NCBI GenBank assembly: GCA_947495295.1
Contig: CANLYJ010000002.1
Coordinates: 248,001-312,000, forward strand
Length of the DNA stretch: 64,000 bases
Origin: an uncultured Paracoccaceae bacterium
Lineage (GTDB): Bacteria > Pseudomonadota > Alphaproteobacteria > Rhodobacterales > Rhodobacteraceae
Reading direction: 5' to 3'
Each line of letters starts with the position of its first letter. Position 1 is the stretch's first letter. A program made the translations under genes and the position numbers. Below the pieces are notes generated by a model. The model ran no database searches. It saw only the letters and a program-made list of their open reading frames with translations, and was not told the origin of the DNA. Shown piece after piece: positions 1 through 64,000 of this stretch.

Positions 1-546
1 CTTGACCTGCTCGACCCAACACCAATGGATATTGAGATCGCCGATATCGCCCATGGGCTGGCCTTTGTGGCGCGTTGGAACGGGCAAACAAAAGGTGATT
101 TTGCTTACTCCGTGGCCGAACATTCGCTGCTGGTGCTCGAGATTTTCACGCGGCTGCACCCCAAGGCGCCGGTGAAATGGCGACTGGCCGCATTGCTGCA
201 TGATGCGCCTGAATATGTCATTGGCGATATGATTAGCCCGGTGAAGGCGGCGGTCGGTCCCGGTTATGGCGCGTTGGATGACCGGTTAACGGCGGCGATC
301 CACCTGCGCTTTGGCTTACCTGCTCAGATCCCTGCGACCATTAAACGCCAGATCAAAAAGGCGGATAAGGTTTCCGCCTGGCTGGAAGCGGTGCAGATTG
401 CTGGTTTCACCAAAGCCGAGGCTGACAAATTCTTTGGTAAACATGACACAGCGCTGTGCCAAACCCTGACCATCCGCCTGCGCCCGCCAACAGAGGTGCG
501 CGATGATTTCACCCGCACCCACGCCAAACTGATGGAGACACTATGA
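1..546 (+). CDS. HD-domain phosphohydrolase, YfbR-like (5' end outside window)
   Basis: The frame is open to base 1, so the first ATG (base 25) is probably internal and at least 181 residues are visible. The HD metal-site pattern is clear: an early AEHS histidine, then LLHDAPEYVIGDM, with a later basic helix. This matches the YfbR-like nucleotidase/HD hydrolase group, which removes phosphate from (deoxy)nucleoside monophosphates in the cytoplasm; the exact substrate cannot be read from sequence. The stop overlaps the ATG of the following acetyltransferase by 4 nt (ATGA), implying translational coupling. Confidence 0.8.
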   Translation, partial: LDLLDPTPMDIEIADIAHGLAFVARWNGQTKGDFAYSVAEHSLLVLEIFTRLHPKAPVKWRLAALLHDAPEYVIGDMISPVKAAVGPGYGALDDRLTAAIHLRFGLPAQIPATIKRQIKKADKVSAWLEAVQIAGFTKAEADKFFGKHDTALCQTLTIRLRPPTEVRDDFTRTHAKLMETL

Positions 547-1034
547 TCATTCGGCCCGCAACCGGCGCTGATGCGTCCGACATGGTGGAAGTTCTGAACC
601 CGATCATCGCCGAAGGTGGCACAACGGCCCATCTGCGCCCCTTTGATGTGGATCGGATGCACAGCCACTACATCGCACGCGCCAGTGCCGTCAGCTGTAT
701 CGTGGCAGAGGATGCAGGTTGCGTGATCGGCTTCCAATCACTGAACTGGCCGCAGAATAAAGACGACCCTTTCCCCCAAGGTTGGGCAGTCATCGCCAGC
801 TTTGTTGCCCCACATGCCGCCGGTAAAGGCGTTGGTCCACAGCTTTTTGAGGCAACCAAAACTGCCGCCCGCGCGGCTGGTGTGCAGGTGATTGATGCGA
901 CCATCAGGGCCGACAACGTCCCCGGCTTGCGTTATTACAGCGGGCTGGGTTTTGTGGATTACGCCTTGCTTGAGAGCATTCCATTGGGTGATGGGACGGT
1001 CGTGGACAGAATCCGCAAACGATATAATCTGTAG
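543..1034 (+). CDS. GNAT-family N-acetyltransferase
   Basis: This 163-residue protein has one GNAT fold. The acetyl-CoA pyrophosphate loop is AAGKGVG (about residues 97-103), preceded by the beta-4 strand VIASFVAP and followed by the RADNVPGLRYYSGLGF region typical of phosphinothricin/amino-acid acetyltransferases. It would transfer an acetyl group to a small amine, but the acceptor is unknown. The start overlaps the HD hydrolase stop by 4 nt, so the two are co-transcribed. The LysR gene starts 6 nt after its stop. Confidence 0.85.
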   Translation: MIIRPATGADASDMVEVLNPIIAEGGTTAHLRPFDVDRMHSHYIARASAVSCIVAEDAGCVIGFQSLNWPQNKDDPFPQGWAVIASFVAPHAAGKGVGPQLFEATKTAARAAGVQVIDATIRADNVPGLRYYSGLGFVDYALLESIPLGDGTVVDRIRKRYNL

Positions 1035-1040
1035 CGGCTG

Positions 1041-1961
1041 ATGACCGGCAATATATTCAACCTCAAACAGCTGGAAGCGTTGATCTGGGTTGCTGATCTG
1101 GGCAGTTTTCGCAAAGCCGCGCAGCATCTGAATACCAGCCAGCCCAATATCTCGGCCCGGATTGCCGCATTGGAATCGTCGCTGGACGTCGTTTTGATGC
1201 ACCGCGATAGCGGCACCATCCGTTTGACCGATAAAGGGCAGGAGATTCTGCACGCAGCCCGGCAGGTTCTGCGCGATGCGGAACGCTTGGTCGAGATTGC
1301 AAACAGGCGTGACCTGATTGATGACAGGTTGCGATTGGGCGTCACCGAACTGGTCGCCTGCACATGGCTGCATTCCTATTTGCGGGCGATCAAGCAGACC
1401 TATCCGGGTATTGTTGTGGAACTGACCGTCGATTTGTCCCGCAACCTTGACAAGGAACTTGGCAGCGGTGCGCTGGACCTGACGATCCAGACGGCCCCTT
1501 TCGGGGTGGCAGCCAGCGGTGTTGTTGAACTTGGGGTCTTTGAATATGTCTGGGTCGGGACTGCCAATAAACTATCTGATCTGCCGGAAACGCCGGGACT
1601 GCAGCATCTGCTGCCCCTGACCATTCTGACCCATGCCCGTCACACGCAGGCCTATAACGAACTGATCCAATGGGCTGAGGCCAACAGCCTTCCAACCGCT
1701 CGCATTGTACCGTCAAACAGCATGGCGTCCTGCGTGCAGATGGTGGCTGACGGGCTGGGCATGGCGCTTTTACCGCGTGCGCTGGTTGACCGCGAACTGG
1801 CGGCGGGTGATCTGAAAATCGCTCCGGTCGATTGGCATCCTTCACCTCTGCGTTTTGCGGCACGGTATCAGGCGGAACGCGTGGCGCGCTACGTGCCCGA
1901 ATTGGCCGATCTGGCGCAGAATGTGGTCACTGCCTATCGTCAATCAAGTGATACCAAATAG
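1041..1961 (+). CDS. LysR-family transcriptional regulator
   Basis: The protein has 306 residues, normal for the family. The N-terminal winged helix contains FRKAAQHLNTSQPNISARI (about residues 23-41), the LysR helix-turn-helix. The C-terminal co-inducer domain runs from about residue 90 and includes the late GLGMALLPRALV motif. It lies upstream of the hydantoinase operon on the same strand, whereas LysR genes are more often divergent from their targets. It is the likely regulator of that operon, because an AT-rich 83-bp spacer with repeated TATCGAA follows it. The inducer is unknown. Confidence 0.85.
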   Translation: MTGNIFNLKQLEALIWVADLGSFRKAAQHLNTSQPNISARIAALESSLDVVLMHRDSGTIRLTDKGQEILHAARQVLRDAERLVEIANRRDLIDDRLRLGVTELVACTWLHSYLRAIKQTYPGIVVELTVDLSRNLDKELGSGALDLTIQTAPFGVAASGVVELGVFEYVWVGTANKLSDLPETPGLQHLLPLTILTHARHTQAYNELIQWAEANSLPTARIVPSNSMASCVQMVADGLGMALLPRALVDRELAAGDLKIAPVDWHPSPLRFAARYQAERVARYVPELADLAQNVVTAYRQSSDTK

Positions 1962-1971
1962 CGATCACATA

Positions 1972-2001
1972 TATCGAAAACAATTATTTGCAGCTATCGA
2001 A
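1972..2001 (+). promoter_or_regulatory. Candidate promoter/operator region upstream of hyuA
   Basis: The LysR-hyuA spacer is distinctly AT-rich compared with the flanking coding DNA. It carries two direct TATCGAA copies, at 1972-1978 and 1995-2001, 23 bp apart (about two helical turns), and a third TATCG lies at 1935 inside the end of the LysR gene. The bases between them (AACAATTATTT) could include promoter elements. Binding by the upstream LysR protein is an inference from position only. Confidence 0.35.
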
Positions 2002-2044
2002 CTAAAACGCCAAACTCTGCCCATCTTTCCTTCAGGTGGGCCAC

Positions 2045-4129
2045 ATGAAATCTCAATCAGTCAGACTTGGCGTTGATATCGGCGGGACTTTCACCGATGT
2101 AGTGCTCGAAACGGACGGTGCGTCGTTTTCGACCAAGGTGCTGACGACCTATGGCGCGCCAGAAGACGCGATCATCGACGGGATGCACCAGGTCTGCGCC
2201 GATGCCGGGATCACGCCTGCCCAGATTGGCCAGATCATTCACGGCACCACACTTGCCACAAATGCGTTGATCGAACGGCGCGGGGCCAAAACTGCCCTGA
2301 TCACCACGCAAGGTTTTCGCGATGTTATCGAAATGCGCACCGAAAGCCGGTTTGAACAATATGACCTGAACCTTAATCTGCCCGAACCGCTACTGCCCCG
2401 GCAAATGCGCTATACCGTCCGGGAACGTATGGATGCCAAGGGCAATGTGCTGATCCCGCTGGACCGGGCAGAGGTTGAAGCAGTGGTCGATCGGATCGCC
2501 ACCGCCGGTTACACAAGTGTCGCCGTGGGCCTGATCCATTCCTATCTGAACGATGCGCATGAGGCGATGATCGGTGATGTACTGGCCGAAAAGCTGCCCG
2601 ATGTCATGGTGTCGCTGTCATCTGAAGTGTCCCCGCAGATGCGCGAATATGAACGGTTTAATACCGTTGTGGCGAACGCCTATATCAAGCCGCTGATGAA
2701 ATCCTATCTCGGGCGGTTGCAAGGGCGGTTGCGGGACGAAGGGGTCGCTTGCAATATATTCCTGATGCATTCCGGTGGCGGGATCATTTCCATCGAAAGT
2801 GCGGCGGAATTTCCGGTGCGGCTGGTCGAATCCGGGCCTGCCGGGGGCGCGGTTTTTGCGGCCAATATCGCTGCACGCTATGGGCTGGATAAGGTCTTGT
2901 CGTTCGATATGGGTGGGACGACTGCCAAGATCTGCCTGATCAAGAAACAGACACCGAAAACATCTCGCGTCTTCGAGGTCGCCCGCACCTATCGGTTCAA
3001 GAAAGGGTCGGGCATGCCGATTTCGATCCCGGTGATCGACATGGTGGAAATCGGGGCGGGCGGCGGCTCATTGGCCCATGTGGATGCGATGCGCCAAATC
3101 CGGGTCGGGCCGGAAAGTGCGGGGTCGGAACCGGGCCCCGCCTGTTACGGGCGTGGCGGTGATAAGCCTGCTGTCACAGATGCGGATCTGGTGCTGGGCA
3201 AGCTTGATCCCGCCAATTTTGCGGGCGGTTCGATCACGCTGGACACACACAATTCCGAAGCCGCCCTTGCCAGTGTGCTGGGTGACCCGCTGAAGATGGA
3301 CGTGGCCACATCGGCTTTTGGATTGGCCGAGGTGGTGGATGAAAACATGGCCAATGCCGCCCGGGTCCATGCGGTCGAAAATGGCGAGGATCTGTCGGAC
3401 TACACCATGATCGCCTTTGGCGGGGCAGCCCCGCTCCATGCCGGGCGGTTGTGTGAAAAGCTGGGGGTTGATCGGCTCTTGGTCCCGCCGGGGGCCGGTG
3501 TTGGATCAGCCATCGGATTCCTGCGTGCCCCGTTTAGTTTTGAGGCGAACAGGTCCGTTTATATGAAACTGTCGGATTTTGATGCGGATGCGATCAAAAC
3601 GCTGCTGACCGATCTACAACAAGAGGCGACGGGCTTTGTCCGCACTTGCGACGCGGAAAGCCCGATCCTGTCCGAATTCAAGGTCTATATGCGCTATACC
3701 GGGCAAGGCTGGGAAATCCCGATCAGCCTGACCGAGGACCAAGCCATGCAGCCTGACGCAACCACGTTTCAGGCGCGGTTCGAGGAAGATTACACGAAGC
3801 TGTTCGGCAGGCCTGTCGCGGGCATGGACATTGAAATCACCGTCTGGGCCGTCAACGCGACCACGCCCCCGGAACAGGTTGAGACGGTGGCACAGGTCGA
3901 GGTCCCGGGTCAGGCCCGGGACGGTGCCGGCCGCACACGGGACCTGTTTGACCCGGCGAAGGCCGGTTATGTCAGCGCGGCCATCCACCAGCGCGACCAG
4001 ATGCAAACCGGTGATCTTGCCACCGGCCCGGCGATCATCACCGAAGATGAAACAACCATCATCGTCCCCAGCAGCCGCAATGCCATGCGCCAATCCGACG
4101 GATGCATTGATGTGAAAGCGAAAAGGTAA
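2045..4129 (+). CDS. hyuA: Hydantoinase/oxoprolinase subunit A (N-methylhydantoinase A family)
   Basis: The protein has 694 residues from the ATG at 2045; AGGTGGG sits 4 nt upstream. An in-frame GTG at 2036 is possible but would overlap this Shine-Dalgarno. The N-terminal LGVDIGGTFTDVVLE is the ASKHA nucleotide-binding loop, with a second phosphate loop SFDMGGTTAKICL near residue 285 and SGPAGGAVFAANIA before it. Family members form an ATP-dependent HyuA-HyuB complex that opens 5-oxoproline, hydantoin or carboxylated rings. HyuB follows after 3 nt. The substrate is unproven; amine oxidase and uronate dehydrogenase neighbours suggest a cyclic amide or creatinine-like compound. Confidence 0.88.
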   Translation: MKSQSVRLGVDIGGTFTDVVLETDGASFSTKVLTTYGAPEDAIIDGMHQVCADAGITPAQIGQIIHGTTLATNALIERRGAKTALITTQGFRDVIEMRTESRFEQYDLNLNLPEPLLPRQMRYTVRERMDAKGNVLIPLDRAEVEAVVDRIATAGYTSVAVGLIHSYLNDAHEAMIGDVLAEKLPDVMVSLSSEVSPQMREYERFNTVVANAYIKPLMKSYLGRLQGRLRDEGVACNIFLMHSGGGIISIESAAEFPVRLVESGPAGGAVFAANIAARYGLDKVLSFDMGGTTAKICLIKKQTPKTSRVFEVARTYRFKKGSGMPISIPVIDMVEIGAGGGSLAHVDAMRQIRVGPESAGSEPGPACYGRGGDKPAVTDADLVLGKLDPANFAGGSITLDTHNSEAALASVLGDPLKMDVATSAFGLAEVVDENMANAARVHAVENGEDLSDYTMIAFGGAAPLHAGRLCEKLGVDRLLVPPGAGVGSAIGFLRAPFSFEANRSVYMKLSDFDADAIKTLLTDLQQEATGFVRTCDAESPILSEFKVYMRYTGQGWEIPISLTEDQAMQPDATTFQARFEEDYTKLFGRPVAGMDIEITVWAVNATTPPEQVETVAQVEVPGQARDGAGRTRDLFDPAKAGYVSAAIHQRDQMQTGDLATGPAIITEDETTIIVPSSRNAMRQSDGCIDVKAKR

Positions 4130-4132
4130 GCC

Positions 4133-5827
4133 ATGACCACCCAGTCCAATGTATCCTATCAGGTCATGTGGAACCGGCTTATTTCAGTCGTTGAGGAACA
4201 GGCGCAAGCGCTGGTCCGCACGGCCTTTTCCACCTCAGTCCGCGAGGCGGGCGATCTGTCTGCCGGGGTCTATGATGTCAAAGGCCAGATGCTGGCGCAG
4301 GCGGTCACCGGCACGCCCGGCCATGTGAATGCAATGGCCGACGCAGTGGCGCATTTTATCCGGCGGATCGGGCGGCAGAACATCTTTGAAGGGGACGTTT
4401 ACATCACCAATGACCCTTGGGAAGGCACCGGCCATCTGCATGACATCACCATGGTCACCCCATCCTTCAAGAACGGCGCGCTGGTCGGTTTCTTTGCCTG
4501 CACCGCCCATGTCGTGGATATTGGCGGGCGCGGTTTTGGCGCAGATGCGGCGAGCGTTTATGAAGAAGGCCTCTATCTGCCGATCATGAAATTTGCGCTG
4601 CGGGGGGAGGTCGACCAAACCCTGATCCAGATCGTGCGCGGCAATGTCCGTGAACCTGACCAGCTGATCGGTGACATGTATGCGCTGGCCACATGCAACG
4701 AAATCGGACACCGCCGGCTGATCGACATGATGGATGAATTCGGGTTGGATGATCTGGAGGGGATCGCGGGTTTCATCCTCGACAATTCGCGCCGGGCCAC
4801 GCTGGAGCGGATCAACGCCCTGCCAAAGGCCGAAGCAAGCGGCGAAATGACGGTGGATGGGTTCGATACACCCATCACACTGCGGGTCAAACTCTCGGTG
4901 CAGGATGACCGCATCATCACCGATTTTGCGGGCACGTCTGGCGTGGATAAGAAAGGGATCAACTGCCCGCTTGTCTATGCCAAAGCCTATGCCTGCTACG
5001 CATTGAAAGTCGCGATTGCCCCGGAAATCCCCAACAACGCCGCCTCGCTTGCCCCGTTTGAGGTGACGGCACCAGAAAACACGATCGTCAACGCACCACA
5101 TCCGGCCCCCGTGGCGCTGCGCCACGTCATCGGGCATTTGATCCCCGATACGGTCTATGATGCGTTCGACAAGATGTTGCCCGGCATCGTACCTGCGGAA
5201 GGGGCCGGATGCCTGTGCAATTTTCAGGTCTCACTGCGGCCTGCGCCAGGGCATCAGGGCGTGCGATCCGAGGTATTGACCTTCAACTCCGGCGGCTCTG
5301 GCGCACGGCCCGCCCATGACGGGCTGAACGCGACCGCCTTTCCGTCCGGGGTCATGACAATGCCGATTGAAGCCACCGAACAGGTTGGTCCGGTGATCAT
5401 CTGGCGCAAGGAGCTACGGCCAGATTCGGGTGGGGCCGGGCAGCAGCGCGGGGGCCTTGGGCAGTATATGGAAGTTGGGGCAACTGACGGTTACGAATTT
5501 GACTTTCAGGCGATGTTCGACCGGGTCGATCATCCCGCCCGCGGGCGGCGCGGCGGCGGACTGGGCGCGCCCACGACGATTGCGCAGGATGACGGCACGG
5601 CGATGCGGGGCAAAGGCAAGCAATTCGTGCCTATGGGACGGAAAGTCATGCTCGGCTTTCCCGGTGGCGCGGGCTATGGCGATCCGGGCACGCGCGACCC
5701 GGCATCGGTCAAACGCGATCTGGCGCGAGGCTATATCACGGCGCAGACAGCCGCCGCCGATTATGGCATGACCGCTCAAGATATTGCGGCCGTGCAGGCC
5801 GCCGTAGAAGCGGGGGAGGATATTTGA
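4133..5827 (+). CDS. hyuB: Hydantoinase/oxoprolinase subunit B (N-methylhydantoinase B family)
   Basis: At 564 residues it matches the stand-alone B subunit. Recognisable family blocks are the N-terminal region around FSTSVREAGDLSAGVYD, the metal-site segment NDPWEGTGHLHDI (about residues 99-111), HRRLIDMMDEFG, and the glycine-rich C-terminal GYGDPGTRDP. It pairs with HyuA for ATP-driven lactam hydrolysis. The stop overlaps the next ATG by one base (TGATG), and a GGGGGAGG Shine-Dalgarno lies inside its 3' end, so the downstream oxidoreductase is translationally coupled. Confidence 0.88.
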   Translation: MTTQSNVSYQVMWNRLISVVEEQAQALVRTAFSTSVREAGDLSAGVYDVKGQMLAQAVTGTPGHVNAMADAVAHFIRRIGRQNIFEGDVYITNDPWEGTGHLHDITMVTPSFKNGALVGFFACTAHVVDIGGRGFGADAASVYEEGLYLPIMKFALRGEVDQTLIQIVRGNVREPDQLIGDMYALATCNEIGHRRLIDMMDEFGLDDLEGIAGFILDNSRRATLERINALPKAEASGEMTVDGFDTPITLRVKLSVQDDRIITDFAGTSGVDKKGINCPLVYAKAYACYALKVAIAPEIPNNAASLAPFEVTAPENTIVNAPHPAPVALRHVIGHLIPDTVYDAFDKMLPGIVPAEGAGCLCNFQVSLRPAPGHQGVRSEVLTFNSGGSGARPAHDGLNATAFPSGVMTMPIEATEQVGPVIIWRKELRPDSGGAGQQRGGLGQYMEVGATDGYEFDFQAMFDRVDHPARGRRGGGLGAPTTIAQDDGTAMRGKGKQFVPMGRKVMLGFPGGAGYGDPGTRDPASVKRDLARGYITAQTAAADYGMTAQDIAAVQAAVEAGEDI

Positions 5828-7038
5828 TGAACACACAAACACCGACCCATGACAGCTATGACGTGATCATCGTCGGCGGCGGGATCATGGGGGCGTCCAC
5901 CGCGTGGTTCCTGACCGATAACCCCGATTTTGATGGGCGGGTGCTGGTTGTGGAACGGGACCCGACTTACGAATTCGCCTCAACTACCCACACCAATAGC
6001 TGCATGCGGCAGCAGTTTTCCGAAGAACTGAACGTGCGGATTTCGCAATTCGCGGCTGATTTCGTGAAAAATCTGCGCCACTATATGGGCGGGGATGACC
6101 GAGTGCCGGAGTTGGCGATCCGGTCTTTTGGTTACATGTATCTCGCTGATACGGACAGTTTCGCCAATGTCTTGCGCGAAAACATCAAGGTGCAGCACGC
6201 CGCTGGGGCCGCGACCGAGTTGATGACCCCGGATCAGATCAAGATGGCCTATCCGTTCTATAGTGTCGACGATATCGTGCTGGGGTCGATCAACCGGGTT
6301 GACGAAGGATACTGGGACGGTGGCGCGGTCTTTGATTGGTGGCGGCGGCAATCGCGTGAGCGTGGGGTGGAATACCTGAGTAACGAAGTCATCGCGATGA
6401 ACCGCAATGCGGCGGGCACAAAAGTGGAAAGCGTGATCTTGCAATCAGGCGAGGTTGTGCCCTGCGGGCAGGTGGTCAACGCCTCTGGCCCCCGTGCGGT
6501 TCTGACATCCCGCATGGCGGGGATTGAGATCCCGGTAGAGCCGCGCAAGCGGTATTCCTGGGTGTTCTCTGCGGAAAAACCACTGGATCGTGATCTGCCG
6601 CTGACCATTGATCCGTCGGGCGTTCATGTACGCGAAAATGGTGGTGGGACCTATCAGGCGGGCGGGCATCCCGACATTGATCCGGCGGCAGATTACGATG
6701 ATTTCGCCATGGATCACGGGCTTTGGGAAAATCACATCTGGCCGGTGCTGGCCACGCGCATTCCCCAGTTTGATGCGATCAAGGTGCAGTCCGAGTGGGT
6801 TGGGCATTACGCCTATAACACATTCGATCACAACGCGATCATGGGACCCCACGTTGATGTGGAAAATTTCTTTTTTCTCAATGGGTTCTCGGGTCATGGG
6901 CTACAGCAATCCCCCGCCATGGGACGCGGCACAGCCGAGATGCTGACCTATGGCGCGTATCGCAGCCTGGACATGCGCCGGTTCCATTTTGACCGGATCA
7001 TAGAGAACCGGCAGATCATCGAAAAAGCTGTGATCTGA
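5827..7038 (+). CDS. FAD-dependent amine oxidoreductase (DAO family, sarcosine-oxidase-like)
   Basis: The protein has 403 residues from the ATG at 5827; a TTG one codon earlier is also possible. The dinucleotide-binding Rossmann motif VIIVGGGIMGASTAWF is near residue 16, and the DAO C-terminal GFSGHGLQQSPAMGRGTAE binds the FAD ribityl/adenine part. Such enzymes oxidise secondary amines or N-methyl amino acids with loss of an aldehyde or methyl group. Coupling to HyuAB suggests that a ring-opened N-methylated amino acid is the substrate, which is inference. No covalent-flavin cysteine assignment was attempted. Confidence 0.82.
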   Translation: MNTQTPTHDSYDVIIVGGGIMGASTAWFLTDNPDFDGRVLVVERDPTYEFASTTHTNSCMRQQFSEELNVRISQFAADFVKNLRHYMGGDDRVPELAIRSFGYMYLADTDSFANVLRENIKVQHAAGAATELMTPDQIKMAYPFYSVDDIVLGSINRVDEGYWDGGAVFDWWRRQSRERGVEYLSNEVIAMNRNAAGTKVESVILQSGEVVPCGQVVNASGPRAVLTSRMAGIEIPVEPRKRYSWVFSAEKPLDRDLPLTIDPSGVHVRENGGGTYQAGGHPDIDPAADYDDFAMDHGLWENHIWPVLATRIPQFDAIKVQSEWVGHYAYNTFDHNAIMGPHVDVENFFFLNGFSGHGLQQSPAMGRGTAEMLTYGAYRSLDMRRFHFDRIIENRQIIEKAVI

Positions 7039-7104
7039 TGGGCAAACGCGACATCACCATACAATTTCTGACGCGCTGCAAAAGGCAGCAAAGGGAGACA
7101 TGAC

Positions 7105-7941
7105 ATGAAAAAAATCGTCCTCACAGGTGCCGCTGGCCGACTAGGATCTTATCTGCGCGAGCCGCTTTCGAAGATGTGTGATGAACTGGTTTCAACAGAT
7201 ATCGCGGATGACATCGGCACGCTTTACCCCGGCGAAACCTATGCAAAGGCTGATCTGGCCAGCATGGAACAGATGGCGGGTGTCATCCAAGGTGCTGAAA
7301 TGGTTCTGCATTTTGGCGCCATTGTTGACGAGGCGCCATTTGAGGAATTGCTGGGGCCGAATTACATTGGGTCCTATAATGTCTGGGAAGCGGCCTATAA
7401 AACAGGGGCGCGGCGAGTGGTTTATGCAAGCTCGATCCACGCCGTTGGCATGTATCCAAAAAATGAATGTATCGATACCGAAGTGCCGCATAGGCCAGAT
7501 ACTTTCTATGGCCTTGCCAAGTGTTTCACCGAAGATCTGGGGCGCATGTATTGGGAAAAACGTGGGCTGGAATCAGTGCATCTGCGCATTTTGTCCTGTG
7601 CCCAGGTCAATAACGCCCGCGCGCTTGGATCTTACTTGTCTTACAATGACTTGATCCAGTTGGTGCAGCGGGCCGTGGACACGCCTGTCACCGGTTTTTC
7701 GGTGGTGTATGGGGTGTCGAACAATGACCGTTCGCCGGTAGATAACAGCAAGGCCCGTTTCCTTGGATATCGTCCGCGGGACAACGCCGAAGAATTTGCG
7801 GAAAAAGTGCTGGCCGAGACCGATCCTTTGGATCCGCAAGACCCCGGTCATATGTGCCATGGCGGACCGTTCGCATCGGTTGATCTGGGCAATAGCGGGT
7901 TGGCAGGAATGAACGTCGTGGATGACCGCAAGAAGATCTGA
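7105..7941 (+). CDS. udh: NAD-dependent short-chain reductase, uronate-dehydrogenase-like
   Basis: The 278-residue protein begins with KIVLTGAAGRLGSYL (Rossmann loop TGAAGRLG). It has the catalytic serine region YASSIHAVGMYP and the YGLAK motif (YxxxK). The order of motifs, the SSxHxxGxYP signature and the size resemble bacterial uronate dehydrogenase, which oxidises glucuronate or galacturonate to the aldarolactone; a general sugar epimerase/reductase is the alternative. An AAGGGAGA ribosome-binding site precedes the ATG. It is 66 nt downstream of the oxidoreductase and probably ends the operon. Confidence 0.65.
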   Translation: MKKIVLTGAAGRLGSYLREPLSKMCDELVSTDIADDIGTLYPGETYAKADLASMEQMAGVIQGAEMVLHFGAIVDEAPFEELLGPNYIGSYNVWEAAYKTGARRVVYASSIHAVGMYPKNECIDTEVPHRPDTFYGLAKCFTEDLGRMYWEKRGLESVHLRILSCAQVNNARALGSYLSYNDLIQLVQRAVDTPVTGFSVVYGVSNNDRSPVDNSKARFLGYRPRDNAEEFAEKVLAETDPLDPQDPGHMCHGGPFASVDLGNSGLAGMNVVDDRKKI

Positions 7942-7949
7942 AAAACACT

Positions 7950-7987
7950 GTCGGCAAAGCGTCGGCAAAACGTCGGCAAAGCGTCGG
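7950..7987 (+). repeat. Four tandem GTCGG repeats, exact 11-bp period
   Basis: GTCGG starts at 7950, 7961, 7972 and 7983; units one to three continue as GTCGGCAAAGC, GTCGGCAAAAC and GTCGGCAAAGC, and the last reads GTCGGACAG. An array of the same geometry lies on the minus strand at 56943-56980. A TAACGTAGC, also shared with the second site as TAACATAGC, lies at 8032-8040. The period suits a DNA-binding protein stacking on one face of the helix. The bound factor is unknown. Confidence 0.7.
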
Positions 7988-8295
7988 ACAGTTCCTGGCC
8001 ATGCGTTGACCGCGTGTTTACGACTTCAGGCTAACGTAGCCCGTGCGTCCGAGGGCGTTTTTCGGGCAAATGCCGGATCAGATCAGGAGCTGGGCAGATA
8101 ATTATTGTCTATTATTGGCTACAGATGCGCAACAATCTGCCGCTTTTGATTGGAATGGTCTATGGGCGTAGAAATTAACACTCTGTTTATGTTTCGGTGA
8201 ATATAGTGATTCTAGTAGAGGTATGGTGTCTTGCGGGTAACACAACCAACGCGTGACTGTACCAAGGGCTGGATTCGACTCGGAAATACTGGGAA

Positions 8296-8553
8296 ATGAA
8301 CTGGATGCAGTCGCAAGAATTCATGAACGCCAATGCTGAAGATGTCAGCACGCCGGGAAAGCCGGTCTTGTTTTACGCGCTGCTTTGCGGTGTCATTAGC
8401 GGCACCGCTTCCAATGTTACCGCATTGCTGCTTGGCTATTCATTCTGGATTGGTCTGTTGTGTCACAGCCTTGTGGGCATGCTGGGCATGCTTCTTGTGA
8501 TCGCAGCGTATTTGGTGCGCGGCGAAAAAGTCGGGGATGACAGCGCATCATAG
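8296..8553 (+). CDS. Small hypothetical membrane protein
   Basis: This 85-residue ORF starts ATG at 8296, with an alternative ATG at 8305, and no strong Shine-Dalgarno is seen. Residues about 23-74 are almost entirely hydrophobic and form two likely membrane helices (VLFYALLCGVISGTA and LLCHSLVGMLGMLLVIAAYLV), with a short charged tail. No family is recognised. It is the only ORF downstream of the 7950 repeat array and lies convergent to the TPR lipoprotein gene. The roughly 350 bp before it hold only the array and promoter-like AT-rich sequence. Confidence 0.5.
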   Translation: MNWMQSQEFMNANAEDVSTPGKPVLFYALLCGVISGTASNVTALLLGYSFWIGLLCHSLVGMLGMLLVIAAYLVRGEKVGDDSAS

Positions 8554-8591
8554 CGTTGATCAGCACATTGCGCGACTGACCGGCCGCTTTG

Positions 8592-11000
8592 CTATTCCTG
8601 CAACTCTGACAGTATTCTACGTGCTTCGGCAATCTGTGGTAGGTCGCTGCCTTGGCCAAGACTGACGGCACGCGTCAACGTATCAATGGCATCTGCATTC
8701 CGTTCCAGTGCGACATATGTCAGGCCAAGGTGAAACTGCGTCAGCGCATCCTCGGGCAAGCCGCGCGCGGCTGGTTCCAGATATGACAACGCCTCTTCAT
8801 GTTCTCCGCGGCGATAAGCAATCCAACCAAGCGTATCCTGAAACGCCGGAACATCGGTGCCCCGCATCCGGGCGGCGATACCATAGGCCCGTTCCAGATT
8901 GGCATCATCATCGCGATGGGTGGTGATCAGGCTTGCCAGATTATTGGCAACGATCAGGCTGCTGCTGTCGCGGGCATAAAGCTGTTCCAGAATGGCAATC
9001 GCACCGTCAAAATCACCCAAAGCCTCCAACCGGCCCGATTTGATCAGATTTGCCATCATCGCATCAGGTGCGTCGGCCAGAACCTGATCCAGCACTGCGT
9101 CGCCGTCGGCCTGACGGTCCTGCGACAAAAGCAAGCCGTAAAGCCGCCCTAGCACCTGTTCATTGGTGGGGTAGCTGGCCAGCAGATCGCGGTAGATCGC
9201 TTCGCCAGCGGGGGCATCATCCATCAGGACCAGAATGTCGGCCTGCAGGAACCGCAGGGTCGGATCATCCGGGGCCGTTTCCAATTCGGTGGCGACGAAA
9301 GCACGTGCCTCATCCAACCGACCGGCCCTTATCTGTGCTTCGACCAATCGCGCCTTTGCGGCAGCGGTGCTTTCACCGCCAGCCACAATATTTTCCAGAA
9401 AGGCCTGCGTGTCGTCATAGCGTTCTTGCCGGTTCAGCAAGGCAACTTCAATCTGATCGGCAACGCCAACCGCTTGTGGCGTATCAATCGCCCGCAGTTT
9501 CCAGATCGTGCGTGTGACCTTGTTCCAATCGCCCAGGCGCAGATGAATTTCGGCCAGCTTGGCCAGAAGTTCCGCGTTTTGCGGGGATACAACCAATGCG
9601 CTGTTGATCACGGTTTCGGCCGCGTTGACCCAGTTCTGCTGAAGCAGGTAATTGGCCTGTCGTAGTGACGGATTCACCGCCTGATTGGATACCTCGACCG
9701 CAACGGCATAGCGTTCAGCGGCCAGATTATGGTCACCCGCCCGTTCATGCGCCCCGGCCAACATGGTGATCAGGCCAACGTCGCGCGGTGCCTCTGTCAG
9801 GGCTTGCCGCAGGATAATGACGGCGCTGCCGGGGTCATCGGCCTCGATGGCCCATGCGGCCTGCATGCGCAGCGCCTCGACATGGCCAGCATTCGTTTCC
9901 AGCACATTGGCGACCTGTGCTTTGGCATCCTCGGTCTTGCCCTGCGCGTTCAGCATCTGTGCAAGCAGGATCTTGAAGTCGAGTGCCTGTTCGGCGGGCA
10001 CGTCGGCGTCGATAATGGCCTCAAGCTCTGCAACGGCGGTGGCTTGGTCACCTTGGGCAAACAGAATGCTGGCGCGCAGGGAACGGTATCTTGCGTTCTG
10101 CTCCTGGCTGGCGATCAGGCTTTCCAGTTCCGCCTGTGCGGCATCAACCCCTTTTGTCTGCCGCAGAAAGTCGACAACTACGATCTTTTCCGCCTCACCT
10201 GCATTCGGGGCTGCGGCCAGCTCGCGTAGGTAGCGTTCCGCAGCGGGCAGGTCGTCCTGTTGGATGTACCAGCCAAACAACTCGCGCTGCACATCAAGGT
10301 TTTCGGGGAATTGGGCCGCCATCGTTTCCAACGCGGATTGGGTGCGGCCGGTGTCATCCCCTTCGCTAAGCAGGGCGACGCGCGCGGCATGAAAATCCAA
10401 CCGGTCGGGATGCAGGTTCAGCCCATCCTCGACCACGACGAGCGCGCCGGTCAGATCGCCGCTTTGGATGGCGTGGTCGATCACGATCTTGCGGGCGATG
10501 ATGCTGTCGGGTGATTTGTCCAATGCGGATTTGGCGGTGGCTGCCGGGGCGGATGGATCCCTGGAAGATATGACCGCATCACGGTAGTCCAGCATTGCGT
10601 TCACGATGATGACCCTGTCATCATCCGGGGCAACCATTGCCGCGCGGCGTCCGTATGTCTGTGCCTCTTCCCAACCATCGGCCAGGATCGAGATTTCGGA
10701 CAGTGCGATCAGGCCTTCTTTGTTGTCAGGGTCAAATTCGACCACCTGCACATATTGGCCGTAAGCGTCCGCAATCTCGCCCCGTCCAAGCTGTGTTTCG
10801 GCGTAGATCAACCGCCCGTCCAAATGGTGGGGGTTGTTGGCGAATACGTTCCGGAACTGGACCAGCGCCCGATCAACATCGCCTTCTTCAAGCAGGCTTA
10901 GCCCGGATTGGTAAAACCGCTCTGCCCTTTCTTCGGCGCTTTCGCAGGCGGCAAGGGCCAGGAAGAACAACAAGAACAGTTTTGGGAAAAAGCGTGACAT
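8592..11000 (-). CDS. Large TPR-repeat lipoprotein, probably exopolysaccharide-linked
   Basis: The 802-residue protein has a lipoprotein signal peptide ending in the lipobox LAAC (Cys19), so it should be anchored in the envelope. The rest is a nearly continuous array of tetratricopeptide repeats, such as FYQSGLSLLEEGDVDRALVQ at the start and DTLGWIAYRRGEHEEALSYL near the end. It resembles the PrsT-type TPR proteins found beside polysaccharide or exosortase genes. It lies directly downstream of the ExoY-like sugar transferase on the same strand, separated by a 13-bp perfect hairpin. A scaffold or chaperone role in polysaccharide assembly is inferred. Confidence 0.75.
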   Translation of the reverse strand: MSRFFPKLFLLFFLALAACESAEERAERFYQSGLSLLEEGDVDRALVQFRNVFANNPHHLDGRLIYAETQLGRGEIADAYGQYVQVVEFDPDNKEGLIALSEISILADGWEEAQTYGRRAAMVAPDDDRVIIVNAMLDYRDAVISSRDPSAPAATAKSALDKSPDSIIARKIVIDHAIQSGDLTGALVVVEDGLNLHPDRLDFHAARVALLSEGDDTGRTQSALETMAAQFPENLDVQRELFGWYIQQDDLPAAERYLRELAAAPNAGEAEKIVVVDFLRQTKGVDAAQAELESLIASQEQNARYRSLRASILFAQGDQATAVAELEAIIDADVPAEQALDFKILLAQMLNAQGKTEDAKAQVANVLETNAGHVEALRMQAAWAIEADDPGSAVIILRQALTEAPRDVGLITMLAGAHERAGDHNLAAERYAVAVEVSNQAVNPSLRQANYLLQQNWVNAAETVINSALVVSPQNAELLAKLAEIHLRLGDWNKVTRTIWKLRAIDTPQAVGVADQIEVALLNRQERYDDTQAFLENIVAGGESTAAAKARLVEAQIRAGRLDEARAFVATELETAPDDPTLRFLQADILVLMDDAPAGEAIYRDLLASYPTNEQVLGRLYGLLLSQDRQADGDAVLDQVLADAPDAMMANLIKSGRLEALGDFDGAIAILEQLYARDSSSLIVANNLASLITTHRDDDANLERAYGIAARMRGTDVPAFQDTLGWIAYRRGEHEEALSYLEPAARGLPEDALTQFHLGLTYVALERNADAIDTLTRAVSLGQGSDLPQIAEARRILSELQE

Positions 11001-11061
11001 GATGAATGATCGGTCCTGATGAGATCAAATTGCGGGTGTTATCATCCCTGACAACGGGAAT

Positions 11062-11091
11062 GGCACCAAAGGTGTATTCACCTTTGGTGCC
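11062..11091 (-). terminator. Intergenic 13-bp perfect hairpin between sugar transferase and TPR gene
   Basis: GGCACCAAAGGTG (11062-11074) pairs perfectly with CACCTTTGGTGCC (11079-11091) around a TATT loop. No uridine run follows on either strand, so it is better described as an attenuator or RNA-processing stem than a classical terminator. It lies 27 nt after the sugar transferase stop. Confidence 0.55.
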
Positions 11092-11118
11092 ATCAAGATG
11101 TCAAAACAAGGGTTATTA

Positions 11119-11811
11119 TTAGCAGCCCGTACCGCGAACAACCACACCAGCCGTTGCCGCAAGGATACGGCAGTCCGTTGCAAGCGACATTTGCTGGTAA
11201 TACGCGGTGTCGAATGACGCCCGCGCGGCAAAGGTCGAATTGTTCCGGTCAGAAACCTGCCACAGACCCGTCAGGCCGGGCCGCATCGCGAAATAGGCTT
11301 TGCCTGGATACATCTCGCGCTGGTCGACCATCATGGGCCGGGGGCCAACAAGGCTCATCTCGCCCTTCAGGACGTTCAGCAGCTGCGGAAGCTCATCGAT
11401 TGATGTCTTGCGCAGCAGATGCCCGATCTTTGTGATCCGGGGATCCCGCTTGAGCTTTTGATGGCCATGCCATTCTTTTGCCAGTGCGGGGTCTGATGCG
11501 ATCAGTTCCTGCAACTTGCGTTCGGCATTGGGGACCATGGTCCGGAATTTCCAGATCCGAAAGACCCGACCGCCGTAACCCAACCGTTCCTGTGTGTAGA
11601 ACGGCGATTTGCCATCAAGTGCGACCAGAATTGCCACGACCAAGAGGAACGGCAACAGGAATGGCAACGACAACACAATAAGTGTCGTATCCATCAACCG
11701 CTTTGTGAACTCTTTGTAGATTGGGGAAGGCTGGGCTGAAAAAATATGTTGGTTTGCAACAAGTGCCAGCTTAGAGCGCCCGTGTTCACGAGCTGTAAAA
11801 TTATCAAACAT
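11119..11811 (-). CDS. Undecaprenyl-phosphate sugar-1-phosphate transferase (ExoY/WcaJ type)
   Basis: The 230-residue protein starts the lipid-linked repeat unit by moving a sugar phosphate from a nucleotide sugar to undecaprenyl phosphate at the inner membrane. It is the short ExoY form with a single membrane-inserted helix (about residues 40-68). The motifs are the catalytic-core KFRTM, then [21 protein letters not shown], and [14 protein letters not shown] near the C-terminus. No flippase, polymerase or chain-length genes are adjacent, so this may be a small outlying locus. A TTAA-N7-TTAA site lies 133 bp upstream of its start. Confidence 0.88.
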
Positions 11812-11943
11812 TATTAAACTCTCATAAAATTTTAAACACTATGGCAAAATCGCCACCACTCATATCAACTAGCAACAGTGTAAACTAACCATCGACCTTA
11901 TTACAATAGCCACTGCAACCGGTCGTAAACATCGCTGCTTCAG

Positions 11944-11958
11944 TTAACGCTAAGTTAA
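11944..11958. promoter_or_regulatory. CtrA-like full site TTAA-N7-TTAA
   Basis: The sequence TTAA CGCTAAG TTAA matches the alphaproteobacterial CtrA consensus exactly. It lies 133 bp upstream of the minus-strand sugar transferase start, in the 788-bp intergenic region 11812-12599. That region otherwise holds only AT-rich DNA, a LacI-type operator, and the leader of the ABC binding protein. Confidence 0.5.
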
Positions 11959-12267
11959 CAGTCGGCCCATGGCACCGGCAAGTGAAATTGCTGTGAATGC
12001 TTAATATTTCCCCGCTTCATGATTTTATTGGTTCGCGCCTGCGGCAAATGCCCGCGACCTTGCTTTATTGGTTATGTTTTCAGCACAATAATGACCCAGC
12101 GTCGAATCGATGCGGCCAAATTGTGGCGTTTTGACATCACTCCAATGCAAGGCTGACCCTACGTCATCTTTTTGTCATTTTTAACGATCCCGGTCGCTGC
12201 CCTGTTGACCTGACTGCCTTGCTGGAAGGGGTATTGGCGGTTGGTTGGCTTCGCTTTGCATTCAAAA

Positions 12268-12281
12268 TGCAACCGGTTGCA
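12268..12281. promoter_or_regulatory. LacI-type palindromic operator upstream of inositol-type ABC operon
   Basis: TGCAACCGGTTGCA is a perfect 14-bp palindrome with the central CG typical of LacI-family operators. The same core, extended to 16 bp, lies between the divergent iol operons at 21541-21556. It sits 319 bp upstream of the binding-protein ATG. The LacI regulator at 15597 is the obvious candidate ligand. Confidence 0.75.
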
Positions 12282-12599
12282 AAAATACTTTTTCAGTTCT
12301 AAGGTGATTCTGCTGAAGGTTCGCACGGTAATGGGAGGGAGCGCCGCGCATGTTGCAAATTGCACAATTTCGCATGACGGTCGCGACGTGCAGAAATGCC
12401 CGTTTGGCGCCTTGCGACCCAGAATTTCAGCACCCACAGCACATGAGCTTAGCGACCCAAAGACGTCTTTGCGGTCAAGGAATTTCATCGAAACGGCATG
12501 ATCGGCCAAGGTCGCATGGCGGGATGAGGTGAATGTCGCCCCAAACAAGGGGCCCCGGTTTATTATGACGTGTCCGGGCACGATTTCTGGGAGGAAAAC

Positions 12600-13544
12600 A
12601 TGAAAAAACTTCTACTGACAGCTGGCCTGGCCACCCTGATGGGCACAACCGCGATGGCCGAAACGATCGGTGCATCAATCGCGCGTTTTGACGACAACTT
12701 TCTGACCGTCATGCGCAACGGCATGGTCGAATATGCTGCCGGGATCGACGGTGTTGACCTGCAGGTTGAAGACGCGACCGATGATGTGGCCAAGCAGTTG
12801 GATCAGATCAACAACTTCATCGCCTCTGGCGTGGATGCGATCATCGTGAACGCTGTTGATACATCCGCGACCGAGGCGATGTCGCAAGCCGCTGCCGCCG
12901 CCGGCGTGCCGCTGGTTTACGTCAACCGCGAGCCAATCAATGTCGATACACTGCCTGACAATCAGGCTTTCGTTGCCTCCAACGAAATTGAGTCCGGCAC
13001 ATTGGCCGCTTTCGAGGCCTGCAAACTGGCCCGTGCGGCGGGTCTTGCTGGTGGCGCGAATGCGTATCTGTTGATGGGTCAGCTTTCCAACCAGGCCGCT
13101 GTGCAGCGGACCAAGGATGTGGATGACGTCATCGGCATGGACATGTGTAACTTTATCAACATCAATGACCGTCAGACGGCTGAATGGTCCCGCGACAAGG
13201 CGCAGGATTTGATGACCAACTGGATGTCGGCTGGTGAAGATTTTGACATCGTATTCGCCAATAACGACGAAATGGCCATTGGTGCGATTCAGGCGATGAA
13301 GTCAAATGGCGTATCCATGGAAGACGTAATCGTGGTTGGTGTTGACGCCACACAGGACGCCCTGCTGGCTATGCAGGCCGGTGATCTGGACGCCACCGTG
13401 TTCCAGGATGCGTTTGGTCAGGGCGAAGGATCTGTCGATGCCGCGCTTGCGCTGGCGCGCGGCGAAGAGGTTGACCAAAAGGTCTACATCCCCTTCCAGC
13501 TGGTGACACCTGCCAATATCGACGGGTTCCTCAGCAAGAACTAA
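12600..13544 (+). CDS. Periplasmic sugar/inositol-binding protein of an ABC transporter
   Basis: The start is the ATG at 12600 behind GGGAGG (12589-12594); an upstream in-frame ATG at 12570 lacks this signal. The 314-residue product has a Sec signal peptide (MKKLLLTAGLATLMGTTAMA, then E). It is a type I periplasmic binding protein of the RbsB/MocB group, with two alpha/beta lobes. IGASIARFDDNFLTVMRNGM at the mature N-terminus resembles inositol- and rhizopine-binding proteins. With iol genes and a shared operator nearby, myo-inositol is the likely ligand, but this is inference. It is followed by a hairpin and then the permease. Confidence 0.8.
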   Translation: MKKLLLTAGLATLMGTTAMAETIGASIARFDDNFLTVMRNGMVEYAAGIDGVDLQVEDATDDVAKQLDQINNFIASGVDAIIVNAVDTSATEAMSQAAAAAGVPLVYVNREPINVDTLPDNQAFVASNEIESGTLAAFEACKLARAAGLAGGANAYLLMGQLSNQAAVQRTKDVDDVIGMDMCNFININDRQTAEWSRDKAQDLMTNWMSAGEDFDIVFANNDEMAIGAIQAMKSNGVSMEDVIVVGVDATQDALLAMQAGDLDATVFQDAFGQGEGSVDAALALARGEEVDQKVYIPFQLVTPANIDGFLSKN

Positions 13545-13566
13545 ACCGGTTCTTTCAACCGAAATC

Positions 13567-13595
13567 TGGCAGGGCGCGAACCATGCGCCCTGCCA
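13567..13595 (+). terminator. Hairpin after the binding-protein gene
   Basis: TGGCAGGGCGC (13567-13577) pairs with GCGCCCTGCCA (13585-13595), an 11-bp perfect stem with a 7-nt loop, 22 nt after the binding-protein stop and before the permease. No T-run follows. It probably stabilises the upstream message or reduces read-through, giving excess binding protein. Confidence 0.65.
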
Positions 13596-13654
13596 CCCAA
13601 ACGACGAAACAGTGTCCAGCACGACACTGACGATCCCACCGGGGAGAGGGACAG

Positions 13655-14737
13655 ATGGCAGATCAAGCACATGGCGTCGGCGGGCTGACTTATGACAAGT
13701 CAAAGCGCGGCTGGCCGAACGAGGCCAACATCTTTATCGCACTGATTATCATCATCGCGATCTTTGAAATTCTGGGGCAGGTGCTGCCTTACATGAACGG
13801 GCAGAGTTTTCTGTTCGACACGCAGGAGCGGTTCGATTCCATCTTTAACGAGGCCCGTTTGCGGATCATCATCCTGCAGGTGGCGATTATCGGGATTATC
13901 TCGCTTGGGGTGACGCAGGTGATTATCTCGGGCGGGATTGATTTGTCGTCAGGCCCGCTTGTCGGGGCCGCCGCCATGATCGTGATGTCATTCGCCCAGA
14001 CCGAGCTGGTGAACGGCAACCCCAACCCAAAGGCTGTTTTTGGTGACTGGGCCTTCGACCTGCCAGTTCTGGTCCCGGTGATCGTTGGTTTGTGTTTCGG
14101 GGCCTTTATCGGCGCCATCAACGGGTCGCTGATCGCCTTCACCCGCATCCCACCCTTTATTGCCACACTGGGCATGTTTCTGATCTGCCGGGGTATTGCG
14201 CAATGGTGGACCAAGGGGCAGCCGGTTTCATTCCCCACCGAAAGCTTTGCCTGGCTGGGGGCCGGCATGATGCCGGTGGTCTGGTTTTTGTTATTGGCCG
14301 TGCTGTGTCACGTCATTCTGAAATACACTGTCTATGGCAAACATACCTATGCCATCGGATCCAACGAAGATGCCGCACGCATGTCGGGGATCAACGTCAA
14401 ACGGCACAAGGTGATGGTCTATATGATCGCATCCATGCTGGCCGCATTTGCCGCGATTATCCTGAGTTCCAAGAACCTGACAGCGCAAACCGGCATGGGC
14501 CAGTTTTACGAATTGTTCGCTATTGCCATGGCCGTCATCGGCGGCGTCAGCCTGACGGGCGGGCGCGGGTCGATCATTGGCACGGTGTTGGGCGCGATGG
14601 TGTTCGGCGCGATCCAGTCCGGGTTCACCTATATCAAACTTGATGCGTTCTATCAGTTGATGGCCATGGGGACCATTATCATCAGCGCGGTTGTTCTTGA
14701 CCAATGGCGCCAGCAACGCGCCGCGGCTGCGGCTTAA
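13655..14737 (+). CDS. Sugar/inositol ABC transporter permease
   Basis: The 360-residue protein belongs to the RbsC/AraH-type permease family, with about ten hydrophobic segments. Diagnostic blocks are GGIDLSSGPLVGAAAM, the TRIPPFIATLGMFLICRG region, YAIGSNEDAARMSGI (the loop that contacts the ATPase), and GGVSLTGGRGSIIGT. It forms the inner-membrane channel for the ligand of the preceding binding protein. A GGGGAGAGGG ribosome-binding site precedes ATG 13655, and the ATPase starts 12 nt after its stop. Confidence 0.88.
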   Translation: MADQAHGVGGLTYDKSKRGWPNEANIFIALIIIIAIFEILGQVLPYMNGQSFLFDTQERFDSIFNEARLRIIILQVAIIGIISLGVTQVIISGGIDLSSGPLVGAAAMIVMSFAQTELVNGNPNPKAVFGDWAFDLPVLVPVIVGLCFGAFIGAINGSLIAFTRIPPFIATLGMFLICRGIAQWWTKGQPVSFPTESFAWLGAGMMPVVWFLLLAVLCHVILKYTVYGKHTYAIGSNEDAARMSGINVKRHKVMVYMIASMLAAFAAIILSSKNLTAQTGMGQFYELFAIAMAVIGGVSLTGGRGSIIGTVLGAMVFGAIQSGFTYIKLDAFYQLMAMGTIIISAVVLDQWRQQRAAAAA

Positions 14738-14749
14738 AGGGGGAAAGAC

Positions 14750-15523
14750 ATGTCAGATACCATTCTTGAAACCCGCGACCTGACCAAACATTATGGTGGC
14801 GTGCATGCCCTCGAAGGCGCTGATTTCGCGCTGAAAAAGGGCGAACATGTTGCGATCATGGGCGATAACGGGGCGGGTAAATCCACCTTTGTCCGCCAGA
14901 TTACCGGCGTTGAGCAACGCACACGCGGTGAGGTGATTTTCGACGGTCAGCCGGTTAAATTTGACGGCCCCCTTGATGCCCGCCGCGCCGGGATCGAGGC
15001 GGTGTTCCAGACATTGGCCTTGGCCGACCATCTGGATGTGCCCGACAACCTGTTTCTGGGTCGTGAAAAGACCAAGCTGAACTGGCTCGGCCCCTTTCGC
15101 CTGTTGGATTACAAATCCATGCGGCAGGACACGCTGGCGGCGTTGCAGAAAACCGGGGTGAAAATCCCCAATATCAGCAACACGATTGAACGCATGTCAG
15201 GTGGTCAACGCCAATGCGTGGCGATTGCCCGCACCGCCAGTTTTGCTTCGAAACTGACCATCATGGACGAACCCACCGCCGCCTTGGGCGTGCAGGAAAC
15301 CGCACAGGTGGAAAACATTATCCGCACGCTGAAAGAACAGGGCGAACCTTTGATCCTGATCAGTCACAACATGCGGCAGGTGATGGACCTTGTGGACCGC
15401 ATCATCGTGTTCCGCCGCGGTCGTATCGTCGCCAACCTGCGCAAGGAAGAAACCGATGGGCAGGACGTTGTGGCCTATATTACCGGTGCCAAAACCGGTG
15501 CGGAATATGAGGGGGCGGCCTGA
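14750..15523 (+). CDS. Single-domain sugar/inositol ABC transporter ATPase
   Basis: The 257-residue protein has one nucleotide-binding domain: Walker A GDNGAGKST, the signature MSGGQRQ, Walker B LTIMDEP and the switch histidine in LISHN. Many CUT2 sugar transporters use a fused double ATPase of about 500 residues, so this is the shorter FrcA-like form and should act as a homodimer. It follows the permease by 12 nt behind AAAGGGGGAAAG and is followed 73 nt later by the LacI regulator. Confidence 0.88.
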   Translation: MSDTILETRDLTKHYGGVHALEGADFALKKGEHVAIMGDNGAGKSTFVRQITGVEQRTRGEVIFDGQPVKFDGPLDARRAGIEAVFQTLALADHLDVPDNLFLGREKTKLNWLGPFRLLDYKSMRQDTLAALQKTGVKIPNISNTIERMSGGQRQCVAIARTASFASKLTIMDEPTAALGVQETAQVENIIRTLKEQGEPLILISHNMRQVMDLVDRIIVFRRGRIVANLRKEETDGQDVVAYITGAKTGAEYEGAA

Positions 15524-15596
15524 CCCTGCTGCCCTGCTCTGGCTGTACCCGGTTAAACCGGATATGCACGTCTGAAACCGGGCAGGGGGGCTAAGT

Positions 15597-16595
15597 TTGG
15601 CGGTTACACTGAAAGATGTCGCAGAAAAGGCGGGGGTGTCCCGTTCTGCGGTGTCGCGCACCTATACCGAAGGCGCGTCAGTATCCGAAAAGACCCGCGC
15701 CAAGGTCCGCGAAGCGGCTGATGCGCTGGGCTATAGCCCCAATGCCCTGGCATCGTCCCTCACCACGGGCCGGACCAAGCTGATCGGTCTGGTGTCCAAC
15801 AACTTTCACAACCCGATTTTTCTGGAAGTCTTTGACCGCTTCACCAAAGGCTTGCAGGATCGCGGTTTGCGCCCCTTGCTGGTCAACCTGACGGATGAGG
15901 TGGACCCGGCCAATTCAATCCGCATGCTGCGCGCCTATTCGGTCGACGGGGTGATTGTTGCGTCCTCTACCCTGCCGGTCAGTTTCGCGGAAGGGTTCCG
16001 CGAGGCGGGCGTGCCCATCGTGCATTCCTTTGGCCGCCATTCCGCCAATCCACAGGTCCATGTTCTGGGCATCGACAACATCGCGGCGGGTCGGATCGCG
16101 GCGACAACACTGCTCGCGCGCGGCTACCGGCGCATTGCCTTTCTGGGCGGGCCGGAGAGTGCCACATCAACGCAGGACCGGTTGAAGGGATTTGCAGAGG
16201 TTTTACAAGATCGGGCGGATGTGGACCTCAGCATCAGCTTTGCCACCCAATATGCGTTTGACGCGGGCCGTGATGAAATGACCCGCCTGTTGCAGGCCCG
16301 CCCGGCAGAGGCGTATTTCTGCGGCGATGACGTGCTGTCCATCGGGGCCCTTTCTGCAATGCAAACTGCCGGTCTGCGGGTGCCGGATGATATCGGCATT
16401 CTGGGGCTGAACGATATGGAAATGGCCGGATGGCAGAACATCAACCTGACCACGATCCACAACCCCATTGGCCCGATCATCAACGCATCCGTGGAACTGA
16501 TTGCGGACGCGTTGAAAGTGGATGAAACCCAGCCCGAAGCCCGGCTATTTGACTGCCATATCGTTGAACGGGGGACGTTGCGGCCTGTGCCGTGA
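15597..16595 (+). CDS. LacI-family transcriptional repressor, likely controls the inositol locus
   Basis: The start is a TTG at 15597 behind a CAGGGGGG Shine-Dalgarno; no ATG gives a complete DNA-binding head. The 332-residue protein has the LacI helix-turn-helix LKDVAEKAGVSRSAVSR and the hinge-helix region PNALASSLTTGRTKLIG, then a periplasmic-binding-protein-like effector domain. It ends the ABC operon. Two matching palindromes (12268 and 21541) lie before the ABC operon and between the iol operons, making it the likely local inositol repressor. The effector is unproven. Confidence 0.85.
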   Translation: MAVTLKDVAEKAGVSRSAVSRTYTEGASVSEKTRAKVREAADALGYSPNALASSLTTGRTKLIGLVSNNFHNPIFLEVFDRFTKGLQDRGLRPLLVNLTDEVDPANSIRMLRAYSVDGVIVASSTLPVSFAEGFREAGVPIVHSFGRHSANPQVHVLGIDNIAAGRIAATTLLARGYRRIAFLGGPESATSTQDRLKGFAEVLQDRADVDLSISFATQYAFDAGRDEMTRLLQARPAEAYFCGDDVLSIGALSAMQTAGLRVPDDIGILGLNDMEMAGWQNINLTTIHNPIGPIINASVELIADALKVDETQPEARLFDCHIVERGTLRPVP

Positions 16596-16612
16596 CAAGC
16601 CGGGTGCCTAGA

Positions 16613-18205
16613 TCACCGGAAAATATCGTCGGGGATCGTCAAAAGTGATCTTCGGTCGATCTCAATCGGTTCGAACCGCAAATCATCAATCGGCGCCTGC
16701 CAGATATGATCGCAGGCCCCCGTCGCTTTCAGTTCAGCTGTGACCTGTTCCAGATTTTGATTGATCTTAAAGCCGTCCGTAGCGTTTCGGTGTTCGGGTG
16801 CGGTTTGCGCCGCATGCTCGTACAACCGGAGCAACGTCGCGATACGACATTCCACCTCGCTTTGGAACTCCGCCTCGGGTGGCCATGTTCGCCCTTCGAA
16901 ATTCTTGCCCTGGTATTCGTAGAAGTTACGACGCTGCTGCAACTTCGCGCCAAGAAAATTACTGATCATGAACACGTTATGATCAGAATATGCGATCGCA
17001 TTGATACTAGCAGTATCGCGCGTATTCAGTGAATCGGCGTACATGTCATGCGTTTGTTCGGTGCCAGCAGTGGTCCAATTGTCCAGATGCAAGGGCTGGG
17101 CAACAGCGATGCGCATCAGGAAATTCTCGTATTCATTGTTATTGATCAGATCGTTTCGCGAGATCGAAGGGTGTTGCCATGTGGCGACGCGCAGCAAATA
17201 TAGGTTGAAGGGATCATGGACCAATTGCGCACGGACTTCCTGGTGCAGCCGATCTTGCAGTTCGGACAGAAACGCACGGTTCCCGTTTGGCGCGTAGGTG
17301 AAAGAGATCCGGGAAAACCTGTGCGCGGTCCAAATCGTGCCCTTGATCCATGGCGTATCGAAACGGGTGTCACGCAGGTGGTCCATCACGAATTGCCGAT
17401 CCGCCTCAGTGTTTCGGGGAAGGGCGCGTTGCACCCGGGCCTCGCGCAGCACGACGTGATCGTCACGGTCAAGAACATCGGCCGCTTCGTTCCAGTTGCC
17501 CTCCAGCTGATTATTTGCGGCCCAAAGGCTGACGATGCAGGCCTCTTTGGTCAAATCAGGATATTCGGGGATTTGATCGGAGTAACGGTTACAAAGATCG
17601 GCGATCAATACGGGCCCCGGACCACCCCAATTTGAGTTCGACAAATAGGAGGCGCGGACAACACTGCCGAAATTCGGTGTCGTCGCCATCACATTCGCAA
17701 TGATGATTTTGCGCCGCCAGACTCGCAGAAAACGCACATGTTTATTCATGGCAATGGCGCCATCTGACGCCGGAATGAAATCCGGCGCTGTGGTGAAGGC
17801 ACTTTCCATCAGCGAAAGCGCCTCTCCCCGCATCTGCGAAAAAACACGCAGCGCCTGTGGCGGCGTATCGCGGGGCATGGCGTTCCCGCGCATTTCAAAG
17901 CTTCTGTTATAAAGAAACCAGGACATCGTGGCTTGCGCGTAGGGCGACTCTGGCATGGCCGCCAACCATTGGTTGCGGAAATCTTCCAGGTCTGGATGGG
18001 TGCTACTCAGAACGGTGACCAGCCACCGCAGATCATCGTAGGGGATTTCACCAGACAGGCTTTGTTGGTGGGCTTCCTGCATCGCTGCTTCAACGCCTGC
18101 GATATCGCCTTGATAAGCAAGGTCCCGCAATGCGTCGTGGTGAATTGCTGCGCTGGCCGATGTGGCACATAAAAGAAGGATGAGAGAAGAAATGAGGGAA
18201 CGCAT
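16613..18205 (-). CDS. Secreted hypothetical protein, possibly DUF4034-like
   Basis: The frame is open further upstream, but the ATG at 18205 gives a clean signal peptide (MRSLISSLILLLCATSASA), so the product is about 530 residues and exported. The mature N-terminus (residues about 25-110: a helical ALRDLAYQGDIAGVEAAM start, then SPYAQATMSWFLYNRSFEMRG) resembles the start of DUF4034 proteins, which I judge tentatively. No catalytic motif is visible. It interrupts the inositol locus between the LacI gene (convergent) and the dehydrogenase operon (same strand), separated from the latter by a 26-bp palindrome. Confidence 0.7.
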   Translation of the reverse strand: MRSLISSLILLLCATSASAAIHHDALRDLAYQGDIAGVEAAMQEAHQQSLSGEIPYDDLRWLVTVLSSTHPDLEDFRNQWLAAMPESPYAQATMSWFLYNRSFEMRGNAMPRDTPPQALRVFSQMRGEALSLMESAFTTAPDFIPASDGAIAMNKHVRFLRVWRRKIIIANVMATTPNFGSVVRASYLSNSNWGGPGPVLIADLCNRYSDQIPEYPDLTKEACIVSLWAANNQLEGNWNEAADVLDRDDHVVLREARVQRALPRNTEADRQFVMDHLRDTRFDTPWIKGTIWTAHRFSRISFTYAPNGNRAFLSELQDRLHQEVRAQLVHDPFNLYLLRVATWQHPSISRNDLINNNEYENFLMRIAVAQPLHLDNWTTAGTEQTHDMYADSLNTRDTASINAIAYSDHNVFMISNFLGAKLQQRRNFYEYQGKNFEGRTWPPEAEFQSEVECRIATLLRLYEHAAQTAPEHRNATDGFKINQNLEQVTAELKATGACDHIWQAPIDDLRFEPIEIDRRSLLTIPDDIFR

Positions 18206-18304
18206 GATCAAGCCGTCGGCCGTATTACAAAATGCTGCATGTGCATTGCATGACAGAAACGGCGGGGTATTCAAGTTCAATTCAGGATTGTGCGTTTGCG
18301 TCAG

Positions 18305-18330
18305 GTAAGATGGGTTTAAACCCATCTTAC
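18305..18330. repeat. Perfect 26-bp palindrome, probable bidirectional hairpin
   Basis: GTAAGATGGGTTT (18305-18317) is followed directly by its exact reverse complement (18318-18330). It lies 14 nt downstream of the minus-strand dehydrogenase stop and 100 bp upstream of the secreted hypothetical protein's start, so it could terminate the iol operon. A dispersed palindromic repeat is the other option; only one copy is in this window. Confidence 0.7.
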
Positions 18331-18344
18331 GTCATGTCGGGATA

Positions 18345-19499
18345 TCACCGCATTGAGGGTGGTCGGGCGTCCAGCCATTTGCCGTCTGCCTTGCCCGATT
18401 CAGCAACCGCATAGACCGCAGCCATGGATCGCAGCCCATCCTCTGCCCTTGGATAAAGATTGGCCGCCGGGTCCATCTTGCGCCCTTCCTTCCGGGCGCT
18501 GATCGCCTCGGCCAGATCGGTGTAAATATTGGCAAAGGCCAGTGGCATTCCTTCTGCGTGGCCGATGGTCACCCGTGTTGTCCGGTCCGCCTCGGGCGAC
18601 AGGTTCGCCTCACCCCGTTCGATGACCTGCAACCGTTCGCCCAGCGGCATGTAATAAAGCTGGTTGGGCTGTTCCTGTGACCAGCGCAAGCCGCCGGTTT
18701 CACCAAAGACCTGAATGCCCAGCCCATGCTGCCGCCCGATGGCGATGGAACTTGTCCAAAGCCGCCCCACGGCGCCCCCATCCATGCGGAAATTGACCAT
18801 GGCGTCGTCTTCCAGCACCCGTACATCAATGCAGGACACCGTGTCGGCTGAAAGTTTTTCGACCTCCTGGCCGGTCACAAAGCTGGCCATATGCAGTGCG
18901 TGGATGCCGCAATCAGCGAATTGGGCCGATACCCCGGCCTGTGCGGGGTCATAGCGCCAGCGGACCCGGGGGTTATCTGCGTCAGCCGCATCAGCATGGT
19001 GGCCATGGGCAAACTCGGCATTCACCAACCGCACCTTGCCGATATCGCCGCGTGCGATCATCGCTTTCATGTGACGGACTAGTGAATAGCCGGAGTAGCC
19101 GTAGTTCACCGCGCAGATAGTGTCGGTCTGGCGTGCGATTTTGACGATCTCTTCGCCCTCTTCGACGGTCATGGTCATCGGCTTTTCGCACAGCACGTTG
19201 AACCCGGCCTCTAGAAACGCCTTGGTAATCTCAAAATGGGTGGCGTTGGGCGTGGCAACGGTGACCAGATCGACCCGGTCGTCGCGATCCCGTTCGCCTG
19301 CCAGCATGTCCTGCCAGCTGCCATAGGCCCGGTCGCCCAGCCCCAGCCGCCGCCCATAATCGATGCCTTCCGCCGCGCGGTGATCCAGCGCGCCCGCCGC
19401 AAAGCCAAAGAGCCCGTCCAGCCCAGCCCCCAGCCGGTGCGCTGGCCCGATCTGGCTGCCTTCACCGCCGCCGATCATCCCCCAGTTCAATTTCGCCAT
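18345..19499 (-). CDS. Gfo/Idh/MocA-family oxidoreductase (inositol locus)
   Basis: The 384-residue protein has the N-terminal NAD-binding fold (LNWGMIGGGEGSQIG) and the family's catalytic CEKPMTMTVEEGEE segment (about residues 99-112), followed by the alpha/beta C-terminal domain with DCGIHALHMA. It probably oxidises or epimerises an inositol isomer or related cyclic polyol. It is the last gene of the minus-strand operon, 3 nt after the IolE-like gene. It differs from the other two Gfo/Idh proteins in length and insertions, so the three may serve different isomers. Confidence 0.82.
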   Translation of the reverse strand: MAKLNWGMIGGGEGSQIGPAHRLGAGLDGLFGFAAGALDHRAAEGIDYGRRLGLGDRAYGSWQDMLAGERDRDDRVDLVTVATPNATHFEITKAFLEAGFNVLCEKPMTMTVEEGEEIVKIARQTDTICAVNYGYSGYSLVRHMKAMIARGDIGKVRLVNAEFAHGHHADAADADNPRVRWRYDPAQAGVSAQFADCGIHALHMASFVTGQEVEKLSADTVSCIDVRVLEDDAMVNFRMDGGAVGRLWTSSIAIGRQHGLGIQVFGETGGLRWSQEQPNQLYYMPLGERLQVIERGEANLSPEADRTTRVTIGHAEGMPLAFANIYTDLAEAISARKEGRKMDPAANLYPRAEDGLRSMAAVYAVAESGKADGKWLDARPPSMR

Positions 19500-19502
19500 G
19501 GC

Positions 19503-20399
19503 TCAGGTCCCTTCAAAACCAATGGATTGCAGATAGGCGCGGTTCAGCTTTGCGTCATCAATCGGGGATGTGTCGCCCGCCGGGTCGCAATCCTGTTCCA
19601 CCGTACACCAACCTTCGAAACCCGCATCCAAAAGGACCTGCCGCACAGCGGGGAAATCCACATCGCCGTCGCCCAGATTGCAGAAAATCCCCTGCGCGCA
19701 GGCATCATAGAAATCGGTGCGATTTGCGACGACCTTGGCTTTCACCTTGGGGTCGATATCCTTGAAATGCATATAGCTGATCCGGCCAATATGCCGTTTC
19801 ATGAACGCCACCGGATCAAAGCCTGCATAGGAATGATGCCCGGTGTCAAAACAGATTTTCAGGATGTTTTCATCCACTTCGGCCAGCAGCCGTTCCAATT
19901 CCGGCTCAAAATCGATGAACCCCGCCGCATGGGCATGCATGCCGACGGTCAGCCCGTATTCTTCAGCCCCCATCCTGGCGATTGTCGCGATCCGGTCGCG
20001 GAATGCAGCCCATTCGGCATTGTCCATCTGTTCGGCCTCATCCGCCCGGCCCGCCGTGGGTGCGCGACGGGGTGAGATGCTGTCGATCAGCACCAGATGC
20101 TGCGCACCATGCGCCTGAAGCGCCTTGCAGGTCCGCACCGACGCATCCATCACGTCATCCCATTTTGCGGCATCATGGAATGGGCGGAACACGACGCCAC
20201 CGACCAGTTCCTGACCGTATTCTTCCAATGCGTCACCCAAGACGGCGGGATCTTCGGGCATGAACCCAACGGGGCCCAGTTCGATCCCGGTATAGCCCGC
20301 ATCCGCGTTCTCCTGCAGCACCTTACGCCATGCCGGATTGCGCGGGTCATCTGCAAACTCTACGCCCCATGAACAGGGCGCATTGCCTATTTTTATCAT
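19503..20399 (-). CDS. iolE: Sugar phosphate isomerase/epimerase fold protein, probable inosose dehydratase (IolE)
   Basis: The 298-residue TIM-barrel protein begins IKIGNAPCSWGVEF and has GYTGIELGPVGFMPEDP, the pattern of myo-inosose-2 dehydratases. Likely metal ligands appear as Glu/His/Asp in GMHAHAAGFIDFEPE, FDTGHHSYAG, YMHFKDID and CTVEQD. It would dehydrate 2-keto-myo-inositol to the diketone that IolD cleaves. No other IolE candidate exists in the window, and the surrounding genes complete the pathway. A general sugar isomerase is the fallback call. Confidence 0.7.
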   Translation of the reverse strand: MIKIGNAPCSWGVEFADDPRNPAWRKVLQENADAGYTGIELGPVGFMPEDPAVLGDALEEYGQELVGGVVFRPFHDAAKWDDVMDASVRTCKALQAHGAQHLVLIDSISPRRAPTAGRADEAEQMDNAEWAAFRDRIATIARMGAEEYGLTVGMHAHAAGFIDFEPELERLLAEVDENILKICFDTGHHSYAGFDPVAFMKRHIGRISYMHFKDIDPKVKAKVVANRTDFYDACAQGIFCNLGDGDVDFPAVRQVLLDAGFEGWCTVEQDCDPAGDTSPIDDAKLNRAYLQSIGFEGT

Positions 20400-20414
20400 T
20401 CTTTCAGTCCTTTA

Positions 20415-21515
20415 TCAGTAATCCGCCACGTTGACCCAGGTGCTGCGCGCACTGGAATCCATCACCGCGGCGACGATGCGGTTCACTTCCATGCCCTCTG
20501 CGAATGTGGGCCAGATGTTGCGTTTTTCGGCGATGGCGGTCAGGAAATCCTTCGCCTCGATAATGATCTGATCCTGATAGCCGGTTCCATGGCCCGGACC
20601 CTGACAGAATGGCAGGTAGTCGGGATGTTCCGGCCCGGTCAGAATTTTGCGGAAGCCGCGTTCGGCCTCTGGTCCTTCGGTCGTATACAGATGCAAGGCG
20701 TTCTGATCTTCCTGATTAAAGCGGATATGACCTGCGGTGCCGTGGATTTCATAGGCGTAGCCCATCTTGCGCCCTGTGGCGACGCGGCTGAAGAACATAT
20801 GCCCTTGCACCCCGTTTTCAAACCGGCACATCATCTGGGCCTGATCGTCGTTCGTGACGGCTTCGCCCGCCCGTTCCGCATGCACCGTTTCGACCGATGC
20901 GCAAAGCGATGTGATCGGCCCGATCAGCGCCCGGGCTGCGTTGATCATATGCGGGGCCAAATCCCCCATGCAGCCATTGGCCGCCCCTTGCCCGCGCCAG
21001 CCGCCAATTGCGGGGTCGGCAAAGAAATCTTCGGTCATTTCACCCCGGAACCATGTGACCTGGCCAATCCGGCCATCGGCGATCAGCTTTCGGGCATATT
21101 GTGATGCGGGCGTGCGGATGTAGTTGAAGCCGACCATATGGACAGCACCTGACGCTTCTGCCGCCGCCAGCATGGCCCGGCTGTCATCCAACGTGGCCCC
21201 CAGTGGTTTTTCGCACAAGACCGGCTTGCCAAGGGCAAAAGCCGCCTCTGCGATGGCCCGGTGCGTGGCCTGGGGTGATGCGATGACGATGGCATCGACA
21301 GCAGCGTCGTTCACAAGGGTCTGCCAGTCGCTGGTTGCGCGGGCGAATCCATATGTCTTGCGATAGCGTTCTGCCGATGCGTCAGACGTCGCGCAAACCA
21401 TTTCCAACTGGGGACGCAAGGCGGTATCAAACACCGCGCCAACCGACCCAAAAGCCACCGCATGCGCTTTGCCCATATAGCCACCGCCGATGATGCCGAT
21501 GCGAATATCCGTCAT
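20415..21515 (-). CDS. Gfo/Idh/MocA-family dehydrogenase, first gene of divergent iol operon
   Basis: The 366-residue protein has IGIIGGGYMGKAHA as its Rossmann loop, LCEKPLGATLDDSR as the lysine-containing catalytic motif, and GDLAPHMINAARAL, where the conserved histidine of the family lies. It likely oxidises an inositol stereoisomer such as scyllo-inositol, in contrast to the IolG-like protein at 26263. Its ATG follows a GGAGG signal. The operator at 21541-21556 is 26 bp upstream, so it should be repressed together with iolD. Confidence 0.82.
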   Translation of the reverse strand: MTDIRIGIIGGGYMGKAHAVAFGSVGAVFDTALRPQLEMVCATSDASAERYRKTYGFARATSDWQTLVNDAAVDAIVIASPQATHRAIAEAAFALGKPVLCEKPLGATLDDSRAMLAAAEASGAVHMVGFNYIRTPASQYARKLIADGRIGQVTWFRGEMTEDFFADPAIGGWRGQGAANGCMGDLAPHMINAARALIGPITSLCASVETVHAERAGEAVTNDDQAQMMCRFENGVQGHMFFSRVATGRKMGYAYEIHGTAGHIRFNQEDQNALHLYTTEGPEAERGFRKILTGPEHPDYLPFCQGPGHGTGYQDQIIIEAKDFLTAIAEKRNIWPTFAEGMEVNRIVAAVMDSSARSTWVNVADY

Positions 21516-21540
21516 CGTGTGGGTCCTCCCAAAAAACCAA

Positions 21541-21556
21541 TTGCAACCGGTTGCAA
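21541..21556. promoter_or_regulatory. LacI-type operator between divergent iol operons
   Basis: TTGCAACCGGTTGCAA is a perfect 16-bp palindrome containing the same 14-bp core as 12268-12281. It lies centrally in the 125-bp divergent spacer between the dehydrogenase (start 21515, minus) and iolD (start 21641, plus), so one repressor could close both promoters. Confidence 0.82.
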
Positions 21557-21640
21557 ATTGGGTATCCTTGTTTTGCAGTGGCGGTCAACTGGAAATGTTG
21601 TGCGCGCTCTATTCTGATCTGCCTGAGGGGGGAAGATGTC

Positions 21641-23506
21641 TTGGGACAGTCAACCGTGACATTGACGGTGGCGCAGGCCATCACGCGCTATCTGACAGCG
21701 CAATATATCGAGATTGACGGCGTCAAAACCCGCCTCTGCGGTGGTGGTTTCGGCATCTTTGGTCATGGTAATGTGACCTGCCTGGGCGAGGCGCTGTATA
21801 ACGCGCAGGATGCACTGCCGCTTTATCGCGGTCAGAATGAACAGGGGATGGGCTTTGCCGCGGCCGCCTATGCCAAGGCGCATCTGCGCCGTCGTTTCAT
21901 GTTTTGCACCGCGTCTGCCGGGCCTGGCACCGCGAATCTGCTGACCGCTGCGGCGCTTGCCCATGCCAACCGGTTGCCGATGCTGATGCTTTGTGGCGAT
22001 ACGTTTATCACCCGTCTGCCGGACCCGGTTTTGCAGCAATTGGAGCATTACGGAGACCCGACTTTTGGCGTGAACGATGCGTTCAAAGCGGTCACCCGCT
22101 TCTGGGATCGGATCACGCATCCCGCCCAGATCATCCAATCCTTGCCTGCGGCGCTGAACACCATGCTGGACCCGGCCGATTGCGGCCCTGCGTTTATCGG
22201 TCTGCCGCAGGATGTGCAGGGCTGGACCTATAGTTACCCCGAAAGTTTCTTTGCCGAGCGGGTGCATCGCATCCGCCGCCAATCCCCTGATATGGCAGAG
22301 GTCGCAGATGCCGTTGCCTTGTTGAAAGCGGCCAAACGCCCGATCATCATTGCGGGCGGTGGCGTGCAATATTCCGGTGCCGTGGCGGAACTGACCGCAT
22401 TCGCCGAGGCGCATCAGATCCCCGTTGTTGAAACCATCGCAGGCCGGGCCAATCTGCTGGATACGCATCCGCTGAACACAGGGCCCATTGGGGTCACCGG
22501 GTCCGATTGCGCCAATTGGGTGGCCGAGCGGGCCGATGTGATCCTTGCCGTGGGGACAAGGCTACAAGACTTTACCACCGGGTCTTGGACCGCCTTTGCC
22601 CATGACGCGCAAATCATCGGGCTGAACGCGGCCCGCCATGATGCAGCCAAACATATGTCGATGACCGTGGTGGGTGATGCCAAGCTAGGGTTGAATGCGC
22701 TGGCGGATGCGTTGGGCAATCATCAGGCCCCTGCGGTCTGGGTCAGTGATGCGCAGGCCGAGCGTGCCAAATGGCAGGAACACGTGGCCGAAAACACACG
22801 GATCGGCAATGGCCCGGCCTCTTATGCCCAAGCCATCGGCGCGGTGAACGCGGCCTGTGACACGCGCGACCGGGTTGTCGCGGCGGCGGGTGGATTGCCT
22901 GCCGAGGTCACCGCCAATTGGCGCACTCTTGATATCGGCACCGTCGATGTCGAGTTCGGCTTTTCCTGCATGGGTTATGAAATTGCAGGCGGCTGGGGCG
23001 CGCGCATTGCGCAGTCGGAGCAGGAACCGGACAAGGACACCATCGTCTTTACCGGTGACGGATCCTACTTGCTGATGAATTCGGACATCTATTCATCGGT
23101 CCTGACCGAGAAAAAGATGATCATCCTGGTGCTCGACAATGGTGGTTTTGCGGTGATCAACAAGCTGCAAAACAACACCGGCAATGAAAGCTTCAACAAC
23201 CTGATCGCGGATACACCCACGGCGACCCATCAGGTGGGGGTCGATTTTGAGGCGCATGCCCGGTCACTGGGGGCATTGGCTGAAACGGTGGAAAACCCCG
23301 CCGGGCTGGCCGATGCATTCGCACGGGCCAAGGCGGCGGATCGGACCTATGTCATCTGCATGAAGGTTGACCCCTATGAAGGCTGGACCACCGAAGGCCA
23401 TGCCTGGTGGGAAGTCGGCACGCCGCATGTGTCAGGCAGCGCCAAGGTGACCAACGCCCATAAGGACTGGGAAAGCAGCCGCAGCAAACAACGCAAGGGG
23501 GTCTGA
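21641..23506 (+). CDS. iolD: 3D-(3,5/4)-trihydroxycyclohexane-1,2-dione hydrolase (IolD)
   Basis: This thiamine-diphosphate enzyme opens the inositol-derived ring to 5-deoxyglucuronate. The start chosen is a TTG at 21641, 7 nt after GGGGGGA, giving 621 residues and an N-terminus TLTVAQAITRYLTAQY as in family members; GTG 21656 is an alternative. The conserved active-site glutamate lies in YRGQNEQGMGFAAAAYAKA. The cofactor motif is GDGSYLLMNSDIYSSV with the later asparagine (VLDNGGFAVINKL). Longer upstream reading is unsupported because it crosses the operator. It heads the iolDCB cluster. Confidence 0.92.
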   Translation: MGQSTVTLTVAQAITRYLTAQYIEIDGVKTRLCGGGFGIFGHGNVTCLGEALYNAQDALPLYRGQNEQGMGFAAAAYAKAHLRRRFMFCTASAGPGTANLLTAAALAHANRLPMLMLCGDTFITRLPDPVLQQLEHYGDPTFGVNDAFKAVTRFWDRITHPAQIIQSLPAALNTMLDPADCGPAFIGLPQDVQGWTYSYPESFFAERVHRIRRQSPDMAEVADAVALLKAAKRPIIIAGGGVQYSGAVAELTAFAEAHQIPVVETIAGRANLLDTHPLNTGPIGVTGSDCANWVAERADVILAVGTRLQDFTTGSWTAFAHDAQIIGLNAARHDAAKHMSMTVVGDAKLGLNALADALGNHQAPAVWVSDAQAERAKWQEHVAENTRIGNGPASYAQAIGAVNAACDTRDRVVAAAGGLPAEVTANWRTLDIGTVDVEFGFSCMGYEIAGGWGARIAQSEQEPDKDTIVFTGDGSYLLMNSDIYSSVLTEKKMIILVLDNGGFAVINKLQNNTGNESFNNLIADTPTATHQVGVDFEAHARSLGALAETVENPAGLADAFARAKAADRTYVICMKVDPYEGWTTEGHAWWEVGTPHVSGSAKVTNAHKDWESSRSKQRKGV

Positions 23507-23534
23507 TGTCAGATTTCTGTTGCGAGGGGCGGGC

Positions 23535-24512
23535 ATGAAACATCTGCTGGATGGCATCAAAGCCAACAATTTCGTCATTGTGGGCCGGGCGGGTATGGAT
23601 TTCTTCCCCGATCCGCCGGGCACCAAGACCGAAGATGGGCTGATGTTCACTGCCAGCCTTGGCGGGTCGTCGGCGAATATCGGGGCGGGGATTTGCAAGC
23701 TGGGCGGCAAGGCGGCTTTGGTTACCCGGGTCAGTGATGACAGTATCGGGCGGTATTGCGTGAACCAGTTGCGCCACTACGGGGTGGATACCACCCATGT
23801 GACACCGGTCGGCGGCGAATATCGTAATTCGCTGGCTGTCTATGAAAGCCGGGTGGAGGACCATCAATCGGTGATCTACCGCAACGGGGCCGCAGATTTT
23901 CAGATGGATGATGCGGATGTCGCGGCGGTGGATTACAGCCGCTACGGCGCGTTGATCACCGCTGGCACGGTTTTCGCGGCCGAGCCATCGCGCAGTGCGA
24001 CGTTCAAGGCGTTTGAACTGGCAAAAGCCGCTGGTCTGCCGATCATCTTTGATGTGGATTACCGGCCCTACTCATGGCCCAGCCCGCAAGTGGCCGAAGA
24101 AGTGCTGAGCCGGGCGGCAGCAGAAAGCGATATGATCGTCGGCAATGATGAGGAATTCGGGTTTATGGCCGGACATATCGACAAGGGCCTCGATAAGGCG
24201 CGCGCATTGTCGGAAACCAGCGCCGCCATCGTCGTCTACAAGATGGGCCATAAAGGCGCGATCACCTTTGCTGACGGGGTGCAAATCCATACCGGAATTT
24301 ACCCGGTCAACGCACTGAAACCCACCGGTGCGGGCGACAGTTTCATGGCCGGACTGATGACGTCACTGGCGGCAGGGCATGGCTTGGAAACCGCGATCTT
24401 GCGCGGATCTGCCTGCGCCTCCATTACCGTATCCAAACCCGGCTGCGCGCCTGCCATGGCCGACACTGCCGAACTTGACCAATTCCTGGCTGACCATCCC
24501 GGTCCCACCTGA
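23535..24512 (+). CDS. iolC: 5-dehydro-2-deoxygluconokinase (IolC)
   Basis: The 325-residue protein is a PfkB-family carbohydrate kinase. The N-terminal NFVIVGRAGMDFFPDPPG and GGSSANIGAGICKLGG segments bind substrate, and PTGAGDSFMAGLMTSL carries the catalytic aspartate and anion hole. It phosphorylates 5-dehydro-2-deoxygluconate on C6. The ATG at 23535 follows GAGGGGCGGG and is preferred over a TTG at 23520. It sits 28 nt after iolD and 12 nt before iolB, the usual pathway order. Confidence 0.9.
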   Translation: MKHLLDGIKANNFVIVGRAGMDFFPDPPGTKTEDGLMFTASLGGSSANIGAGICKLGGKAALVTRVSDDSIGRYCVNQLRHYGVDTTHVTPVGGEYRNSLAVYESRVEDHQSVIYRNGAADFQMDDADVAAVDYSRYGALITAGTVFAAEPSRSATFKAFELAKAAGLPIIFDVDYRPYSWPSPQVAEEVLSRAAAESDMIVGNDEEFGFMAGHIDKGLDKARALSETSAAIVVYKMGHKGAITFADGVQIHTGIYPVNALKPTGAGDSFMAGLMTSLAAGHGLETAILRGSACASITVSKPGCAPAMADTAELDQFLADHPGPT

Positions 24513-24524
24513 AGGAGAACCCAC

Positions 24525-25367
24525 ATGCATATCCCCCCGTTTGACAATCAGAACAAACCCATCGTGGATGTGGACGATCCCACCGTGCCGCTGAACTATT
24601 TCAACATCGTAAAGCTGAAAAAGGGGCAGGCGTTCGAATATGCGGTGCCGGGCTATGAAACCTGCATCGTGCCCGCCACCGGTATGGTTGATATCGATAT
24701 CGAAGGGTTCAAAGCAGATGCATTGGGCGAGCGGGTCGAAGATGTCTGGGATGGCGAACCCGAAGGTGTTTACGTGCCCACGGCGGCCAAGGCGACAATG
24801 GTTTGTCAATCAGATGAGGCAGAGGTGTTCGTCTGCGGTGCCCGCTATGACAAGGTGCTGGATGCGTTTGCGGTGCGGTCCGATGAATTGGACCTCGTGC
24901 AATACGGATCGGACGACACGAAAACGCATCGCAAGATCAAACATATCCTTGGCACGAAATATCATGACAAGGTGGGTCGCCTGCTGGTCTCTGAGCTTTT
25001 CACCGTTGGCGAAGGCGGTTGGTCCGGTTTCCCCAGCCACAAACACGACACCGACCGGCTGCCCGACGAAACGCGGCATGACGAAACCTATAATTTCCGC
25101 TTCAAACCCAATCACGGCTCCGGCGTGCAAATGCTGCAACGCGAGGATGGCAAGGCGGGCGACGCCTATCACATCGTCGATGGCTCCACGATCTGCCTTG
25201 ATAGCGGTTATCACCCCTGCGCGGTGCTGCCCGGCTATCAGATGTATTACTTCACCATCCTTGGCGGGCTATCCCAGCGGTCATTGATCCAGTATTTCCA
25301 GCCCAGCCATGCCTATCAGATCGAAACGATCCCGGGCATCAAGGATATGATCGCCAAGTTCAAGTAA
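24525..25367 (+). CDS. iolB: 5-deoxy-glucuronate isomerase (IolB)
   Basis: The 280-residue protein is a double-cupin isomerase converting 5-deoxyglucuronate into 5-dehydro-2-deoxygluconate. Family blocks include YFNIVKLKKGQAFEY, GYETCIVPATG, and the metal-binding cupin segment GFPSHKHDTDRLPDETRHDE (His/His/Glu pattern) near residues 168-187, with the late GYHPC histidine. AAGGAGAA precedes the ATG. A Rhodobacterales-type 34-nt repeat starts 2 nt after its stop. Confidence 0.92.
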   Translation: MHIPPFDNQNKPIVDVDDPTVPLNYFNIVKLKKGQAFEYAVPGYETCIVPATGMVDIDIEGFKADALGERVEDVWDGEPEGVYVPTAAKATMVCQSDEAEVFVCGARYDKVLDAFAVRSDELDLVQYGSDDTKTHRKIKHILGTKYHDKVGRLLVSELFTVGEGGWSGFPSHKHDTDRLPDETRHDETYNFRFKPNHGSGVQMLQREDGKAGDAYHIVDGSTICLDSGYHPCAVLPGYQMYYFTILGGLSQRSLIQYFQPSHAYQIETIPGIKDMIAKFK

Positions 25368-25369
25368 GC

Positions 25370-25403
25370 TTATCATTTTGCCAAAAATACTCCCGCCGGA
25401 GGC
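25370..25403 (-). repeat. 34-nt dispersed repeat, copy 1 (intergenic)
   Basis: The 34 bases here are identical to 41155-41188. On the minus strand it reads GCCTCCGGCGGGAG, then TATTTTTGGCAAAATG. In copy 2 that ATG is the arfB start codon and the repeat supplies the leader; here it lies between iolB and the aldolase in antisense orientation, and no gene begins at its ATG. I associate this sequence with Rhodobacterales genomes, from memory only. Confidence 0.8.
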
Positions 25404-25433
25404 ATCCGCCCTCCCAACCAGACTGGAGCTTTC

Positions 25434-26261
25434 ATGCCTCTCGTGACGCTTAAAGATGTCCTGCAACCCGCCCTGAAAAACGGCTATGCCGTGGGCGGGC
25501 TTGTCACCCTTGGCTGGGAGGACATGCGCGCCTTTGTGGCCGCGGCAGAGGCTGAAAATTGCCCCGTTATCCTGCAAGCCGGGCCATCCTGCCGCGCGCA
25601 TACCCCGCTGCCGGTTCTGGGGCAGATGTTCCGACATCTGGCCGAGAATGCAAGCGTCCCCGTCGTGGCGCATCTGGATCACGGATACACGTTTGAAGAA
25701 TGCAAGGAAGCCTTGGAAAGCGGTTTCACCTCTTTGATGTTCGACGGGTCGCGCAAGCCACTGGCCGACAATATCGCCGAAACCAAGGCAATCGCCGACA
25801 TGGCCCATGCCGCCGGGATTTCCTGCGAGGGCGAGATCGGGTTTGTCGGTTATGCAGATGGTGAAAGCTCTGCAGGCACGGACCCTGCCGAGGCAGCACA
25901 ATTCGCGGCCGAAACAGGCGTGGACGCCATGGCCATCTCCGTCGGGAACGTCCATCTGCAACAGGATAAGGAAGGCGGGCTGGACGAAGGCCGGATAGCT
26001 GCCATTCAAGCCCTCACCGACTTGCCGCTGGTGATCCATGGCGGTTCTGGCGTGCCGGTGGCACAGCGCCAGCGCCTTGCCCGAACCACCAATATCTGCA
26101 AATTCAATATCGGCACCGAATTGCGCATGGCCTTTGGGGCCGCGATGCGCGCGGCGGTGAATGCCGACCCGGACCGGTTTGACCGGGTCACGATCCTGAA
26201 AGAAACACATGAACCCACCGTCGCAGCCGCGCGGCAGGTTCTGGCAGCACTGAAAGGCTGA
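25434..26261 (+). CDS. Class II fructose-bisphosphate-type aldolase (IolJ-like)
   Basis: The 275-residue TIM-barrel aldolase has the zinc-site motifs VVAHLDHGYTFEEC (with catalytic Asp-His), ISCEGEIGFVG (Glu) and LVIHGGSGVP (His), then KFNIGTELR for phosphate binding. In this operon it most likely splits 6-phospho-5-dehydro-2-deoxygluconate into dihydroxyacetone phosphate and malonate semialdehyde, as IolJ does. A tagatose/fructose-bisphosphate aldolase is the alternative. It is 66 nt after iolB and is followed by iolG with one base between. Confidence 0.82.
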   Translation: MPLVTLKDVLQPALKNGYAVGGLVTLGWEDMRAFVAAAEAENCPVILQAGPSCRAHTPLPVLGQMFRHLAENASVPVVAHLDHGYTFEECKEALESGFTSLMFDGSRKPLADNIAETKAIADMAHAAGISCEGEIGFVGYADGESSAGTDPAEAAQFAAETGVDAMAISVGNVHLQQDKEGGLDEGRIAAIQALTDLPLVIHGGSGVPVAQRQRLARTTNICKFNIGTELRMAFGAAMRAAVNADPDRFDRVTILKETHEPTVAAARQVLAALKG

Positions 26262-26262
26262 C

Positions 26263-27252
26263 ATGATGCTGAATATCGGACTTCTGGGCTGCGGCCGGAT
26301 CGGGCAGGTGCATGGCGCAACCTTGCGGGGCATGACGACAGCCCGCGCCGCCGCCGTTTCCGACGCGATGCCAGCAGCGGCAGAGGCGCTGGCGGTGACC
26401 TTGAATGCAAGGGTCATGACCAGCGACGACTTACTGCATGATCCTGACATCGACGCGGTTGTTATCGGCACCCCCACAACCACCCATTACGACCTGATCC
26501 ACCAGGCCGCCGCCAATGGCAAAGCGATCTTTTGCGAAAAACCTGTCGATCTGTCAGTTGACCGGATCAGGGAATGTCTGGCCGCCGTGGACAAGGCGGG
26601 TGTGTCCTTCATGACCGCCTTTAACCGGCGGTTTGACCCCAGTTTTGCGCATCTGCAACGCCAGATCGTTGACGGGGTCATTGGCAATGTGGAACTGGTC
26701 ACGATCCTGTCGCGTGATCCGTCACCGCCACCTTTGGGTTATATCAAAACCTCCGGCGGGATTTTTCGCGACATGATGATCCACGATCTGGATATGGCGC
26801 GTTTCCTGTTGGGCGAAGACCCCGTTGAACTCCATGCCGCCGGATCCTGCCTTGTTGATCCCGCTATTGGTGAGGCAGGCGATTTTGATACCGCCACGGT
26901 CACGCTAAAAACCGCCAGCGGCAGGCTTTGCCAGATCTCCAATTCCCGCCGCGCCACCTATGGCTATGACCAGCGGATCGAGGTACATGGAGAGAAGGGC
27001 CTGTTGCGTGCAGAAAACCAGCTGCAAAACACGGTTGAGCTGGCCAATGATGCCGGGTTCCGGCGTGCCGCGACAGAACCGTTTTTCCTCGAACGCTACG
27101 CCGCTGCCTACCGGGCAGAGATGGAATATTTCGTGGATGTGATCGCGGCGGGTGGTCAGATGACACCCAGCGGTCAGGACGGGCTGAAGGCGCAGATACT
27201 GGCGGATGCCGCCACGCAATCGGCACAGGATGGGCAGTTGAAACGGCTCTAG
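26263..27252 (+). CDS. iolG: Inositol 2-dehydrogenase (IolG)
   Basis: The 329-residue Gfo/Idh protein begins NIGLLGCGRIGQVHG and has the catalytic lysine in FCEKPVDLSVDRI (about residue 91), with the proton-relay Asp/His pair in MIHDLDMARFLLGEDP. These match myo-inositol 2-dehydrogenases. It oxidises myo-inositol to 2-keto-myo-inositol with NAD, the first step of the pathway. A second in-frame ATG at 26266 is equally plausible. It closes the plus-strand iolD-C-B-J-G operon; a sensor kinase starts 20 nt later. Confidence 0.85.
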   Translation: MMLNIGLLGCGRIGQVHGATLRGMTTARAAAVSDAMPAAAEALAVTLNARVMTSDDLLHDPDIDAVVIGTPTTTHYDLIHQAAANGKAIFCEKPVDLSVDRIRECLAAVDKAGVSFMTAFNRRFDPSFAHLQRQIVDGVIGNVELVTILSRDPSPPPLGYIKTSGGIFRDMMIHDLDMARFLLGEDPVELHAAGSCLVDPAIGEAGDFDTATVTLKTASGRLCQISNSRRATYGYDQRIEVHGEKGLLRAENQLQNTVELANDAGFRRAATEPFFLERYAAAYRAEMEYFVDVIAAGGQMTPSGQDGLKAQILADAATQSAQDGQLKRL

Positions 27253-27272
27253 GGACTTGCCATGCAGACGGA

Positions 27273-29021
27273 TTGCGGCAATCAATCCTGATGCGTCTGT
27301 TGTCCTACATCCTGCCTTTGCTGGTCACATTGCTGATCGCATTTTGCGTGTTCAAAGGCGCATATGGCTATTTCCAGTCAGAGGAACTGTCCAAGGCTGA
27401 AGGGCGGCTGTCGCTTTATCAAAGCTCGGTCACGGCAGAATTCGAACGGTTCGCGCATCTGCCTTATGTGCTGGCGCGGGACCCTTTTGTCATCGACACG
27501 GCCAGCGGGGCAGGGACGGCTGCGTTGAACGCACGGCTCGCCGCCTTTGCTGACCGGGCGGGGTTGGATGCGATCTATCTGATGGATTTGGCAGGGCAGA
27601 CCATCGCGGCCTCGAACCACGCCGCGCCGGGCAGCTTTGTTGGTCAGAATTACGCCTTTCGCCCTTACTTTAGCGATGCATTGCGGGGCGGGCAGGGCCG
27701 GTTCTACGCCATCGGGGCCACGACGGGGCAGCCTGGCTATTTCATCGCCGATCCGGTGCGCGATGCGGTCGGTGACACAATCGGCGTCATCGCGATCAAG
27801 ATCGATTTTTCGACATTGGAGGAAAGCTGGCGCAGTTCTGGCGAACAGGTGCTGCTGGCCAATCGGGATGGTGTTGTCCTGCTCGCTTCCGATCAGGGCT
27901 GGCGCTATCACACATTGACCGCGCTGACCGATGACCAAAGGGCGCAGATTATCACGGCACGGCAGTTTCCAGGGCAGGATCTGACGATGCTGGATTGGAC
28001 ACCGCATAATGATCAGCGCGCCCGTATCGGCGGGGCCGAATTGCTGCATCTGATCAGTAGTGACCTGCCCCAGGGTTGGGCGCTGCATTATTTCACCAGC
28101 GATGATCGCGCTGTTGCGCAAAGCTGGCTGGTCACCGCTTTGGTTGGGTTTGTGGCCGGGTTGGCGTTGATCCTGTTTCAGGTGCAGCGCGCGCGCCGGG
28201 TCAGCGCGGCACTGGCCCGGTCCGAAAAAGAAGAGGCGCAGTTGCGACAGGCGAATGCCCGGTTGGCCGTCGAAATCGAAGACCGGCGGCGCGCTGAACG
28301 CCGCCTGCAACGCACCCAGAACGAGTTGGAGCGCGCCAGCAGATTGGCCGCCCTTGGGCAATTGGCCGCATCGGTCACGCATGAACTGGGCCAGCCGATT
28401 GCAGCGATGCGCAACCACCTGACAGCCGCCGAAATCAGCCCCAAACCCAACGCGACGTTGGCCCGGGATGTCAGCAGCCTTGTCGACCGGATGGAAGGGA
28501 TCACCCGGCAGCTGAAATTCTTTGCCCGGTCCGCCCCCGAACCTTTTGTGGAATTGGATTTGCGGGACGCGGTGGCGACCGCCATGACCCTTGTGCAGCC
28601 GAATTTTGAGGCGGCAGGCATCACCTGCGACGTGCAGTCCGGTCCGGACCCGATCATGATGCGCGGCATCCGGCTGCATATCGAACAGGTGCTGACGAAT
28701 ATCCTGCGCAATGCAGCTGACGCTGTCGAAGGGGCGGCGGACCCTGCGGTCACCATCACCCTTGGCCAATCAGATGCCGAGGTTTGGGTGACATGCGCCG
28801 ATAATGGGCACGGGCTGGGGCAGACGACATTGGCGGAACTGCAGGAACCCTTTGTCACCACCCGCGAAAGCGGGCAGGGCATGGGGCTGGGCCTTGCGAT
28901 ATCCGCCTGTATTGTCAGCGATCTGGGCGGGCAGATGACAGCAGAAAATGGGTTGGCAGAGGGGGCGATTTTCCGGGTCAGCTTTCCATCGCTTGCAGCA
29001 TTGCAGGAGGCAGCCGAATGA
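27273..29021 (+). CDS. DctB-like membrane sensor histidine kinase
   Basis: The 582-residue protein has an N-terminal membrane helix (LLSYILPLLVTLLIAFCVF), a periplasmic double-Cache domain (about residues 40-285), a second helix (WLVTALVGFVAGLALILF), a coiled-coil linker, then the kinase. Phosphoacceptor His lies in SVTHELGQPIAAM (about residue 371); the N box is NILRNAADAVEGA, G1 ADNGHGLG and G2 GQGMGLGLA. It resembles C4-dicarboxylate sensors. The start is uncertain (TTG 27273 or ATG 27291). Its stop overlaps the response regulator by 4 nt, and a TRAP transporter follows. Confidence 0.85.
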   Translation: MRQSILMRLLSYILPLLVTLLIAFCVFKGAYGYFQSEELSKAEGRLSLYQSSVTAEFERFAHLPYVLARDPFVIDTASGAGTAALNARLAAFADRAGLDAIYLMDLAGQTIAASNHAAPGSFVGQNYAFRPYFSDALRGGQGRFYAIGATTGQPGYFIADPVRDAVGDTIGVIAIKIDFSTLEESWRSSGEQVLLANRDGVVLLASDQGWRYHTLTALTDDQRAQIITARQFPGQDLTMLDWTPHNDQRARIGGAELLHLISSDLPQGWALHYFTSDDRAVAQSWLVTALVGFVAGLALILFQVQRARRVSAALARSEKEEAQLRQANARLAVEIEDRRRAERRLQRTQNELERASRLAALGQLAASVTHELGQPIAAMRNHLTAAEISPKPNATLARDVSSLVDRMEGITRQLKFFARSAPEPFVELDLRDAVATAMTLVQPNFEAAGITCDVQSGPDPIMMRGIRLHIEQVLTNILRNAADAVEGAADPAVTITLGQSDAEVWVTCADNGHGLGQTTLAELQEPFVTTRESGQGMGLGLAISACIVSDLGGQMTAENGLAEGAIFRVSFPSLAALQEAAE

Positions 29022-30358
29022 CCGATACGCCGAGATTCAGCATTCTGGTCGTCGATGATGACAAGGGTATGCGCACATCCCTGATCGATCTGTTACAGGC
29101 CGCCGATTGGGATGTGCAGGCCTTGTCACGGGCAAGCGATGTGGCGGTGCAGCTCGGCAAATCGATGCCGGATGTGATCCTTTCGGATATGCGCATGCCG
29201 GGCATGTCGGGCATGGAATTGCTGAACAGTCTGGATCAGGCAACCGCCCCACCGCTGGTCCTGATCTCGGCCCATGGTGATATTCCAATGGCGGTAGAGG
29301 CGATACAGGGCGGCGCCTACAGCTTTGTGGAAAAACCCTATGAGCCGCGCCGGTTGCTGACCATTCTGCGTAATGCCGCGGAACGCAGCCGGATGCAGCG
29401 TAGCAATATCCGCTTGCAGGAACGGCTTCTGGCCCTGTCCGGGCTGGATCGTATCCTTTTGGGACAAACAGCCGACATCTGCGATCTGCGGCAAGAGACT
29501 ATTGACATTGCCCCCACTGCCGCCCCGGTGATGATCCTTGGGGAAACCGGGACGGGCAAGGAACTGGTCGCCCGCGCATTGCATGATCTGGGCGGAAACC
29601 CAGACAGCCCGTTTCTGGCGCTGAATTGTGCGGCCCTGTCGCCTGATACGTTCGAGGCGGAAATGTTTGGAACCGCTGATGGTAAGGACGGGCTGTTGCA
29701 GGCGGCGTCTGGCGGAACTTTATTTCTGGATGAGTTATGCGCCTGCCCGCTGCCGGTGCAGGCCAAACTGTTGCGGGTGATTGAGGACAAACAGGTCCTG
29801 CCCGTCGGTGCCACAACACCGGTGCCGGTGCGCTTGCGGGTCATCAGCGCCACCAATCAGGATGTGCAGGCGGCGATCGCGGATGGGCGGCTACGGTCGG
29901 ATCTTTTGTTTCGGATCAATACGGTTGTGCTGACCCTGCCGGCCTTGCGGCAACGGCAGGATGATCTGAAAATCCTGATGACGCATTTTCTTGGGAAATT
30001 CGGGCGTGTTTACGAGGTCGCAGCACCGGTGATTGAACCCGATGATATGGCGGTTCTGCTGGCCCATGACTGGCCGGGCAATGTACGCGAGCTGCGCAAT
30101 GTCGCCGAACGGCGCATTCTGGCCGCCCGGCGCGGCGGCGGCAGTATGGCCGAAGCGGTTGCCGGTGACCGACGGGTAGAGGTGATGCCCGCCACCCTGC
30201 GCGAGGCTGTGGCGACTTTTGAACGCGAACTGATCAGCAAGGCGGTCAAGGCGCATGAGGGCCGGATGGAAGATGCTGCGACCGCGCTGGGCATCGGGCG
30301 GCGCACGCTGAATGAGAAGATCGTCAAGCTGGGGCTTGATAAGGACGCGCTACTTTAA
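29018..30358 (+). CDS. DctD-like response regulator with AAA+ domain lacking the GAFTGA loop
   Basis: The 446-residue protein has a receiver domain with VVDDD, phosphoacceptor Asp57 in LSDMRMPG and Lys106; an AAA+ domain with Walker A GETGTGKE (175-182), Walker B LFLDEL (235-240) and arginine region RSDLLFRI; and a Fis-type helix-turn-helix at the C-terminus (DAATALGIGRRTLNEKIVKL). Between EMFG (about 218) and SGGTLFLDE (about 231) the usual GAFTGA loop that contacts sigma-54 is deleted and replaced by TADGKDGLLQAA. It may therefore act with another sigma factor. It is coupled to the kinase. Confidence 0.88.
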   Translation: MTDTPRFSILVVDDDKGMRTSLIDLLQAADWDVQALSRASDVAVQLGKSMPDVILSDMRMPGMSGMELLNSLDQATAPPLVLISAHGDIPMAVEAIQGGAYSFVEKPYEPRRLLTILRNAAERSRMQRSNIRLQERLLALSGLDRILLGQTADICDLRQETIDIAPTAAPVMILGETGTGKELVARALHDLGGNPDSPFLALNCAALSPDTFEAEMFGTADGKDGLLQAASGGTLFLDELCACPLPVQAKLLRVIEDKQVLPVGATTPVPVRLRVISATNQDVQAAIADGRLRSDLLFRINTVVLTLPALRQRQDDLKILMTHFLGKFGRVYEVAAPVIEPDDMAVLLAHDWPGNVRELRNVAERRILAARRGGGSMAEAVAGDRRVEVMPATLREAVATFERELISKAVKAHEGRMEDAATALGIGRRTLNEKIVKLGLDKDALL

Positions 30359-30523
30359 CAACGGGGGACCGCGCGGCCTATCGCCAGGCAAGATGCCATG
30401 CCCACCGCGCGGAAATCCGCAGGGCATCCCGCGTCGACCGGGCGATTTTGTTCATATACATGCGTCAGTTTTCGTTGAATGATGCCTCCCATCATATCTG
30501 CATGCATTTTTGGGAGGAAGACC

Positions 30524-31537
30524 ATGCGCACGCTACTCAACCGCACTGCTATTGCCACATTGACCCTTGCCTTTGCCACCGAAGGGATGGCCGAGGAATG
30601 GAACGTCTCTGTCTGGGGCAAACGCCGTGCCTTTACCGAACATGTTGAAAAACTGGCCGAACTGGTGGCCGACAAGACCGGTGGCGAATTTACCCTGAAT
30701 ATCAGCTATGGCGGCCTGTCCAATAACCGCGAAAACCTTGACGGGATCTCCATCGGGGCGTTCGAAATGGCGCAGTTCTGTGCCGGTTACCATGCCGATA
30801 AGAACCCATCAATCACCGTGCTGGAATTGCCCTTCCTTGGAGTAGAATCACTGGAACAGGAGGTCGCAATCTCTATGGCGGTCTATCAGCACCCCGCCGC
30901 GCAAGAGGATCTGGGCCGCTGGAACGCGACCCTTCTGATGCCATCGCCATTGCCGCAATATAACCTTGCCGGTGTTGGGGACGCGCCCGCCAGCCTTGCC
31001 GATTTCGAAGGGCTGAGCGTGCGAGCCACCGGAGGGATCGGGGCCGCGATGGAAACGGTTGGCGCCGTGCCCACATCCATGTCGGCAACCGAGGTTCGTC
31101 AGGCGATGGATAGCGGCGTGGTCAAGGCCGTGGCCTTTGCCCCCCATGCCCACATGTCATTTGGCACGATTGAAAACGCCACATGGTGGACGACAAACCT
31201 GAACCCCGGCACGGTGAACTGCCCTGTGGTGGTGAATACCGACGCGCTGGAAGGGTTGTCTGATGCACATCGTGAGGCACTGCTGGGTTCCGTCGACGAG
31301 GCGCTGGATCACTATGTGGATTTCTACAACTCCAACACGATGACGGCATGGGGTCCTGCGCTGGAAGAACGCGGCATTACCGAAGTCTCGTTCAGCGATG
31401 ATGAACTCGCGGCATTCAAAGAAGCCGCAGCAGCCCCGGCTGCTGCTGCGTGGATCGCCGATAACACAGCCAAGGGTCTGCCCGCGCAAGAGCTGTATGA
31501 TCTTGTGACAGGCATGATCGCCGAAGGCGGTTCCTGA
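30524..31537 (+). CDS. TRAP transporter periplasmic solute-binding protein (DctP family)
   Basis: The 337-residue protein starts at ATG 30524 behind GGGAGG (30511-30516); an earlier frame-open ATG at 30479 is rejected. The signal peptide ends near GMAEE. The DctP fold is indicated by the lobe-crossing helix and by LSVRATGGIGAAMETVGAVP, where the family's carboxylate-binding arginine lies. It captures an organic acid for DctQM. The substrate is unknown but DctB-like sensing suggests a dicarboxylate or related acid. A hairpin follows the gene. Confidence 0.85.
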   Translation: MRTLLNRTAIATLTLAFATEGMAEEWNVSVWGKRRAFTEHVEKLAELVADKTGGEFTLNISYGGLSNNRENLDGISIGAFEMAQFCAGYHADKNPSITVLELPFLGVESLEQEVAISMAVYQHPAAQEDLGRWNATLLMPSPLPQYNLAGVGDAPASLADFEGLSVRATGGIGAAMETVGAVPTSMSATEVRQAMDSGVVKAVAFAPHAHMSFGTIENATWWTTNLNPGTVNCPVVVNTDALEGLSDAHREALLGSVDEALDHYVDFYNSNTMTAWGPALEERGITEVSFSDDELAAFKEAAAAPAAAAWIADNTAKGLPAQELYDLVTGMIAEGGS

Positions 31538-31545
31538 GCCAAATC

Positions 31546-31572
31546 TGCGCGGTCCGGGTAATGGGCCGCGCA
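31546..31572 (+). terminator. Hairpin between TRAP binding protein and DctQ
   Basis: TGCGCGGTCC (31546-31555) pairs with GGGCCGCGCA (31563-31572), giving a 10-bp stem with one G-T wobble and a 7-nt loop, 8 nt after the binding-protein stop. There is no T-run, so partial attenuation or 3' protection is more likely than full termination. Confidence 0.55.
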
Positions 31573-31605
31573 ATCTGTTTCTGGCATGAATAAAGGACCT
31601 TTGGC

Positions 31606-32250
31606 ATGGCGGGCGCATCGCTGGTGCTGTCGGATGACAGCTATCTAAGCAAAATAGACCATCTGCTGTTACGGGCTGAACAAAAGCTGGCACTGCTCAG
31701 CGGTTTGGCTGTGTTCGGACTGATGTTGCTGGCTGTGGTATCCGTCAGTGGGCGCAATTTTTTCAACCAACCGCTGCCGGGTTATGTGGACTGGATCGAA
31801 CAGGCGATGCCGCTGATCGCCTTTATGGGGGTGTCCTTTACGCAGCGCGAGGGCGGACATATCCGCATGGATATGGTCGTCGGTGCCTTGAAGGGCAGGG
31901 CCTTGTATGTAGTAGAGATTATCACCACGCTGGCCATCCTGCTGTTGATGGTGCTGTTGGTCTGGGGCAGTTGGGCGCATTTCCAACGCAGCTTTGATTT
32001 TGGGGCCCCGATGTGGAGCCGGGACAGTTCGATGGATATCGGCCTGCCGATCTGGCCTGCCAAACTGCTGGTGCCCGTGGCCTTCGGGGTGCTGTGTTTG
32101 CGCTTGATCCTGCAGCTTTGGGCCTTTGCCCGGGCCTTTGCGCGAAACGATCCGCGCCCGATTGCGGTGCCGCTGGTTGTGGATGCTGCAACCCAGGCCG
32201 CGATGGAGGCTGAACATGTTTCGGCCAATGAACCTGGCGAAGGGCGCTGA
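31606..32250 (+). CDS. TRAP transporter small permease (DctQ family)
   Basis: The 214-residue protein has four hydrophobic helices, as DctQ subunits do. The family motif around DWIEQAMPLIAFMGVSFTQREGGHIRMDM (split across residues 63-92) is clear. It joins DctM in the inner membrane. The ATG follows AAAGGA. The C-terminal extension after residue 180 (ARNDPRPIAVPLVVDAAT) is longer than typical. The DctM gene starts 2 nt after its stop. Confidence 0.85.
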   Translation: MAGASLVLSDDSYLSKIDHLLLRAEQKLALLSGLAVFGLMLLAVVSVSGRNFFNQPLPGYVDWIEQAMPLIAFMGVSFTQREGGHIRMDMVVGALKGRALYVVEIITTLAILLLMVLLVWGSWAHFQRSFDFGAPMWSRDSSMDIGLPIWPAKLLVPVAFGVLCLRLILQLWAFARAFARNDPRPIAVPLVVDAATQAAMEAEHVSANEPGEGR

Positions 32251-32252
32251 TC

Positions 32253-33653
32253 ATGGAACCGACCGATATTGGATTGATCGTCTCTGGCGGAATGCTGTTT
32301 CTTGTCGTTTTTGGTATGCGGGTGGCCTTTGCTGCCGGGCTGGCCGGACTGGTCGGGCTGATCTGGATCTTCTGGGAAAAGAAAGATTATGATCCGGCAG
32401 ATTTTGCATGGGCGTTGTCGGTGGCGGTCAAGACCGCAGGTCAGGTGCCGCATTCAAAGATTTCGTCACAGGCGCTGAGCCTGATCCCCACCTTCATCCT
32501 GATCGGTTATCTGGCCTATTACGCCGGGCTGACCAAAGCCTTGTTCGAGGCGGCCAAACGCTGGCTGGCCTGGGTGCCCGGGGGGCTGGCCGTATCGACG
32601 GTGTTTGCCACCGCAGGGTTCGCGGCCGTTTCCGGGGCGTCGGTTGCCACGTCGGCCGTCTTCGCGCGCATCGCGATCCCCGAAATGCTCAAGATCGGGT
32701 ATGACAAACGCTTCGCCGCCGGGGTTGTCGCGGCAGGGGGCACGCTGGCGTCGCTGATCCCGCCATCCGCCATTTTGGTGATCTATGCGATCATTGTGGA
32801 ACAGGACGTGGGCAAATTGCTGCTGGCCGGGTTCATCCCGGGGGCGTTTTCGGCTGTGATCTACGGGCTGTTGATCATCGGCATGGCGGTCACGATCAAA
32901 GGGTTCGGGCCACCGGTGACCGGGTTCACATGGCGCGAACGTTTCGCGTCGCTGCCGCCCGCCTTGCCGATTGTGTTTGTTGTGATGACGATCATCCTTT
33001 TCGTCTATAACCCGTTTGGCGGCGATGCCTGGGGCACGCCAACCGAAGGCGGGGCCATCGGGGCATTTGTCGTCTTCCTAATGGCGCTGTATCAAGGCAT
33101 GCGCTGGTCTCAGCTGCGCGACGCATTGCTGGAAACTGCTAAGCTGAGCGTGATGATCTTTACCATCATCTGGGGCGTGCTGATCTATGTGCGCTTTCTG
33201 GGTTTTGCCGATCTGCCGGGCGTCTTTGCTGACTGGATCACATCGCTGACAATGTCTCCGATGTTGATCCTTGTCTGCATCCTGTTGGCTTATGCGGTGC
33301 TGGGCATGTTTATGGATGCGATTGGGATGCTGCTGTTGACACTGCCGGTCGTTTATCCGGCGGTCATGGCGCTGAACGGGGGGGAGGCCGTGTCGGCGGC
33401 TGACAGTACCTTTGGCATGTCAGGGCCGATGTGTGCGATCTGGTTTGGGATACTGGTGGTGAAGATGGCAGAGTTCTGTTTGATCACACCACCCATTGGC
33501 CTGAACTGTTTCGTGGTGGCTGGGGTGCGCGATGATATGAGCGTGCAGGACGTGTTCAAAGGGGTGACGCCGTTCTTTATCGCGGATGGGATCACGATCG
33601 CGCTGCTTGTGACCTTCCCGATGATTGTCCTATGGCTGCCAAGTCTCGCCTGA
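32253..33653 (+). CDS. TRAP transporter large permease (DctM family)
   Basis: The 466-residue protein has about twelve membrane segments and is the transport subunit that uses a sodium or proton gradient. Characteristic blocks are FATAGFAAVSGASVATSA, AAGGTLASLIPPSAILVIYA, and MFMDAIGMLLLTLPVVYPA near the C-terminus. These include the small-residue and hairpin segments that bind substrate and cation in TRAP transporters. Its stop is followed within 5 nt by the first of two AT-rich palindromes that separate it from the convergent ROK gene. Confidence 0.88.
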   Translation: MEPTDIGLIVSGGMLFLVVFGMRVAFAAGLAGLVGLIWIFWEKKDYDPADFAWALSVAVKTAGQVPHSKISSQALSLIPTFILIGYLAYYAGLTKALFEAAKRWLAWVPGGLAVSTVFATAGFAAVSGASVATSAVFARIAIPEMLKIGYDKRFAAGVVAAGGTLASLIPPSAILVIYAIIVEQDVGKLLLAGFIPGAFSAVIYGLLIIGMAVTIKGFGPPVTGFTWRERFASLPPALPIVFVVMTIILFVYNPFGGDAWGTPTEGGAIGAFVVFLMALYQGMRWSQLRDALLETAKLSVMIFTIIWGVLIYVRFLGFADLPGVFADWITSLTMSPMLILVCILLAYAVLGMFMDAIGMLLLTLPVVYPAVMALNGGEAVSAADSTFGMSGPMCAIWFGILVVKMAEFCLITPPIGLNCFVVAGVRDDMSVQDVFKGVTPFFIADGITIALLVTFPMIVLWLPSLA

Positions 33654-33657
33654 CGGT

Positions 33658-33685
33658 GAAAAAATCTGTGTCCACAGATTTTTTC
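33658..33685. terminator. Near-perfect palindrome with T-tracts, copy A
   Basis: GAAAAAATCTGTG pairs with CACAGATTTTTTC around a 2-nt centre (TC), 13 bp per arm. It starts 5 nt after the dctM stop; in RNA of either strand the arms end in U-runs, as in a bidirectional terminator. The same palindrome recurs 32 bp further on with an inverted centre. Confidence 0.7.
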
Positions 33686-33717
33686 TGTCCCGTCCGTTGC
33701 AACCTGGCGCTGGCCCC

Positions 33718-33743
33718 GAAAAATCTGTGGACACAGATTTTTC
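33718..33743. terminator. Near-perfect palindrome with T-tracts, copy B
   Basis: GAAAAATCTGTG pairs with CACAGATTTTTC around centre GA, so this copy is inverted relative to copy A at 33658-33685. It is 11 nt from the stop of the convergent ROK gene. The pair bounds a GC-rich 32-bp spacer. Function as a bidirectional terminator is likely; a miniature mobile repeat is possible. Confidence 0.7.
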
Positions 33744-33753
33744 CCACCTTGCA

Positions 33754-34965
33754 TTATGCAACAGCCAACCCCGCGTTGGTGTTCAGCAGATACTGTGCAA
33801 GGATCGGTCCACAGGCCGCCCCGATAGCCCGTGCATTGCCACCAATTGTCCCTTCTGCGATCTCCGGCGGGATCAGCCCGCGCGTGTCCTGATTGACGAT
33901 ATAGCGCTTCACCCGCTCGACCAGTTGAGTGCGGATTTCCGGAGGAAAACCACCATCAATCAGGATTGCCTCAAAATCCACGACCGAACAGGTGGACAGG
34001 CTGGCCTTGGCCAGCTCCTGCGCGGTCTGGCCCAACCAGGGTTCGACATAGCGCTCGATCCCTGACCAATCCTGCGGCGATTGCCAGATCACTGACGGGT
34101 CCAGATCAACCTCGCGCAGGCGGCGTTCCAACAGGTGGATCGAGGCGGTATCGACCAATTGCATGCTTTCGCCATTGGGGCCAATGCTGCGCAATGATCC
34201 CAGCGCACCCGCATTGCCCTGACGGCCTTCGAAGACCGAATGGTTCAGAACGATGCCACCGCCGACAAAAGCGCCAACAAAGAAATAGGCGTAATCGCGA
34301 TAGGCCTTGCCGCGGCCATAGATATGTTCAGCCCGGCAGGCGGCAGTGGCATCATTGACTACCAGAACCGGCAAGGCCGTGAATTTCGCGATTTCGGCGG
34401 CGATGTGGACGTCTTTCCATGACGCAAAGTGATCATTGGCCGTATCGACAAGACCCTGCCAGTTCCACATCTCAAACGGAGCGGCGACACCGATCCCGCA
34501 AATGCGTTTGACCTCTGCCGCAGTCAAAGTCGCAGTGATGGCAGCAATCGTATCAGCCAGAAAGGCGAAAACTGCGTCTGGCTGAGGGCTGTCATAGGTC
34601 AGCCGGCGTTGCTGGCGGACATCGCCCGTAAGGTCCATCAATAGCAGGTCTGCCGACCGGCGCCCGATCTTGAGCCCAAAGGACAAGACGCCACCGGGGG
34701 CAAGGCGCATCGGCACAGATGGCTTGCCCACCTTGCCGCGTACCGGTTCGCCGCGTTGCAACAAACCATCGCCTTCCAGCCGTTTCAGAATGGCGGATAC
34801 CGCCGGCGGTGACAGGCCCGACAGCCGCGCCAGATCACTGCCGGGCATGTCGCCATGCCGCTGCAACAGCGACAAAAGCAGGCGCTCATTATGATTGCGC
34901 ACGCCTTTTTGGCTCAGCCCTGTGCTGATTGATCGGACGACTGACGGTTCCATCTCAGCGTTCAT
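33754..34965 (-). CDS. ROK-family transcriptional repressor, probable FrcR-like regulator
   Basis: Starting at ATG 34965 the protein has 403 residues; the frame opens 13 codons earlier. It has an N-terminal winged helix (LLSLLQRHGDMPGSDLARLSGLSPPAVSAIL, in two parts) and a ROK sugar-kinase-like domain with VVNDATAACRAEHIYGRG and the glycine-rich GAFVGGGIVLNHSVFEG. The zinc cysteine cluster of classical ROK proteins is not evident. It is divergent from the sugar ABC operon at 35137 and probably represses it, using the AT-rich inverted repeats at 35001-35033. Confidence 0.82.
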   Translation of the reverse strand: MNAEMEPSVVRSISTGLSQKGVRNHNERLLLSLLQRHGDMPGSDLARLSGLSPPAVSAILKRLEGDGLLQRGEPVRGKVGKPSVPMRLAPGGVLSFGLKIGRRSADLLLMDLTGDVRQQRRLTYDSPQPDAVFAFLADTIAAITATLTAAEVKRICGIGVAAPFEMWNWQGLVDTANDHFASWKDVHIAAEIAKFTALPVLVVNDATAACRAEHIYGRGKAYRDYAYFFVGAFVGGGIVLNHSVFEGRQGNAGALGSLRSIGPNGESMQLVDTASIHLLERRLREVDLDPSVIWQSPQDWSGIERYVEPWLGQTAQELAKASLSTCSVVDFEAILIDGGFPPEIRTQLVERVKRYIVNQDTRGLIPPEIAEGTIGGNARAIGAACGPILAQYLLNTNAGLAVA

Positions 34966-35000
34966 AAATTGCTCTGCTCCCGCGCTCAAGATACACCGTA

Positions 35001-35033
35001 TCAATTAATAAAGAAAGTTAATTAACTAATTGA
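35001..35033. promoter_or_regulatory. AT-rich nested inverted repeats between ROK gene and sugar ABC operon
   Basis: TCAATTA (35001-35007) is mirrored by TAATTGA (35027-35033), and inside lies the perfect 12-bp palindrome AGTTAATTAACT (35016-35027). The AT-rich block sits in the 171-bp divergent spacer, about 105 bp before the binding-protein start, where a repressor would block both promoters. The ROK protein is the presumed ligand. Confidence 0.5.
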
Positions 35034-35136
35034 CACCTGCCAGAGAATCGCGTTGTTTAAGAGCATTCGCTGCAGAACTCTGCGGGAAGTGGGGGGCATT
35101 AAACCCCGAAAATCATAGTGTTTCTGGGAGGAAATC

Positions 35137-36156
35137 ATGAAGAAGCTACTCATCGGTACGGCCCTCGTGGCAGTGACAAGTGCAGGCTCGGCAATGGCTG
35201 ACGCGCATGGCACATCGGCCTGCCTGATCACCAAAACAGATACCAACCCGTTCTTCGTCAAGATGCGTGAAGGCGCGCAGGCCAAGGCCGAAGAATTGGG
35301 CATCACACTTAACGCCTATGCCGGACAGATCGACGGTGACAACGAAGCACAGGTTGCTGCCATCGAAACCTGCATCGCAAATGGTGCTTCGGGTATCCTG
35401 CTGACCGCATCCGACACCGCGGCGATCGTGCCATCGGTCGAGGCCGCGCGCGACGCAGGCCTGCTGGTCATCGCACTCGACACACCGCTGTCACCCATTG
35501 ATGCCGCAAACGCGACCTTTGCCACTGACAACTTTCTGGCAGGTGAGCTGATCGGCCAATGGGCGGCTGCGTCCCTTGGCGATGACGCCGCAAATGCCAA
35601 GATTGCCATGCTCGATCTGGCGATCAGCCAGCCCACCGTCGGCGTGTTGCGCGATCAGGGGTTCCTGACCGGCTTTGGCATCGACACGGTTGATGTAAAC
35701 AAATGGGGCGATGAGACAGACGAACGGATCATCTGCAACGAAGTCACAGCCGGCAACGAAGAAGGCGGGCGGACGGCTATGGAAAACTGCCTGGCTGTCG
35801 ATCCTGATATCAACGTCGTCTACACGATCAACGAACCGGCCGCCGCTGGCGCTTATGAGGCGCTTTCCGCAATCGGGCGTCAGGATGATGTGCTGATCGT
35901 ATCGGTCGATGGCGGCTGCCCGGGCGTGCAGAACGTGGCCGATGGCGTGATCGGTGCGACATCGCAGCAATACCCGCTGCTGATGGCATCACTGGGGGTC
36001 GAGGCGATTGCCCAGTTTGCAAAGGACGGCACGTTGCCCGCCAATACCGAAGGCAAGGATTTCCTTGATACCGGTGTTGCCCTGGTCACAGATCAGCCCG
36101 CTGATGGGGTCGAAAGCATCTCGGTCGCCGAAGGCACCGACCTCTGCTGGGGCTAA
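35137..36156 (+). CDS. frcB: Sugar ABC transporter substrate-binding protein (FrcB-like)
   Basis: The 339-residue protein has a signal peptide ending SAGSAMA and a mature part beginning [16 protein letters not shown], typical of ribose/fructose-type periplasmic binding proteins. Two conserved tracts are [10 protein letters not shown] and [20 protein letters not shown]. Length and gene order (binding protein, permease, ATPase, with a divergent ROK regulator) match the rhizobial Frc fructose system, but the sugar is inferred. GGGAGG precedes the ATG. A 14-bp hairpin separates it from the permease. Confidence 0.75.
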
Positions 36157-36198
36157 ACGTCAAAGTTCTGGCCAAACAGGCTGGATCACGTGAATACT

Positions 36199-36231
36199 GA
36201 TATAGGGCGGGCCGGGTGCCCGCCCTATATC
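36199..36231 (+). terminator. 14-bp perfect hairpin after the sugar-binding-protein gene
   Basis: GATATAGGGCGGGC (36199-36212) pairs exactly with GCCCGCCCTATATC (36218-36231) around a 5-nt loop, 42 nt after the stop. It is the strongest of the hairpins that follow binding-protein genes in this window and has no T-run. Confidence 0.7.
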
Positions 36232-36278
36232 CAAGCGGCCCAAGGGGGCGCGGGGCGCGAATAAGGGGGCAGGGTCAT

Positions 36279-37349
36279 ATGACCGACAAAGACAGCTACG
36301 AAGATGTGGTCAAGACGCAAGGGCAGGAAAGCGTGGCCCATTTTGAGGATGAGCATGAAACGCTGTTGGGGCGCATTCAGCACACGCTTCATGTGAACCC
36401 GGCCTTGGTGCCGCTGATCATTCTGGTCTTTGCGATTGCCCTGTTCGGCCTGCTTCTGGGCCAGCGGTTCTTTTCGCCCAGCACACTGACGCTAATCCTG
36501 CAACAGGTGCAGATCGTCGGGGTTCTGGCGGCCGCGCAGACGTTGGTGATCCTGACGGCGGGCATCGACCTGTCGGTCGGAGCGATTGCCGTGCTGAGTT
36601 CGGTCATCATGGGGCAATTCACCTTTCGATACGGTGTGCCGCCGACGATCAGCATCGCGGTTGGCATGGCTTTCGGGGCTGGGGTCGGTGCGATCAGTGG
36701 TTATCTGGTCAGCCGGGTGAAAATCCCGCCCTTTATCGTCACACTTGGGGTCTGGCAGATCGTGCTGGCGGCGAATTATCTGTATTCGCGCAATGAAACG
36801 ATCCGCTCCTCCGATATCCGCGAAAACGCGGCGGCCCTGCAATTTTTGGGCAACAAGATCCAGATTGGTGGGGCCAATTTCACCTATGGGGTGATCCTGA
36901 TGATCCTGCTGGTGGTGGTGCTGGCCTATGCATTGCGATCCACGGCATGGGGGCGGCATGTCTATGCCGTTGGCGATGATCCAGAGGCGGCGCAACTGGC
37001 CGGTGTCAACGTGCATCGCACATTGATGAGCGTCTATATGTTGACGGGCCTGATCTGTGCGGTTGCAGGCTGGGTGATGATCGGGCGGTTTTCATCCGTG
37101 TCGCCATCGGCATCCACCGGTGTGGTCGGCAATATCCAATCAATTACGGCCGTGGTGATCGGGGGTATATCGCTTTTCGGCGGGCGGGGTTCGATCTATG
37201 GGGCGTTCTTTGGGGCAATGATCGTCGGTGTCTTTGAAATGGGGCTGCGCATGGCGGGGGCAGACCCGCAATGGACATTCCTGTTGATCGGCATGTTGAT
37301 TATAGCAGCCGTTGGCGCAGATCAGTGGATCAGAAAGGTATCAGGATAA
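36279..37349 (+). CDS. frcC: Sugar ABC transporter permease (FrcC-like)
   Basis: The start is ATG 36279, giving 356 residues; the frame is open upstream but crosses the hairpin. RbsC/FrcC-type permease with blocks AGIDLSVGAIAVLSSVIMG, VKIPPFIVTLGVWQIV, YAVGDDPEAAQLAGV and GGISLFGGRGSIYGA. About ten membrane segments follow a 45-residue cytoplasmic N-terminus rich in acidic residues. The stop TAA shares its last base with the ATPase ATG (TAATG), so translation is coupled. Confidence 0.82.
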   Translation: MTDKDSYEDVVKTQGQESVAHFEDEHETLLGRIQHTLHVNPALVPLIILVFAIALFGLLLGQRFFSPSTLTLILQQVQIVGVLAAAQTLVILTAGIDLSVGAIAVLSSVIMGQFTFRYGVPPTISIAVGMAFGAGVGAISGYLVSRVKIPPFIVTLGVWQIVLAANYLYSRNETIRSSDIRENAAALQFLGNKIQIGGANFTYGVILMILLVVVLAYALRSTAWGRHVYAVGDDPEAAQLAGVNVHRTLMSVYMLTGLICAVAGWVMIGRFSSVSPSASTGVVGNIQSITAVVIGGISLFGGRGSIYGAFFGAMIVGVFEMGLRMAGADPQWTFLLIGMLIIAAVGADQWIRKVSG

Positions 37350-38116
37350 TGGAACCTATTCTTGCAGGTAAAAATCTGGTCAAACGCTATGGCAAGGTCA
37401 CGGCACTCGACCATTGCGATTTTGAGCTGTATCCCGGCGAAATCCTGGCCGTGATCGGCGATAACGGGGCGGGCAAGTCATCCTTGATCAAGGCACTTTC
37501 CGGTGCGGTGACCCCCGACGCGGGCGAGGTGTATCTGGAAGGCCAGCAGGTCAATTTCCGGTCACCCATTGATGCGCGGGCGGCGGGTATCGAAACGGTC
37601 TATCAGACGCTGGCGATGTCACCGGCCCTGTCGATTGCAGATAACATGTTCATGGGGCGCGAATTGCGCAAACCCGGATTCATGGGCACGGTGCTTGGCC
37701 AGTTGGACAAGAAACGGATGCAGGATTTCGCCCGTGATAAACTGTCTGAACTGGGGCTGATGACGATCCAGAATATTAATCAAGCGGTCGAAACCCTGTC
37801 AGGGGGCCAGCGGCAAGGTGTGGCTGTTGCACGGGCGGCGGCGTTCGGGTCCAAGGTGATCATCCTTGATGAACCGACTGCGGCGCTGGGCGTCAAGGAA
37901 TCGCGCAAGGTGCTGGAACTGATCCAGGATGTGCGGTCGCGGGGCATTCCGATCATCCTGATCAGCCACAATATGCCACATGTGTTTGAACTGGCCGACC
38001 GGATTCATGTGCATCGGCTGGGTAAACGGCTGTGCGTGATTGATCCCAAGGATTACACCATGTCCGATGCCGTGGCCTTCATGACCGGCGCGAAAGAGGC
38101 GCCAATGGCGGCCTAG
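37349..38116 (+). CDS. frcA: Sugar ABC transporter ATPase, single domain (FrcA-like)
   Basis: The 255-residue ATPase has Walker A GDNGAGKSS, signature LSGGQRQGV, Walker B IILDEP and the H-loop LISHN. As in the inositol-type operon it has one ATP-binding domain rather than two. The start at 37349 overlaps the permease stop; a longer frame from 37271 runs inside the permease gene and is rejected. It is 3 nt from the following secreted phosphatase-fold gene, which appears co-transcribed. Confidence 0.83.
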   Translation: MEPILAGKNLVKRYGKVTALDHCDFELYPGEILAVIGDNGAGKSSLIKALSGAVTPDAGEVYLEGQQVNFRSPIDARAAGIETVYQTLAMSPALSIADNMFMGRELRKPGFMGTVLGQLDKKRMQDFARDKLSELGLMTIQNINQAVETLSGGQRQGVAVARAAAFGSKVIILDEPTAALGVKESRKVLELIQDVRSRGIPIILISHNMPHVFELADRIHVHRLGKRLCVIDPKDYTMSDAVAFMTGAKEAPMAA

Positions 38117-38119
38117 GCG

Positions 38120-39028
38120 ATGCTGCGGAGAACGCTCATGATGCTTGCCCTGATCGCTTTGGCGCTTGTGGCGGTGGTGGGCTGCCAGACGATCCGGCAT
38201 TCGGGCAAGATTGCATTGCCTGATCCGGCTGCCGGTGCATTGCGCATCGCGACCTATAACGTGCATTACATCATTCTGGGGCAGGCGACTGGCCCTTGGT
38301 CGGTGGGCGATTGGGACCGGCGCAAGGACCCGCTTGATCAGGCGTTCAAGGTGGTCGGTGCGGATGTCATCGGGTTTCAGGAGATGGAAAGTTTCGGCAG
38401 GGGCAGCGGTGGTCAGGTGAACCTGACGCTGGATTGGCTGCTGGAAAACAACCCTGGCTATGCGGCAGCGGCAGCGGGTGATCCGCAGGTTTTTCCATCC
38501 ACCCAGCCGATCCTTTATCGGATAGACAGGCTGGACCTGTTGGATCAGGGGTGGTTTTTCTTCTCGGACACGCCGGATGTGATCTATGCCCGGACGTTCA
38601 ACGGGTCCTACCCCGCCTTTACATCCTGGGCGCAGTTTCGGGACCGGGACAGTGGGCAAGTGTTTCGGGTGGTCAATATGCACACTGACTATGCCAGCCG
38701 GTCGAACCGGTTGCAGTCGATGGAACTGGCCGCAGCACGCATCGCGCCATGGATCAATGCAGGTGAAACCGTGTTCGCCATCGGCGACCTAAACGCGCGG
38801 ATCGGGGACCGCCCGGTCGCGATATTGCAAGAGGTCGGTCTGACATTCCTGCCAATTCCGGGGGCAACCTATCATTTCAATCGGGGCATCAACCTGTTTG
38901 GGGCGATTGACCATATTGCGCATGCGGGGGCGGCGCAGCCACAGGGAACGCCGGTTGTGCTACGCCAGAAATTCGATGGGGAATGGCCGACAGACCATTA
39001 TCCGGTGATCGCTGATTTCACCTTCTAG
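38120..39028 (+). CDS. Endonuclease/exonuclease/phosphatase-fold lipoprotein
   Basis: The 302-residue protein has a lipoprotein signal (ALIALALVAVVGC, Cys22), so it is anchored in the envelope. The EEP metal-enzyme fold shows RIATYNVHYIILG (Asn), FQEMESFGRG (Glu), IGDLNARIGD (Asp-x-Asn) and the terminal TDHYPVIADF (Asp-His). Members cleave phosphodiesters or phosphomonoesters, often on phospholipids, sugars or nucleic acid. Here it is the last gene of the Frc-like operon, so a periplasmic sugar-phosphate or polymer phosphatase is conceivable, which is inference. It is convergent with the anti-sigma gene, 3 nt apart. Confidence 0.8.
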   Translation: MLRRTLMMLALIALALVAVVGCQTIRHSGKIALPDPAAGALRIATYNVHYIILGQATGPWSVGDWDRRKDPLDQAFKVVGADVIGFQEMESFGRGSGGQVNLTLDWLLENNPGYAAAAAGDPQVFPSTQPILYRIDRLDLLDQGWFFFSDTPDVIYARTFNGSYPAFTSWAQFRDRDSGQVFRVVNMHTDYASRSNRLQSMELAAARIAPWINAGETVFAIGDLNARIGDRPVAILQEVGLTFLPIPGATYHFNRGINLFGAIDHIAHAGAAQPQGTPVVLRQKFDGEWPTDHYPVIADFTF

Positions 39029-39031
39029 GGC

Positions 39032-39817
39032 CTAGATATCGACAGCCGCCGCTGCAGCAATCGCCGTCAGATCGGGCTGTCCCCCGGGGCCGATGACAAC
39101 GTAATCGGCACCGCCAGACGACCAGGACACGAAATCAAAGCCATTGATAGTCTGTTCGCGGAAGGCAGGTGCGCCCTGCACATCACGATTGCTGTCCTGC
39201 AAACACAAGGCCACAACCGTGCCATCGGGCAGGCGATACATCAGCTGCGCCACCGGTTTACCATTGGCCACCAGCAAACGACCGCCTTCAAAGGTCAGGT
39301 CAAATTCGGACAGGTCAGGAATGGTAAAGCTGGCACCAATCGTGTTGCCCAACCATGTCTGAATATGGTCAGCCTCATCCGCGCCAACCTCAACCAGATG
39401 ACGGCCCTGGCTGGCATAAACGGCATGGTAATCGGCAATATCGGCAAGCCACCCGGCCGTCTGCACCGGCGGGGCCAATCGGTCGTTCAGCACGTATCCA
39501 CCGGCACCACCAATGACAAAGACCATCAAACTGGCGGCAAGCGTACCCCAGATCGGGCGCGACCGGGGGGCTGCGGGGATATTGGCGGGGCGGTCCGGCA
39601 ATGGGGTATCCCTGATGGTCTGCGCCAGCGCAAAGGGTACGGGATCATCCAGCTGGGCGGCAAAATCATCCTGCGCAAACCCATCGGCCAGCATCAGGGC
39701 ATCCAGTTCGGCCTGCGCTGCGGCATCTGTGGCCAGGCGTTCCTCGACCTTCGCTGCGGCGGCAGCATCCAATTCACCATCCAGATAGGCGCTCAACTGT
39801 TCGGAAAACGCGGTCAT
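39032..39817 (-). CDS. Membrane anti-sigma factor
   Basis: The 261-residue protein has an N-terminal cytoplasmic helix bundle (FSEQLSAYLDGELDAAAAAK), one membrane helix (residues about 90-110) and a periplasmic C-terminal domain of about 150 residues. This is the layout of ECF anti-sigma factors; the zinc-binding His-x3-Cys-x2-Cys is absent. Its ATG overlaps the stop of the ECF sigma gene by 4 nt, the usual arrangement for a sigma/anti-sigma pair. The periplasmic domain presumably senses an envelope signal. Confidence 0.82.
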   Translation of the reverse strand: MTAFSEQLSAYLDGELDAAAAAKVEERLATDAAAQAELDALMLADGFAQDDFAAQLDDPVPFALAQTIRDTPLPDRPANIPAAPRSRPIWGTLAASLMVFVIGGAGGYVLNDRLAPPVQTAGWLADIADYHAVYASQGRHLVEVGADEADHIQTWLGNTIGASFTIPDLSEFDLTFEGGRLLVANGKPVAQLMYRLPDGTVVALCLQDSNRDVQGAPAFREQTINGFDFVSWSSGGADYVVIGPGGQPDLTAIAAAAAVDI

Positions 39818-40326
39818 GACGGAACAACCCCCTCTGAAGACAAGGAGGACATAAGCTGTTTGCGTGCCCTGTGTATGCGACTCATCACCGTACCAATGGG
39901 AATCCCCAGTAATTCTGAGGCTTCACGATAACTGTAGCCCTCGGCACAGACCAGCATCAGCGGCTGCGCAAGATCCTGATCAAGGTCATCAACCTTACGA
40001 CGGACCTGTTTGGCGGTCAGCACCTCATCAGCCTGGTCTTCGACCCGCAGCTCTGTCGCTTCTTCGGCAGGGACCTGGCCCGCACCCTGACGGACATTGC
40101 GCTTGCGGATCTCGCTGATCCACAGATTGCGCAGGACGCGGAACAACCAACGATCCAGCGGCTGGGTGGGGTCATATTGCTGCCATTTCTGCAAGGCCGC
40201 AGCACAGGCATCCTGCAACAGATCATCTGCATCCGGACCAGACCGGGTCAAAGACAATGCAAACCGGCGCAAGCGTGGCAGCAGGCTGATCATCTCGGAT
40301 TTGAATTGGTCAGGTGTCATGGCCAT
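39814..40326 (-). CDS. ECF-type RNA polymerase sigma factor
   Basis: About 170 residues from ATG 40326; ATGs at 40320 and 40341 are alternatives, and the open frame continues to 40506 without support. Region 2 appears in RRFALSLTRSGPDADDLLQD and WLFRVLRNLWISEIRKR, and region 4 in SYREASELLGIPIGTVMSRI. It recruits RNA polymerase to a small stress or envelope regulon and is held by the coupled membrane anti-sigma factor. No GGAAC-type autoregulatory promoter could be recognised upstream. Confidence 0.85.
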   Translation of the reverse strand: MAMTPDQFKSEMISLLPRLRRFALSLTRSGPDADDLLQDACAAALQKWQQYDPTQPLDRWLFRVLRNLWISEIRKRNVRQGAGQVPAEEATELRVEDQADEVLTAKQVRRKVDDLDQDLAQPLMLVCAEGYSYREASELLGIPIGTVMSRIHRARKQLMSSLSSEGVVPS

Positions 40327-40685
40327 CGCGGTTGCTTGCATCAGGCAGCCGGGCCACCCTTTGTCACTATTCGCGATATTGGGCCGGGCATCAATGCACT
40401 GATTGCGCCATATCGGCAATCCGGCGCCGTTCTGCACAATATGGATCGCTGATTTCGCCAAACCTGCCTGTTCAACAGGCGTTATGTAAGTAATTGCCAA
40501 TGGCATCTTCGTTTCCCGCTTTCACAACGGTTACGCATCAGCACCATGGTTTATTCTGCCTCGGGCCAATTTCATTTCAACAGCGCGGTATAGGGGGGCT
40601 TCGACGTGATGCAAAGATACTAAGAAATCAATGCAATCTGTCAGATCAGAAAGGTGCAACCCAACCATCAGGCATTGGCAGCCCG

Positions 40686-40710
40686 ATGGCAACTAAGCGG
40701 GCGTTGCCAT
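40686..40710. terminator. 8-bp stem-loop downstream of arfB
   Basis: ATGGCAAC (40686-40693) pairs with GTTGCCAT (40703-40710) around a 9-nt loop, 35 nt after the arfB stop on the minus strand. No T-run follows. It may mark the end of the arfB transcript. The rest of 40327-40744 shows no gene; a short GCCTGTT-C-AACAGGC palindrome lies at 40466-40480. Confidence 0.35.
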
Positions 40711-40744
40711 TGGCACCTAGGCGATTCCGGGTTGGGTCCTGACC

Positions 40745-41161
40745 CTAGTCGTCGATCTTCCCGCGCAGCGCCTTGACTTCGCCGCGTGCTTTCTTGGCTT
40801 CCAGCCGCCGGCGCACCGACCCTTTGGTGGGGCGGGTCGGGACGCGGCGTTTAGGTTTTTCGCAGGCCTTGGCGATCAGTTCGGCCAGTCTTTCGCGGGC
40901 AATCTCGCGGTTGCGGGCCTGGCTGCGGGTGTCCTGCACAAACAAGATCAGCGCGCCATCCTGGGTCCAGCGACGCCCGGCCAGCCGTTTCAAACGGGCC
41001 TTGACCGCTTGTGGCAGGTTGGGCGAACGCGCGGCCTCAAAACGCAGCTCGACCGCCGTCGACACTTTGTTGACGTTCTGCCCGCCAGGGCCAGAGGACC
41101 GGGTAAAGCTTTCGGTCAGCTCCCAATCGGCAATCTCGATCTGGTCGTTCACCTTTATCAT
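40745..41161 (-). CDS. arfB: Alternative ribosome-rescue factor / peptidyl-tRNA hydrolase ArfB
   Basis: The 138-residue protein frees ribosomes stalled on mRNAs without a stop codon. It has the class I release-factor GGQ catalytic motif in SSGPGGQNVNKVSTAVELRF (residues about 22-41). The lysine/arginine-rich C-terminal tail (RRRLEAKKARGEVKALRG) threads into the empty mRNA channel. Length matches YaeJ/ArfB. The start codon and leader are provided by copy 2 of the 34-nt repeat, whose GGCGGGAG would act as Shine-Dalgarno about 12 nt before the ATG. Confidence 0.93.
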   Translation of the reverse strand: MIKVNDQIEIADWELTESFTRSSGPGGQNVNKVSTAVELRFEAARSPNLPQAVKARLKRLAGRRWTQDGALILFVQDTRSQARNREIARERLAELIAKACEKPKRRVPTRPTKGSVRRRLEAKKARGEVKALRGKIDD

Positions 41162-41188
41162 TTTGCCAAAAATACTCCCGCCGGAGGC
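41155..41188 (-). repeat. 34-nt dispersed repeat, copy 2 (arfB start region)
   Basis: Identical over 34 nt to 25370-25403. In the arfB direction it reads GCCTCCGGCGGGAG, TATTTTTGGCAAA, then the arfB ATG and two more bases, so the repeat spans the translation start. Its presence next to unrelated genes indicates a mobile or selected leader element. Confidence 0.8.
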
Positions 41189-41264
41189 TCCGGCATCTGC
41201 AGTCGATCACCTATGCCGGGTCTGTATATCAAATGTCGCTGCGTCAACCGCATCAGATTCAAAA

Positions 41265-41296
41265 AAAGGGCCACCCCGGCGATGGGATGGCCCTTT
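41265..41296 (-). terminator. Strong intrinsic terminator (minus strand)
   Basis: In the minus direction AAAGGGCCA pairs with TGGCCCTTT (9 bp, with an inner CCC/GGG extension) and is followed by an uninterrupted T-run at 41267-41261. It ends the unit holding the tiny ORF at 41362-41418 and lies about 100 nt upstream of arfB. Confidence 0.85.
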
Positions 41297-41361
41297 CCTG
41301 AATTACGGAGGCGGGTCGGTTAGGGTTGCCCACCTTATGGTCTTCTCAGCCAAGGGCTGCC

Positions 41362-41418
41362 TTAGCTGCGACCCCCATAAGTTGTCCCGACACACTTCTC
41401 CAATACCTCATGATGCAC
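41362..41418 (-). CDS. Candidate tiny ORF with complete 14-nt Shine-Dalgarno
   Basis: AAAGGAGGTGATCC (41433-41420, minus) is complementary to the whole ribosomal anti-Shine-Dalgarno tail. Seven nt after its GGAGG a GTG (41418) opens an 18-codon frame, MHHEVLEKCVGTTYGGRS. An overlapping ATG frame (41411-41346, 21 codons, MRYWRSVSGQLMGVAAKAAL then G) is the alternative but sits 14 nt from GGAGG. The strong terminator at 41265-41296 closes a unit of about 200 nt. It could be a microprotein, a leader peptide or a small RNA. The remainder of 41189-41506 holds nothing else recognised. Confidence 0.45.
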   Translation of the reverse strand: MHHEVLEKCVGTTYGGRS

Positions 41419-41506
41419 TGGATCACCTCCTTTCAAAATGTTTCGCCTGAAAAGAGGTTGGCACAGATTTGGTATATTTCAAGTAAAAATATCGTACATT
41501 TCGTGT

Positions 41507-42148
41507 TTATGCGGTCTTGCGCTGCAAGCGCCCAACAACGATGCGGAACGGGACCAATGCAATCAACGCGATTGACAGTTTCACACCCCAATCCGCCACA
41601 GCCAGCGATACCCAAAGCGGGGCGATTGGTCCTGTGGTCAGGAATGGCATTGAATCCTGCGCCCAGATCACCTCTTCCGCCGCCGCAGCGCTGAACCCGT
41701 TGAACACGGCGGCAAAGGCGATAGAGAAAAAGATTACCGTATCAACCGTCGAACTGATCAGCGTGCTGCCCAATGGCGCGGTCCACCACGACCCGTCACG
41801 CAGGCGGTTGAACACAGCGATATCAAGCAGTTGCGCCACCAGAAACGCTGTGGCGGATGCAATTGCGATCCGCAATGCCACCGCCGGATATTCAAAACCG
41901 TCGCCCTGCAACATGATCTGCGATCCGATCAGGCTGCAAATGATCCCCACGACCAAACCGGCAAACACCACTTTTCGTGCGGCCGACACGCCGTAAACCC
42001 GGTTCATGATGTCGGTGACCAGAAAGGCCAGCGGATAGGTGAACGCTCCCCACGTCAGCAGACCGTCAAGGATCAGGAATTGCACAAGGATATTGGACGC
42101 CACAACAATGGTGGCCATGGCGAGAACGCCGGGAAGGATACGTGTCAT
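41507..42148 (-). CDS. yhhQ: Queuosine precursor transporter (YhhQ/VUT family)
   Basis: The 213-residue integral membrane protein has about six hydrophobic segments and the YhhQ signatures WGAFTYPLAFLVTDIMNRVYG and FNRLRDGSWWTAPLGSTLIS (the latter ending VDTVIFFSIAF). It imports preQ0/preQ1 for tRNA queuosine modification. The C-terminal basic tail FRIVVGRLQRKTA is typical. It seems to be a single gene. Its 75-nt leader shows no preQ1 riboswitch that I can recognise. Confidence 0.88.
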   Translation of the reverse strand: MTRILPGVLAMATIVVASNILVQFLILDGLLTWGAFTYPLAFLVTDIMNRVYGVSAARKVVFAGLVVGIICSLIGSQIMLQGDGFEYPAVALRIAIASATAFLVAQLLDIAVFNRLRDGSWWTAPLGSTLISSTVDTVIFFSIAFAAVFNGFSAAAAEEVIWAQDSMPFLTTGPIAPLWVSLAVADWGVKLSIALIALVPFRIVVGRLQRKTA

Positions 42149-42223
42149 CAGAGTTTCCGTTTTGACAAGGGTGCGGCACTTGGCCCCCGTGCGTCGGGGA
42201 CAGGGGCAATTACCGCCCGCCGC

Positions 42224-43075
42224 CTAATCCGTCAATTGGTATTCAACAAACAGTGTTTCCTGAAAAGGCTGAAAATTGTTGTCTGAAATCAGTGTCAGGC
42301 GCAGCCCGGTGCCATCATGCCAGACGGCGATCCCCTCAAGGTTGTCAAAATCGCCAAGCCCGGTTTGTATGATATGTTCCTCTGCCCCGCCGGTCAGATC
42401 AAACCGGCGGATGCGGTTGCGAAAGCCGATCCCTAGAAAGTCGCGTTCCAGCAGATAGAGCCGCCCGTCCGGCCCGATGTCGGCACCCACCGGCAAAAAC
42501 GGGCCGCGCCGGGGAATGTCGAATGGCTGATCCCAGACCCCATCTTTCAACCGCGTCACCGGGAACGGCCAACCGGCCCGGCCGGACCGTTCGGGCAACG
42601 TATATAGCGCGCCATCAGGGCCGATCGCCAGCGCCTCCAGCGAGGCGTTTGGCGCGATTTCTGCGTGATCCGGGTGAAGGATCGCACGGGATGTCGGCGC
42701 GCCGACCGCCTCTAACATGCGCAGGCTATGCGTGCGTTCAAACGAAATGATGATCGTGCCGTCCGGGGCGATGGCCAGACCTTCACTGTCGTTCCTGTCG
42801 CGACGAAACCGGCTACCGATACTGTCGGTCAGGCCGGTCAGCGGGCCTGCATCGATGCCGGTGATCACCCCATCGGTGCGGATGAACCGCCCCGTGACGA
42901 TACTGCCCCGATCCGTGATGGCGGTGAAATCCATGCCATCGGCAGACACCTCAAGCCCGGAAAACCCGCCAGAGCCCTTTTCGTCCCGGTCCCAGACATA
43001 AGTCCCAAGCAATAGCGGCTCGGCACTCGTAAAGGACGCCCAGAGCAGGGCAATCAGTGACAGAAACAGACGCAC
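42224..43075 (-). CDS. Secreted esterase-like/phytase-like beta-propeller protein
   Basis: The 283-residue protein starts at a GTG (43075) directly after the mepA stop (TAAGTG). It has a signal peptide (FLSLIALLWASFTSA) and repeated beta-propeller blades with family motifs FSGLEVSADGMDFTAITDRG, NDSEGLAIAPDGTIIISFER and NLEGIAVWHDGTGLRLTLIS. This is the 'esterase-like activity of phytase' domain. The true substrate is unknown; the fold suits a periplasmic phosphoesterase or lactonase. It is cotranscribed with mepA and the MFS gene. Confidence 0.82.
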   Translation of the reverse strand: MRLFLSLIALLWASFTSAEPLLLGTYVWDRDEKGSGGFSGLEVSADGMDFTAITDRGSIVTGRFIRTDGVITGIDAGPLTGLTDSIGSRFRRDRNDSEGLAIAPDGTIIISFERTHSLRMLEAVGAPTSRAILHPDHAEIAPNASLEALAIGPDGALYTLPERSGRAGWPFPVTRLKDGVWDQPFDIPRRGPFLPVGADIGPDGRLYLLERDFLGIGFRNRIRRFDLTGGAEEHIIQTGLGDFDNLEGIAVWHDGTGLRLTLISDNNFQPFQETLFVEYQLTD

Positions 43076-43981
43076 TTAGTTGGCGTTCAACACACCCAGG
43101 CATTGGCCGGGCAGATTGGCCATGGTCAGTTCCGCACGCGGTCTGGACGGCGTCGGATTGGGGTCGGGCGGTGGTGGGTTCAGGATACGATCCACCCAGC
43201 CCTGCGCCTCGGCACAGCCATCACCGGGCGGGGGCGGCGCCTGATCGGTGCAACCGGTATTACCCGCAGGGCAGTTCAGCCGCACATGGAAATGATAGTG
43301 GTGACCCCACCATGGTCTGATCTTGTTCAGCCAGCTGCGGTCACCGGTCGCTGAATTGCACATCGCGACCTTGGCACCGGGAAAGACAAAGATGCGGGCG
43401 ACACGCGGGTCAGATGCGGCGGCCCGCAAAATGGCCTCATGCTGCGGGGTCCAGCGGCTATTGGTAAAGGCCCCGCTGCTGCGGCGCATCGAGATGGAAG
43501 AGATATTTTCCCGTTCATTCGGTGTCAGGTCCAACCGCTTGGGTGGCAGCATCCAGATATCGGCATCAAGGCCGGTCTGGTGGCTGCGATGGCCGGTCAG
43601 CATCGGGCCGCCACGGGGCTGGGACATGTCACCGACATAAAGCCCGGCCCAGCCCGGCTGGGTAGCGGCGAACCGGCTGAGGTCCTGGACAAAATCCACC
43701 GTTTCAGGCTGCGCCCAGTTGCGATTGCGCGACAGGCGCATGGCCTGCCAGGTGGGGCCGGTTTCAGGCAATTGGGTTGCGCCCGCCTGACAACCACGGG
43801 CATAGCCGCCAACAGCCTGTGACTGCTGGGCGGACCCGGTCGGCGCGGCCCCGAACAAAGTTTTGGCGACACGGGTGTCATTGGTATTTTGAGTGGCGAC
43901 ACTGACCTTCGGGGCGGGGGGTTCCGACTGGCACGCGGCCAGCCCCAGGGCGATACATACTGCTGCGATTATGCGGACCAT
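43076..43981 (-). CDS. mepA: Penicillin-insensitive murein endopeptidase (MepA)
   Basis: The 301-residue protein cuts D-Ala-meso-DAP cross-links in peptidoglycan. It is predicted to be a lipoprotein (lipobox ALGLAAC). The LAS zinc-peptidase motifs are visible: GHRSHQTGLDADIWM with zinc His and Asp, and WWGHHYHFHVRL near residue 222 with the second zinc histidine. Cysteines that form disulphides in MepA are present (CQAGATQ, MCNSATGD, LNCPAGNTGC). The C-terminal proline-rich extension is not catalytic. Its start overlaps the MFS gene by 13 nt. Confidence 0.93.
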   Translation of the reverse strand: MVRIIAAVCIALGLAACQSEPPAPKVSVATQNTNDTRVAKTLFGAAPTGSAQQSQAVGGYARGCQAGATQLPETGPTWQAMRLSRNRNWAQPETVDFVQDLSRFAATQPGWAGLYVGDMSQPRGGPMLTGHRSHQTGLDADIWMLPPKRLDLTPNERENISSISMRRSSGAFTNSRWTPQHEAILRAAASDPRVARIFVFPGAKVAMCNSATGDRSWLNKIRPWWGHHYHFHVRLNCPAGNTGCTDQAPPPPGDGCAEAQGWVDRILNPPPPDPNPTPSRPRAELTMANLPGQCLGVLNAN

Positions 43982-45342
43982 TCTGCGCGATCTCCGTCTT
44001 TATTGACCCACCGTAACAGGAAAAGGCCCATCAGGAAAAGGATGATCACAGGCAAAAAGCCCAATTGCACATTGCCGGTCATATAGGTGAACAGGCTGAT
44101 CGATGCCGGGGCCAGAAACGCGGTGGCCTTGCCGGATAGGGCGAACAGGCCAAACGCCTCTGCGGGACGGTCAGGATGGGTGTGGCGGACCATCATGGAC
44201 CGCGAGGCGGTGTAAACCGACCCACCCGCACCACCGATCAGGACCCCGCAGGCGTAAAAGATGATATCAGGTAGCGATGATCCTTCGGCTAATGGGATGC
44301 CAAAAATCTGTTCGCGGGACATGCCAACAATGACAGTGGACACCAGGATCAGGATCCAAACCATGGTACGGATGACCGGTTTCGGCCCAAAGCGTTGATC
44401 AGCCATACCTGATAGCCATGTGGTGATCGCGGCAGCAATCGCAGCGACAATACCGAACACGCCGATTTCAATTGTGCTCCAGTCCAGCACCAGTCGGGCG
44501 TAAATCCCGCCAAAGGCATAAAGCGCGTTCAACGCATCGCGATAAAACATCGAACCGACGAGAAAATTCAGCAGGCTTTTGCGGTGGGCTACACCCTTTA
44601 GCGTGGTCCACAACTCGCCAGTTACAGCGCGCAACTTGGTGGATTTGCCTTTGACGTTGGGGTCATCACGCACCCATAAAAAGAACGGGATGATGAAAAT
44701 CACATACCAGATGCCGATGAACGGGCCGACCGACCGGGTGCCTTCGCGCATCTCCGGATCAAGGCCGAACAGGGGCGGATTGCCCAACAGGGTCACACCC
44801 TGATCATTCTCGGCCATCAAAAGCAGCACGAAAAACAAGGCCAGAACGCCACCCCAATACCCAAACGCAGCGCCGGAGCCTGAAATTCGACCGACGTCCT
44901 CATCATTGCCCAGCGATGGCAGAATCGCATTGACGAAGTTCAAGGCGCTCTCGGCGGCGAAAAAGCCCACGTAAAAGATGATGAGCATCAAAAATAGGGA
45001 CGATCCGTCCGGTGTCAGCCCCCATAACATGCAGGCCGCGGCGACATATATGATGGAGAAAAACGCGATCCACGGGATCTTGCGGCCTGAATTGTCGGCG
45101 AACGCACCCAGAAACGGGGCAGTAAACGCGATCATAAGCCCTGCGACGGTTTGCCCGGCGGACCATATCGATTGCGCCTGCGCCTTGGCGGCACCGCTTT
45201 CCATGCCCAGACCCAGGTAATATTCGGCCGCGACAGCCGCAAAATAGGGGCCAAAGATGAATGTCAGGCCAAGCGTATAAAAGGGTTGCGATGCCCAATC
45301 AAAGGCCATCCAGCCCCAAATCCGTTTCTTGCTGACTGCCAT
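43969..45342 (-). CDS. MFS transporter, UMF1/Atg22-like family
   Basis: The 457-residue protein starts at ATG 45342 (a start 11 codons earlier is possible) and has about twelve membrane helices. N-terminal WGWMAFDWASQPFYTLGLTF is the UMF1 family hallmark, with the later YVGFFAAESALNFVNAILPS and the MFS-like GMADQRFGPKP loop. Family members are thought to export amino acids or other solutes; the substrate is not known. It overlaps mepA, so three envelope genes (MFS, mepA, esterase-like) form one unit. Confidence 0.82.
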   Translation of the reverse strand: MAVSKKRIWGWMAFDWASQPFYTLGLTFIFGPYFAAVAAEYYLGLGMESGAAKAQAQSIWSAGQTVAGLMIAFTAPFLGAFADNSGRKIPWIAFFSIIYVAAACMLWGLTPDGSSLFLMLIIFYVGFFAAESALNFVNAILPSLGNDEDVGRISGSGAAFGYWGGVLALFFVLLLMAENDQGVTLLGNPPLFGLDPEMREGTRSVGPFIGIWYVIFIIPFFLWVRDDPNVKGKSTKLRAVTGELWTTLKGVAHRKSLLNFLVGSMFYRDALNALYAFGGIYARLVLDWSTIEIGVFGIVAAIAAAITTWLSGMADQRFGPKPVIRTMVWILILVSTVIVGMSREQIFGIPLAEGSSLPDIIFYACGVLIGGAGGSVYTASRSMMVRHTHPDRPAEAFGLFALSGKATAFLAPASISLFTYMTGNVQLGFLPVIILFLMGLFLLRWVNKDGDRAEWSA

Positions 45343-45408
45343 CTGCCTGTCCCTGTTTTTCTTTGGACCGATCAAACACCGGGCAACAGGGCGATGGCAA
45401 GCGATGCT

Positions 45409-45951
45409 TTACGTCAGGCCGCTTTCAACAGGGGGCCATGGCCGCGTTGCATCAGCGTCGACCCAGTTCTGCACCCAGTCCGGCAGCGGGGGCGGTGCGG
45501 CGTCAGATTTAATGACTTCCAGCAACCGGTGCGGGCGCACAAGCCCGTTCTTGTCGGTCAATGCGGACCGGTAGAGCGCCTGAACCGCGCATTCTTCGCC
45601 GATCCAGATCGACTGATCCAGATACATGAACTTGTCGTCCCAGCCGACCGCCTTGCTGACCACCCGGAATTTGACAAAGGGGCGGATACGCTTGCGATAG
45701 CGCACTGATACGCCCGCCATGGTCAGTCCCCAACGCTGCTGTTTCAGCGCGGCCAACAGGCCCACGCGGTAGGCCAGCGATGTGCGGCCCAGATCGAGGA
45801 TTGTCAGGATGCGGCCATTGTTCATCTCCATGAACAGGTCGATATCCTGTGGCCAGCAGCGGTGATGCGACACATGGGTGCCCAGTAGGGGCAGCGGGTC
45901 CGCCTTACGCGACAACAAATATTCCTTGGCCAGTCGGACGAGCGGATACAT
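45409..45951 (-). CDS. Acyl-CoA thioesterase-family protein (hot-dog fold)
   Basis: The 180-residue protein has one hot-dog domain of the 4HBT/Them6-like group. The active-site region is CWPQDIDLFMEMNNGRILTI, where Asp/Asn and the following helix form the catalytic cleft, and GVSVRYRKRIRPF is the central strand. It would hydrolyse a fatty-acyl or hydroxybenzoyl-like thioester. It is monocistronic, and its neighbours give no pathway clue. Confidence 0.78.
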   Translation of the reverse strand: MYPLVRLAKEYLLSRKADPLPLLGTHVSHHRCWPQDIDLFMEMNNGRILTILDLGRTSLAYRVGLLAALKQQRWGLTMAGVSVRYRKRIRPFVKFRVVSKAVGWDDKFMYLDQSIWIGEECAVQALYRSALTDKNGLVRPHRLLEVIKSDAAPPPLPDWVQNWVDADATRPWPPVESGLT

Positions 45952-46089
45952 CAGGGGCGCCTTTCATCAGTTTAACGGCCAGATGGTGTCAATTGACGCA
46001 AACGTCAACTTTAACCTTGCGGCAATGCGGGGCTTGCCCGGATCGACCAGAACACCTAGGTGATACGGGACGAAATAAAAGGCGCGACC

Positions 46090-46377
46090 ATGGTATCCAT
46101 TATCCAAATCCTGTTGCTGATCATCGGCGTTGTCCGGTTTCTTGTCATCGCGCATTTCATCATGAGCTGGCTGATCCGGTTTGAGGTGCTCAATATCCGG
46201 CAGGAATTTGTGGGCCAGGTCTGGTACACGCTGCAACGGATCCTTGACCCGATCTATAGCCGTGTGCGCCGGTTCATGCCCGATCTGGGCGGGATCGACC
46301 TGTCACCGATTGTGGTATTGATTGGGCTGGAAATCCTGCGGATCCTGATCATCAACAATCTGGGCGCCTTCGTTTGA
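46090..46377 (+). CDS. YggT-family membrane protein
   Basis: The 95-residue protein starts at ATG 46090; the open frame begins ten codons earlier. It has two membrane helices, IIQILLLIIGVVRFLVIAHF and SPIVVLIGLEILRILIINNL, separated by the family signature YTLQRILDPIYSRVRRFMP. YggT proteins are broadly conserved and linked to cell shape, osmotic stress or division, but the biochemical role is unclear. Here it is not beside proC or ftsZ, its common partners elsewhere. Confidence 0.88.
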   Translation: MVSIIQILLLIIGVVRFLVIAHFIMSWLIRFEVLNIRQEFVGQVWYTLQRILDPIYSRVRRFMPDLGGIDLSPIVVLIGLEILRILIINNLGAFV

Positions 46378-46466
46378 TCCTGTTTCTGCCGACCTGAAAA
46401 TCAATTCCGGTCAGACGGTTGCAGCATCGCGGAAATTCCTCAAAACTGGGCCCAAAGGGGCAACAG

Positions 46467-46483
46467 GCGGTTTTTTGAACCGC
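46467..46483 (+). promoter_or_regulatory. Short hairpin in the leader of the PA2779-like gene
   Basis: GCGGTT pairs with AACCGC around a TTTTG loop, ending 20 nt before ATG 46504 and just upstream of the GAAGGAAGGA ribosome-binding site. It could modulate translation. The 6-bp stem is short. Confidence 0.3.
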
Positions 46484-46503
46484 TAGAAGGAAGGAATTTA
46501 CCC

Positions 46504-46905
46504 ATGGGCCTATTCAATATGACCAAAACGGGCGTCGCTATTGCACTGTCCGCACAGCTGGTTCTGGCAACAACAGCCGTCACCATGGCGCAGGCCGAAA
46601 TGCTGGGCACTGACCTTGCGATTTCGAAATATGCGCAGCATCAGGACCGCACCTTCCTGATGAATGAATTGCAGCGCGACGATATCCGGGCCGAGATTGT
46701 GCGCCTTGGCGTTGACCCCGCAGAGGCAGAGGCCAGGCTTGCCGCACTCACCGATGCAGAGGTCGCCAGCATCATGGTGCAGATGGAAAAGGACAATGCC
46801 GGGGCTGATGTTGTCGGCACGCTTTTCACGATCTTCGTAATCTTGCTGGTGACGGATATCCTGTGTCTGACACGAATCTTCAACTTCACCCGTTGCGTGC
46901 GTTAA
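46504..46905 (+). CDS. PA2779-family small membrane protein
   Basis: The 133-residue protein has an N-terminal signal or membrane segment (GVAIALSAQLVLATTAVTMA), a short helical central part with LQRDDIRAEIVRLGVDPAEA, and a C-terminal membrane helix (GTLFTIFVILLVTDILC). This is the PA2779-family layout. The central segment resembles a coiled or degenerate HEAT-like motif seen across the family. Function is unknown. It is always seen next to a PA2778-like C39 peptidase, as here, where the two genes overlap by 43 nt. Confidence 0.8.
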   Translation: MGLFNMTKTGVAIALSAQLVLATTAVTMAQAEMLGTDLAISKYAQHQDRTFLMNELQRDDIRAEIVRLGVDPAEAEARLAALTDAEVASIMVQMEKDNAGADVVGTLFTIFVILLVTDILCLTRIFNFTRCVR

Positions 46906-47705
46906 TTGCCATATTGGCGCTGGGCTGGCTGACAGCCTGCGCCGCGCCATTCGACCCTGATGAACGACTGAGCGTCGACGTACCCACGCGCGCGGCTGTC
47001 GCCGACGTGCCGCTGATCCAGCAAGAGGCATTCTATTGCGGTCCCACCTCCATCGCTATGGTGATGCAATGGTCCGGGCATGACGTCACACAGGCCGATA
47101 TCGCTGCGCTGGCCTTCAGCCCCGGCGCGGGCGGGACCTATCTGGCGGATATGATCGGCAGCGCCCGCCGCAAAGGGCAACTGGCGGTCGAGGTGAACAA
47201 TTTCGATACGCTGCTGGGCGAGGTGAGCGCGGGGCACCCGGTGATCGTCTTTCAAAACCTTGGACTGGGGATAGCACCAGTCTGGCATTACGGCGTGGTC
47301 ACCGGCTACGACCTGCAAAAGGACGCGGTGTACCTGAATTCCGGGCAACTGGATCAAATGGTCATGCCATTCGCCCTGTTTGAACGCACGTGGCGGCGCG
47401 GCGACTTCTGGGGTCTCGTCGTGTTGCCCCCGGACGATCTGCCCGCAACCGCGCCGGAAACAGCCGTTCTGAATGCGGCGGCGGCGTTGGAAAGGGTGGA
47501 ACAGTTTCAGGCCGCTGAAACGCTCTACGAAACCGGGGCCACACGCTGGCCGGACAATTGGCTGTGGCAGTTCGGGCTAGGGAACGCGCGCTACGCGCAA
47601 GGAGACCTGCGCGGCGCACGCAGGGCGCTTCTACGCGCGCGGGCAATCGCCCCAGACATCCCGGAAATCCAGACCAACCTCACTCACGTGCAAAGTCTGA
47701 TGTAG
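46863..47705 (+). CDS. PA2778-family C39-like cysteine peptidase with TPR tail
   Basis: The 280-residue protein starts at GTG 46863; a TTG at 46893 is an alternative. A lipobox LTAC lies at the end of the signal peptide, so it is probably a lipoprotein. The C39-type peptidase domain has catalytic cysteine in EAFYCGPTSIAMVMQWSG and histidine in HYGVVTGYD. After about residue 190 come TPR-like repeats (AAETLYETGATRWPDNWLWQ). The 43-nt overlap with the PA2779-like gene implies tight co-expression. The peptidase target is unknown. Confidence 0.85.
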   Translation: MSDTNLQLHPLRALIAILALGWLTACAAPFDPDERLSVDVPTRAAVADVPLIQQEAFYCGPTSIAMVMQWSGHDVTQADIAALAFSPGAGGTYLADMIGSARRKGQLAVEVNNFDTLLGEVSAGHPVIVFQNLGLGIAPVWHYGVVTGYDLQKDAVYLNSGQLDQMVMPFALFERTWRRGDFWGLVVLPPDDLPATAPETAVLNAAAALERVEQFQAAETLYETGATRWPDNWLWQFGLGNARYAQGDLRGARRALLRARAIAPDIPEIQTNLTHVQSLM

Positions 47706-47711
47706 CGCGGC

Positions 47712-48674
47712 CTACTCCGCCAAATGGCACGCCGCACGGCTGGTGCCGATCTGGCGCAAGTCGGGGCGTTCGGTTCGGCAGCGATCCACGGCGAAGGGGC
47801 AGCGCGGGTGAAAGGCGCAGCCTTTGGGCGGTTCAATCGGGTTGGGGATTTCACCCTCGGGTGGCACAACCTCGCGGCCAAAGGCATCCAGACGCGGCGC
47901 GGCCTCCAGCAACATCTGGGTGTATGGGTGTTTGGGGTCGGAAAACAGCGTGTCGGGATCGGCCTCTTCCACCAGACGGCCCAGATAAAGCACACCGATC
48001 CGATCCGCCATGTGTTGCACCACGGTCAGGTCATGGCTGATCAACAGATAGGTCAGGCCAAAACTGTCCTTCAGATCGCTCATCAGGTTCAGGACCTGTG
48101 CCTGCACAGACACATCCAGCGCTGATGTGGGTTCGTCACAGACAATCAGCCGTGGTTCCGATGACAGGGCGCGGGCGATGCAAATCCGCTGACGCTGACC
48201 ACCGGAAAACTCATGCGGGAACTTGCCCGCATCTTCCGCTGAAAGACCCACCTGTTCCAGCAGCCGTTCTGCCAGACCCTTTGTCTCACCACCGCGCGCC
48301 AGCACCGGTTCCACAATGATATCGCGTACACGCCAGCGTGGGTTCAGGGACGCATAAGGATCTTGAAAGATCATCTGGATATCGGCGCGAACGGCAGACA
48401 CCTTGGCCGCATCCGTTTCATGGGCCAGATCAACGCCTTCAATCTCAACATTGCCGCCAGACGGGGTCAGCAGACCGACCAGCATCCGCCCAATCGTCGA
48501 TTTACCGGACCCGCTTTCGCCCACCAGCGCATAGGTGCTGCGTTCGGCGATATCAAAATCAACCTCTGACACGGCTTTCAGAAACAATTTCGGCTGGCGT
48601 TCAATCACCCGGTTCAACCAGGGTTTTGACACGTCAAAGCTACGGCTGAGGTTCTTGACCTTGACCAAATCCAT
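47712..48674 (-). CDS. Oligo/dipeptide ABC transporter ATPase (DppF-like)
   Basis: The 320-residue ATPase starts at ATG 48674, overlapping the DppD-like stop by one base (TGATG). Walker A is GESGSGKST, signature FSGGQRQRI, Walker B LIVCDEP, and the C-terminal oligopeptide-family block is CAFHPRCPFAVDRC with later Cys. Members energise uptake of peptides, nickel, opines or short glycosides. It is the last gene of the operon. An earlier start at 48710 lies inside the upstream gene and is rejected. Confidence 0.9.
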   Translation of the reverse strand: MDLVKVKNLSRSFDVSKPWLNRVIERQPKLFLKAVSEVDFDIAERSTYALVGESGSGKSTIGRMLVGLLTPSGGNVEIEGVDLAHETDAAKVSAVRADIQMIFQDPYASLNPRWRVRDIIVEPVLARGGETKGLAERLLEQVGLSAEDAGKFPHEFSGGQRQRICIARALSSEPRLIVCDEPTSALDVSVQAQVLNLMSDLKDSFGLTYLLISHDLTVVQHMADRIGVLYLGRLVEEADPDTLFSDPKHPYTQMLLEAAPRLDAFGREVVPPEGEIPNPIEPPKGCAFHPRCPFAVDRCRTERPDLRQIGTSRAACHLAE

Positions 48675-49648
48675 CAAGCAGTCCTTTCGCGGACAATCGG
48701 GAACCAGCATGCGGCGCGACCTTCAACCCCTTGGGGGCCGGGATCGTGACGGCATTTATCGGCAACATAGGGGCAGCGGGGATGGAATGCGCAGCCATCC
48801 GGCAGGGCATTCAGGCGGGGCATTGATCCGGGGATCTGATGCAACCGGGATTTGCCACGCGACGCCAGCGGGGTCGAGGCCATCAGCCCGTCAGTATAAG
48901 GGTGGCTGGGGCTGGTCAGGATCTCGCGGACCGGGCCAAGTTCGGCCAGACGACCCGCATACATCACCGCCACACGGTCGGCGGCTTCGGCAATCACGCC
49001 CATGTCATGGGTGATCAGCATGATCGCGGTGCCCCGTTCACGGCAAAGCTTTTTCAGCAAGGCCACGATCTGGGCTTGCACGGATACATCCAGCGCGGTT
49101 GTCGGTTCATCGGCAATCACCAGCGACGGTTCGGCACAAAGGGCAAGCGCGATGACCACACGCTGGCGCATGCCGCCGGAAAATTCATGCGGATAGCTGT
49201 TCAACCGGTCGGCGGCGCCGGGGATGCCGACCTCTTGCAAGGCGGCGATGGCGCGCTGTTCGGCCTCTGACCGGCTGATATCCAGATGGGTCAGCATCGT
49301 TTCGGTCAGCTGATCGCCGATCTGCAACAGCGGGTTCAACGATGTCAGCGGGTCCTGAAACACCATGCCGATTTCCTTGCCGCGCAAGCGGCGCATCGCA
49401 TCGCCGGACAGCTGATCAATGCGGGTGCCGTTCAACCAAATCTCGCCCTTGGCAATACGGGCGGGCGGGTTCAGCAGGCCGATCACGGCATTGCCCGCCA
49501 TGGATTTACCCGCGCCACTTTCGCCAACAACGCCAAGAATTTCGCCTGGCTGGATATCATAGCTGACCCCATCGACAGGGCAGACAACGCCTTTGCGCGT
49601 GGGAATTTCGACCGACAGATCGCGGATCGACAAAACAGGTTCAGTCAT
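48674..49648 (-). CDS. Oligo/dipeptide ABC transporter ATPase (DppD-like)
   Basis: The 324-residue ATPase has Walker A GESGAGKS, signature FSGGMRQRV, Walker B LVIADEPTTALD, and the C-terminal CAFHPRCPYVADKC block. It pairs with the DppF-like ATPase as a heterodimer. The ATG at 49648 shares one base with the DppC-like stop (TAATG); the same overlap recurs at the next two boundaries, so all four genes are translationally coupled. Confidence 0.9.
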   Translation of the reverse strand: MTEPVLSIRDLSVEIPTRKGVVCPVDGVSYDIQPGEILGVVGESGAGKSMAGNAVIGLLNPPARIAKGEIWLNGTRIDQLSGDAMRRLRGKEIGMVFQDPLTSLNPLLQIGDQLTETMLTHLDISRSEAEQRAIAALQEVGIPGAADRLNSYPHEFSGGMRQRVVIALALCAEPSLVIADEPTTALDVSVQAQIVALLKKLCRERGTAIMLITHDMGVIAEAADRVAVMYAGRLAELGPVREILTSPSHPYTDGLMASTPLASRGKSRLHQIPGSMPRLNALPDGCAFHPRCPYVADKCRHDPGPQGVEGRAACWFPIVRERTA

Positions 49649-50604
49649 TAACGTAGCCTTGGGTTCAGCGCATCGCGCAGCCAGTCGCCCAGCAAATTGA
49701 CGCTCAGCGCAAGGGCCAGCAGCGTGACGGCAGGGAATAGCAGGATCCACCATTCACCGGAAAACAGAAAGCCTTGGCCGATACGGATCAACGTGCCCAG
49801 TGATGGCTGGGTCGGGGGGGCGCCGACGCCGAGGAATGACAAAGTCGCCTCTGCAATAATCGCCAGCGCCAGCGAAATAGTTGCAATCACCAGCACCGGC
49901 GACAGCACATTGGGCAGGATATGGCGCAGCATGATCGCACCGGGCTTGCGCCCGATCAGGCGGGCCGCGGCGACGTAATCCTTGCTTTTTTCGACTAGCG
50001 TGGCGCTGCGCACGACGCGGGCAAACTGCACCCAATCGGACAGGCCAATCGCCAGGATCAGCACCCATATCGCCATCTGATCGCGGTATTCGACCGGGGT
50101 GATCCCCTTGGCGATGCCAAAGATCAACATCGCCACAAGGATGGATGGAAAGGTCAGCTGCACATCGGCAGTGCGCATGATGATGGTTTCGGTCCAGCCC
50201 CCGAAATAGCCCGATATCAGGCCCAGCGTGATGCCCAGCACCATCGCAAACAAGACAGCGGCGACACCGACAAATAGCGAAATCCGCATACCGTAAAGGA
50301 TGGTTGAAAACACATCGCGGCCCTGGTCATCGGTTCCCAACAGGAACGTATCACCGGTGAAGGCGTTAGGTTCCATCGGTGCGGTAAACCCGTTCATCAG
50401 GTTCAGCGATGCGGGATCAAACGGGTTGGTCGTGGCGATCAGCGGGGCGAACACGGCCGAAAGCACAAGGATCAGCACCACGATGCAGGACACAATCGCC
50501 ACCGGCGAGCGTTTGAAAGCGTAGACAAAATCGCTTTCCATCGCCACGGCAAAGCGGGATTTGTCGCGGACGGGTGTTTTTTCAAGGTTGGGTGTGTCGG
50601 TCAT
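49648..50604 (-). CDS. Oligo/dipeptide ABC transporter permease (DppC-like)
   Basis: The 318-residue permease has six membrane segments, with an N-terminal cytoplasmic part (KTPVRDKSRFAVAMESDF) and the extracytoplasmic insert FLLGTDDQGRDVFSTILYG typical of DppC. The EAA-loop ATPase contact is YVAAARLIGRKPGAIMLRHILPN, which I split as YVAAARLIGRK and RHILPN. It forms the channel with the DppB-like permease and is coupled to both neighbours. Confidence 0.9.
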   Translation of the reverse strand: MTDTPNLEKTPVRDKSRFAVAMESDFVYAFKRSPVAIVSCIVVLILVLSAVFAPLIATTNPFDPASLNLMNGFTAPMEPNAFTGDTFLLGTDDQGRDVFSTILYGMRISLFVGVAAVLFAMVLGITLGLISGYFGGWTETIIMRTADVQLTFPSILVAMLIFGIAKGITPVEYRDQMAIWVLILAIGLSDWVQFARVVRSATLVEKSKDYVAAARLIGRKPGAIMLRHILPNVLSPVLVIATISLALAIIAEATLSFLGVGAPPTQPSLGTLIRIGQGFLFSGEWWILLFPAVTLLALALSVNLLGDWLRDALNPRLR

Positions 50605-51584
50605 TAATGGGCTCCGGCCCGGTCGGCGCGCAGGCGCGGGTCAATCAGGAAATACAGGACATCAACGATCAGGTTGATGCCCACAAACATTACCGAGATC
50701 AGCATCAAATAGGCGGCCATGACCGGGATATCGACAAACTGAATGGCGTTGATGAACAGCAGGCCAACACCGGGCCACTGAAATACCGTCTCGGTAATGA
50801 TGGCAAAGGCGATAATTGACCCCAATTGCAAACCGATGACCGTGATCACCGGCATCATGGTGTTTTTCAACGCATGGCGGAAATTCACAACCCGGTCGCG
50901 CAGGCCTCGCGCACGGGCAAAACGGATATAGTCCTGGCGCAAAACCTCCAGCATCTCGGAACGCACCAGCCGCATAATCAGCGTCATCTGGTAAAGGCCC
51001 AGCGTGATGGATGGCAGGACCAGCGCCTTTAACCCTGTTTCGGTCAGAAAGCCGGTGGTCCAATTGCCGATCCTGACGGTTTCCCCCCTGCCGAAACTGG
51101 GCAACCAGCCCAGTTCGACAGAAAAGATATAGATCAGCAATATCCCGATCAGAAAGGTCGGTAAGGACACCCCGATCAGTGATGCGGACATGATGAAATT
51201 TGCGCTGAACCCATTTCGCCTGATCGCGGTAAACACGCCCAATGCGATACCCATCGCAATCGCCAGAAAACCGGAAACAGCGGCCAGTTCCAGCGTGGCA
51301 GGCGCACGTTCCAGCAGGATATCCGATACCGGACGGCCCTGCCGGTAGCTGACCCCGAAATTGCCCTGTACGGCGTTTTCCAGAAAGCGGAAATATTGCA
51401 CGGCAAAGGGCTGATCAAGGCCCAGCTGCCCGCGCAACCGGTCGATATCTTCCTGTGTGCGTTCCTGCCCCAGCATGTTGTCGATAGGATCACCGACAAA
51501 GCGGAACATCCCAAAGGCGACCATCCCGACGATCAACAAAACCAATCCCGACTGCGCGACGCGTCGTATCAGATATGCCAGCAT
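50604..51584 (-). CDS. Oligo/dipeptide ABC transporter permease (DppB-like)
   Basis: The 326-residue permease begins LAYLIRRVAQSGLVLLIVGM and has the DppB-type periplasmic part with DPIDNMLGQERTQEDIDRLR and LGLDQPFAVQYFRFL, then six helices. The ATPase-contact loop is YIRFARARGLRDRVV with NFRHALKN. It overlaps the DppC-like gene by one base and lies 22 nt after the second binding-protein gene. Confidence 0.9.
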   Translation of the reverse strand: MLAYLIRRVAQSGLVLLIVGMVAFGMFRFVGDPIDNMLGQERTQEDIDRLRGQLGLDQPFAVQYFRFLENAVQGNFGVSYRQGRPVSDILLERAPATLELAAVSGFLAIAMGIALGVFTAIRRNGFSANFIMSASLIGVSLPTFLIGILLIYIFSVELGWLPSFGRGETVRIGNWTTGFLTETGLKALVLPSITLGLYQMTLIMRLVRSEMLEVLRQDYIRFARARGLRDRVVNFRHALKNTMMPVITVIGLQLGSIIAFAIITETVFQWPGVGLLFINAIQFVDIPVMAAYLMLISVMFVGINLIVDVLYFLIDPRLRADRAGAH

Positions 51585-51606
51585 TGATTTTGTTCCTGCT
51601 TCGTCT

Positions 51607-53172
51607 TTAGTTCACGGTGACCCAGCGCAGGATAAAGAAGTTATCCGGGCGTTGTGTCAGGGCGATATTGCTGCGGGTGCCCCAGACAAGGGGTTGGACA
51701 TATAGCGGAACATAAGCCACCTCATCCTGTAGGATCTTGGTGATCTCATCGACCATGCCTTGCCGCTTGTCGGCATCAATCTCGGACTGAACCATCGGCA
51801 ACAATTCGTCAACACGTGCGTTTGAATAGCCGCCAAAATTCCAGCTTCCCAGCTTCTTTTCCTCATTCGGGGTCGCGGCAAGGAAACGGATCGGGTGTTC
51901 GGCATCAAACGTGCCCGGCGACCAGCCCAACAGATACATGTCATAGTTATCGGCGCGCAGTTCCGGCCAGTAATTCTGCACCGGCATCGCATCCAGTGTG
52001 GCGCGCATGCCGACCTGTGCCAACATGCCAGTGACCGCCTGACAAACGGATTCGTCATTCAGGTAGCGATCATTGGGGCATTTGAGCCCGAATGAGAATC
52101 CATCCGGATAACCGGCCTCGGCCAGCAGGGCGCGGGCCTGATCCGGGTCATAGGCAGGACGATCCACGAGACCTGTGGAAAACCCGTTCATCGCAGGGCT
52201 GACCAGCTGGCTGACCTCTTCAGCATTGCCGCGCATGATGGTTTGCAAAATGGCCGGTACGTTGACGGCATGGGCCACCGCTTGCCGGACACGGGGGTCG
52301 GCAAAGGGGTTGGCATCTGTCGTCTCAGCCGAATATTTCAGGGCGTCGGCCTCATGCGGGAAACCCAGCATGATAACCCGCGCCTCGATCCCCTGAATGA
52401 CATTCACATCAGGGTTTTCGGACAGCCGGGCAACATCCTGAATGGGCACGGGATTGATGTAATCAACGTCACCAGACAGCAGGGCCGCCAATGCGGTGGC
52501 CGGATTCTGGATCGGGGTCAGCTCGGCACGGGTGATGTTGTGTTCTGCCTCACCCCACCATCCGTCAAAGGGTTCGAGGACCGTGCGCAGGCCGGGTTCG
52601 CGGGCAGTAACACGGAAAGCGCCCGTGCCATTGGTGTTCAACGTGGCATAGTTGCCAGCTTCCTTATCGGGCAGGGCAGCTTTATTCGCGTCGGCCCAGC
52701 CGCTATCCATGATCATCCAGTTCGCGATGGAACTGGGGAAAATAGGGTTGGGGGCGGATGTCATGATGTCGATCGTATAGTCATCAACAACATTCACCTC
52801 GGACACGGCAGCAAACCAGCTGCGGGTGTCTGACGCCTCGTCCGATGCACGCTGATAGGAAAACAACACATCTTCGGCTGTGAAATCGGCACCGTCATGG
52901 AACGTGACGCCTTCGCGCAAGGTAAACCGCCAGCCTTCGCCTGCACCAATCGGCTCCCACGCGGTGGCAAGGGCGGGTTCAACGCTCATATCCTTGCCGC
53001 GACGGACAAGGCCCTCATAGACATTGTTCAGGAAACCCAGAACCGGGGCCGAGTTTACGGCATGCGGGTCCATGGTCTGCGGGTCTGTGGTTTCGGCCCA
53101 TGTAAACTCGGCAGCCTGTGCAGCCGATCCCAGGGCAACCGCAATCGCGGCGTAACGGATAGTGCGTAGCAT
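51607..53172 (-). CDS. Peptide-type ABC substrate-binding protein 1 (family 5)
   Basis: The 521-residue protein has a signal peptide ending AQAAE and is a family 5 (DppA/OppA) extracytoplasmic binding protein. Shared blocks are TDPQTMDPHAVNSAPVLGF, WRFTLREGVTFHDGADFTAEDV, and FGLKCPNDRYLNDE in the second lobe. It captures a peptide- or opine-like solute for the DppBCDF-like complex. It is clearly paralogous to the gene immediately upstream (53230-54810), with the same block order, but has diverged broadly; the pair may bind different ligands. Confidence 0.88.
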   Translation of the reverse strand: MLRTIRYAAIAVALGSAAQAAEFTWAETTDPQTMDPHAVNSAPVLGFLNNVYEGLVRRGKDMSVEPALATAWEPIGAGEGWRFTLREGVTFHDGADFTAEDVLFSYQRASDEASDTRSWFAAVSEVNVVDDYTIDIMTSAPNPIFPSSIANWMIMDSGWADANKAALPDKEAGNYATLNTNGTGAFRVTAREPGLRTVLEPFDGWWGEAEHNITRAELTPIQNPATALAALLSGDVDYINPVPIQDVARLSENPDVNVIQGIEARVIMLGFPHEADALKYSAETTDANPFADPRVRQAVAHAVNVPAILQTIMRGNAEEVSQLVSPAMNGFSTGLVDRPAYDPDQARALLAEAGYPDGFSFGLKCPNDRYLNDESVCQAVTGMLAQVGMRATLDAMPVQNYWPELRADNYDMYLLGWSPGTFDAEHPIRFLAATPNEEKKLGSWNFGGYSNARVDELLPMVQSEIDADKRQGMVDEITKILQDEVAYVPLYVQPLVWGTRSNIALTQRPDNFFILRWVTVN

Positions 53173-53194
53173 GAAGATTCCCCCCGATAAATCA

Positions 53195-53222
53195 GGCGGC
53201 GCGTCGATCCAGACGCGCCGCC
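53195..53222 (-). terminator. 11-bp perfect hairpin between the two binding-protein genes
   Basis: GGCGGCGCGTC (53195-53205) pairs exactly with GACGCGCCGCC (53212-53222) around a 6-nt loop, 7 nt after the stop of the upstream binding-protein gene. No T-run follows. It would favour the upstream message over the rest of the operon. Confidence 0.65.
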
Positions 53223-53229
53223 CATTGTC

Positions 53230-54810
53230 TTAGTTCATGGTGAAGTATTTGACCTTTGGCTGATCTTCCGGATCAACATCAATGCCAACGGCATCGGTCA
53301 TGGCCCAGTTCAGCACCTGGTGGTGGATCGGGATGTAAAGCTGTTCATCCTGCACAACCCGCCAGATCGACGCGATATCAGCATTCCGGGCATCCAGATC
53401 AGTGTTCGATGCCAGCGATGCAATCTTGGCATCCAGATCATCGCTGTCAAAGCCAGTGCCATTCCACGTCCCGATATCCGCCTCGCGACCATGCACAAGG
53501 AAGTTAAAGATATATTCGGAATCGTAGGTCGGGACACCCCAACCCAGCATGTAGAAATCGGTCTTGCCATCGGTGATCAATGGGAAGTGCTGGGCCTTTG
53601 GCTTGGCATCCAGGTTCACGGTCACACCAATCTGACCCAGCATGCCAACAGCGGCCTGACAGATCGCTTCGTCATTGACATAACGATCATTGGGGCAATC
53701 CAGACGGATCGAAAATCCGTCAGCATAGCCTGCATCCGCCATCAGACCTTTGGCAGTTTCGATATCAGTGCCGGATTCACCGTCCATTTCAGCGGTCCAG
53801 CCATTGACGAATGGCGGGGCAATCATGCCTGCAGGCTCTGATTGGCCGCGCATGACGACCTGCTTGATCGCATCGCGGTTGATCGCCATGGACATGGCCT
53901 GACGGACGCGGACATCAGCCAGCGGGTTCGCACCGTCAACATTGTCAGCCTCGATATCGTCAGCACCCTGGTTCATACCAAAGAAAATAACCCGGTTCTG
54001 TGGGGCAGTCTTGACGGCAAGGCCATCAGCCTCGGCCACGCGGGACAGATCCTGTACCGGCATATCCTGCAGGAAATCAATCTCGCCTGACAGCAGGGCA
54101 GCAACACGGGTGGCGGCGTTCTGGATCGGGGTATAGACGATCTCGGACACTTCCATGGGGAACTGATCGCGGCCCCAATAGTCCTCGTTGCGGGTCATGA
54201 CGGTTTTGACATCAGGCTCGCGGCTGGTCAGCACGTAAGGGCCGGTTCCGTTGGTATTTGTGGTGGCAAACGTGATCTCGCCGCCTTCAAAATCCTGCAC
54301 GTTGACGGTGTTATTCGCCTCGGTCCAGCCCTTATCCATGATGAACAGGTTGGTCAGGTTGGATGGCAGGATCGGGTTCGGCCCATCGGTGACCATCTCG
54401 ATTGTGAAGTCGTCGACGGCGCGAACCTCGGTAATCGAACCGATCAATTCCTTCATGTCGGAATTTGGCTGCTGGGCGCGTTCAAAGCTGAAAACAACGT
54501 CTTCGGCGGTAAAGGCCGCACCATCATGAAAGGTCACGCCTTCACGCAGATTGAAGACCCAGACATTCGGATCGCCCTCTTTGGGCGCCCAATCGGTGGC
54601 CAGCGCAGGTTCAAATGCGCCAGTGACATCGCGAATGATCAGCGGCTCATACATCTGGTGGCGGATTGTGTGGGTGGGGCCTTCGTTTTGCGCATGCGGG
54701 TCAAGCGTCAGCGCATCCCCCGATCGCGCCCAGCGCAGTGTTTCGGCCTGCGCAACCATAGCGGTCGAGGCCAGCAGTGCGGCCGTTACCGCGACTGTTG
54801 ATACTTTCAT
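53230..54810 (-). CDS. Peptide-type ABC substrate-binding protein 2 (family 5), operon leader
   Basis: The 526-residue protein has a signal peptide ending AQAET, then SGDALTLDPHAQNEGPTHTI, WVFNLREGVTFHDGAAFTAEDV and IRLDCPNDRYVNDE. These match the order of motifs in the downstream paralogue. A GGGAGAATACC ribosome-binding site precedes the ATG. It is the first gene of the operon and has its own trailing hairpin, so it should be the more abundant binding protein. The ligand is undetermined. Confidence 0.88.
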   Translation of the reverse strand: MKVSTVAVTAALLASTAMVAQAETLRWARSGDALTLDPHAQNEGPTHTIRHQMYEPLIIRDVTGAFEPALATDWAPKEGDPNVWVFNLREGVTFHDGAAFTAEDVVFSFERAQQPNSDMKELIGSITEVRAVDDFTIEMVTDGPNPILPSNLTNLFIMDKGWTEANNTVNVQDFEGGEITFATTNTNGTGPYVLTSREPDVKTVMTRNEDYWGRDQFPMEVSEIVYTPIQNAATRVAALLSGEIDFLQDMPVQDLSRVAEADGLAVKTAPQNRVIFFGMNQGADDIEADNVDGANPLADVRVRQAMSMAINRDAIKQVVMRGQSEPAGMIAPPFVNGWTAEMDGESGTDIETAKGLMADAGYADGFSIRLDCPNDRYVNDEAICQAAVGMLGQIGVTVNLDAKPKAQHFPLITDGKTDFYMLGWGVPTYDSEYIFNFLVHGREADIGTWNGTGFDSDDLDAKIASLASNTDLDARNADIASIWRVVQDEQLYIPIHHQVLNWAMTDAVGIDVDPEDQPKVKYFTMN

Positions 54811-56218
54811 GGTATTCTCCCAAATGTCGTTGTGTGGCGTACCATTTGCGAAAACGGCAGGCTTGGCAAGGCAGTATCTGAGGTTGCCGTCGCAAGATCA
54901 TCTGGAAGGCCAGATCGCTTTGACTTTCAAGCCGTATATCGGACCCGGAGCAGAAAACACAGACGTCTGCGCAGGAACTCTGGTTGAACTTCAAACAGAT
55001 GCAGGTTGCGCATGTGGAACATTCGCCAAGTCCATCACACCAAAAGCGTGCCGTTTCAGAGCAGCATGCCTCCAGCCCGGCGGACCGCAAACCGCCTCAT
55101 TTCAACGGTGTGATATCAATGGGCCCCGACGCTGACAACGCGGATTGGGCGCGAACCATGGTGGGGCCGCACCCGGAAGGTGCCGGTCATGTTTTGCTTT
55201 TTTTGCTCAGGCCTTTTCAGATGACCCGCGCCGGGTCGCAGTGATTTGCCTTTACCGGGGCAAAGGCATCGCCCGACCAAATGATCCCCATCACTTGGAC
55301 TGGTTCTTCCCCAGATACCGAAGATCCGCGCAAGAAGACCGCTTCTATTTCCAAGCGGATGTGACGCCGCGCAGCGGGAAACGGTTTACAGCAAGGATAT
55401 GGCGTTTCATGACAGCATCGCTCCTGAACGAGCGGCGGCGATTTCGCGTCAACTTAGCGCCGTGGGCCTCTTGGGCGTCGATAACCGTGCCCGGCGTATC
55501 CGAAGCCCCTGATATTTCTTGAAATCCCCTCTGACCCGAACCCTTGTTGGGTCATAACCCCAGCCAATCATGTGCCGCATCAAGAAAACGATCGGATCAT
55601 GTGGGCCATAAACCAAATCACGGCTCGTACCTGCCAAATGAATGGATCATTGTCATCTGATTGCCGTCCGACAGTCGGTCGAGCTGGTGCCGCTTCACAA
55701 CGGCGTCCCTTCAGGACGACGCATAACAAAACAGCTTCATCTTAGCGGCTTGCATCATTTGAAAATAACCCACCATTCTCTGCATGTCTCAAACCCCTGA
55801 TATTTGTAGTTTTGACGCCAGCGGCGTCGCATTAATGGGTTCTGACGCGAAGCCCCAAACTTGCGCAACACGGCGACAGCGTCTTGCGACAACAGCAGTC
55901 CGCGATTCTGACCCCTTCTGGATGCATCGTTTATCTTCACCCATGCGCGGCTGACGACAGCGCCGCTTGCCGCTGTGATCAAAGCAGAGGAAGGATTTGC
56001 GACGCAGATTTCCCTTTCGGTCCGAGGGGGTGCAAGAAACCAAATCCTTTCCCGCACCGCCGCCTGCACTCCTTTTTATGTCACCCGCGTTTTGAGAAAC
56101 GCGGACGTCATGAGGTGCCGGTGACACAGCATATTGTGATCGTTGCATGAAACCGGGCTGACAGGCGTATCAGCGCCGCCAGTCGTCAGGATGTTCAAAA
56201 CACTCTGCTGGTTTCCGG
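54811..56218. other. 1.4-kb gene-poor region, no supported gene
   Basis: Between the peptide transporter operon and the PDC protein no ORF shows a recognisable family, plausible start or good codon pattern; the longest are about 125 codons and conflict across frames. A CCCCTGATATTT element occurs twice, at about 55504 and 55795. No tRNA, inverted-repeat pair or transposase remnant could be confirmed. It may be a decayed gene or element. Only the leader of the first binding-protein gene (right after 54810) is interpretable. Confidence 0.5.
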
Positions 56219-56791
56219 CTACATCAACGCGGTCAGGTTGATCCCCACTGTCAGCGCGCCAATGATTGCACCCGTGGTCTGGTCGGTGATCGTCATGGAT
56301 ACCTGTGCCTGCAACTCTTCCGTTGAATCGTCCATTTCCACCTCGCCAAAATGTACCGCACTGGCCCCCACGCCATAGGTCTGCTGGAACTTGGCTTCAT
56401 CACCCTGCCAATAATCGGATGTGACAGCGGATGCCGCAACATTCAGCCCGCGTGCATCCATCACAAACACTTCGGTAATGGCCCCGCCTGCCCCATCTAC
56501 CTGTTGGCGAAGGAACGCAGCCGCATCATTATTCAGAACATCATCGATCAGCTCGGCGCCATCCATGCCGACCTGCGCGCGCCATAACTGGTCCATTTCA
56601 TCAATTGTCGCCTGATCATAACTGGCCGTCACTGCGTTTTGCGCGTCAATGGCGGCGACAATCAGCGGGTCCGTGGCCCAGGGCGCAATACTATTTACAA
56701 GAAAGTCCTGCATCGCCCCTTCAAATTCATTGGCAGACAAGGTGGTTGTGCAAGCGAACACAGCCGCTGCAGCGAGGATCAGTTTTTTCAT
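56219..56791 (-). CDS. Periplasmic PDC/Cache sensor-domain protein
   Basis: The 190-residue protein has a signal peptide (MKKLILAAAAVFACTTTLSA) and then a single PDC-type ligand-sensing domain with FVMDARGLNVAASAVTSDYW and ending in a beta strand (MTITDQTTGAIIGALTVGIN). It has no membrane anchor or output domain, so it may deliver a signal to a partner sensor or serve as a soluble receptor. It is a single gene whose promoter region carries the second 11-bp-period GTCGG array. The ligand is unknown. Confidence 0.78.
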   Translation of the reverse strand: MKKLILAAAAVFACTTTLSANEFEGAMQDFLVNSIAPWATDPLIVAAIDAQNAVTASYDQATIDEMDQLWRAQVGMDGAELIDDVLNNDAAAFLRQQVDGAGGAITEVFVMDARGLNVAASAVTSDYWQGDEAKFQQTYGVGASAVHFGEVEMDDSTEELQAQVSMTITDQTTGAIIGALTVGINLTALM

Positions 56792-56942
56792 GGCGTTCCC
56801 TTCTTGATGAGGAAGACCGTCGTCGAAAAAGGCTAAGAAAAAGTTGAGCGGATGCGGAATTGCCGCGATCGCATGAAGCTTAACGCCGCATTCATAGTTT
56901 GACCGTGCGCTATGTTAATGTCGCGTCATGCGCCCAAAGGGT

Positions 56943-56980
56943 CCGACGTTGGGCCGACGCTTTGCCGACGTCTGGCCGAC
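56943..56980 (-). repeat. Four tandem GTCGG repeats, exact 11-bp period (minus strand)
   Basis: On the minus strand GTCGG occurs at 56980, 56969, 56958 and 56947. The units are GTCGGCCAGAC, GTCGGCAAAGC, GTCGGCCCAAC, then GTCGGACCC. The geometry equals that at 7950-7987, including the terminal GTCGGAC. A TAACATAGC follows at 56917-56909, about 118 bp upstream of the PDC protein's ATG. The array is probably an activator or repressor binding platform. Confidence 0.7.
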
Positions 56981-57077
56981 AGCACGTTTTGGCCAAAACC
57001 CCTGCTTTAACACATGATTCGTGAAACCCGCCGATCCCGCGTGTTGCGCACCCCCATGCGAGGCACCGTGCGTTGCG

Positions 57078-58889
57078 TCACCGCTCTGTCAGTTTCAGTT
57101 CAATCCGGCGGTTTTGCGCGCGCGCCTCGGGTGTATTCTCCGGATTTAGCGGTTGATATTCGCCAAACCCGTTTGCCGCCAACCGGGCCGGCGCAAAGCC
57201 AAGCTCGTCGGTCATGTAACGCACGACGGACAAGGCCCTTGCCTGGCTGAGTTCCCAATTGTCGCGGAACCGGCTGGTGCTGCCCACGGGGATGTTATCA
57301 GTATGCCCGTCAACACGGATCACCCAGTCAATTCCCGGCGGGATGTCATCAGAGATAGAGGCTAAGATACCGGCAATATTGGATATTTCATCCTCGCCTA
57401 AACTGGACAAGACAGCGCTGCCCGGTTGAAACAGCACTTCGGATGAGAATACAAACCGGTCGCCTTCGATCCGGACGCGGTCCTGTCCTTCCAGCACCTG
57501 GCGCAACTGGCCAAAGAAATCGGATTTGAACCGCGCAAGGTCCTGCGCCTCGGCGGCCAACCTTTCCGCCTCTTGCGCCAACCGGGCGGCTTCTTCTTCC
57601 AGCCTGATCCGCTCGGCCTCTTCCAGTGCGCGGCGCTGCCGTTCCTCTGACACGACGCGCGCCAATGCAGTGTTCAGCTGCGCGCCAAGCGTTTCAATCT
57701 GCACCTGGGCTTCGCGATCCGCCTCTTCGGCGAGGTTCAAAAGCGATTGCAGATTGCCTACCTGGGTCCGCAATTCAGTGACCTGTTCATTCAGCAATGC
57801 GACCTGTCGCTGGCTTTCCGCAGACAGGGCTTCTTCGGCTGCAAGTGCTTGATTTGCTTGGGCAAGCAGGGCTGCTTGGCGTTCCGCTTCAGTCGTTTGC
57901 GTGCTTTGCGCACCCTGCGCGCGGGATAGGGCGGCAACGGCCTCGGCCAGCTGGGTATTCAGGTCTTCGTTTTCTGCCGCAGCCTGTGCTGCGGCGGCTT
58001 CCGCGGCACGGCGGGCGCGTTCGGCTGCGGTCAGGTTTGCGTTGATATCTGCGCTGGTGGTCTGGATCGCGGCAAGCTCTTGATCCAGTTGTTCCCGCGC
58101 GGCTTGTGCGGCCGCGAGCAGTGTCAGTGTCTCTTCAGCTTCCTTGCGTTGGCGTTCAAGGTTCAGGGTCATCGCCGTCAATTCCGTATCGGCATTGGCA
58201 AGACGTTCGCGCAGGGCGGCGGCTGCGGCCGCATCGGCCAGCCCTTCGGCTTCCAGCGTTGTAATCTGTTCGGATTGCGCGGAATTCTGGGTTTCCAGAT
58301 CGGCAACCAATGCTTCCAACGCCTCTCTGCGCGCCGCGGCCAACCGTGCGGCCTCCGCCCCTGCATCAATCTCACTCCGCGCTTGGGCCAGGGCAAGGTT
58401 CAGCGCCTCTTGTTCGGAAATCAGATTGGTCTGTTCAGCCAATAGACGGGTCTGTTCATCCTCCAGATTAGCAATATTTTCAGCGGCTTGGGCATTCTCT
58501 GCCAACAGGCCCGCAACCTGCGCCTCAAACTGGGTAATCTGAGATTGGGCCTGTGTCAGGGCCTGATCCTGCGCCGCACGTTCGGCGACCAATGCGGCGA
58601 TGCGACCGGCCTGCGCTGCGGCCTCTGCTGCGGCGTCGTCCAGATCAGCGGTCAGGGTCGCATTGCGGTCGCGTTCGATCCCCAATGTGCTGCTAAGGGC
58701 GGCGATCTGACCGCTAAGCGCGTCAAGCTCGTCCTCTTGACCGGTGATCGTTTCGCGCAAGACAAACTGGATCACCATAAAGATGGTCAGCACGAACATC
58801 AGCACCAGCAAAAGCCCGGTCATTGCATCAACAAAGCCTGGCCAAATGGCGTTCTGGAAACGGTTGGATGATCTGCGGCTCAGCGCCAT
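57078..58889 (-). CDS. MotB/OmpA-like peptidoglycan-binding protein with a long coiled coil
   Basis: The 603-residue protein has one N-terminal membrane helix (FVDAMTGLLLVLMFVLTIF, with Asp21 at the MotB proton-site position), then an alanine/glutamate/glutamine-rich coiled coil (about residues 50-460), then a C-terminal OmpA domain with VRVDGHTDNIPVG, SQARALSVVRYM and QNRRIELKL. MotB proteins usually have far shorter linkers. It is encoded 3 nt after its MotA/ExbB-like partner. It probably forms an ion-driven force generator reaching across the periplasm; no flagellar genes are nearby. Confidence 0.82.
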   Translation of the reverse strand: MALSRRSSNRFQNAIWPGFVDAMTGLLLVLMFVLTIFMVIQFVLRETITGQEDELDALSGQIAALSSTLGIERDRNATLTADLDDAAAEAAAQAGRIAALVAERAAQDQALTQAQSQITQFEAQVAGLLAENAQAAENIANLEDEQTRLLAEQTNLISEQEALNLALAQARSEIDAGAEAARLAAARREALEALVADLETQNSAQSEQITTLEAEGLADAAAAAALRERLANADTELTAMTLNLERQRKEAEETLTLLAAAQAAREQLDQELAAIQTTSADINANLTAAERARRAAEAAAAQAAAENEDLNTQLAEAVAALSRAQGAQSTQTTEAERQAALLAQANQALAAEEALSAESQRQVALLNEQVTELRTQVGNLQSLLNLAEEADREAQVQIETLGAQLNTALARVVSEERQRRALEEAERIRLEEEAARLAQEAERLAAEAQDLARFKSDFFGQLRQVLEGQDRVRIEGDRFVFSSEVLFQPGSAVLSSLGEDEISNIAGILASISDDIPPGIDWVIRVDGHTDNIPVGSTSRFRDNWELSQARALSVVRYMTDELGFAPARLAANGFGEYQPLNPENTPEARAQNRRIELKLTER

Positions 58890-58892
58890 GGA

Positions 58893-60044
58893 TCAGGTCC
58901 TGTCTTTGATCACGTTGGTCAGGGTAATGATTTCTTGGCGCAGATCGCCAACGCTTTCCTGACGGCCCGCCGACATCTCTTCAAGGATGCGCAGCAGTTG
59001 CACGTCGATCGAGCGCAGGCGCATGCGGCTTTCGGCGTCGATCCCTTCCATGCCGCTTTCATCCAGCTTCTTGATCAGCATTTCCTGCCCTTCGGCAACA
59101 CGGGTCAGCAATGCCTCGGTCTCGTCATTTTCTTTGATTTGCGCCATTTGGTCCATCGACTCTGCGAGGTTGGCAAAGCGTTTTTCATTCTCTTCCCGGT
59201 CGGCATCCATCTGACCCATGCTCATCTGGATCGTGTCCATCAACTCGCCAAGTTGATCCACGAATGCAGCCATAACGCCACTATCAGCACCGCTGCCGCC
59301 CTCGTCCCCTTCAAGGCCGACGCGGGTGATCGTGGACATCCATTCTTCCAGTTCGCGGTAGAACCGGTTCTGGCCGTGACCTGCAAAGAGTTCCAGCAAA
59401 CCCACAACCAATGATCCGGCTAGACCCAGCAGAGAGCTGGAAAAGGCTGTGCCCATGCCACCCAGCTGGCTTTCAAGGCCTGATTGCAGGCGCGCAAAGA
59501 TATCCGCGCCATCTTCGCCATCGCCGGGGTTGAGCGAACGGATGGTTTCGACCAGTGCGGGCACGGTCGTGGCCAAACCGTAGAACGTACCCAAAAGCCC
59601 AAGGAAAATCAGGACGTTGCCAATATAGCGCGTGATCTCACGGTCTTCATCGATCCGCTGCGCCACAGAATCCAATATCGACCGGCTGGAGGTGGATGAT
59701 ATCTGTGTGCGCGCACCGCGCGACCGCAGGAGCGTGGCCAGCGGGGCCAGCAGTGATGGTGCCGCGATATAGGAATGCCCCCCCGCATCGCGGGCAAACC
59801 GTTCGATCCAGCGCACTGATTTGATCAACAGAAAGACCTGATTGAAACAGGACAACACGCCCAGAACGAACACGGCCAGAATGACCCCGTTCAGATAGGG
59901 GTTGGAATTGTAGATCGCGATAATCTGGGCCTGTCCCAGATAAAACCCAGCCCCGATCAGCCCGATCACGACAAACATGAACAGAATCTGGCGGAACGGC
60001 TGCGAAAACTGTGGTTGTGCCTTGGCTGCCTTTTTGTCGGACAC
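58893..60044 (-). CDS. MotA/TolQ/ExbB-like proton channel protein
   Basis: The 383-residue protein has an N-terminal helix pair (ILFMFVVIGLIGAGFYL and GVILAVFVLGVLSCFNQVFL), then the TolQ/MotA channel helices YIGNVLIFLGLLGTFYGL and FSSSLLGLAGSLVVGLLELF, and a C-terminal cytoplasmic tail of about 150 acidic, helical residues. It forms the stator with the downstream MotB-like protein. The tail is longer than in ExbB or TolQ and resembles that of MotA-like non-flagellar stators. Together the pair may power an envelope process. Confidence 0.82.
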   Translation of the reverse strand: MSDKKAAKAQPQFSQPFRQILFMFVVIGLIGAGFYLGQAQIIAIYNSNPYLNGVILAVFVLGVLSCFNQVFLLIKSVRWIERFARDAGGHSYIAAPSLLAPLATLLRSRGARTQISSTSSRSILDSVAQRIDEDREITRYIGNVLIFLGLLGTFYGLATTVPALVETIRSLNPGDGEDGADIFARLQSGLESQLGGMGTAFSSSLLGLAGSLVVGLLELFAGHGQNRFYRELEEWMSTITRVGLEGDEGGSGADSGVMAAFVDQLGELMDTIQMSMGQMDADREENEKRFANLAESMDQMAQIKENDETEALLTRVAEGQEMLIKKLDESGMEGIDAESRMRLRSIDVQLLRILEEMSAGRQESVGDLRQEIITLTNVIKDRT

Positions 60045-60120
60045 GGGCTACCTTATCTTTTGTTACTGCTCTCCACCCAGAGTGGAGCATAGGCGCAGTC
60101 GGCGAGAAACCCTAGTAAAA

Positions 60121-60663
60121 TCACGGTTTGGGTGATGTTGCTGTCAAGGCACGCACACGGGTCACCAACCACTCCATATCGGCATCCTTGATCCCAAGCT
60201 CTGTCAGGTGATCGGCGGTGTTGAACAGGTATTCGGTATTTGGGCCGCGCCCACCTGTGGCATGGGCGATCATCTGGGCCTGCTTTTCCAGATCGAACTG
60301 GCAATACTGCACATGATCACGGCTAATGATGTAGGCCAGTGCCGGGATGGTTTCGCCGTCATCGGTCACCAGGTCGACTGTGTCTTCGTAATAGGCCGAT
60401 GAGATCAGTTCGCGTTCGCGCAGCATGGCCAGAACGGCGTCTTCCTCGTTTTCGGCGACCTGAAACGCCACGCCTGTGCATTGTCCGCCGGGATAGGTAT
60501 CAAGCGCCAGAACCAGCCCGGGGTCCTCTTCAGATCCCCGATGATGGATCGAAAGCATGCAAAAACTGCGATGATAGTCATGCAATCGCGCCTTCACCTT
60601 GCGTGCAGGGGTAAAGCCCGGGTTCCACAACAACGATCCGTATCCAAAAACCCAAAGTGACAC
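60121..60663 (-). CDS. chaC: Gamma-glutamylcyclotransferase (ChaC family)
   Basis: The 180-residue protein breaks glutathione into 5-oxoproline and Cys-Gly in the cytoplasm. The fold signature is LWVFGYGSLLWNPGF at the N-terminus, and the catalytic glutamate falls in RERELISSAYYED (about residue 83). The start chosen is the GTG at 60663, with AAAGG 7 nt upstream; an in-frame GTG 11 codons earlier is possible. It stands alone between the stator pair and idi. Confidence 0.85.
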   Translation of the reverse strand: MSLWVFGYGSLLWNPGFTPARKVKARLHDYHRSFCMLSIHHRGSEEDPGLVLALDTYPGGQCTGVAFQVAENEEDAVLAMLRERELISSAYYEDTVDLVTDDGETIPALAYIISRDHVQYCQFDLEKQAQMIAHATGGRGPNTEYLFNTADHLTELGIKDADMEWLVTRVRALTATSPKP

Positions 60664-60752
60664 TGCGCAACCTTTCTTGTTGCGGCACGTAAACACCGGA
60701 TTGGGGGCGTTGTCACGGGGTAGGGTGCGCGGTCATGCGCACCGCATGGGTC

Positions 60753-61286
60753 TTACACAGCGCGCATCAGATCGCCAAAGATCGCGGCCTTGTGATCTTG
60801 CAGATAAATCCGCAGCCAGGGTGTGTAGTGATCGGGGTGCCGGGCCACATCGGCAGAGAGGTCATAAAAATCGACCCAGCGCGTCGCCATGACCTCGTCC
60901 GGGTTCGGCGTGATTTTCAGCCCGCTTGGTGCGTCGGCCACGTAAACCTGCACCACCTCATGTTCGATCAGCCCGCCGCCGACATCGGCCCGATATTCGA
61001 TCTGGTCACGGTGGCTGGGGTAAAGTCCGCTGATCCCCAGTTCTTCGTTCAGGCGCCGCACGGCGCAATCGGCAGGGTCCTCGTCCCATTCGGGGTGTGT
61101 GCAACATGTATTCGCCCAAAGCCCGGGCGTGTGGTACTTGCCCATGGCCCGCTGTTGGATCAGCACGCGCCCCCGGTTCATCACAAAGACACTGACCGCC
61201 TTGTGTTTCAGTCCGCGCTGATGCGCCTCCAGCTTTTCAACCGGTTTGAGCACGCCGTTTTCCCAGGCCGGGATCATGATCGTCAT
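60753..61286 (-). CDS. idi: Isopentenyl-diphosphate delta-isomerase, type 1
   Basis: The 177-residue Nudix-fold enzyme interconverts IPP and DMAPP for carotenoid and bacteriochlorophyll side chains. Visible motifs are the active-site cysteine in WANTCCTHPEW, the Nudix-like AVRRLNEELGISG and the glutamate in IEHEVVQVYVA. It overlaps bchP by 4 nt (ATGA) and follows it in the bchG - PucC-like - bchP - idi order known from Rhodobacter photosynthesis clusters. This placement suggests a photosynthesis-linked role. Confidence 0.93.
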   Translation of the reverse strand: MTIMIPAWENGVLKPVEKLEAHQRGLKHKAVSVFVMNRGRVLIQQRAMGKYHTPGLWANTCCTHPEWDEDPADCAVRRLNEELGISGLYPSHRDQIEYRADVGGGLIEHEVVQVYVADAPSGLKITPNPDEVMATRWVDFYDLSADVARHPDHYTPWLRIYLQDHKAAIFGDLMRAV

Positions 61287-62464
61287 GTGCGCAGCGGCGA
61301 GACGAGCCGCGTCAGATGCGCGAGGTTCTTGATGCCGATTTTTAGATGCGCCATGGGCCGGGCCTTTACCAGTTTCTTGTTCATATACGCCTCAAAGGTC
61401 AGCTTTTGCACGTCTGTATCGTGACATAAGGACACAAACCGCTCACGCCGTTCATCGCTGCGGTAATAGGCATTTTGCATTGCGCCCAAAACCCGGAAAA
61501 CCTGCTTGTGTTCGCGCATGAAGAGTTTTCTTGCCAGTTGCAGGTCCTTGACGCGCCCCGATGCCAGCGTTGCCGCCGCAGCTGTGGCCGCAACACGCCC
61601 GCCGACCATGGCGTAATAGATGCCTTCGCCCGATGATGGGGCGACCACACCGGCGGCGTCGCCTGCCAACACCACGTCTTTTCCGTTGTCCCAGCGGTCC
61701 AATGGTTTCAACGGGATCGGCGCGCCTTCTTTGCGGATTGTCTTGCAGTCTGTCAGCCCAGATGCGGCCCGCAGATCAGCGGTCGCCTGTTTGACATCGA
61801 CCGACTTTTCCATTGATCCCATGCCAACGCTGGCCTGCCCGCCATGGGGAAAGACCCAGCCGTAAAAGTCGGGCGAGATGCGACCATCATAGACCACGTC
61901 GCAGCGTTTCGGATCATACACAGCGTTGGCCTCGGGGGCCTCAATAATTTCGTGATAAGCAATGACATATGGAGTCTTGTCACCACCGGGGATTTCTAAC
62001 CGTGCGACATTCGACCGGGCACCGTCTGCGCCGATGATAAGACGCGTCTGAAGCTTCATGACATTCCCGCTGATTTTATCGCGAAAGACGACCTTCTTGC
62101 TGTCACCATCCCGCTCAATCCCCTGAAACGTGCCGGTGTATCGGTGGGCCCCTGCCTCTTTTGCCCGGACACGCAGGAATTCATCGAAATGTTCCCGGTC
62201 AACCATGCCAACAAAGCCGTTTTCGATGGGTATATCGACGTGGCGCTGGCTGGGAGAGATCATGCGCGCGGTGTTGACCTTTGCCACCAGCTGTTCATCG
62301 GGAATGTGGAAATCGGCGATCAATCGCGGCGGGATCGCTCCGCCGCAGGGTTTGATCCGCCCATCCCGGTCGATGAATGCGACACTGTGCCCTGACCGCG
62401 CCAAGTCTTCGGCGGCGGTGGCCCCGGATGGGCCTGCGCCCACGACAACGACATCATATTGCAT
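61283..62464 (-). CDS. bchP: Geranylgeranyl bacteriochlorophyll reductase (BchP)
   Basis: The 393-residue flavoprotein reduces the geranylgeranyl tail of bacteriochlorophyll a to phytyl. It has the FAD-binding start VVVGAGPSGATAAEDLAR, then IKPCGGAIPPRL (family-specific), LIIGADGARSNVARLEIPG and VLAGDAAGVVAPSSGEGIYYA. It sits between the PucC-like carrier and idi and overlaps the latter. Family members also handle geranylgeranyl diphosphate. Confidence 0.95.
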   Translation of the reverse strand: MQYDVVVVGAGPSGATAAEDLARSGHSVAFIDRDGRIKPCGGAIPPRLIADFHIPDEQLVAKVNTARMISPSQRHVDIPIENGFVGMVDREHFDEFLRVRAKEAGAHRYTGTFQGIERDGDSKKVVFRDKISGNVMKLQTRLIIGADGARSNVARLEIPGGDKTPYVIAYHEIIEAPEANAVYDPKRCDVVYDGRISPDFYGWVFPHGGQASVGMGSMEKSVDVKQATADLRAASGLTDCKTIRKEGAPIPLKPLDRWDNGKDVVLAGDAAGVVAPSSGEGIYYAMVGGRVAATAAAATLASGRVKDLQLARKLFMREHKQVFRVLGAMQNAYYRSDERRERFVSLCHDTDVQKLTFEAYMNKKLVKARPMAHLKIGIKNLAHLTRLVSPLRT

Positions 62465-62467
62465 CTG

Positions 62468-63748
62468 TTATTCTCCCGGAACGAGGGTGATGGATAGTGA
62501 CTTGTGGTCCATGATTTTAGCGGCCATCACGGTCGCGGCGATAAAGAGCGCCGCCTCGGCAATGAAGACGGATCCGAAGGCCTGCGTGTCGGACATGCTG
62601 ACGCGCAGAATGTCGACCATCCCCGCGCCAATCAGCCCGCCGAACCCCGCAGCAATGGCCTGTGCCGCCCCCCAAAGCCCCATGCGGGTGCCTTCGCGCC
62701 GGGCCATGCCTTCGGCGGCCAATGCCATCATGGAACCGATAGCAGCAACGGCAAACATGCCGTTAAAGAAGCCTAGCAGAACAACGGCGGGGATGATGGG
62801 TGCGGTTGGACCAAGCGGCCCAAGGAATGTGATGAGCGCGAGCGCGCCAGCAGAACCCAGACAGCCGGCCATGACCCAATTACGCAGCGCCCCGATTTTG
62901 AAACCGGTTGCGAGGATGCCGACCGTCAACATTCCGATAAAGACACCACCATTTTGTGCGCCTGACAAGGATGTGGATTGCCCGGGCGTGAACCCAAATA
63001 TGAGGCCAGCATAGGGTTCCAGGATCAGTTCCTGCATGAAATAGGCGGTCATTGACAGGAACACAAAGATGGTGAAGTTGCGGGCTTTGCGTTCGGCCCA
63101 AACCTCGCGCAGTCCGTCCATGAATGGGGTTGGGTCCGGCTCACGCACGGCGATCAGATTACGTTCCACCCGCCAGACCGCGACACAGGTGACCAGTGTG
63201 GCTGTGGTCACGACGATGGCAACGATTTTTAGCAGAAGTTGTGGGGTATAGGGATCAATAAGCTGGCCAACGGTCCCGGCGGTCATTGCAATCCCGAAGA
63301 TCATCATCAGCCATGTGATTGTGGCGGCCGCCGCCCGGCGCTGTGGTGCTGTTGTCGTGGCAAGCAGCGCCAGAAGCGAGGTACCAGAGGCGCCGACACC
63401 AAGGCCGATCAGCGTATATGCGACGACAGATACCGTCAGCCCGAGCGCGAAGGATTGTGCGAAAACAAGCACGCCGCACGCCGCCATGAAGGCACCAATG
63501 GCAAGCGCCGCCATGCCCCCGATGATCCAGCGCGTCCGGTGCCCGCCCGTGTCGGAATAGAACCCCCAATGCGGTCGGGTGAGCTGGATACCGTAGTGCA
63601 GTCCAACCAGCAGTCCGGGCAGGATGGCAGGCAGCGAAAGCTCAACCACCATCAACCTGTTGAGCGTTGACGTCGTCAGTACAACGATGGCCCCAAGTGC
63701 CATTTGCACAAAGCCGAGCCGAATAATCTGGAACCAGGATAAAGTCAT
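62468..63748 (-). CDS. PucC/LhaA-family carrier of the bchG-bchP cluster
   Basis: The 426-residue MFS-type protein has about twelve membrane helices. N-terminal LSWFQIIRLGFVQMALGAIV and ILPGLLVGLHYGIQLTRPHW match the PucC family; the Rhodobacter homologue in this position is called Bch2/Orf428. It is thought to assist assembly of light-harvesting complexes or bacteriochlorophyll delivery. It is 1 nt from bchG and 3 nt from bchP, so the cluster is one transcription unit. Confidence 0.88.
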   Translation of the reverse strand: MTLSWFQIIRLGFVQMALGAIVVLTTSTLNRLMVVELSLPAILPGLLVGLHYGIQLTRPHWGFYSDTGGHRTRWIIGGMAALAIGAFMAACGVLVFAQSFALGLTVSVVAYTLIGLGVGASGTSLLALLATTTAPQRRAAAATITWLMMIFGIAMTAGTVGQLIDPYTPQLLLKIVAIVVTTATLVTCVAVWRVERNLIAVREPDPTPFMDGLREVWAERKARNFTIFVFLSMTAYFMQELILEPYAGLIFGFTPGQSTSLSGAQNGGVFIGMLTVGILATGFKIGALRNWVMAGCLGSAGALALITFLGPLGPTAPIIPAVVLLGFFNGMFAVAAIGSMMALAAEGMARREGTRMGLWGAAQAIAAGFGGLIGAGMVDILRVSMSDTQAFGSVFIAEAALFIAATVMAAKIMDHKSLSITLVPGE

Positions 63749-63749
63749 C

Positions 63750-64000
63750 TTAACCTCCCAGTGCGGTGGCAGCGATCATCATGCCACTGATGTAAAAAAG
63801 AATACCCATGCCCTGATACCAAGGCGTCTTGCCTTCCGGGTCGCGCAGAAGAGCGCGCATCGCACCCAGTTGCACGGCAAGCATCGCCATCACGCCAAGC
63901 GCGTGAAATGCATGCCCCCAGTAGGTCAGCAGGCCGATCACGATGGCTTGGGGGATGGCCATGACCCAGCAGGCGGTTTTTGCTGCGCGGTCGGGGCCAA
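63750..64000 (-). CDS. bchG: Bacteriochlorophyll synthase BchG (C-terminal part; gene continues outside window)
   Basis: The frame is open to the right edge and the ATG at 63962 is internal: upstream codons read GPDRAAKTACWV, a BchG sequence. The visible 83 residues contain MAIPQAIVIGLLTYWG, HALGVMAMLAVQLGAM and a final membrane helix. BchG joins geranylgeranyl or phytyl diphosphate to bacteriochlorophyllide. The prenyl-diphosphate-binding aspartate motifs lie beyond the window. Confidence 0.9.
   Translation of the reverse strand, partial: GPDRAAKTACWVMAIPQAIVIGLLTYWGHAFHALGVMAMLAVQLGAMRALLRDPEGKTPWYQGMGILFYISGMMIAATALGG

Follow-up and report, generated by a model that had tools for sequence, protein, structure and literature searches.

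GTCGG arrays of 11-bp period in a Rhodobacteraceae genome: putative protein sites and candidate polar chromosome landmarks

Arrays of the window and elements of the host genome

What a run of GTCGG cores at exact helical-turn spacing is for is the question raised by positions 7950..7989 of the 64 000-nucleotide stretch analysed here (the window; C2:248001-312000 of the host genome G000, 4.27 Mb in 21 contigs). Array 1, on the forward strand, reads GTCGGCAAAGC GTCGGCAAAAC GTCGGCAAAGC GTCGGAC; its GTCGG cores start at 7950, 7961, 7972 and 7983, an exact 11-bp period, with AC after the last. Array 2 (56941..56980, −) reads GTCGGCCAGAC GTCGGCAAAGC GTCGGCCCAAC GTCGGAC. A sequence-only reading had reported both, placing the second on the opposite strand with four units, likewise an 11-bp period and a GTCGGAC end, and had judged chance unlikely; all of this was borne out, the four GTCGG cores of array 2 lying at 56943-56980 (−). 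The four-unit pattern gave 0 matches in all 100 of 100 dinucleotide shuffles of the window, and with up to three mismatches it occurs at five places in the window, of which two, arrays 1 and 2, are perfect. A pair proved too small a frame for the two arrays, since the host genome holds 82 elements.

In G000 the three-unit pattern matched 76 times on the forward and 58 times on the reverse strand (overlapping counts), whereas a reversed control gave 0 matches; four-unit matches numbered 55. We inspected 59 arrays individually, all from contigs C1-C4, and built a sequence-only model from 45 of them. The model gave 88 matches in G000 at E ≤ 0.1; 83 of these had E ≤ 3.2 × 10−4 and two were parts of one array, which leaves 82 elements, or ∼20 sites per Mb (about one per 50 kb), each of three to five 11-bp units. 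Array 1 matched positions 18-87 of the 113 in the model (E = 1.4 × 10−14, 55 bits) and array 2 scored 70 bits (E = 2.7 × 10−19). Unit 1 of the host arrays is often GTCTG, their spacers are variable, and AT tracts occur on either strand (AAAA or TTTT).

Many of the 82 elements are composites of ∼200 bp, with TTAA-containing boxes at fixed distances. The order is a GCAACGTTCGGTG-like box, CGAATCATGTGTTAA (−74 to −60), an AT-rich palindrome, the array, TTAAcggGGCGTGCGGTG (+29) and TGAATGCGGTGTTAA (∼+53 to +67). A GCAACGTTCGGTG-like box was recognised in 24 of the 59 host copies; the distance from its CAACG to the last unit is 128–130 bp in 13 copies and 117–120 bp, one helical turn less, in nine, and CAACG lies elsewhere in two. 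In 2 kb around 40 of the host's own arrays and 79 from the named hosts described below, the inner boxes concentrate solely at the fixed positions.

The complete box set is present at array 2, beginning directly after the stop codon of an OmpA-domain gene with the 5′ box GCAACGCACGGTGC (57063..57076, −). This box is a variant copy of the common form GCAACGTTCGGTG; exact GCAACGTNCGGTG occurs 33 times in the host genome, and the copy at array 2, with C for T, is not among them. Then come the left box CGAATCATGTGTTAA (57007..57021, −), at −74..−60 from the start of the last GTCGG, the palindrome GGTTTTGGCCAAAA (56987..57000, −) shortly 5′ of the array, the right box TTAACATAGCGCACGGTC (56901..56918, −), whose TTAA lies 29 bases past the start of the last GTCGG, and the 3′ box TGAATGCGGCGTTAA (56880..56894, −), which closes the composite element. 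A blastn search of plasmid and phage collections, from which records close to the host genome may be absent, gave 0 matches to a 201-bp stretch around array 2.

Array 1 consists of the array and a preceding AT tract, with no composite boxes recognised around it. The tract, AAAA (7941..7944, +), occupies −9..−6 relative to the first unit, where each of the four profiled array sets is AT-rich. It shares its first base with the end of the stop codon of the upstream gene, a NAD-dependent epimerase family member (7105..7941, +) ending 8 bases before the array. On the other side, an 85-amino-acid open reading frame, to which Pfam gave no match, begins at 8296, 306 bp past the array.

Conservation at orthologous sites and occurrence in other genera

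Array 1 was found at the orthologous place in two relatives. In G294 (L356) it occupies the same site, with one core changed to GTCAG, and at L243 (81% identity) it is intact where the DNA directly after it aligns poorly. Conservation relative to the flanks, on which the sequence-only reading had made its case depend, thus holds in so far as array 1 outlasts the alignable DNA after it, with the qualification that the cores in this relative are part of the search pattern. Orthologs of array 2 were found at L094 and L198.

Across the genome of G294, 25 of 30 loci (two of them one array) align to a fetched host locus that has its array in the matching position and on the same strand; the remaining five are without an aligned host locus among those fetched. 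In 21 ortholog pairs at 94% identity, spacers differ at 10 of 252 positions, right flanks at 117 of 1302 and 222 of 2772, and left flanks at 53 of 819 and 158 of 2688, so that spacers are less diverged than right flanks and not clearly less than left ones. The unit-1 cores of four-unit arrays changed at 5 of 70 positions in these pairs, all at the fourth base (four T, one A). Own-type arrays also occur in named hosts, namely Yoonia maritima DSM 101533, Yoonia sp. I 8.24 and uncultured Rhodobacteraceae (at least 99 stretches), and G000 itself is probably close to Yoonia. Of the 99 listed loci of the named hosts, 31 match one of the 59 host arrays by their flanks, 25 with a single alignment across the array. 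In 10 ortholog pairs at 80–84% identity, free spacer positions differ at 36 of 120, the 11 bp before the array at 38 of 110, right flanks at 186 of 640 and 129 of 484 (315 of 1124 combined) and left flanks at 63 of 310 and 151 of 750. Because the 94% pairs do not separate spacers from left flanks, the case for free spacer drift rests on these more distant pairs. Their cores are unchanged (0 of 200) but are part of the search pattern, and the point is therefore the survival of whole arrays. Judged from these alignments, arrays are retained in orthologous positions at ∼82% identity, whereas their spacers drift.

In a survey of 295 genomes of the family, 43 had at least one three-unit GTCGG match and 19 had at least nine; some of the low counts are plain tandem repeats (e.g. 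G132). Class-wide, a four-unit GTCGG array was found in 5 of 385 genomes; four belong to the same family, and the fifth, G560, has a simple tandem repeat. The array-bearing genomes are scattered on an FtsK tree and not clearly clustered: for 29 rows (19 array-bearing, 10 array-less) seven changes were needed, the shuffled mean being 8.5 and 88 of 500 shuffles as low. In 200 kb from each of two array-negative genomes, G215 and G001, no 11-bp array family was found. Each holds a single 11-bp array, with core GTCAGG in G215 (L350, ∼1480-1560) and with three units of core TAACTC in G001 (L343, ∼14860). Three-unit GTCAG matches occurred in 2 of 10 negative genomes, one each, that of G228 being a tandem repeat; the GTCAG core is not genome-wide.

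The units vary between genera, with GTCGGTATTAC in G269 and G242, GTCGGGCAAGT in G035 and GTCGGACTTGC in G064. The reversed-pattern control gave 74 matches in G211, which bears GGCTG arrays. By eye, GTCGGCAAAGC and GGCTGCTTTGC would fit one consensus, GKCKGC-WWW-GC. AT content was profiled for arrays of at least four units aligned on the first unit (40 own, 96 from named hosts, 27 from G211 and 25 mixed, from nine other genomes). All four sets share AT-rich positions at −18..−16, at −9..−6 and inside the spacers, weakest in the mixed set (0.64–0.80). The boxes extend to other genera as well: by eye, the right box lies at +28..+30 in four of 20 loci from seven other genera (L171, L182, L183 and L185), and among 21 arrays of G269 and G242 the GCAACGTTCGGTG box was seen in L118 and L132 and a near form in L116.

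Between genera, array positions mostly differ. Among 45 overlapping loci of G211, G269 and G242, compared with 59 of the 82 host arrays, L126 alone has the flanks of a host array (L035) on both sides.

Two minor observations concern arrays of other types. Directly before 2 of the 27 GGCTG arrays of G211 (L101 and L108) stands TTATCCACA, which we take to be a DnaA-box sequence; with two of 27 it was rejected as a rule for these arrays. Viral contigs gave 0 own-type matches and one of the GTCGGYATNRC type, a GTCGGTATNRC array shortly past a stop codon in IMG/VR contig L378 (7300-7700). The flank of this array reads by eye as the end of a bacterial acyl-CoA dehydrogenase gene, and L378 is therefore probably host DNA.

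Replication polarity, spacing and gene context

GC skew of the flanks (up to 3 kb per side, 250 bp around the array omitted) is positive in the frame of the array for 47 of 59 arrays in G000, 27 of 29 in G294, 20 of 21 in G269 and G242, 21 of 27 in G211, 17 of 18 in others, and 60 of 79 named-host arrays, the last among the 80 loci listed of at least 99. AT skew is negative in all six sets, significantly so in five (‘others’, p = 0.12). Since genes bias skew, coding-strand GC3 skew was compared by gene strand; array-strand genes exceed other-strand genes in six of six sets (p from 7 × 10−4 to 4 × 10−23). Coarse 20-kb skew samples taken every 180–190 kb agree with 27 of 41 arrays in G269 (p = 0.06) and 19 of 32 in G035 (p = 0.38), or 13 of 16 in G035 if the sample lies within 50 kb. 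Array strand thus appears to follow the leading strand as judged from GC skew rather than from a mapped ori and ter, with weak agreement from the coarse samples. The 32 arrays of G035 are confined to its 3.79-Mb contig; the remaining five contigs of this ∼4.4-Mb genome have none. Strict replichore polarity was considered for G269 and rejected, the full array listing showing both strands.

Both arrays of the window match the local skew, which is positive at array 1 (+) and negative at array 2 (−). The sign of the skew switches near 40000 (cumulative maximum near 40 kb), and the two arrays face each other across this point, which may be terminus-like or the border of an old inversion. A search of the window with a dif consensus gave 0 matches.

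Arrays are spaced more evenly than random in two of the four genomes examined. In G000, contigs C1-C4 carry 62 of the 82 elements; the 58 gaps between these have a coefficient of variation (CV) of 0.67 against 0.94 for random placement (P = 2 × 10−4), and two of the 58 are below 10 kb where 10.2 are expected. For the 23 arrays of contig C12 in G211 the CV is 0.46 against 0.94, with 0 of 20 000 random draws as low. Evenness of spacing is marginal in G035 (CV, P = 0.077; smallest gap, P = 0.0017), and in G269 spacing is not even, judged from the CV value itself (0.90); the arrays of both genomes were located by exact three-unit matching, so that imperfect ones are missed.

On the output of a crude gene caller, 17 of the 59 host arrays lie between co-directional genes and point with them, 16 lie between such genes and point against them, 14 lie between convergent and five between divergent genes, three overlap a called gene and four are unresolved. 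The background was drawn from the window and L031-L070, where intergenic regions of 60 bp or more comprise 65 co-directional, 13 convergent and 22 divergent cases. The convergent-to-divergent ratio is thus 14:5 for arrays against 13:22 for the background (Fisher p = 0.021; all three context classes, p = 0.035). The arrays are intergenic, favour convergent over divergent positions and use both gene orientations, and are therefore not ordinary promoter operators. The proposal that array 1 is the promoter operator of the small downstream gene is not supported, given the excess of convergent over divergent sites, the 17 versus 16 orientation, the genome-wide occurrence and the leading-strand orientation. 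At the level of the family, placement as judged from called genes is not that of promoter operators; single sites may differ.

Candidate explanations

Direct repeats one helical turn apart that are not due to chance are best read, as in the sequence-only reading, as sites for an oligomeric protein, itself putative. Cores that recur exactly, spacers that drift, a fixed period and AT tracts outside the array form a pattern that a head-to-tail oligomer could leave, as described for PhoB (PMC4415409) and for Xis/Apl proteins (PMC7498355). The fixed period, the survival at orthologous sites and the AT-tract scaffold are observed; we infer that each array is a site for one sequence-specific oligomerising protein, with about four protomers head-to-tail on the GTCGG cores and AT tracts on both sides that would let the flanking DNA bend. 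Polarity and spread together point to a chromosome-scale role. The ∼80 sites, at about one every 50 kb and mostly pointing along replication by GC skew, may be polar landmarks for a process that needs an ori-to-ter direction or spaced anchors, with chromosome segregation, compaction and coordination with division as candidates. We consider that putative oligomeric-protein sites acting as polar chromosome landmarks have about an even chance of being the right description. Several results count against it, namely the patchy range (19 of 295 genomes with at least nine matches, and two negatives without an 11-bp family), the differences in position between genera, the uneven spacing in G269 and marginal spacing in G035, and the weak agreement with coarse skew.

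The main rival is a fork-biased dispersed repeat, a non-autonomous element spread by copying, in which the strand bias would come from insertion into single-stranded fork DNA and the arrays would be internal protein sites. It is a minority prospect, yet a substantial one: at different sites of G000, and in other genera too, the boxes of the composite flanks reappear with their order and spacing kept, positions mostly differ between genera, the distribution is patchy, and a bias of replication strand is what such insertion would give. Its difficulties are that many sites are array-only, that arrays outlast the drift of their spacers, and that they are stable between close species (25 of 30 loci). 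Moreover, at the one site where it could be compared, L256 has an array where the window (∼41.2 kb) has none, and the two hold unrelated DNA of similar length with no clean insertion.

That the arrays are operators through which an OmpR/PhoB-type response regulator controls adjacent genes is unlikely, although an OmpR/PhoB-type protein is a possible binder. The 11-bp period fits, and the array flank has TNAA-N7-TTAA pairs, which we take to resemble the CtrA box. PHO boxes and OmpR-family tandem sites are similar to the arrays in being 11-nt direct repeats bound head-to-tail (PMC4415409). PHO box sites, however, are promoter operators, whereas the arrays are neither placed nor oriented like promoter elements: convergent positions are favoured over divergent ones, both gene orientations are alike, and spacing and replication polarity also speak against this reading.

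Strong wrapping sites for gyrase, or another type II topoisomerase, at gene ends are a still less probable explanation. Gyrase is a universal enzyme, against which the patchy occurrence of the arrays stands. BIME-type repeats at gene ends are likewise positioned after genes; the arrays differ from these and from the gyrase motif in their exact recurring cores and patchy taxonomic range. In Escherichia coli, the gyrase motif spans 130 bp with a GC periodicity of 10.75 bp, and regions downstream of operons are enriched in gyrase sites (PMC6379681); both the periodicity and the enrichment favour the gyrase reading. The likeness lies in AT tracts at roughly helical spacing and in position after genes (PMC6379681); AT tracts flank the array on both sides, and the element is often at gene ends. 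The tracts run at ∼10-bp steps on both sides and are by eye out of phase with the array, so that on this reading tracts inside and outside it do not share one phase. The gyrase motif is also degenerate and read indirectly, against exact GTCGG cores with drifting spacers here. A gyrase wrap could explain the AT tracts but would leave exact cores and patchiness unexplained.

KOPS proper, the loading and orienting sites of the FtsK translocase, are very improbable. Recognition is by the FtsK gamma segment, and the gamma domain was found in 29 of 30 genomes tested. The segment, STSYIQRKLAIGYNKAARLVEQME, is nearly constant, with A or G at one place in array-bearing and array-less genomes; it is identical in the GGCTG genome and more changed only in array-less G014. 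FtsK gamma is thus disfavoured as the reader because its recognition segment is nearly the same with and without arrays and remains unchanged while the array core changes. The polarity is as described for KOPS, which lead FtsK towards dif (PMC7901474). Architecture Imparting Sequences (AIMS) are leading-strand-biased 8-bp words (PMC5993296), and KOPS and AIMS resemble the arrays in this bias (PMC5993296, PMC7901474). The arrays, at ∼20 sites per Mb with three to five 11-bp units, many in composites, are unlike the 8-bp words of AIMS and unlike short abundant KOPS. That the element is an RNA or terminator transcribed from the upstream gene, as some copies directly past a stop codon would allow, is the least probable reading, with compensatory two-sided change in 0 of 12 predicted pairs (RNAalifold, 35 sequences), even orientation to genes and 0 matches of the window to Rfam at gathering scores.

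Two further known systems bear on the landmark reading. The sites of matS, Noc and SlmA number in the tens, lie dispersed over the chromosome and serve a single organising protein, as the arrays would; they are short palindromes, whereas the arrays are polar direct repeats. The arrays of the recombination directionality factors Xis, Cox and Apl share helix-turn direct repeats and cooperative, DNA-bending binding, but they belong to phage attachment sites or switch promoters, in contrast to ∼80 replication-polar genomic sites (PMC7498355).

In its fullest form, the landmark reading would amount to a Rhodobacteraceae address system of spaced, replication-polar four-unit arrays of helical-turn period on an AT-tract scaffold, with a dedicated putative reader and a core that would have changed between genera (GTCGG, GGCTG) on an unchanged scaffold; this is a tentative view, with somewhat less than an even chance. 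If true, such a system would form a class of its own among polar chromosomal signals, separate from KOPS, matS and Noc/SlmA sites. To our knowledge, good descriptions of polar chromosomal signals exist for few groups, and little is known in alphaproteobacteria of chromosome orientation and spacing outside the parS/ParB region. The literature covered, a scope outside which most subscription papers fall, held no description of the repeat, and the exact array strings occur in 0 papers. Some 80 clean, recognisable, replication-oriented sites, present also in culturable Yoonia, offer a direct experimental handle. Array DNA can be used as bait for the protein, individual sites are open to deletion or inversion, and a core that differs between genera makes co-evolution usable to find the reader.

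A structured RNA was also seen in the window at 41267-41442 (−), with a fold z of −4.3 for 41245-41440 and a terminator at its end. It matches the Rfam model of the CC2171 sRNA over its full length, at 39.3 bits (E = 4.1 × 10−7) where the gathering score is 75. The gene downstream of it presumably resembles an ArfB-type release factor, and the RNA is well conserved in the relative L256.
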